From: a virus
Direction: 5' to 3' (one strand)
Virus record (IMG/VR): IMGVR_UViG_3300020185_000285
Location: 1 to 22,377 of that record
Length of the DNA: 22,377 nt
Below the pieces are notes generated by a model. That model saw nothing but the letters and a program-made list of their open reading frames with translations. It made no database searches and was not told the origin of the DNA. Shown one piece after another: positions 1 through 22,377 of this stretch; within the stretch, counting starts at the first letter, position 1, and every line of letters begins with the position of its first letter. A program made the translations under genes and the position numbers.

Positions 1-1512
1 CTTTGAGTCTGCGTAGTATTTCTTGATTTTTGGAGGTAGTAAGCGTCTGAACCATTCTGTTTTTCCTGTATTCTGGCCGCCAGTGAGAGCAAGAACTGAG
101 CGAACTGGATTGCCGTCGATGGCCGCTGGAAGTGAGAGAAGCCATTTTCGAATAAAGGTCGATGCTCCTGGAGTCGAGGTGTTGATTGTTTTGATGATCG
201 CATCGATATTTCCAGAAGTCGTGCATCGTCCTCGCAGTGAATCGATGTAAGCTTTCAGCGGATTGTATCTAGCTGTGTACTTCGAGAAGATGAGTCTTTC
301 AATTAGGTCGTATGTAACAGATGTCGAGTTAAAGGAAGATTTAGCTCTGATGAATATTGTATTTAATTCATCTCTGTCTAAATTCAAACCATCTTCTTCG
401 ATCATTCCGGTGATTAGGTTCTTCTTCAGTTTATGGTTCGTCTGAATCCATTCTAATAGGTTCTCAATCAACTGCTCTGGGTCGTTCGACATGAGCTTCA
501 AGTTGATATCATCTCTGCTGAAGACTTCGTTGACTAGGTTTCTCGCTTGAACGTCTTCGATTCCTTCGAGCTCAACAAGCTGCTGAATAGCTCCTTCTTT
601 AGTTCGTCCTGAAGATTTTGCTAGAGCTGCTACTTTGACGGCTCTGTTCTTGTTTTCTTTTGGTGGGTGGATTCCTACTTGACTGAGCATCCAGTATAGG
701 CTTCCGACTGTGACTCCTGAGGCGTGAGCTCCTCTAAGGCAGTGCTTCCATTGCTTTGAAGCTTCCTGTGAGTTGTACTTCTCTGATGTAGAGCTCAGAG
801 CGTGAAAGAGGTCTTCTCCAGCGTCTCCGAATCCGTTCGCGATAGCGAAGCCAAGCTTCAAATAAGATTGATAGTCTGGAGCAATGTTGATTCCAAGCTG
901 AACTGCTTCTTTGATCATCTCTCCGACAGTGTCTTGAGGCAGTACTATCGGCAGCGATTTCGGCTTCTCTCGCTTTAGAGCTTTGGTTCTTGATTTCTTC
1001 GAGCGTTTGTTGATGAAGATATTTTCATCAGAGCACACAAAGCGCAGGCTGGCTACGTTAGAAGGTGCTGGGTCGAGTGTCAGCCCATATTTCTCAAAAT
1101 AGTAGTTCTGAAGCCATCTAAATGACTCCTTATGTTTGCTGCCATCGATTTTCACGACTACAACTCTTCCTTGGCCGCTTATCGAGCTGAAGTAGGCATA
1201 GGTGTAAGGATCTCCCATGAGGTGATCCATCTCAGTAATGTGGTCAAAGTCGAGAGCTATGAATCCTGAATGAGCGAGAAGATGATCTTCTTTTCGAGAA
1301 GGAGAGAAAGCTCCAGACATTGTTACTGCTGGAACCTTCTTTTTCTCTCTCGATTGCTCGTCTTTAGATTTGGCTGCTCTGACTCTATCTTGAGCCGCCT
1401 TCCATTTTCCTTTTTTGATTGCCTCAAAAAATTCATCAATAGTGATTGACTTTGTTGGCTTGTGTGCTTGCCCCTTTTCGGGCAGTGATTTGAAGAATGA
1501 AATTTGGCTCAT
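1..1512 (-). CDS. BT4734-like / VirE-type primase-helicase, partial at left edge
   Basis: Replication enzyme of which the first 504 codons are visible; the frame stays open to base 1, so the C-terminus is missing. It starts at ATG 1512 (MSQISFFKSL). Residues about 55-180 resemble the BT4734-like/VirE_N domain, with SGFIALDFDH near residues 82-91, FSSISGQG and a PSNVASLRFVCSDE stretch. Residues about 215-300 look like a PriCT domain (YQSYLKLGFAIANGFGDAG, then FHALSSTSEKY). After a helical linker a Walker A motif GGQNTGKT lies at residues 478-485, within LTGGQNTGKTEWFRRLLP, which is typical of the VirE/DUF3987 P-loop ATPases. Its likely role is primer synthesis and/or helicase action at the phage fork. 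It is the last visible gene of the group that starts at promoter 3103-3153, behind the exonuclease and the SSB-like gene. Domain names rest on motif reading. Confidence 0.85.
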   Translation of the reverse strand, partial: MSQISFFKSLPEKGQAHKPTKSITIDEFFEAIKKGKWKAAQDRVRAAKSKDEQSREKKKVPAVTMSGAFSPSRKEDHLLAHSGFIALDFDHITEMDHLMGDPYTYAYFSSISGQGRVVVVKIDGSKHKESFRWLQNYYFEKYGLTLDPAPSNVASLRFVCSDENIFINKRSKKSRTKALKREKPKSLPIVLPQDTVGEMIKEAVQLGINIAPDYQSYLKLGFAIANGFGDAGEDLFHALSSTSEKYNSQEASKQWKHCLRGAHASGVTVGSLYWMLSQVGIHPPKENKNRAVKVAALAKSSGRTKEGAIQQLVELEGIEDVQARNLVNEVFSRDDINLKLMSNDPEQLIENLLEWIQTNHKLKKNLITGMIEEDGLNLDRDELNTIFIRAKSSFNSTSVTYDLIERLIFSKYTARYNPLKAYIDSLRGRCTTSGNIDAIIKTINTSTPGASTFIRKWLLSLPAAIDGNPVRSVLALTGGQNTGKTEWFRRLLPPKIKKYYADSK

Positions 1513-1527
1513 CGTAGTTTTTACTTT

Positions 1528-1908
1528 TTAAAATGGAAGATCATCATCTTCATCTGAAGAGGCATCAGCTTTTTTCTTATCAGGTTTCTCTTCTTTCTCT
1601 TCTTCAGCTTTCGCTGGAAGTCCTCCTTGCTCATCTGTCCAAAAAACTTTTCCGTTGCCTAAGTAGTTTTTCGCTTCTCCAGCTTCTCTATTTTCTTTGG
1701 ATTGAGATATCCAGGAGGAGCAGTCTTGATCGTATTCGTTAAGCTCGTCATTGACCGCGACAGTGACATCTAGATAAGTTCCTTTTTTGCCTTCATAAAT
1801 ACCTTTTTGCTCAAGAGGAATCATGATGCACTTTGCTCCTTTTGAAGTCGTGTATGGAGCTGACTTTAATTTGCTCAAATCAAGTTTGAGTCCTAACATT
1901 TTTGCCAT
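1528..1908 (-). CDS. single-stranded DNA-binding-like protein with acidic DDDLPF tip
   Basis: A 126-aa protein. Its last 30 residues are charged and disordered, ending in EDDDLPF. This matches the acidic, hydrophobic-ended C-terminal tail that bacterial and phage SSBs use to recruit partner enzymes. The N-terminal 80 residues (LKLDLSKLKSAPY, CIMIPLEQKGIYEGKKGTYLDVTVAVND) look like a beta-rich, OB-fold-sized domain but lack an obvious classical SSB signature. The gene lies 11 nt downstream of the exonuclease and 15 nt upstream of the primase-helicase, the place expected for a phage SSB. From this I infer that it coats ssDNA and recruits replication or recombination partners. It could instead be another small acidic replication accessory protein. 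Confidence 0.65.
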   Translation of the reverse strand: MAKMLGLKLDLSKLKSAPYTTSKGAKCIMIPLEQKGIYEGKKGTYLDVTVAVNDELNEYDQDCSSWISQSKENREAGEAKNYLGNGKVFWTDEQGGLPAKAEEEKEEKPDKKKADASSDEDDDLPF

Positions 1909-1919
1909 CGTTTTTGATT

Positions 1920-2810
1920 TTAGAAATAATTCGGAAGATTGAAATTCAAGATTCCAAATTCATTAGCGGCTTCCGCTCCGTATGATTTTGGATTTTCATT
2001 TGATAAAGCTTTCGCTGCTTTCTTGAGCAGCTCTCTGTATTTCTTATCTACAATCGAGCGATCTACATCAGTAAAGTAGTAGAGAGCATAATTGTAGGGA
2101 GCTTCTTTTTCGACTGCAAGCCAGTAGTATTTATCGACCGACTCCATGAGTCCGGACTTGATTGCTCCATCTATTTGCATGATTGCTTGAATAGGGTAAA
2201 GGAGTTGAGTTGCTTGTCTTGCAAAAGCGTGAGGCGAAGCGTCTCTTGTTGTCTTGATGTCGAGCTGAACATTTTTATTGGCTTTTGCTACATCGGGTCG
2301 AGACTTTAGATTGAGTCCAGTTTCTTCATCTTTCCAGAAGCACGACACTTGGTAAGTCGTAGCTCCTAGTAAAGCCCAGACAGTAGGATCTTTCTTGAGT
2401 TGAGCAATCATTCCGTTGATTGACTCCATCGATTCTTTTCCTGTATCGCTTATGACGTAGCAATTTTCTGGAAGTTTGTCGAACCATTCTTGCTTTGCTT
2501 CTTTGAAGACTTTCGAAGCTGTTGGAGATTTTAAGTCTGGATTCGACTCGAGAGCTTCTTTGATCCAATCTTCTTGCGGCATCACTTTGACTTTCTTATC
2601 GAAGTCTTTCGTTCCGTTTGCTTCGTCCATGAGAGCGAGCTCGAAAGCGTTTCCGAAGTCGAGGTGAGGAATGTGCTCATCTGTATTCTTCGTGCTTATG
2701 TAGTGCTTCAGCGAAAGCTCTGAGTGAGCAGCTTTCTTGAGCGTCGAGGCTGAAATCTCTGGAAGTTGGTGATATTCTTCAATTGTGAGATCTGTTCTGA
2801 TTTTCTTCAT
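1920..2810 (-). CDS. PD-(D/E)XK exonuclease, RecE / exodeoxyribonuclease VIII-like
   Basis: A 296-aa protein about the size of the RecE nuclease domain (DUF3799-like). It opens with an N-terminal helical stretch ISASTLKKAAHS. The GNAFELALMD motif follows at 53-62, in the place where RecE relatives have GxxxHxxL; here an E replaces the H. Next come CFWKDEETGLNLKSRPD (157-173) and the core LDIKTT (183-188), which supplies the D-x-K. D173, D184 and K186 are the likely metal and catalytic residues, and YPIQAIMQID (205-214) fits the QxxxY region. It would resect duplex ends 5' to 3' to make ssDNA for the annealing protein encoded at 3981-4526. It starts at ATG 2810 after CAAACGAAAG. A hairpin-containing gap separates it from the 62-aa gene upstream. 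Confidence 0.85.
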   Translation of the reverse strand: MKKIRTDLTIEEYHQLPEISASTLKKAAHSELSLKHYISTKNTDEHIPHLDFGNAFELALMDEANGTKDFDKKVKVMPQEDWIKEALESNPDLKSPTASKVFKEAKQEWFDKLPENCYVISDTGKESMESINGMIAQLKKDPTVWALLGATTYQVSCFWKDEETGLNLKSRPDVAKANKNVQLDIKTTRDASPHAFARQATQLLYPIQAIMQIDGAIKSGLMESVDKYYWLAVEKEAPYNYALYYFTDVDRSIVDKKYRELLKKAAKALSNENPKSYGAEAANEFGILNFNLPNYF

Positions 2811-2832
2811 CTTTCGTTTGTTTTATACCTCG

Positions 2833-2863
2833 AAAACCCCGCGACCAATGAAGGAAGCGGAGC
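2833..2863 (-). terminator. weak hairpin in the gap before the exonuclease gene
   Basis: On the minus strand a 6-bp GC stem (CTCCGC with GCGGGG, including one G-T pair) encloses a 14-nt loop and is followed by TTTT. It sits between the 62-aa gene and the exonuclease start. The short U-tract and large loop make it a weak terminator or attenuator at best. An 8-9 nt half-operator (GGTATAAAA) lies just after it. Confidence 0.2.
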
Positions 2864-2895
2864 AGGTGAGGTGAGTTTTTTTAGTGCTTTTATTT

Positions 2896-3084
2896 TTAGA
2901 TTAATTTGGCTGCTATTTTAGCTATTGTATCAAGACCTTGTTTGCTGTATAATAATTGTTTTGCCTTTTCAACTGACAAGCCTTCATCATAACAAGCATC
3001 TGAGAATTTTTTGGTTGCTATTGCAATAACGTGTTGAAAATCTACTTTGCTTAATTCCTGTTTTGCTGTTTCTACTGTGTTCAT
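2896..3084 (-). CDS. small helical protein, first gene of the exonuclease-primase group
   Basis: A 62-aa, probably all-helical protein (MNTVETAKQELSKVDF...DTIAKIAAKLI) with no domain that I recognise. It is the first gene after the 51-bp promoter module at 3103-3153, with a predicted leader of only about 20 nt and the upstream sequence CAACAAAAG before ATG 3084. Its position, promoter-proximal and ahead of exonuclease, SSB-like protein and primase-helicase, suggests an early gene. A regulator or host-takeover function is possible but nothing in the sequence shows it. The codon 2-3 context (ATGAAC) and the leader closely match those of the DnaA-like gene behind the second copy of the module. 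Confidence 0.7.
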   Translation of the reverse strand: MNTVETAKQELSKVDFQHVIAIATKKFSDACYDEGLSVEKAKQLLYSKQGLDTIAKIAAKLI

Positions 3085-3102
3085 CTTTTGTTGTTTTGAT
3101 TG

Positions 3103-3153
3103 TTTGATAGATCAAATATAGTATAATATTTTATACCACCATCAAAAAAGCAA
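3103..3153 (-). promoter_or_regulatory. composite promoter-operator, copy A
   Basis: A 51-bp module read on the minus strand: TTGC (3150-3153), 11 bp, an inverted repeat TGGTATAAAATATTATACTA (3119-3138), 2 bp, then a second inverted repeat TTTGATCTATCAAA (3103-3116). The Bacteroidetes -7 box TATATTTG (3113-3120) bridges the two repeats. The first repeat has two mismatched pairs and the second has one. Spacing is identical to copies at 5250 and 16339. It drives the 62-aa gene and probably the exonuclease-SSB-primase genes. Confidence 0.8.
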
Positions 3154-3162
3154 ATTTATTTT

Positions 3163-3357
3163 TCAAGATCCGCAACCTTCGCAATCGATGTGACTATCCA
3201 TCGGCTTCGTTCCGTTGATTTTCATTTCGAGATTATGGATTTCATCTCTGATTTCCATATCCTTGATCATTTCTCCTGATAGCTTGAGCTTCAGCTTCTC
3301 GACTTTGTTTTGAAGTTGTTGATGCAGTTCTTTATTGTCAAGCGGCTTCTTTTCCAT
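3163..3357 (-). CDS. small coiled-coil protein with C-terminal CEGC
   Basis: I place the start at ATG 3357, giving 64 aa (MEKKPLDNKELHQQ...), because that ATG overlaps the stop of the upstream gene as TAATG. A longer reading from 3378 would start inside that gene. Residues about 10-48 form a charged heptad-like helix (LQNKVEKLKLKLSG...IRDEIHNLEMKI). The tail, SHIDCEGCGS, carries a CxxC that could bind a metal or form a disulfide. I recognise no family. It is the last gene of the group led by the DnaA-like gene and stops just before promoter copy A. Confidence 0.65.
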   Translation of the reverse strand: MEKKPLDNKELHQQLQNKVEKLKLKLSGEMIKDMEIRDEIHNLEMKINGTKPMDSHIDCEGCGS

Positions 3358-3614
3358 TATACTAGCTTTATAAAACAAGAAATTGAATAATCATGCTCAA
3401 TAGTGATCCAATCAATAAAGAAATTACAATCAAAAAAATCTTGATGAAGTCGCTCCAAATCATCTCCTTTGTTTGTTGTTTTTCCTAATATTTCGAGAGT
3501 AGATAAATCAATCTCATCTCCTTTATTTAATCGGAATGGGATTTCCAAAAGCCAACCGAAATGAGTTTTATACTCGATATCATAAAAGCAAATACTATGT
3601 TTAATTTTTTCCAT
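3357..3614 (-). CDS. hypothetical protein (85 aa)
   Basis: A compact protein rich in aromatic residues (MEKIKHSICFYDIEYKTHFGWLLEIPFRLNKGDEIDL...). It looks like a small beta-rich soluble domain, with no signal peptide or membrane segment and no family that I recognise. It starts at ATG 3614, 2 nt after the stop of the HhH-like gene, and its own stop overlaps the next start as TAATG. It is therefore co-translated with the recombination genes. The DNA inside it contains TTTTATACTC (near 3567), a chance-level match to half of the operator palindrome. Confidence 0.65.
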   Translation of the reverse strand: MEKIKHSICFYDIEYKTHFGWLLEIPFRLNKGDEIDLSTLEILGKTTNKGDDLERLHQDFFDCNFFIDWITIEHDYSISCFIKLV

Positions 3615-3616
3615 TT

Positions 3617-3976
3617 TTATGGTTTTAATTCTACGCCAATTCTATCACAATGAGAAACTAAATCCAACGCCATTTTATGACCAAAACCACGGCACTTCAT
3701 TAATTCTGAAAGAGAAACGCTAGATAGTTCTTCCATTTTCGCATCAAATTGCGATGACAATCCAAGCTTTGAATAATTAGCTCGAATGATATTCTGTATC
3801 CCCACTGGCAAATATCCCCCTCTAATAAAGTCAGATTTAGAGCAATGAACTTTATCTCTTATTCCGTTGTTCCTGTTCATATGATTTACCCATTCGAATC
3901 TGCTTTTCAATTGTCGTTCGTACTCATAGAGTAATTTCAAAGCGTCACGATATTCTTGATGTGTTATTATTTTCAT
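3617..3976 (-). CDS. small protein with C-terminal helix-hairpin-helix-like domain
   Basis: I choose ATG 3976 (MKIITHQEYRDALKLL), 4 nt after the stop of the annealing-protein gene and preceded by CTGAAAG, giving 119 aa. The reading from 4045 would overlap that gene by 65 nt. The N-terminal 30 residues are helical. The C-terminal 40 (LSSVSLSELMKCRGFGHKMALDLVSHCDRIGVEL) resemble the HhH-type DNA-binding fold of the RNA polymerase alpha-subunit C-terminal domain, with RGFGHKMA in the hairpin. A role in DNA binding within the recombination group, or in transcription, is plausible. The family is not certain. Confidence 0.65.
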   Translation of the reverse strand: MKIITHQEYRDALKLLYEYERQLKSRFEWVNHMNRNNGIRDKVHCSKSDFIRGGYLPVGIQNIIRANYSKLGLSSQFDAKMEELSSVSLSELMKCRGFGHKMALDLVSHCDRIGVELKP

Positions 3977-3980
3977 GCTT

Positions 3981-4526
3981 TCAGTTTTTAGCTTCATCCA
4001 TAGCAGTAGAATGATCAACCCATGGTGAATTGATTTCCGGAACATCTCTTCGATTCAAATTCGCGCCAAAGATAGTTCCTAGATTTTCAACAGCATCTTT
4101 GATAGCGTACGACTTAGCTGCTGGAACGGCTAACTGAATAGCATTCGCCTTGATAGCTCCTAAGTCAGCGGCAGAAGCTCCTTTGTCGGTCTGCACGTTT
4201 ACAGCTCCAACGCCATCGACATATCTCCATGTGTTTGTAATCGGATGCAAGTAGTTGACTCGAACAGTCACTTGAACCGAGTTGAAGAGCGGCTGCACTT
4301 GCTTGACTTCAATATCAAACTGCTGGAAGATCTTCCGAAGCATCTCTTCGATGATCTCAATCGGTATGTATTTGAGTTTCTTCTGAAAAGGATGAGTTCT
4401 TACCCAAGATGGTCGAGGCTCTTTCGATAACAGTTGATTGAAAGTTTCAATCTTGCCTTTCAACTCAAGTTCGGATGCAATTACTTTGATCGCTGATTCC
4501 TTCTTCGCTGGTAGTTTTTCAGACAT
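3981..4526 (-). CDS. Rad52-like single-strand annealing protein
   Basis: A 181-aa protein. Residues about 38-160 read like a Rad52/Sak-type recombinase core. WVRTHPFQKKLKYIPIE leads into a long helix (EMLRKIFQQFDIEV), then beta strands with FNSVQVTVRVNYLHP, then DGVGAVNVQTDKG. The stretch KANAIQLAVPAAKSYAIKDA (about 126-145) followed by VENLGTIFGANLNR aligns in pattern with the Rad52 helix that carries EAVTDALKRALRxFG. It would anneal complementary ssDNA exposed by the exonuclease encoded at 1920-2810. The start overlaps the upstream stop by 8 nt (ATGTCTGA). RecT or Erf families are alternatives, but the VGA and A-x-K-x-A-hxxLG patterns favour Rad52. Confidence 0.65.
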   Translation of the reverse strand: MSEKLPAKKESAIKVIASELELKGKIETFNQLLSKEPRPSWVRTHPFQKKLKYIPIEIIEEMLRKIFQQFDIEVKQVQPLFNSVQVTVRVNYLHPITNTWRYVDGVGAVNVQTDKGASAADLGAIKANAIQLAVPAAKSYAIKDAVENLGTIFGANLNRRDVPEINSPWVDHSTAMDEAKN

Positions 4527-4734
4527 CTCTCAAAAGAATTGTGCCTCCGTTCTTACGAACTAAAGCTTGACCGACTATGAATACTGATTCTTGTATTCCG
4601 TTTATTTCAACCATGATAGGCTCTTGATTCTTGATTGCTTCTCCGATTACTCTTCGAAAGTAAACAAGATTTCCATTCTTTTTTTTCTCGTGGTAATCCT
4701 GAATAGTAGTCCACTCTTCAATTTTTACTGACAT
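4519..4734 (-). CDS. hypothetical protein (71 aa)
   Basis: A small mixed alpha/beta protein (MSVKIEEWTTIQDYHEKKKN...GGTILLRDV) with no membrane segment and no recognised domain. It is placed between the DnaA-like and annealing-protein genes. Its start overlaps the DnaA-like stop as TAATG and its stop overlaps the next start by 8 nt, so all three are likely to be translated in a coupled way. The stretch NGIQESVFIVGQALVRKNGGTILL resembles a small beta barrel. No function can be assigned. Confidence 0.65.
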   Translation of the reverse strand: MSVKIEEWTTIQDYHEKKKNGNLVYFRRVIGEAIKNQEPIMVEINGIQESVFIVGQALVRKNGGTILLRDV

Positions 4735-5240
4735 TATCTAAATTTACTTGTGTATAATTTTGATTTAATTTTGAATTTCTCTCTCAACTCTTCAAGATGT
4801 TCTGAAATTGAATCAAAGGTTGAAAGGACTTCTCGACATAGCTTTTCAACTTCTTCAACTTCGCTATCTTCTTGCTCAAAGTTTACAGCTTCAGGATTTG
4901 AAAATTTGTCAAGCTCTTTGACGATGTCAAAAATATTTTGATTTGGTATCTTATTGTTTGGCCCTACTGGCTCAATCAATTCAAGTATTCTCTTTTTCGA
5001 GTTCAAAACAGTTGCGTGATCTCTACCGCCTGAAACCTTGCCGATCTGAGTGAGCGTGAAAGGAGTGTTTTTCGCTGCGATGTAGTGATATAAATGTCTA
5101 GCGAGAACAAAATCTCCATCTCTTCTTTTGCTGATCACGTTTTCTTTTGCTTCGCCCATGATCATACAGACATCGTTTAAAATAGATTCAAGCTTTGAAA
5201 AAGCGTATTTATCACGGAATTTTTTTCTTGTTTCGTTCAT
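4734..5240 (-). CDS. free-standing DnaA domain IV-like DNA-binding protein
   Basis: A 168-aa protein. Residues about 15-90 match the C-terminal, DnaA-box-binding domain of the initiator DnaA: a helix, then SKRRDGDFVLARHLYHYIA (37-55), LTQIGKVSGGRDHATVLNSK (63-82) and a final helix. GGRDHATV is the DnaA signature that contacts the DNA bases. No AAA+ domain is present, because full DnaA is about 450 aa. Instead an acidic segment (EQEDSEVEEVEKL) and a coiled coil extend to the C-terminus. It may mark the phage origin, redirect host replication or act as a transcription factor. It is the first gene after promoter module B. Confidence 0.85.
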   Translation of the reverse strand: MNETRKKFRDKYAFSKLESILNDVCMIMGEAKENVISKRRDGDFVLARHLYHYIAAKNTPFTLTQIGKVSGGRDHATVLNSKKRILELIEPVGPNNKIPNQNIFDIVKELDKFSNPEAVNFEQEDSEVEEVEKLCREVLSTFDSISEHLEELREKFKIKSKLYTSKFR

Positions 5241-5249
5241 CTTTTGTTG

Positions 5250-5300
5250 TTTGTTCGAGCAAATGTAGTATAAATTTTTATACTAGAAAGAAAAAAGCAA
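5250..5300 (-). promoter_or_regulatory. composite promoter-operator, copy B
   Basis: Same 51-bp layout as copies A and C: TTGC (5297-5300), 11 bp, the perfect inverted repeat TAGTATAAA-AA-TTTATACTA on the minus strand (5266-5285), 2 bp, then TTTGCTCGAACAAA (5250-5263, one mismatched pair). The -7 box TACATTTG spans 5260-5267. No TTG lies at the usual -33 distance, whereas TTGC is kept 30 bp upstream of the -7 box as in the other copies. It drives the DnaA-like gene. Confidence 0.8.
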
Positions 5301-5331
5301 AAAAAAAGGCCGAGAGATGAAGCTCGGCCTT
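5297..5331 (-). terminator. intrinsic terminator of the lysis genes
   Basis: On the minus strand AGGCCGAG (8 bp), an 8-nt loop and CTCGGCCT are followed at once by a run of T (5299-5306). This is a strong rho-independent terminator, about 35 nt after the end of the spanin-like gene. Its T-tract runs directly into the TTGC of promoter module B, so it separates the lysis/tail transcript from the replication transcript. Confidence 0.85.
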
Positions 5332-5366
5332 ACAAACAACGAAGATGTTTCTTCGGGATTGAAGAA

Positions 5367-5780
5367 TCAGCGTGACAAATATAAGAAAAGAATACCGATA
5401 GCTATTACAGAGCTGCTGCCTATTGAAGAAAATTTATAGAGCTTTTTCTTTCTTGTCTCCTTTTTAGCGTGGCTTTCAATGATTTGGATTTCGTTTCGAA
5501 GAGCGATCTTGATATTCTCGTTCTGCTTCAGTCCAGTTTTGCACTCATCGAGCTGAAGTTTTTGAGTGAAAATGATTCCATCTTTTGTAGAAAGCTTTTC
5601 ATCTCTAAGCTTGAGAAGCGAATCGAGCTCCGAGTTCTTTTCAAATAGATACCAGATCTTCTTTGCGTCTTCGCTTGAGAGTTCGTCAGTCTGGGATTTC
5701 AAAGCCGTCGAGCAAACTACGAGCAGCAGCGAGAGCAGTGTCAGCTTCAGCGTTTTTGATGTCATTGTATTTCTTTTCAT
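5367..5780 (-). CDS. secreted coiled-coil protein, candidate second spanin subunit
   Basis: I use ATG 5780 (MKRNTMTSKTLKLTL, 137 aa); ATG 5765 is an alternative, and the longer TTG reading from 5798 is less likely. A basic N-terminus precedes a signal-peptide-like segment LTLLSLLLVVCSTA. The VVC could serve as a weak lipobox, though V at -1 is atypical. A charged coiled coil follows (about 30-110), then a C-terminal hydrophobic segment SVIAIGILFLYL. The first 95 nt lie inside the upstream Rz-like gene in another frame, which recalls Rz/Rz1. Unlike Rz1 it is not a small proline-rich lipoprotein, so its outer-membrane attachment is uncertain. It could instead be an unrelated envelope protein. 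Confidence 0.55.
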   Translation of the reverse strand: MKRNTMTSKTLKLTLLSLLLVVCSTALKSQTDELSSEDAKKIWYLFEKNSELDSLLKLRDEKLSTKDGIIFTQKLQLDECKTGLKQNENIKIALRNEIQIIESHAKKETRKKKLYKFSSIGSSSVIAIGILFLYLSR

Positions 5781-6024
5781 AGTAGACTTTAGTTTCAATG
5801 ATCACTGTATCAACTTTCAACTCTACCGAAAGCAGCGAATCAGTGACGTTTTCGAGCTCTTTCATACGCTCAATTGTCTCAGAAAGCTTTTGCTCACCTA
5901 TCGCAGATTCGATTTTTGCTTCCTCGAGCTTATCTCGCAGCCCGTAAGAAGGTAAAAAGATGATTCCGAGTAATACTATAACTACAACAAAAAGAATCGC
6001 TGAGAGGAGCTTAAAATGGCTCAT
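5686..6024 (-). CDS. Rz-like inner-membrane spanin candidate
   Basis: A 112-aa protein with one N-terminal membrane segment (LLSAILFVVVIVLLGIIF, about 6-23) and no cleavage signal. A long periplasmic coiled coil follows (LRDKLEEAKIESAIGEQKL...), the form of an i-spanin. It starts at ATG 6024, overlapping the holin-like stop by 4 nt (ATGA), and its 3' end overlaps the next gene in another frame. Position after endolysin and holin supports a role in disrupting the outer membrane at lysis. Spanins vary widely in sequence, so topology and context are the evidence. Confidence 0.6.
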   Translation of the reverse strand: MSHFKLLSAILFVVVIVLLGIIFLPSYGLRDKLEEAKIESAIGEQKLSETIERMKELENVTDSLLSVELKVDTVIIETKVYYEKKYNDIKNAEADTALAAARSLLDGFEIPD

Positions 6025-6377
6025 TTTTTTGATACCTTATTTGAAAGGTAGTTTTTGATAGACTCAAAACCGCTCTCGATAACCCAACCAATAAGAGCTG
6101 AAGAAATCAAACCGAGCGCAAGAGCCCAGATCGGGTGCCAAGAATCGCCAAGAATAAAGAGCCATTCCCATTCTTTTGAGATTCCTAAGTCAGCTAAAAA
6201 CTTGAAGATGTCTCCACCCCAAAAACCGAACACTAAAGCAGAGCCAACCCCAAAGAGAATATCATCGAATCTATCCTTCCAATAAGACTTCTCAAGATAG
6301 TCCTCTTGATGCTTATTGAAAAAGTAAAGCTCTCTAAGTATTGCGCCTAAAAGAGCGGCTGCAATAAATTCATTCAT
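6021..6377 (-). CDS. holin-like membrane protein
   Basis: A 118-aa protein with three hydrophobic segments at about 3-19, 40-62 and 82-101. A charged loop lies between the first two (NKHQEDYLEKSYWKDRFDD) and the C-terminus is lysine-rich (NYLSNKVSKK). These traits are common in holins. It lies between the endolysin and the spanin-like genes, with ATGA overlaps at both ends. It would form the inner-membrane lesion that releases the endolysin, which has no signal peptide of its own. The 117-aa membrane protein upstream of the endolysin is the competing holin candidate. Confidence 0.6.
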   Translation of the reverse strand: MNEFIAAALLGAILRELYFFNKHQEDYLEKSYWKDRFDDILFGVGSALVFGFWGGDIFKFLADLGISKEWEWLFILGDSWHPIWALALGLISSALIGWVIESGFESIKNYLSNKVSKK

Positions 6378-6865
6378 GGCCGTACAATTTTGATGTGATC
6401 AAGTCCAGTGTTTCGAACATCTGAGTGAAGCCAAGTCTTAGCAATAGCAGGATCCTCGAGAGTAGTCAATCCTTTTTGCATGAACAATTCTTTGTACTCA
6501 TTGATGATTTTCTGGACTTCAATGTAGTCGGCTTCGTACCTCGTTCCGTTCTTGATAATGATGTCACAATCGAAAGCTCTTCCATATCTGTGTTGACTCT
6601 CTGAGTTTGGCCTTTTGCTGAACTGACCTTCATTGTACTGCTGTGGTTCTCTGTAACCTCTACCGATGTAGCTTCCACCTGTGTGCCAGTTGTTGATCAC
6701 AATGAAAACATCATCAGCTTGATAGTGCATCGTAAAAAACTCCTTGTAGAATTGAGCCAAAGAGAATAATTTAGGATCGACAAACCAAAGAGATTTTGTA
6801 CCCCACTTCGCCCAAGTGTCTTTCGAAACAAACTCTTGAAGGCAAAAATTTTCAGCGACTTTCAT
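6374..6865 (-). CDS. endolysin, M15-family peptidase (D-Ala carboxypeptidase-like)
   Basis: A 163-aa protein with the zinc-binding pattern of M15 peptidases. ESQHRYGRAFDCD supplies H92 and D99 (the SxHxxGxAxD motif), and TWLHSDVR supplies H147, with D149 beside it. GRGYREP near 69-74 fits the conserved arginine region. It has no signal peptide, so holin-dependent release is expected. It would cut peptide cross-links in host peptidoglycan. It overlaps the upstream membrane gene and the downstream holin-like gene by 4 nt each. Its length equals that of a single catalytic domain, and I see no separate cell-wall-binding domain. Confidence 0.85.
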   Translation of the reverse strand: MKVAENFCLQEFVSKDTWAKWGTKSLWFVDPKLFSLAQFYKEFFTMHYQADDVFIVINNWHTGGSYIGRGYREPQQYNEGQFSKRPNSESQHRYGRAFDCDIIIKNGTRYEADYIEVQKIINEYKELFMQKGLTTLEDPAIAKTWLHSDVRNTGLDHIKIVRP

Positions 6866-7215
6866 TTTTTTGGTTTTAGGTCATACATCTTGTAGAACTC
6901 CTGAATATTCTTTTGCTCTTGAAGTTTATAAATGACATCTTCCTTTCTGTCGTTCTCATAGCGTACAAGAAACTCATTGAAGTCGTTTGATAATCTTGTC
7001 AAGGCTTGCTCTTGCATACCAAGAATTTTAATAGCTTCAATCCTAGTCGGCTCAATTCCTTCACGATACTCTTCCACGCTTCGCAATCGAACTTCAACAG
7101 CGCCAACCCATGATCCGAGCATGACGAAGCCAACCATCAAACCGACTACGATTTGAACAATGTTGATTCTGTCGTGCCATTTCTTTTCCAACGTCAATTC
7201 GTCTTGTTGTGTCAT
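6862..7215 (-). CDS. single-pass membrane protein of the lysis cassette
   Basis: A 117-aa protein with a charged N-terminus (MTQQDELTLEKKWHDRINI), one membrane segment (VQIVVGLMVGFVMLGSWVGAV, about 20-40) and a coiled-coil C-terminal region (RLRSVEEYREG...LQEQKNIQEFYKMY). ATGA overlaps join it to the upstream tail gene and the downstream endolysin. The layout recalls small phage membrane proteins of the XhlA type that assist holins, but no sequence signature fixes this. It could also be a virion-associated or superinfection-exclusion protein. Confidence 0.6.
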   Translation of the reverse strand: MTQQDELTLEKKWHDRINIVQIVVGLMVGFVMLGSWVGAVEVRLRSVEEYREGIEPTRIEAIKILGMQEQALTRLSNDFNEFLVRYENDRKEDVIYKLQEQKNIQEFYKMYDLKPKK

Positions 7216-8120
7216 GAGTATAATTTTCTTCGGTTCGAGAACCGGTCTTTGAACGTAAGTTGAATTGATGGCTTCGTGTTTACTCCTTGATAGTTTGGTT
7301 CGTAAGCTCCCGAGATTTCGACAGACTTATCGATATAGCTTCCAGAGTTGTTCCAAGAATTATAATCAGTAATCAATATTTCGTCTGCTTGTAAAATGTC
7401 GTAGATGATAACATCATGCACTTCAATTGGCAATCCTCTCAGAATCATTGTGTAATCTTCGGAGTATGTTTTTGAAACTGAATCTTCAAAGCCGTTCTCG
7501 TATCTTCTTGACTCTGTTTCAAAGCCTCCTTTTTTGTAGCCAAAAATTCCGTTGCAGATTCTAATCTGATTCCACCACTCTAAGCCTGCAAAATCGCGAG
7601 TATCTTGAGAATGTCTATCTCCGATAACAGAATCCCAAAGCCATTCGATTCTTACACTATTGTCAACAGCATATTGAGAAAAAGATTCTAAGCAGTAAGA
7701 ATCTGAATAAATCGCTGTTGATGTCAAGTCAAATTTGACTCTATATTTTCCAGTGTCAAAAGCCGTAAGAACTTCAACCCAGTTTATTCTATATCCAACG
7801 AGATCGTTGTTGCCTTTAGACTTAAAGCCTAAAGCATAAAAAGTTCCGTAGGTATCATCAACAAGTGCAGCTTTAGTTGTCCAGGCTCCGTTCTCGTATT
7901 TCTCAAGCTCCATATTTACAGAGCCATAAGATTTGGGAATGATTTTTAAGAATCTAGTCCAATCGTTTCGATAGTTGTCTGAATTTGAAGGATCAGCAAA
8001 GACACATAGATTGTAGCAACATCTTTCGAAAGGGTTATCATTCAGTGGGAGAGTGATGATTTCCCTGATTCCGTCCATCACTAAGACATTTTTCTTTTGA
8101 ATCTCTCCCCACTTGCTCAT
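7212..8120 (-). CDS. putative tail-tip / virion protein (302 aa)
   Basis: A beta-rich soluble protein with many aromatic residues (GFKSKGNNDLVGYRINWVEV, GLEWWNQIRICNGIFGYKKG), no signal peptide and no membrane segment. It is the last of the tail genes, between the 783-aa protein and the lysis cassette, with a 17-nt gap upstream. This is a common place for receptor-binding or tail-fiber components in Bacteroidetes siphophages. I recognise no domain, so the tail assignment rests on position and composition. The next gene starts inside its stop (ATGA). Confidence 0.5.
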   Translation of the reverse strand: MSKWGEIQKKNVLVMDGIREIITLPLNDNPFERCCYNLCVFADPSNSDNYRNDWTRFLKIIPKSYGSVNMELEKYENGAWTTKAALVDDTYGTFYALGFKSKGNNDLVGYRINWVEVLTAFDTGKYRVKFDLTSTAIYSDSYCLESFSQYAVDNSVRIEWLWDSVIGDRHSQDTRDFAGLEWWNQIRICNGIFGYKKGGFETESRRYENGFEDSVSKTYSEDYTMILRGLPIEVHDVIIYDILQADEILITDYNSWNNSGSYIDKSVEISGAYEPNYQGVNTKPSIQLTFKDRFSNRRKLYS

Positions 8121-8137
8121 GTTGCAAAAATATAGAA

Positions 8138-10489
8138 TTAAATCGTACTTGAATCTTGCCCGAGTCTTGCTGAGATTGTAAACTCTTCAACTCCGTCTGG
8201 TAGTTCTGAAGCTTGAACAGTACATTCAAGTCTTATGACATTTCCGCTAGGATTTGAGATTGTAACCTTACCACCCGTGCCTGATAAGAAAGAAAGAGAG
8301 CTTCTATTGTATTCGCTCGAAGCGGAGTCGTTTGCGATGTATGTTCCAACCTCTTTTGGTATTACTCTAATCAAGCCCCAAAGATCTCCGACTGCTGGAG
8401 CTGCTGTAAGATGTTCGAACTCTGCTCTGATAGTTGTATCTATCCCAGTTGATTTTGATTTGATGTAAGGAGTTCCACCAACATCGAGAAGAGTTGCTCC
8501 GTCATAGCATTCAATCGTTTCATTTATCCAATCAGTATTCGAGAGATAATCATTGAGAGTTATGTCGACGGCTTTATCGATTGTCTTTGTCGTGTTCTCA
8601 ACTGTTACATCAGCAGAGAGCCTGTATTTCAACGACCAACCAGAGAGCTGAGAGAGCCGATACCAGTTTTGATTGTAGCCGTTGAACTCTTCTGTGATGT
8701 CAAGAAAGTCTCCAGGCAGTGTAGAGAGAAACAACTGCTCCCAATATTCCCAACGAATCAAGAACGGATGCTGTAAATAGTAGCCATAAGAAGAGCCTGA
8801 ATCCGTTGAAGTATCTCGAATTGCTTTATATTTTGACCTTATCTCAGTAGACAAAACAGCGAAAGGTGTGTCAGGAGTTTCATTTATAAAGCGTACATCT
8901 CCAATAATAGGTGCGCCAGTTAAATCAAATTCAATCTGATCAAGAATCACATCATCTTCACCAGTTTTTTCAAGATACACTTCACCTCTCATAGTATCTA
9001 TCTGAGCGTCTAAGCTTGAGCGATCCAAAAGAATAGCGGAATACCCAACTATTTCATCTTCAGGCGTAAACTCTGGAGATGTCACTGGACTTGTAAAGTC
9101 ATTCTGATCATGAAAGAAAAGCTCTGGAGTGCAGGTTATTATCGTGTCAGGAATATCAATCTTTATTTCATCAATATCGACAAACATTAAAGTATAATTG
9201 GCCAATTCAGCTGAAAGAGCGTTGCCTACTGCATAAGCTGCAATCATGAAACGCTTATCATTTAGAGCGTCTATAACAGCTTGAGTAGATGTTCCAAAGT
9301 CCATATCAAATTGGACTGTGACTAGGCTCGCGCCTGAAGTTACTGTCAAGTTTGTAATAGCTTGAAAGCCAGTTCCGTTTTGTATTCCGTTAATTGCTGC
9401 AGCTCCTTCTTGCTGGTTTGCTCTGTCAAAGCAGAAATTGCTTGACATGAACTCATCTTTGTTCTGATACTGTGAAGCGTCTTCTGGCAACATGATAAAA
9501 TTGACACAAACAAATTCAGCGTCTCCATTAGTGTTGTCGGCAGTGTTCACGACATCAAAGCTCACATTGACTACTGAGTCTTTGACAATTCCTAGACTAT
9601 TGGAATAAACCAAATTGTCGATTTCATATTCGGCATCTCCACCGTTGTACTCTTCACCTTCCCATCCAGTGTTTCCAATCTTTTTATCGAAGACACCTTC
9701 TTGATAAACATTCGGATCTTGAAGAGTTCTTAAAGCTCGAATCCTAAAAACGTATTTCAAAGCGTTTATCAGCCTAAAATACTTTGGCGCAAGACGTGGC
9801 GAATTAAGCAAATCAGTAATCTGAGGAGCTAAGAACATTGGATGAATAATAAACGTCTGACTTAGCATGAACTTATAGCGATAATTTATGCGATCATCAC
9901 CAAGAGTTGTGTTCGAAACTAGAACGTCATCCAAGCCTGTGATTCCAAGCTGCCAATCTTTTTTACCTAGCGGATTCATTAAGATAGGAGTCGCACCGAT
10001 AGGGTCTGCACCATATTCGTAACGCATTAAAGAGCCGTCAACTTTTGAGTTAAAGTTGGTAGCTTCTGCGTTTTCAATAAGGCCGTAGTCGAGAATGATT
10101 CCTTTAGACTCTTGAACCAAGTGAATCTTTCCACTATTCTCAAGCGTTGAAGTCATTCCGAATCCAGTGATTCGAATCTCATAATCACTTGGCTTTTCTG
10201 TAATCACATAAAGATTTGAATCGTTTGTTCCTGCGTTAGAGCCTACAACCGCAAGAGAGTCTCCAACATTGAAGTCAGTAGCAAAAGGCCAAGTTGCAGT
10301 AATCCAGTCCGTGGTAGTCATGCCAGGGTCACCGAAATACACTTCGTCAGTAGTGTTCATTTCAACCCAAGTTTCAACACGAATTTCAATGTTGACTTCG
10401 ATCTTCTGGAACATATTACCTTTGAGATAGTCAATATTTCCACTGACGTTCTCCTCGTTTATCTCAAGACTCTCTAACCAGACTGGCAT
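8138..10489 (-). CDS. large tail-tip / fiber-like protein (783 aa)
   Basis: A long protein rich in beta, Asp, Asn, Thr and Ser, typical of tail-tip and fiber proteins. The N-terminal ~260 residues carry the stretch RYEYGADPIGATPILMNPLG and then LGITGLDDVLVS. A middle region has Ig- or carbohydrate-module-like segments (SVVNVSFDVVNTADN, VTSGASLVTVQFDMDF). The C-terminus (VTISNPSGNVIRLECTVQ) also looks like a beta sandwich. Its position behind the tape measure and hub-like proteins suggests a baseplate or receptor-binding role. Its start overlaps the end of the 75-aa gene by 26 nt. No catalytic motif is evident. Confidence 0.6.
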   Translation of the reverse strand: MPVWLESLEINEENVSGNIDYLKGNMFQKIEVNIEIRVETWVEMNTTDEVYFGDPGMTTTDWITATWPFATDFNVGDSLAVVGSNAGTNDSNLYVITEKPSDYEIRITGFGMTSTLENSGKIHLVQESKGIILDYGLIENAEATNFNSKVDGSLMRYEYGADPIGATPILMNPLGKKDWQLGITGLDDVLVSNTTLGDDRINYRYKFMLSQTFIIHPMFLAPQITDLLNSPRLAPKYFRLINALKYVFRIRALRTLQDPNVYQEGVFDKKIGNTGWEGEEYNGGDAEYEIDNLVYSNSLGIVKDSVVNVSFDVVNTADNTNGDAEFVCVNFIMLPEDASQYQNKDEFMSSNFCFDRANQQEGAAAINGIQNGTGFQAITNLTVTSGASLVTVQFDMDFGTSTQAVIDALNDKRFMIAAYAVGNALSAELANYTLMFVDIDEIKIDIPDTIITCTPELFFHDQNDFTSPVTSPEFTPEDEIVGYSAILLDRSSLDAQIDTMRGEVYLEKTGEDDVILDQIEFDLTGAPIIGDVRFINETPDTPFAVLSTEIRSKYKAIRDTSTDSGSSYGYYLQHPFLIRWEYWEQLFLSTLPGDFLDITEEFNGYNQNWYRLSQLSGWSLKYRLSADVTVENTTKTIDKAVDITLNDYLSNTDWINETIECYDGATLLDVGGTPYIKSKSTGIDTTIRAEFEHLTAAPAVGDLWGLIRVIPKEVGTYIANDSASSEYNRSSLSFLSGTGGKVTISNPSGNVIRLECTVQASELPDGVEEFTISARLGQDSSTI

Positions 10490-10691
10490 ATTTATCTCTT
10501 AATTTTTTAACTTTTTCATGGATTTCGATTTCTCCTTCCATAATTTTAGCATACTGCTGAAGATCTTCATCTGTTTTAGGCTTCAAGTCTTTTGTCAAGC
10601 TCTCAAGAACTTTTGGAGCAGCTTTCAAAAACTCCATAGAGCCTTGCAAACCTTCTCTTATTTTTTTTATATCATCTTCCAATTGGCTCAA
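10464..10691 (-). CDS. small coiled-coil protein, probable TTG start
   Basis: A 75-aa helical protein (SQLEDDIKKIREGLQGSMEF...KKLRDKYASLVRES) with heptad-like charge spacing. The chosen start is TTG 10691, because it is preceded by a Shine-Dalgarno-like AGGTGATCC and creates a 20-nt overlap with the hub-like gene. The first in-frame ATG is 51 nt downstream (10640). Its end overlaps the 783-aa gene by 26 nt. It may be a chaperone or a small structural helix bundle linking the two large tail proteins. No family is recognised. Confidence 0.5.
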   Translation of the reverse strand: MSQLEDDIKKIREGLQGSMEFLKAAPKVLESLTKDLKPKTDEDLQQYAKIMEGEIEIHEKVKKLRDKYASLVRES

Positions 10692-12528
10692 GGATCACCT
10701 GTTTTAAATTGTTAGTAAAAAGCTTTCTTTGGCGTACTACAAAAGTAGCTAATCTCGTGAAAGGATTCCAATTGCAAGATACTACTTCAACAATTTCACC
10801 TGAAGGTAGCTTGACGGCTCTATCTTCAATAACGTTTTTAACGTCTGTAAGATTCATCTCTACTTGATCATATTCAAATTCATATCGCTGTGCTGAGTTT
10901 GCAGTAGGAGCAAAAGTATTCGAAATGTGAAACTCGTTGAAGAGATTAAGAGCGGTCAACTTAGTATCGTTCAAAGCGGATATTTTATTGAGCTTATAAT
11001 TTGAGTTCACATCAAGAAGAACCAACTTTGGAACAGTGATCATATCTGTATCAAGAAGCATCATTCCTGTTCTATTGTCGATAATATTTCCAAGTTGTGG
11101 ATCTATTAACTTTGGAACTGGCTCTAGATCTGCTTTGATTTTTATACCTATTACAGCAAGAGCTTTCTTGATTTTGTTGATTGTCTTTATCGCTTTGTTA
11201 ACTATATCAAGAACACCATTAGCGAGTGAAATAAGAATACTGATATTAACACCCAACACATCAAGCAAAGCATCGGCAATCTTTTCAGGAGTAGTCAGTT
11301 TTTCTTTTCTAATCGCTCGAGCAAACGGACTTTGAACTTGGTTGAGATTCTTGAGAAGCTTTAAAGTAGGATCTGTTGAAACTTTCAAATCAAGAATCGC
11401 TTGCATATTATTCCCCCTCCAGTTGTTTATCGTTTGCTTCTCAACTGAATCGTATGAGAATGAAATCAAATAGCTTGAAACAACTTCTTCAGCGTTCGTC
11501 TTCCAATTCTCAACATCGTATTGAGGAAGCTTGAATCTCGCTGTTGTCAACTTCTTATTTCTCTTGTCAATAGAAAGCTGCTTTCCATTGATTACAACCT
11601 TAGCATTGAACGTATCTTTGATTGCTCGAAGTAAGTCTCCAAATGTGCCTTGGAAATATCCGTTTTGCTCCGTTGTATTTGGAGCAAAGAAGCCCAAGAT
11701 TCTATTATCTTCAACATCTTCTGGATTTGAAAAGCTCTCTGGAATAATATGCAGCTTTGACCAAGTAGACTCAAAAAGAAAGTCGCTCGTGTATGTGAGC
11801 CCTTTAAAGTCGCAAGCAATCTCAATCAATCTATTGACTGACATTGCTGGCTTGTACTTTATCCTTTGAATGATAAGCGCAATAAGATCAAGAAGTAAAT
11901 CCACTACTGTAACAAGAAGCAGAACAGCGTAAATAATTTCAAAAATCAAATCTATTGCTCCACCTGGGGCTTCAACAACTGTTGCAATATTAGCAAGTTT
12001 TGGTTCTAATGACTTATACACTTTCACTATTTCATTAGAGCAGAAAACGATCGTGACAGTAGTGATCATTGCATCTGAGTAATTTGGAACACTGCTCACA
12101 ACATAAGGAACAAACACGAAGTCTGAATCTTTGATTTTATCAATTTCACGCAAGTAATCAAACGTGAAGCTATCAGCTATATCATTAAGCCAATCAATTT
12201 TTGCGACTGGTGTGCTATCAGCAACGACTTGATTTCTACCCCAATTAGCAGTTGATAAGTCAATGTAACCATCAAATAAATCAAGCGAGCTTCCATTTTC
12301 TTGAAGTGTGATCTTGTGCGGGACTCCTTCAAAGACTCCAGCTCCTCCACTCATGCCAAGATTAAAGTAGTCAAGCAAATCTTGAGCTTCTTTATCTACC
12401 CACTCAAAGGCCGCTATGTTGACTTGCCTATCTGTGCTGTCATTGTCGAAGTTTATCTCAATTGAAAGCTCTTGATGATTCTTAGGAACTTGAACAGACT
12501 TGCCGTTTATCTTATGCAGTTGCTTCAT
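10672..12528 (-). CDS. tail hub / baseplate-like protein with internal hydrophobic segment (618 aa)
   Basis: It directly follows the tape measure gene (ATGA overlap), the place of distal-tail or tail-hub proteins in siphophages. The N-terminus (LSIEINFDNDSTDRQVNIAAFEWVDK) and the C-terminal third (YEFEYDQVEMNLTDVKNVIE...FVVRQRKLFT) are beta-rich. Residues about 191-221 (AIDLIFEIIYAVLLLVTVVD then LLLDLIALII) form a strongly hydrophobic stretch long enough to cross a membrane. A second amphipathic region lies near 425-470 (LGVNISILISLANGVLDIV). Such segments are unusual in a soluble tail protein and may insert into the host membrane during DNA entry. The hub assignment is by position. Confidence 0.6.
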   Translation of the reverse strand: MKQLHKINGKSVQVPKNHQELSIEINFDNDSTDRQVNIAAFEWVDKEAQDLLDYFNLGMSGGAGVFEGVPHKITLQENGSSLDLFDGYIDLSTANWGRNQVVADSTPVAKIDWLNDIADSFTFDYLREIDKIKDSDFVFVPYVVSSVPNYSDAMITTVTIVFCSNEIVKVYKSLEPKLANIATVVEAPGGAIDLIFEIIYAVLLLVTVVDLLLDLIALIIQRIKYKPAMSVNRLIEIACDFKGLTYTSDFLFESTWSKLHIIPESFSNPEDVEDNRILGFFAPNTTEQNGYFQGTFGDLLRAIKDTFNAKVVINGKQLSIDKRNKKLTTARFKLPQYDVENWKTNAEEVVSSYLISFSYDSVEKQTINNWRGNNMQAILDLKVSTDPTLKLLKNLNQVQSPFARAIRKEKLTTPEKIADALLDVLGVNISILISLANGVLDIVNKAIKTINKIKKALAVIGIKIKADLEPVPKLIDPQLGNIIDNRTGMMLLDTDMITVPKLVLLDVNSNYKLNKISALNDTKLTALNLFNEFHISNTFAPTANSAQRYEFEYDQVEMNLTDVKNVIEDRAVKLPSGEIVEVVSCNWNPFTRLATFVVRQRKLFTNNLKQVILEPIGR

Positions 12529-15056
12529 ATTCTTCTCGGCTTCCTTTTATGCACTATTGTTTTCTTAATACCATCTTCAATTCTCTTATCGATCATCTGT
12601 CCGAGCTTGTCAACGTCGATCACTTGTCCGGAAGAGCTGACTGCTTTTCGAACCGAACGAAGCTCGTTCACGATATTCGTATCATTCAAAGCGTTGACTT
12701 GGTATTCTCCTTTTCGATGAGCTTCTGCCATAGCAACAAGATCTTCATTGCTCATGTTCCCAATTCTTTTGTTATCAGAGGTTTTGATCACTCGCTCACC
12801 TTTATGCACACCAATCAAATAGTCATCTCTTCCAGTGTTTCTCCACTTAGTTGCGTTATCGTCACCAACTGACTCTGTTCCTTCGTAGAATAAGCCTGAA
12901 ACAGTTTCAGCTATTGCTACTTGAGCTAGTGCTTTTCCTGCTGCTGTATTTGGATTCTCTTTTAAGTACTCTGTGAAAGCTGTCAAATATGCGAGAGTCT
13001 TCTGACGCCTCTCCTGTTTCTTTGCCTCTCTATCTCTTTGAGCCTCAAGTTCTGCGGCTTTCTTCTGCTCAAAAGCAAGTGTGTTTGCTAATCCACGATC
13101 GGCTAAGTCTTGTTGTCTCGCTAAATCTTCTTTGGCGTACCCAATTTCACGAACAATCTGTTCTTGCCTCAGAGTGCTTCGCCTGTTCATTGCTTCCTCA
13201 AAAATTGACGTCAATCGCTTTGCTTGTTCAATTGCTGCGTTTAGCTCTTCTTGACGCTTATTCTTTTTCCAGTCAGCCTCTTCGCGGTTTATGTCGTTCA
13301 GGTCGTTGATGTACTTACGCTGGATGATCAACCTTTCTGCTACTGTCAGCTTCTCATTCTGAAGCTCGAACGTTCGCTGTTGCTGCAACTTCTCACGACG
13401 CAACTCAAAGACTTGTTCTGCATTTTCTTCAAATTCAGCAGTTGCAATCTGTGAATCATACACAAGTTGATCAAGCTTCTGGTAGTCATCTATCTCTTTT
13501 AGTCTCGCTTTCTCTGCAAGCTCATCTTTTTTTCTCTTTTTTTCAGCAGCCTTCTCTGCTTCTTCTTCTCGCTTTTTCTGTAATGCAGCTGCCTCTCTGT
13601 CTCGTTTAGCTTTGTCTGCATCAATTTCACGCTGAATACGTCCGACTGCCCTAATTGCTTCGGTTCTTAGCCGTTCATTTTCTCTTTCAATTCTTGAGAT
13701 TGCCAACAACTGCTGTGCCACAAGCTTCTGACGTTCCAGATTGTTCGGGTCATTTTTCAAGAGCTGCTGAAACATTTTCAACCTTTCCCTTGCAACCTTT
13801 AACTCTGCATCTTCTCTTTCCGTGAGTATGTCAACAGCATCGCTTGCAGCCTTTACCCTTTTAGAAAATGGGAGATATGTATCGTCACGCACCTGCTTTA
13901 ATTCTTCAAGTGTGTCAATTTGCTTTGCCGCAAGCGTTTCAGCTCTGATAGCTTCAATCTCTAGGTCAGCAAGTCTATTAGTTGCTAGAACCTCAATTTC
14001 ACCTCGAATAAATGACGACATGCCAAATAATTGCTCTGTGAGAAAGGCTGCTATTTTATCTAGAGGGCCGCCACCTTTACCATCAGCGCCAAGTGATTTT
14101 GCAAAATCGTTTGCAAAACCCATTTGCACAGCTTTAAGCCTTGTTGTTGCCGATGCGAAATCAAGTGCCCCTGCTGTGCTACCTAAATATAAAGCTGTTA
14201 ATCCAGACACAGCAGCTGCAACAGCCCCAATAGGTGACAACAAAGCACGGAAATTTTTCATTAAGCCGCCAAGCGACTGACCCATGAAATTTTGTTTCTC
14301 AATTGTTTTGCCAAGCCCTTTTCGATAATTACCTACAGACCGCTGAAAGTTTCCGATGGATTCATCATTTGCTTTTACCTGCTTGTCAAGCTCTGTAATT
14401 GATTTTTTTAATGAAACTCCAAAAGGTGATTTTCGTTCTTCCGCGGTGAGCTTTCTGTATGTGTCACGAAGCTTACCAAGGTGAATACTAAGTTGATCGA
14501 AAGAAGTACCTGCAGCATTTGCTTGCTTCACCTGCTGACGCATTGTAATTCCAAGCTGTTGGTTTGCAACTGTCAATTCTTTCTGTCGCTTTGAAAGAAC
14601 AGTTGACTTTTCTACATAATTGCTTGTACTTATAAGCCCTCGATCAAGCTGCTTTGTTAGATCTTTTTGCTGCTCTGCAAGCTTTTTCAACTCAAGGCGA
14701 TATCGAACAGACAGCTTGACGTTTTGTGTAAAGCTTCCGTTCACGTCGTCAACTTGCTTATTCAGCTCTTTGTTTAGAACGATTTCTTCAGCAATTGATT
14801 CGTCAAGTTGCTTTGTTGATTCTTTGACGATATTCTGCGTCTTTGCAAGTGTCTTTGATGTTTCATTCAAGTCACGCACCTGTTCTGTGTATGCCTTTAA
14901 ATCACCACCGGACTTGATTGACCCACCCTTCATGATCTGTTGTATCACTTCAAGAACCTTGATCAGTTGCTGTTCCAGATCACGACCCTCTTTAATGACA
15001 CTAATAAGCGCGTCTGGTGCAATTATGTCTGACCGTTCAATTCGGTTTTGTGCCAT
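12525..15056 (-). CDS. tape measure protein (843 aa)
   Basis: The longest gene in the window. The product is mostly helical coiled coil (for example 60-180 and 480-660), with a highly charged block (EKKRKKDELAEKARLKEID) and one hydrophobic segment near 271-300 (LLSPIGAVAAAVSGLTALYL). This is typical of tape measure proteins that span the tail lumen. The C-terminus (GRDDYLIGVHKGERVIKTSD) resembles ends seen in Bacteroidetes phage tape measures. At roughly 0.15 nm per residue it would set a tail of about 125 nm, consistent with a siphovirus. Its start overlaps the upstream gene by 20 nt and its stop overlaps the hub-like gene. Confidence 0.85.
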   Translation of the reverse strand: MAQNRIERSDIIAPDALISVIKEGRDLEQQLIKVLEVIQQIMKGGSIKSGGDLKAYTEQVRDLNETSKTLAKTQNIVKESTKQLDESIAEEIVLNKELNKQVDDVNGSFTQNVKLSVRYRLELKKLAEQQKDLTKQLDRGLISTSNYVEKSTVLSKRQKELTVANQQLGITMRQQVKQANAAGTSFDQLSIHLGKLRDTYRKLTAEERKSPFGVSLKKSITELDKQVKANDESIGNFQRSVGNYRKGLGKTIEKQNFMGQSLGGLMKNFRALLSPIGAVAAAVSGLTALYLGSTAGALDFASATTRLKAVQMGFANDFAKSLGADGKGGGPLDKIAAFLTEQLFGMSSFIRGEIEVLATNRLADLEIEAIRAETLAAKQIDTLEELKQVRDDTYLPFSKRVKAASDAVDILTEREDAELKVARERLKMFQQLLKNDPNNLERQKLVAQQLLAISRIERENERLRTEAIRAVGRIQREIDADKAKRDREAAALQKKREEEAEKAAEKKRKKDELAEKARLKEIDDYQKLDQLVYDSQIATAEFEENAEQVFELRREKLQQQRTFELQNEKLTVAERLIIQRKYINDLNDINREEADWKKNKRQEELNAAIEQAKRLTSIFEEAMNRRSTLRQEQIVREIGYAKEDLARQQDLADRGLANTLAFEQKKAAELEAQRDREAKKQERRQKTLAYLTAFTEYLKENPNTAAGKALAQVAIAETVSGLFYEGTESVGDDNATKWRNTGRDDYLIGVHKGERVIKTSDNKRIGNMSNEDLVAMAEAHRKGEYQVNALNDTNIVNELRSVRKAVSSSGQVIDVDKLGQMIDKRIEDGIKKTIVHKRKPRRI

Positions 15057-15489
15057 TTTCTTTCATCAATTGTGCGTGAATGTAATATTTGCGAACCGAC
15101 ATTTTTGAATCATCTATTGGAAATCCAAGATGAGCCTCAAGAACTGCAATGCTTTTGTGATATTTAAAAGGTTCTAGATCGCCTGACTCTTCTTGTGTGT
15201 ACAAGCTTGTCTGTTTATATTGTAAGATCGATAATGTGTCACCAACAATCAACGCTTTAAGCTTTCGCAAATATTCACGACGCTCATCGTTTACTTGCTC
15301 GATGTAGTCCTTATCTTCGGCAAGTAGATCAAACATTTCTTCTTCAATTAACGCCCATGCAGTTTGAAGATGCTCTGTTTTAATTGTGCCGTCATTCTTA
15401 CCGTCAAGAAGAAGATGAACGTCGCCTGTTTCTATGATCTTCCAGTAATTACCAATTGGTAGTGTGTCAATAGAGGTGTGCACGTTCAT
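15037..15489 (-). CDS. pre-tape-measure protein, possible tail assembly factor
   Basis: I start at ATG 15489 (MNVHTSIDTLPIGNYWKI, 150 aa); the longer reading from 15504 uses TTG and would begin inside the -7 promoter box. The protein is soluble and largely helical (LQTAWALIEEEMFDLLAEDKD...YLRKLKALIVGDTLSILQYK) and ends with SVRKYYIHAQLMKENG. It lies directly upstream of the tape measure gene with a 20-nt overlap, the position of tail assembly chaperones in many siphophages. I see no slippery heptamer in this gene. The function is inferred from position only. Confidence 0.55.
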   Translation of the reverse strand: MNVHTSIDTLPIGNYWKIIETGDVHLLLDGKNDGTIKTEHLQTAWALIEEEMFDLLAEDKDYIEQVNDERREYLRKLKALIVGDTLSILQYKQTSLYTQEESGDLEPFKYHKSIAVLEAHLGFPIDDSKMSVRKYYIHAQLMKENGTKPN

Positions 15490-15501
15490 TGCGTAAAAAT
15501 A

Positions 15502-15530
15502 CAAAATTAGAACTTAAGCAATTTATTCAA
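15502..15530 (-). promoter_or_regulatory. Bacteroidetes-type promoter upstream of the tape measure genes
   Basis: Minus-strand TTG (15528-15530), an 18-bp spacer and TAATTTTG (15502-15509) fit the TTG-N17-23-TAnnTTTG promoter pattern. It lies in the 55-nt gap behind the neck-like gene. The predicted start of transcription is within about 10 nt of ATG 15489, so the leader would be very short. Confidence 0.5.
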
Positions 15531-15559
15531 AACAAAAACCTTTACAAGTTGATATATTT

Positions 15560-15994
15560 TTATTTTAATGCTTCTTTAATTACAATGTCTCGAATAATTG
15601 GGATGATGTAATTGACAAGCTTAGTGATATTGCCGTCAGTGAGTCCTATCAAATCGCCATACTCAAGAAGATCTTTGTTCGGCTTCACTGTATCTGCTGA
15701 AATCGTAACCGAGTCTCCATCGACGTTGCTCATCTTGAAGGATTCATAAAAAGCTCCAGTGTCGTAAAGAGTGAAAGGAGTTCCAGCAATCTTAGCACCT
15801 CCAGAGATGACCTCTGTCGCTCTCGAATAAACCGGAAGTGCAGAGCCATCAGAAGTGATACCAAGACGCAACTGGCCTTCCGTATTAAGCTCAATCACTT
15901 GATTCTGAGCATCACCTCTCGTAAAGGTTAGGAAGAAGACTCTTCTATCGGTTGTCTTCTGAATGTTTCTCGCTACTTGTATTGCTCTTTGCAT
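15560..15994 (-). CDS. putative neck / head-tail connector protein
   Basis: A 144-aa soluble protein. It has an N-terminal helix (AIQVARNIQKTTDRRVFF), a central beta part with PVYSRATEVISGGAKIAGTPFTLYDTGAFYESFKM, then VTISADTVKPNKDLLEYGDLIGLTDGN and a C-terminal helix (VNYIIPIIRDIVIKEAL). I recall similar GxPFTLYDTGxFYxSF proteins beside tail genes in Bacteroidetes phages, where a tail-completion or connector role is likely, but I cannot confirm a named family. It lies between the 90-aa gene (45-nt gap) and the pre-tape-measure gene. No clear promoter is seen immediately upstream. Confidence 0.5.
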   Translation of the reverse strand: MQRAIQVARNIQKTTDRRVFFLTFTRGDAQNQVIELNTEGQLRLGITSDGSALPVYSRATEVISGGAKIAGTPFTLYDTGAFYESFKMSNVDGDSVTISADTVKPNKDLLEYGDLIGLTDGNITKLVNYIIPIIRDIVIKEALK

Positions 15995-16039
15995 GATGTA
16001 AAATTAAGTTATTAATTCGCAACGCTTCTTATACCAACC

Positions 16040-16312
16040 TTAGCAAGCATTTTCTCTCCAAAGATCAGCTTCTTTCCAGCTCTTGATTACATGGCGATAT
16101 TCTAGCCGCTCATGCAGATAGCCTCTCAAACCTTCTTCGTGAGCGCACTTAATTAGAAAGTCCTTGTCTTTGCCAGCGATCTGAGTCACTCGATTATCTT
16201 CAAGCACCCAAACCATTTCTCGAAGTGGGTAATTCGGGTCGAAGGCTGAAGAAGAATCTCCAGGTTTGAGATATCCTCTCAGCAGCCAATTCAATATTTT
16301 ATGTCTGATCAT
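16040..16312 (-). CDS. hypothetical protein (90 aa) under promoter module C
   Basis: The likely start is ATG 16312 (MIRHKILNWLLRGYLKPGDS). A longer reading from 16351 begins with TTG inside the operator palindrome and cannot be the product of that promoter. Visible features are an N-terminal helix and a C-terminal helical part (FLIKCAHEEGLRGYLHERLE, then WKEADLWRENAC). I recognise no family. It is the first gene after the third 51-bp promoter-operator and sits ahead of the neck-like and tape measure genes. An early regulator or a link between the early programme and the tail genes is possible but unproven. Confidence 0.6.
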   Translation of the reverse strand: MIRHKILNWLLRGYLKPGDSSSAFDPNYPLREMVWVLEDNRVTQIAGKDKDFLIKCAHEEGLRGYLHERLEYRHVIKSWKEADLWRENAC

Positions 16313-16338
16313 AAGCTGAATGTCTTTCGTTGTGTTTG

Positions 16339-16389
16339 TTTGATATATCAAATTTAGTATAAAGTTTTATACTACAACAAAAAAAGCAA
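16339..16389 (-). promoter_or_regulatory. composite promoter-operator, copy C
   Basis: The cleanest of the three copies. On the minus strand TTGC (16386-16389), 11 bp, the perfect repeat TAGTATAAAACTTTATACTA (16355-16374), 2 bp, then the perfect palindrome TTTGATATATCAAA (16339-16352). The -7 box TAAATTTG covers 16349-16356. TTG triplets also occur 18 and 21 bp before the -7 box. It drives the 90-aa gene. The 94 nt to the right (16390-16483) are AT-rich and hold no clear plus-strand promoter. Confidence 0.8.
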
Positions 16390-16483
16390 TTTATTTTTTT
16401 AGATTTTTAAATTATCTTTATGTAAATCAGGGTTTGAACATCAAGCAAGCCATTGACGCGATGAGAAAACACAAATTGAGAGG

Positions 16484-17194
16484 ATGAGTAGACCGAGATT
16501 AAGCAAAGGACTCAATTGGCTTGTGGGAAGCCTAAAAGATGAGTCCAACAGAGTCCTAGTAATAGGAGACCTGCACGAACCTTTCTGCCTGGATGGATAT
16601 TTATACTTTTGCATAGAGCAAAAGGAGAAGTTCAACTGCAATAAAATTGTATTTATTGGCGATGTAATCGACAATCACTTTAGCTCATATCACGAAACAG
16701 ACGCAAACGGACTCGGAGGCTCGGACGAACTAGAATTTGCAATAAAAAAGATAGCAAGGTGGCGCGATGCCTTTCCGGTTGCTACCGTTATTATCGGAAA
16801 CCATGACCGGATCATAATGCGCAAAGCTCAAACCTCCTCAGTTCCTACCAAATGGATAAGAGAATATAAAGATGTATTGGAGGTTGATCAATGGGATTTT
16901 GTAGACAGGATCGTGATTGACGATGTGCAATACATTCATGGTGAAGCAGGAACAGCTAGAACCAAGTGCAAGTCAGATATGATGTCCACAGTTCAAGGAC
17001 ACCTACACACTCAGGCTTATACTGAATGGGTTGTCGGCCAGAAGTTTAAGGTCTTCGGCACTCAGGTGGGCTGCGGAATAGATCACAATTCGTACGCTAT
17101 GGCCTACGCTAAGAGAGGCAAAAAGCCCGCTATTGGCTGCGTTGTTGTTCTTAATGAGGGCCGAACGCCTATTAACTTACTTATGGACTTATGA
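16484..17194 (+). CDS. calcineurin-like metallophosphoesterase
   Basis: A 236-aa protein with the complete metal-site set of the calcineurin-like superfamily: GDLH (28-31, D-x-H), GDVID (59-63), GNHD (105-108), YIHG (150-153) and GHLH (172-175). It should be a soluble two-metal phosphoesterase. The substrate (nucleotide, RNA or DNA end, or protein) cannot be read from the sequence. It is on the plus strand, against nearly all other genes, and is joined by an ATGA overlap to the 67-aa gene downstream. The start ATG 16484 itself overlaps the stop of a short upstream frame ending in AIDAMRKHKLRG. The pair looks like a moron-type insert between tail genes. Confidence 0.85.
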   Translation: MSRPRLSKGLNWLVGSLKDESNRVLVIGDLHEPFCLDGYLYFCIEQKEKFNCNKIVFIGDVIDNHFSSYHETDANGLGGSDELEFAIKKIARWRDAFPVATVIIGNHDRIIMRKAQTSSVPTKWIREYKDVLEVDQWDFVDRIVIDDVQYIHGEAGTARTKCKSDMMSTVQGHLHTQAYTEWVVGQKFKVFGTQVGCGIDHNSYAMAYAKRGKKPAIGCVVVLNEGRTPINLLMDL

Positions 17195-17394
17195 TTGAAG
17201 GAGTTGCATTGTATTACACGGACGCGAAAGTCAGGAAGCTCATTGACAGAAGACTACATAAGATGTCTGTAATTTCCGCAAATCTAGGAACAGACTCTAC
17301 GGAAAAGGAAAAGAAGGAGGCGAATAAAATAATCGGAAGTCTAGAGGCTGAAATCAACAACCTATCGCCAAACTTTCTAAAATCACCAGAGTAG
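17191..17394 (+). CDS. small helical protein coupled to the metallophosphoesterase
   Basis: A 67-aa, probably helical protein (MIEGVALYYTDAKVRKLIDRRLHKMSVISA...). Its ATG overlaps the stop of the metallophosphoesterase gene (ATGA), so the two are co-translated and may act together. The middle is charged (STEKEKKEANKIIGSLEAEINNL), with no membrane segment and no recognised domain. It ends 38 nt before a bidirectional terminator and converges with the minus-strand tail genes. Confidence 0.65.
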   Translation: MIEGVALYYTDAKVRKLIDRRLHKMSVISANLGTDSTEKEKKEANKIIGSLEAEINNLSPNFLKSPE

Positions 17395-17432
17395 CTTTAT
17401 ACAGCTTTTTCTACTGTTAAAAGCAAAAAAAA

Positions 17433-17452
17433 ACTCGAAATTTCTTCCGAGT
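17433..17452. terminator. bidirectional intrinsic terminator between convergent genes
   Basis: On the minus strand ACTCGGAA, loop GAAA and TTTCGAGT form an 8-bp stem (one G-T pair) followed by TTTTTTTT. On the plus strand the same stem is followed by CTTTCTTTTTG. It lies between the plus-strand 67-aa gene and the minus-strand 51-aa gene and can stop both transcripts. Confidence 0.8.
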
Positions 17453-17469
17453 CTTTCTTTTTGTAAGAT

Positions 17470-17625
17470 CTATTTCAGCTTCTTGTAAGCCTCCCAGTGA
17501 TCATCGAAGCCTTTCCGAACTCCATTAAGAGCCAAGAATTTGACGAATTTCTTCTTCTGCTTAGTTGTATAAGCTTTCGAAGAAACAAATATTTGGCCTA
17601 TCTGGTAGTGTGAAGCTTTTACCAT
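17470..17625 (-). CDS. small basic protein (51 aa)
   Basis: ATG 17625 to TAG 17470 gives 51 aa: MVKASHYQIGQIFVSSKAY, TTKQKKKFVKFLALNGVRKG, FDDHWEAYKKLK. The start is 2 nt after the stop of the major-tail-like gene (TAATAATG), which supports coupled translation. It is lysine-rich, with no membrane segment and no known family. The bidirectional terminator follows 18 nt downstream. It is small enough to be missed by length cut-offs but has the operon position of a real gene. Confidence 0.6.
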   Translation of the reverse strand: MVKASHYQIGQIFVSSKAYTTKQKKKFVKFLALNGVRKGFDDHWEAYKKLK

Positions 17626-17627
17626 TA

Positions 17628-18554
17628 TTACGCTGTGATTGTCACGTTGACAAGATTGGTATCGTCGTAGCCTAAAGTGGCAGAGTCGATTCCTAGCCCG
17701 AAAGTATCGCCTCCAGTCGCTGGAGTTGTGAATGTGAAGTCGTAAACTCCATCAGCAGACTCTACAACAGTGAAAGGCTCTGCACCTGGAGTAGGCGTAA
17801 GCTCATTCAAATCGAAGTCAGCAGCAACCAATCCACTCACCTTTGCACGAGTCTTTGCAGATCCGTAGTCGGTAGTGATTGTCATTGTGAATCCGGTAGT
17901 AGCTTCGTTTGAAACAGCTCCGTACAAGTCAACCAAACCAGTGATGTCAAGCAAATCAATTCCAGAGAACTCAGAAGCGAGAAGCATACCAAGCTGATCA
18001 TCAGTGAAGTCCTGTCTCCATTCGAAGTTCAATTGAACTTTTGGAACAGTCGTGTCAGTTGTCTTGATGTACTTAGGGCTCCAAGTAGCTGAGTTGATTG
18101 GAAGAGGAGCGAGATACAAAGGATCGGTAACAGAGTCACCAATCAAGTTTCCTTGCTTGTCAACAACGTAAGCTCCGAAAGTAGTACAACCCCAAGAGAT
18201 GATCTTGCGAAGGTAGTCTGGAGTCTGGTTGATGATGATTCCAGCGAATGTTCCAATCGCGTCTTGAACCTTTGCAGAAGTTCCGTCTTCAAATGTCTCA
18301 ACGACATCATCTCCACGAACGTCCTCGACATTCAAAAGATTTCCGACTGGGTACCAACGCTGATAAGGATCTGCATTGTTGATAGCTGCATCGACATAAG
18401 CTTTGTCGAGCGTATCAGATAAAAGGATTCTATTCAATGTGCCATCTGCTTGAGCTAATGGAACAAGGATTAATTTTCGAGCCGCATCTTGCATCGGCAT
18501 ACAAGATGGCCGTCCTGTGTTCAAGAAGGTCAAATCGCAAAGACAAGTTTTCAT
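17628..18554 (-). CDS. probable major tail (tube) protein with Ig-like C-terminal domain
   Basis: A 308-aa protein starting MKTCLCDLTFLNTGRPSCMP. The N-terminal ~200 residues contain DPYQRWYPVGNLLNVEDVRG, GTFAGIIINQTPDYLRKI, VVDKQGNLIG and KVQLNFEWRQDFTDDQLGML, a pattern I associate with abundant tail proteins of Bacteroidetes phages. Residues about 205-308 (ATTGFTMTITTDYGSAKTRA...GVYDFTFTTPATGGD...LVNVTITA) look like an Ig-like domain, often fused to major tail proteins as a surface decoration. A TAAATTTG box precedes the gene, as expected for a highly expressed structural protein. A capsid role is less likely but not excluded. Confidence 0.55.
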   Translation of the reverse strand: MKTCLCDLTFLNTGRPSCMPMQDAARKLILVPLAQADGTLNRILLSDTLDKAYVDAAINNADPYQRWYPVGNLLNVEDVRGDDVVETFEDGTSAKVQDAIGTFAGIIINQTPDYLRKIISWGCTTFGAYVVDKQGNLIGDSVTDPLYLAPLPINSATWSPKYIKTTDTTVPKVQLNFEWRQDFTDDQLGMLLASEFSGIDLLDITGLVDLYGAVSNEATTGFTMTITTDYGSAKTRAKVSGLVAADFDLNELTPTPGAEPFTVVESADGVYDFTFTTPATGGDTFGLGIDSATLGYDDTNLVNVTITA

Positions 18555-18576
18555 TGAGATTGTTTTTAGATTTCTA

Positions 18577-18584
18577 CAAATTTA
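18577..18584 (-). promoter_or_regulatory. possible -7 promoter box before the major-tail-like gene
   Basis: TAAATTTG on the minus strand matches TAnnTTTG and lies in the 41-nt gap between the 79-aa gene and ATG 18554, giving a leader of about 17 nt. I find no TTG at the usual -33 distance, so the support is only the -7 box and its position. Confidence 0.35.
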
Positions 18585-18595
18585 AGTATTTTCTT

Positions 18596-18835
18596 CTATT
18601 CGCTACCTTTAAAGGTGTCGAGCTTTAAAAGTTTGCTTAATGCTGTTTCGCTTGTCCACTCTTCTGAGCAGTCAAACTCAAAAAAGCGGTGGTGCTTGAT
18701 TGTCTTGCCTTCTTCTAAAGCCTCCACTCCGACGCTGGACTTGTTGTTCTTCCAATCGTACAGAACTTCTACTATCTCCCAAGTGAAGTCCTTTAGCTCT
18801 ATGTCCTGAAATGTTTTTAGTGCTGCTTGTTTCAT
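18596..18835 (-). CDS. hypothetical tail-region protein (79 aa)
   Basis: A small protein with alternating aromatic and charged residues (ELKDFTWEIVEVLYDWKNNK, HHRFFEFDCSEEWTSETALS), probably a compact alpha/beta fold. It has no membrane segment and no recognised family. It starts in the stop of the 704-aa gene (ATGA) and lies 41 nt before the major-tail-like gene, so it belongs to the morphogenesis group. A tail-completion or accessory role is possible from position alone. Confidence 0.6.
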   Translation of the reverse strand: MKQAALKTFQDIELKDFTWEIVEVLYDWKNNKSSVGVEALEEGKTIKHHRFFEFDCSEEWTSETALSKLLKLDTFKGSE

Positions 18836-20946
18836 ATTCCGTCTTCTATAAATGCCATGTAAATCATATTAAAGCTCGTAGGTGTTTTTACTACTATTCC
18901 ACTAGATGTACTCGTAGAGTTAGATATATAGTACTTTCCAGCAATCCCACCGCGGAAATATGTGCTTGACATAGCAATAACCCCAGTTCCAAATGCATTA
19001 TATAATCTAGGCTCTGTGGTTGTCCAGTCCTCATCTACTACCGCTATCAAATACTCTATTGGTGCTAGATACCAAGTCGCGTAAGTTTTACCATTTAGGG
19101 TTTCGCTTTTAGCTTGTGCGATAGTCCACGCATCAGCTATGGTTCTCCTATTATCGTTTCTAAAATCGACCACATCAAAGATAACCCCCTGAAGGTTGTC
19201 ATATATCAAGGTGTTTGCTGGATTTGTTCCGAATACACTTGTACCTGAGTCGTTTGTAAATCTGACTTTCGCGCCAAACTCAGGGTCATTATCTACCAAA
19301 GTGTTAAAGTGGTTAGGTGTAGCTACCGAATGGTCGATCTGCTGAATTTTACCCGTCTGCTTGTGTTCAAATGTATTTTCTTTGCTAAATGCTGCGTCTC
19401 CGTTTGCGTAACTAACACTTTGAACGCAGTTAGATGGCCTACAATAAACCGTAGGATTTGCCGCTAAACTACAAACTACATTCACAACAGAAGGCTGAGT
19501 AAACGTACTCCCATCGCTGTCTGTAACTGTGATGTCAGGAAGCGTAATCGTTCCACCACTTGCTACAGTGTTCGTGTAACTGCTGTCTGAGTTTTCGACA
19601 TTTGCATCAGGTGCTAGAACTGTGTCAGTCTCTGTGGCTTTTACTAAGTTACTTGATAAAACTGTGCCAAGAGTATTAACCACATTGACAGTTGAGTCAG
19701 CGACATTGTAAACTCCTGATCCCTCTGCTGTTAAAGTTGCACTTGCAATTAAAGTTCCATCGCTCTTGTTAATGTTGATGGTGGCGTCGGCAATGATAAT
19801 ATCCTCGCTCACATTGCTAGGAACTAACTCTGACCTAAGAACTGCATTTAAAGTGTTTTTAATTACAGCAGTAGCATCCGGAGCAGTAATAGTCGATGCA
19901 TCAGTTGCTAAGACGTTTGTGGTAGATAATGTCGTGCCATCTGTGTTGTCTAAAGTGATTACGCTGTCAGGGATTCTAAAATGTGAACCTTGTTTTGAAC
20001 CTATTAATGTGCTTCCACTCGATTGTCTTACCTCGATGTTTAAGGTTGCGCCCGAAGCTACATTGTCAAAAAATACACTATTTACATTCACCGTACCATC
20101 TGCCGCTGAACTACAAACTACATTTACAACAGAAGGCTGAGTAAACGTACTCCCATCGCTGTCTGTTACTGTAATGTCCGGAAGCGTAAGCGTTCCACCA
20201 CTTGCAACAGTATTCGTGTAACTACTGTCACTATTTTCTACCGTAGCATCTGCTGAAGGCGTACAAAGTACGTTTTGGACACTAGGCACAGAAGACGTTG
20301 AACCATCAGAATCTGTAACTGTAATATCAGGTAAGACTAAAGTATCACCAACATTTACCGTACTAGAATATGACGCATCCGAGTTCTCCACCGTGCCGCT
20401 TCCGGCTATCGTATATTCTCCACCACTTGGCACAGTTTCAATAACATCACCCGCAGCGTTCTTAATGCTTACAGGGTCGCAAGTGCCGACCTCGATAGGG
20501 CTACCACCTAAAGGAGCATTACAAGCGTCGAAAGTGTACGGGCATTTAATCTCTATCTCTACCGTCCATCCCACGCCATCAATCTCGCCCCATGTTACAG
20601 GCTCAAAAGTCGCAGATGTTTCTACCTCATACTTATTGGCAACTAAGATTTGAGGGTTCTTGAACTCAGCAAAGAAGTCCGTTAGTATTTGGAGCGTGTC
20701 AGAATAAACCTCATCCGCATCTTCAAAGTCTTCGCGTGGAATGTCGGCAATACCTAGAGTGTAGGTGTAGACGATATGCCCAGTCTCTATTTGCGTGTTC
20801 TCTAAAGACCCCATAAGTCGAGGGAATACATTGTCCTTGTCTAGGATAATATCACCCTCCTGGAAGCCTATTTGATAAGACCCCAACTGATCGTGCCGCG
20901 AGGCTATCGTGGTCAGGTCTGCGTTTACTTCGTTGTAACTTGTCAT
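18832..20946 (-). CDS. multidomain virion protein: neck/tail N-terminus, Ig-like repeats, DUF1566-like C-terminus
   Basis: A 704-aa protein. Residues 1-150 (TIASRHDQLGSYQIGFQEGD, PRLMGSLENTQIETG, VYSDTLQILTDFFAEF) resemble small neck or tail-terminator proteins of Bacteroidetes phages. Three ~43-aa repeats follow at about 187-230, 237-280 and 451-494, each with LPDITVTDSDGST and a final V-x-C. Another ~40-aa repeat lies between them (APDATAVIKNTLNAVLRSEL versus ADSTVNVVNTLGTVLSSNL). From about 525 the sequence (NGKTYATWYLAPIEYLIAVV, then YISNSTSTSSGIV) resembles the DUF1566/Lcl fold used for surface binding. It probably joins a structural base to an exposed host-binding arm. The start ATGA overlaps the stop of the frameshifted upstream gene. 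Confidence 0.6.
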   Translation of the reverse strand: MTSYNEVNADLTTIASRHDQLGSYQIGFQEGDIILDKDNVFPRLMGSLENTQIETGHIVYTYTLGIADIPREDFEDADEVYSDTLQILTDFFAEFKNPQILVANKYEVETSATFEPVTWGEIDGVGWTVEIEIKCPYTFDACNAPLGGSPIEVGTCDPVSIKNAAGDVIETVPSGGEYTIAGSGTVENSDASYSSTVNVGDTLVLPDITVTDSDGSTSSVPSVQNVLCTPSADATVENSDSSYTNTVASGGTLTLPDITVTDSDGSTFTQPSVVNVVCSSAADGTVNVNSVFFDNVASGATLNIEVRQSSGSTLIGSKQGSHFRIPDSVITLDNTDGTTLSTTNVLATDASTITAPDATAVIKNTLNAVLRSELVPSNVSEDIIIADATININKSDGTLIASATLTAEGSGVYNVADSTVNVVNTLGTVLSSNLVKATETDTVLAPDANVENSDSSYTNTVASGGTITLPDITVTDSDGSTFTQPSVVNVVCSLAANPTVYCRPSNCVQSVSYANGDAAFSKENTFEHKQTGKIQQIDHSVATPNHFNTLVDNDPEFGAKVRFTNDSGTSVFGTNPANTLIYDNLQGVIFDVVDFRNDNRRTIADAWTIAQAKSETLNGKTYATWYLAPIEYLIAVVDEDWTTTEPRLYNAFGTGVIAMSSTYFRGGIAGKYYISNSTSTSSGIVVKTPTSFNMIYMAFIEDGI
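19467..19596 (-). repeat. 130-bp repeat, copy 1 (third in the protein)
   Basis: Near-identical to 20109-20238, with about 15 differences by eye, many of them silent. It encodes residues about 451-494 of the 704-aa protein (VENSDSSYTNTVASGGTITL, PDITVTDSDGSTFTQPSVVN, VVC). The strong DNA identity suggests recent duplication or recombination between repeats. Confidence 0.85.
20109..20238 (-). repeat. 130-bp repeat, copy 2
   Basis: Second copy, exactly 642 bp from copy 1 and in the same reading frame. It encodes residues about 237-280 of the 704-aa protein with one amino-acid change (TLTL for TITL) in the repeat core. Confidence 0.85.
20259..20388 (-). repeat. 130-bp repeat, diverged copy 3 (first in the protein)
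   Basis: An older copy offset by exactly 150 bp from copy 2. It encodes VENSDASYSSTVNVGDTLVL, PDITVTDSDGSTSSVPSVQN and VLC. The protein pattern is kept, but the DNA has diverged well beyond that of copies 1 and 2. Confidence 0.7.
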
Positions 20947-21155
20947 TTCTTTACCTCTGCTTTATCCTTAGTGTACTGAAGGAAGAACATCACCTTGCTT
21001 ATTGGCTCACCCTCTACCTTTTCAATTTTTAAGATGTCTCCATTGGCGAGGGAGTGGAGAACATTAAACCAACCATATCGGGCAAGTGGACTTTCTTCTC
21101 CGACCCCGTTAAAGAGTCGAGGGAATTGTTCAACAAGCTCTGACCTAAACGCAAA
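20943..21155 (-). CDS. -1 frame extension (70 codons) of the 21640 gene
   Basis: An open frame without an ATG, GTG or TTG start before its late methionine. It encodes FAFRSELVEQFPRLFNGVGE, ESPLARYGWFNVLHSLANGD, ILKIEKVEGEPISKVMFFLQ and YTKDKAEVKK, which reads like a genuine protein. Its TGA (20943-20945) overlaps the ATG of the 704-aa gene as ATGA, the junction style of this whole operon, whereas the zero frame stops 82 nt too early. A -1 shift on the nine-T run would give a 232-aa fusion. The alternative is one T missing from the assembly: a run of ten would join the two parts directly. Confidence 0.65.
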   Translation of the reverse strand, partial: FAFRSELVEQFPRLFNGVGEESPLARYGWFNVLHSLANGDILKIEKVEGEPISKVMFFLQYTKDKAEVKK

Positions 21156-21640
21156 AAAAAAGCTAGTGCGCCCGTTGTTATGCTTATGGGTAACTCCCTG
21201 AAATGCTCCCCGTCCGTTCCCTTGTATGGCTCTATCTTATACAGCTCTTTGTACTCTTCCACAATGGGCCGATACAAAACAGCCATGACAATATGTAGGT
21301 TTTCTATAAAGTCGTCGCCCGAATAGCTGTCTATATCCACGAACTCACCCGTAGTCAGGTCCTGAAGGTTTGGAATAAAGCCATACTCCACGCCTTGCCA
21401 TGTGAATCGCTGCTGAAAAGGCTGCTCCTGTTGTAGGACTGCCGCAATCTTAGCCGACAACTCGCTCAACTGCCTTACAGGAATCCTATCCAAAGCGTCA
21501 TAACCCGCGCCTGTGATAGCTTTAATTATCTTCTTTGCCTTCCATGTATCGTCTAGGCTTTCATCGTTTCCGATATTAAAGCATTCGACATATTTACTTA
21601 GCGGTATCTCGTCCGCTTTCGTTGGTATTATCACCTCCAT
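21029..21640 (-). CDS. morphogenesis protein, zero-frame product (203 aa) of a probable frameshifted gene
   Basis: It starts at ATG 21640 (MEVIIPTKADEIPLSKYVEC). The first ~160 residues contain YGFIPNLQDLTTGEFVDIDS, LHIVMAVLYRPIVEEYKEL and YKIEPYKGTDGEHFRELPIS, a pattern I recall from conserved Bacteroidetes phage proteins without a firm function. At codons 160-162 the frame crosses nine T. Reading on in frame gives 41 more residues and a stop at 21029. A -1 shift gives a different 70-residue end (see 20943-21155). The arrangement recalls tail assembly chaperones of the G/GT type, but here it lies next to the terminase rather than the tape measure gene. The function is inferred. Confidence 0.6.
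   Translation of the reverse strand: MEVIIPTKADEIPLSKYVECFNIGNDESLDDTWKAKKIIKAITGAGYDALDRIPVRQLSELSAKIAAVLQQEQPFQQRFTWQGVEYGFIPNLQDLTTGEFVDIDSYSGDDFIENLHIVMAVLYRPIVEEYKELYKIEPYKGTDGEHFRELPISITTGALAFFLRLGQSLLNNSLDSLTGSEKKVHLPDMVGLMFSTPSPMETS
21153..21164 (-). promoter_or_regulatory. slippery site for -1 frameshift
   Basis: The minus strand reads GCTTTTTTTTTG (nine T, 21153-21161). In the zero frame it is GCT TTT TTT TTG, so T TTT TTT is a correctly phased X XXY YYZ heptamer. An imperfect hairpin (CTCGAC with GTCGGAG, 21098-21121) lies about 34 nt downstream, farther than usual for a stimulator. Confidence 0.55.
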
Positions 21641-21644
21641 AACC

Positions 21645-21713
21645 TTATATGTATTTTAGGCTTAAACGTTGCGCGGGAGTATATGAAATGGCGTAAATTA
21701 ATCGCTTCTTCAT
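21645..21713 (-). CDS. possible 22-codon leader ORF
   Basis: ATG 21713 to TAA 21645 encodes MKKRLIYAISYTPAQRLSLK followed by YI. It is preceded by CAAGAA and ends 4 nt before ATG 21640, so it could couple translation into the frameshifted gene. It lies just after the terminator at 21730-21760. So short an ORF may be chance. Confidence 0.25.
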   Translation of the reverse strand: MKKRLIYAISYTPAQRLSLKYI

Positions 21714-21729
21714 TTCTTGAATAAAAAAA

Positions 21730-21760
21730 CCCCCGAAAGGGAAGGACTCCGAGACGGGGG
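21730..21760 (-). terminator. intrinsic terminator between terminase and morphogenesis genes
   Basis: On the minus strand CCCCCG and CGGGGG form a GC-only outer stem. An inner part containing GGAG/CTTCC-type pairing is possible. A run of seven T follows (21723-21729). It lies about 140 nt after the terminase stop and about 100 nt after the promoter at 21869-21898. Confidence 0.8.
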
Positions 21761-21868
21761 AAAACACTAACAATGAAAAGTATGAATCAACGCGAATATA
21801 GGCTTTTTATTCTTATCCCGACAAATTAACGGTTATTGAAAAGTTGTTGTTGTGCTGATCGGTGTTAT

Positions 21869-21898
21869 CAAACATAAATAAAAGAATTTGGTCAGCAA
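21869..21898 (-). promoter_or_regulatory. Bacteroidetes-type promoter behind the terminase gene
   Basis: Minus-strand TTG (21896-21898), a 19-bp spacer and TATGTTTG (21869-21876) are an exact fit to TTG-N19-TAnnTTTG. It begins right at the end of the terminase gene. Its transcript would start near 21862 and meet the terminator at 21730-21760 after roughly 100 nt. It would give either a short RNA or an attenuated leader for the morphogenesis genes. Confidence 0.55.
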
Positions 21899-22377
21899 CT
21901 ACCTAACGGCGTAAACGCCGCGCTTGTTCGTGTTCAGCTTGTTCAAAGCAACGTAGCGCAGGGCATCAATGGCGTGGTTCATGTAGTCGACGGGCTTGTT
22001 CAAGCTCTCTCCATTCCTGTCAGTCTGCCACTTATAAGAGCGCAACTCCTTCAAAAGGTTCACGCTTCCAGGATCAACTACAAGCTCGTACCTCTTCAGT
22101 ATATCAATGCTCTGCCTAATAGAGTCTGGACCTTTCCTTGCGGGTGAAGCTCTGAAGCCTCCTGGAATCCTCTTAATCTCTTCAATGCTCTTTGGCTCTG
22201 CTGAGTCGCATACAACTTCTTCTTGTCTGTCTATGTCTAACCTCTGCACTATGTCGGGGTTCGTTAAGCCATGCTGATATAGCAACTCGCGAACGTGAAG
22301 CCTTCCGTTTGACTTAGCGACCTCAACGACGGCGGTAGGGTCATTGGTGAATCCAAAGTCAAGACCAAGCCCTACCC
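21899..22377 (-). CDS. terL: terminase large subunit, C-terminal nuclease domain, partial at right edge
   Basis: The frame is open from the right edge to TAG 21899, about 158 codons. A TTG-start reading at 22285 is not a real start. It shows the RNase H-like nuclease domain of TerL. The first catalytic Asp is in GLDFGFTNDPTAVVEV (codon 22358-22360), the second in VVCDSAEPKSIEEI (22205-22207) and the third in NHAIDALRYVAL (21965-21967). The ATPase half lies beyond the window. TerL cuts concatemeric phage DNA and drives its packaging into the prohead. It is followed not by a portal gene but by a promoter-terminator gap and a probable morphogenesis gene. Confidence 0.9.
   Translation of the reverse strand, partial: VGLGLDFGFTNDPTAVVEVAKSNGRLHVRELLYQHGLTNPDIVQRLDIDRQEEVVCDSAEPKSIEEIKRIPGGFRASPARKGPDSIRQSIDILKRYELVVDPGSVNLLKELRSYKWQTDRNGESLNKPVDYMNHAIDALRYVALNKLNTNKRGVYAVR

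What the first reader, a model, noticed from the sequence alone, without database searches (positions are those of the whole stretch)
20943..21640. Likely programmed -1 frameshift (T TTT TTT) making a 232-aa fusion next to the terminase gene
The nine-T run contains a correctly phased slippery heptamer. The -1 frame beyond it is open for 70 codons, reads like real protein, has no start codon of its own, and ends with a TGA overlapping the next ATG as ATGA, the junction used throughout this operon. The zero frame also stays open for 41 codons, so two products with different ends are possible, as in G/GT tail chaperones. The location by the terminase gene is unusual for that system.
Basis: partly seen in the sequence, partly recalled or inferred. 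Interest (0 to 1): 0.75.

Follow-up and report, generated by a model that had tools for sequence, protein, structure and literature searches.

The report
Conserved T9-10 frame switch, phage chaperone
A run of nine or ten T's inside a tail-assembly gene of aquatic bacterial viruses lets one gene make a short and a long protein; the run is kept in every relative found, probably because the RNA-copying enzyme slips on it.

Summary
An A9 (T9 on the coding strand) lies at 21153-21161 inside a 203-codon ORF. The T TTT TTT heptamer is in phase. The -1 frame stays open to the ATGA junction at 20943, giving a 232-aa fusion, and has no start codon of its own. It is not a sequencing error. Three near-identical contigs from other metagenomes and the isolated Nonlabens phages P12024L/S show the same T9. 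129 viral loci (23 lineages under 60% identity) all carry an uninterrupted T9 or T10 at this point, in all three codon phases, with a homologous C-terminal extension in the -1 frame. In two loci that are one-T variants of near-identical siblings, the extension lies in another frame. The longest open relatives show the order TerS-TerL-[this gene]-tail genes-tape measure-head genes. AlphaFold/Foldseek and weak profile hits point to tail-assembly chaperones. I read it as a G/GT-type chaperone family of unknown-function PHROGs. T8 is never seen, there is no downstream RNA structure, and the third frame stops early. This favours transcriptional slippage over ribosomal frameshifting, but nothing here proves it. 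New variant of a known kind.

The parts
21029..21640 (-). zero-frame ORF, 203 aa: the 'G-like' short product (conserved N domain up to the FF motif plus a 41-codon tail)
   Evidence: phrog_32199 E=5e-14 over residues 1-167; homologues in 129 loci
21153..21161 (-). T9 run (A9 on + strand), slippage site; in-phase T TTT TTT heptamer begins at 21161
   Evidence: T9/T10 in 129/129 relatives
20943..21160 (-). -1 frame extension (about 70 codons, stop TGA 20945-20943), the 'T-like' domain of the 232-aa fusion
   Evidence: phrog_38404 E=0.0037, E=1.2e-5 in the record search; alignment A6 of 28 sequences
21145..21147 (-). third-frame (+1) TAG shortly after the run; an early third-frame stop occurs in 22 of 23 lineages
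   Evidence: sequence
18832..20946 (-). next gene (704 aa; first ~150 aa homologous to the short gene that follows in relatives, rest repetitive); its ATG overlaps the extension's TGA
21899..22375 (-). large terminase subunit, C-terminal part (cut by the contig end)
   Evidence: Pfam Terminase_3C E=2e-17; phrog_6672 E=2.5e-32
12525..15056 (-). tape-measure-like protein (843 aa), further downstream in the same direction
   Evidence: weak: phrog_14476 virion structural 6e-10 and phrog_339 tape measure 2e-4

Best explanation
The gene encodes a tail-assembly-chaperone-like protein in two forms. Standard reading gives a short 'G' form. A fixed minority of messages or ribosomes change to the -1 frame at the T9 run and add a conserved 70-residue 'T' domain (232 aa). 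Shown by comparison: the site, the extension and their frame relation are conserved in 23 divergent lineages. Inferred from fold, weak profile hits and gene order: chaperone function (short form on the tape measure, long form linking to the tail tube, as in lambda G/GT). Inferred from run length, phases, lack of stimulators and third-frame stops: the switch is mainly transcriptional slippage, RNA polymerase adding one U over the T9-10 run (its 9-10 bp RNA-DNA hybrid can realign), with ribosomal -1 slippage possibly contributing.
For: 129/129 loci have T9 (33) or T10 (96), in all three codon phases; the tree needs at least 9 changes of run class and 5 changes of length, always between 9 and 10. 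The extension is homologous throughout, and profile A3 finds both the N part and the -1-frame part in 10/10 records. Isolated phages P12024L/S have the run, and their annotated 55-aa ORF (gp41/gp39) is the extension. Given the heptamer, amino acids and codon usage, T>=9 in all of 18 lineages has P of about 2e-4 (lineages treated as independent). No downstream structure, z about 0. Third-frame stop within 6 codons in 22/23 lineages against 15.2 expected, P=4e-4 (not corrected for relatedness). Gene order TerL-[gene]-tail genes-tape measure. Foldseek: annotated tail assembly chaperones at prob 0.99 (E 8.5e-3) and 1.00 (E 0.12, 75 columns, target-normalised TM 0.76). phrog_166 'tail protein' 8e-4 and Pfam Phage_TAC_7 0.017. 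Slippage is efficient at 9 A/T and the hybrid is 9-10 bp (PMC5009743).
Against: No transcript or protein data. The heptamer is also in phase in every relative, so ribosomal frameshifting would work. Much of the run is forced by Phe codons in two frames. The phase/residue association is not significant after correction for relatedness, and the third-frame stop partly follows from zero-frame coding of Leu/Ile. Profile hits to chaperone families are below curated cut-offs, and no PDB fold matches. The gene is not next to the tape-measure gene.
Confidence: 0.58

Rival explanations
1. Programmed -1 ribosomal frameshifting at T TTT TTT (or T TTT TTG), exactly as in lambda G/GT; the long run merely offers overlapping slippery heptamers and two-frame Phe codons.
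For: The heptamer is in phase in all lineages examined; the extension is in the -1 frame in 127 of 129 loci; known tail chaperones use this mechanism (PMC5009743; PMC3711429 measured 6-7% for an HK97-like cluster).
Against: T6-T8 would suffice but is never seen; no downstream structure and, by inspection, no upstream Shine-Dalgarno-like element; early third-frame stops are not explained; one-T variants L055 and L072 would not keep the product pattern.
Confidence: 0.3
2. The recoding is real but the protein is not a tail-assembly chaperone; it is another two-form virion or assembly factor of these phages.
For: PHROGs 32199 and 38404 are of unknown function; no PDB fold match; not adjacent to the tape-measure gene.
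Against: Fold and weak profile matches all point to tail chaperones; it opens the tail module; -1 shifted C-terminal extension is the hallmark of that class.
Confidence: 0.2
3. Sequencing or assembly error: the true sequence has ten T and is one plain ORF, or the gene is a decaying pseudogene.
For: Homopolymers are error-prone; L055 has T10 and reads straight through.
Against: T9 in four independent metagenomes and in two isolated, separately sequenced phages; T9/T10 with the extension out of frame in 127 of 129 loci; both frames are conserved.
Confidence: 0.01
4. Two separate genes: the downstream part is translated from its own start, as annotated in the Nonlabens phages.
For: GenBank annotates gp41/gp39 of P12024L/S as separate 55-aa ORFs.
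Against: Only 2 of 86 loci have an ATG, and 5 of 86 any ATG/GTG/TTG, between the run and the conserved core; conservation of the -1 frame begins at the run itself.
Confidence: 0.02

Closest known systems
Lambda gpG/gpGT and other frameshift-extended tail assembly chaperones (Xu, Hendrix and Duda 2004; review PMC5009743)
   Different: Directly after TerL and several genes before the tape measure; T9-10 run in every relative instead of varied heptamers; no significant sequence match to curated chaperone families.
Programmed transcriptional slippage at A9/T9-10 runs (Thermus dnaX, Shigella mxiE/spa13, IS elements; PMC1088944, PMC5009743)
   Same: Uninterrupted run of at least 9, length and not phase conserved, no need for mRNA structure, alternative C-terminus conserved.
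   Different: Here in a phage tail gene; I found no such case in the papers searched. Slippage itself is not measured.
Nonlabens (Persicivirga) phages P12024L gp40-41 and P12024S gp38-39; PHROGs 32199 and 38404
   Same: True homologues: about 25% identical N part, T9 run, extension in -1 frame, directly after TerL.
   Different: Annotated as two unrelated hypothetical proteins; recoding not noted in the record.

Membership tests
[quoted passage not shown]
Frameshift tail assembly chaperone (G/GT) | Gene between major tail protein and tape measure gene | tested here: not met
   It lies directly after TerL, upstream of short tail genes and about 5 genes before the tape measure; in the window the tape measure is 6 kb away
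Frameshift tail assembly chaperone (G/GT) | Sequence or profile similarity to known chaperone families | tested here: inconclusive
   Phage_TAC_7 E=0.017 in 2 of 12 members, below cut-off; phrog_166 'tail protein' E=8e-4
Frameshift tail assembly chaperone (G/GT) | Chaperone-like fold | tested here: inconclusive
   Model pLDDT 81; two annotated tail assembly chaperones in BFVD at E 8.5e-3 and 0.12; no PDB match
Frameshift tail assembly chaperone (G/GT) | Short form binds tape measure, extension binds tube protein | not testable with these tools
   needs biochemistry
Programmed transcriptional slippage | Uninterrupted A or T run of at least 9, conserved | tested here: met
   129/129, T9 or T10, all three phases
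Programmed transcriptional slippage | mRNA length heterogeneity at the run | not testable with these tools
   no transcript data
Programmed transcriptional slippage | Host or phage genomes avoid such runs in coding DNA (sign that the polymerase slips) | tested here: inconclusive
   A>=9: 6 found, 20.3 expected; T>=9: 3 outside the site, expectation about 3
Programmed -1 ribosomal frameshifting | In-phase X XXY YYZ heptamer | tested here: met
   T TTT TTT in phase in all lineages examined
Programmed -1 ribosomal frameshifting | Downstream stem-loop or pseudoknot stimulator (not essential in lambda) | tested here: not met
   energies no better than shuffles in 18 lineages; pseudoknots not tested; upstream Shine-Dalgarno-like elements only inspected by eye

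The most novel reading that the evidence does not exclude
A large, undescribed family of aquatic phages sets the ratio of its two tail-chaperone forms by RNA-polymerase slippage at a T9-10 run rather than by ribosomal frameshifting; an independent solution to the G/GT problem.
Probability: 0.5. Interest if true: 0.75.

Novelty: new variant of a known kind. Interest (0 to 1): 0.62.

Why it matters
Ribosomal recoding in tail chaperones is well known. A family in which the run length (at least 9) rather than a heptamer appears to be conserved would show that phages reach the same two-protein output at the transcription step, as Thermus dnaX does for E. coli dnaX. It gives a probable function to two unknown PHROGs, corrects the annotation of Nonlabens phages P12024L/S, and means that gene callers truncate this protein in more than a hundred viral contigs. 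It can be tested at once with cultured phages.

Tried and rejected
Sequencing error and pseudogene: rejected by independent contigs and isolates. Separate downstream gene: rejected, no conserved start codon. Downstream RNA stimulator: none. Test that the doubly synonymous T at run position 8 is selected: P=0.12, not informative. Phylogenetically paired test of phase against residue 6: too few independent pairs. Arg AGR preference after the run: suggestive, but confounded with zero-frame Leu. PDB sequence and fold searches: nothing. One scan of cellular genome contigs found no relative, so no host is named from prophages. Two alignments that mixed N and C fragments were misaligned by MAFFT and dropped (A4, A8). 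Flavobacterium phage 6H was looked at as a structural relative; its frame relation is not a simple -1 shift and was left open.

Full report
What is there. The window is a 22.4 kb viral contig whose main gene cluster runs on the minus strand. Downstream of the C-terminal part of the large terminase gene (21899-22375; Terminase_3C E=2e-17) lies a 203-codon ORF, 21640..21029. At codons 160-163 it holds GCT TTT TTT TTG, nine T's at 21161..21153. The -1 frame is open from the run to TGA 20945-20943, which overlaps the ATG of the next gene as ATGA.

It is real and conserved. Three other metagenomes hold the same region, with T9 and at least 96% identity over the fusion. The isolated Nonlabens phages P12024L and P12024S carry a 25% identical homologue directly after their terminase, with T9 (CTT TTT TTT TAT) and an open -1 frame that runs into an ORF annotated as a separate hypothetical protein. 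Profile-guided scans with patterns outside the run gave further relatives. In all, 129 loci were analysed. T9 occurs in 33 and T10 in 96, with run starts at all three codon positions and nothing shorter or longer. Among 127 of them there are 23 lineages under 60% identity. In each of these 127 the extension is in the -1 frame and aligns as one protein domain (FF..FR..L...Y..LF......KWGWY...LA..D.LKIE.V......L..L.Y.KDK). The other two loci are one-T variants: L055 (T10) against L006 (T9), and L072 (T9) against L047 (T10), each pair at least 99.6% identical over 1400 bases. An independent search with profile A3 found the N part and the -1 part in ten of ten records. The PHROG library itself holds the two halves as separate families, 32199 and 38404.

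Both ends are used. The -1 frame shows normal coding conservation. Where the frames overlap, third positions of the -1 frame vary less than further downstream in the two largest informative clusters (0.189 against 0.319; 0.186 against 0.281; not so in the other two), which fits selection on the zero frame as well. There is no start codon for the extension in 81 of 86 loci.

What the protein does. The relatives with long contigs show a fixed order: TerS, TerL, this gene, a ~155-aa gene, a ~190-aa gene (weak match to a tail completion/neck family), two long genes, a tape-measure-like gene, head protease, a gene of scaffold size, a ~330-aa gene in the place of the major capsid gene, portal (the scaffold and capsid labels are by position and size). 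The gene therefore opens a tail module that follows TerL. An AlphaFold model of the natural ten-T fusion from L055 is good (pLDDT 81). It has no PDB neighbour but matches 40 viral proteins in BFVD at E<=0.001, nearly all unnamed. The named ones just beyond that threshold include two tail assembly chaperones. Weak profile hits agree: phrog_166 tail protein and Phage_TAC_7. I infer a G/GT-type chaperone. The gene fails the usual position test (between tube and tape-measure genes), so I say it works like G/GT and do not file it as a proven member.

How the frame is changed. Ribosomal -1 slippage at T TTT TTT is possible in every lineage. Four features fit RNA-polymerase slippage better. (1) The run is never under nine, although six or seven T's would serve the ribosome. 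Given heptamer, amino acids and codon usage, T>=9 in all 18 lineages first examined has a probability of about 2e-4. In lineages where the run starts at codon position 3 the next residue is always Phe (TTT), whereas Leu is common where it starts at position 2, which keeps the total at nine (Fisher p=0.0065; not significant after correction for relatedness). (2) The run class changed at least nine times on the tree, with length only between 9 and 10. (3) No downstream RNA structure exceeds shuffles. (4) The third frame, reached by polymerase slippage but not by a -1 ribosomal shift, stops within six codons in 22 of 23 lineages against 15.2 expected (P=4e-4), though zero-frame constraints explain part of this. 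Bacterial RNA polymerase has a 9-10 bp hybrid and slips efficiently at nine A or T (PMC5009743; PMC1088944). I put slippage at about 0.6, pure ribosomal frameshifting at about 0.3, with both together possible. No transcript was available.

Literature. Searches of the held library found ribosomal frameshifting in tail chaperones and transcriptional slippage in IS elements, type III and type VI secretion genes and potyviruses, but no phage tail chaperone using slippage. The library is incomplete, so this is not proof of novelty.

Noticed in passing
21722-21760 (minus strand): A GC-rich inverted repeat followed by T's lies between TerL and this gene and looks like a terminator, so the gene may start its own transcript.
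   Followed up: no
16484-17394 (+): Two genes on the opposite strand within the minus-strand cluster; the first is a metallophosphatase-like protein 62% identical to P12024L gp17.
   Followed up: partly
18832-20946 (-): The 704-aa gene fuses a ~150-aa domain (a separate short gene in relatives) to repeated Ig-like segments.
   Followed up: partly
5299-5307 and 17425-17433: Two further A9 runs in the window, both outside the main ORFs.
   Followed up: no
L055 vs L006; L072 vs L047: Near-identical contigs that differ by one T in the run, which permutes the frames; natural variants or assembly effects.
   Followed up: partly
L174-L215: In this subfamily the zero frame stays open about 80 codons past the run, nearly as far as the -1 frame, so the short form may have a long alternative tail.
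   Followed up: no
L168:9500-10927 (-), Flavobacterium phage 6H: A fold relative (AGN89393) ends near T TTT TTC, and an unannotated ORF follows in another frame before the tape-measure gene; a possible unnoticed recoding site.
   Followed up: partly
related loci, coding DNA: A-runs of 9 or more are threefold rarer in genes than codon-shuffled expectation (6 against 20.3).
   Followed up: yes
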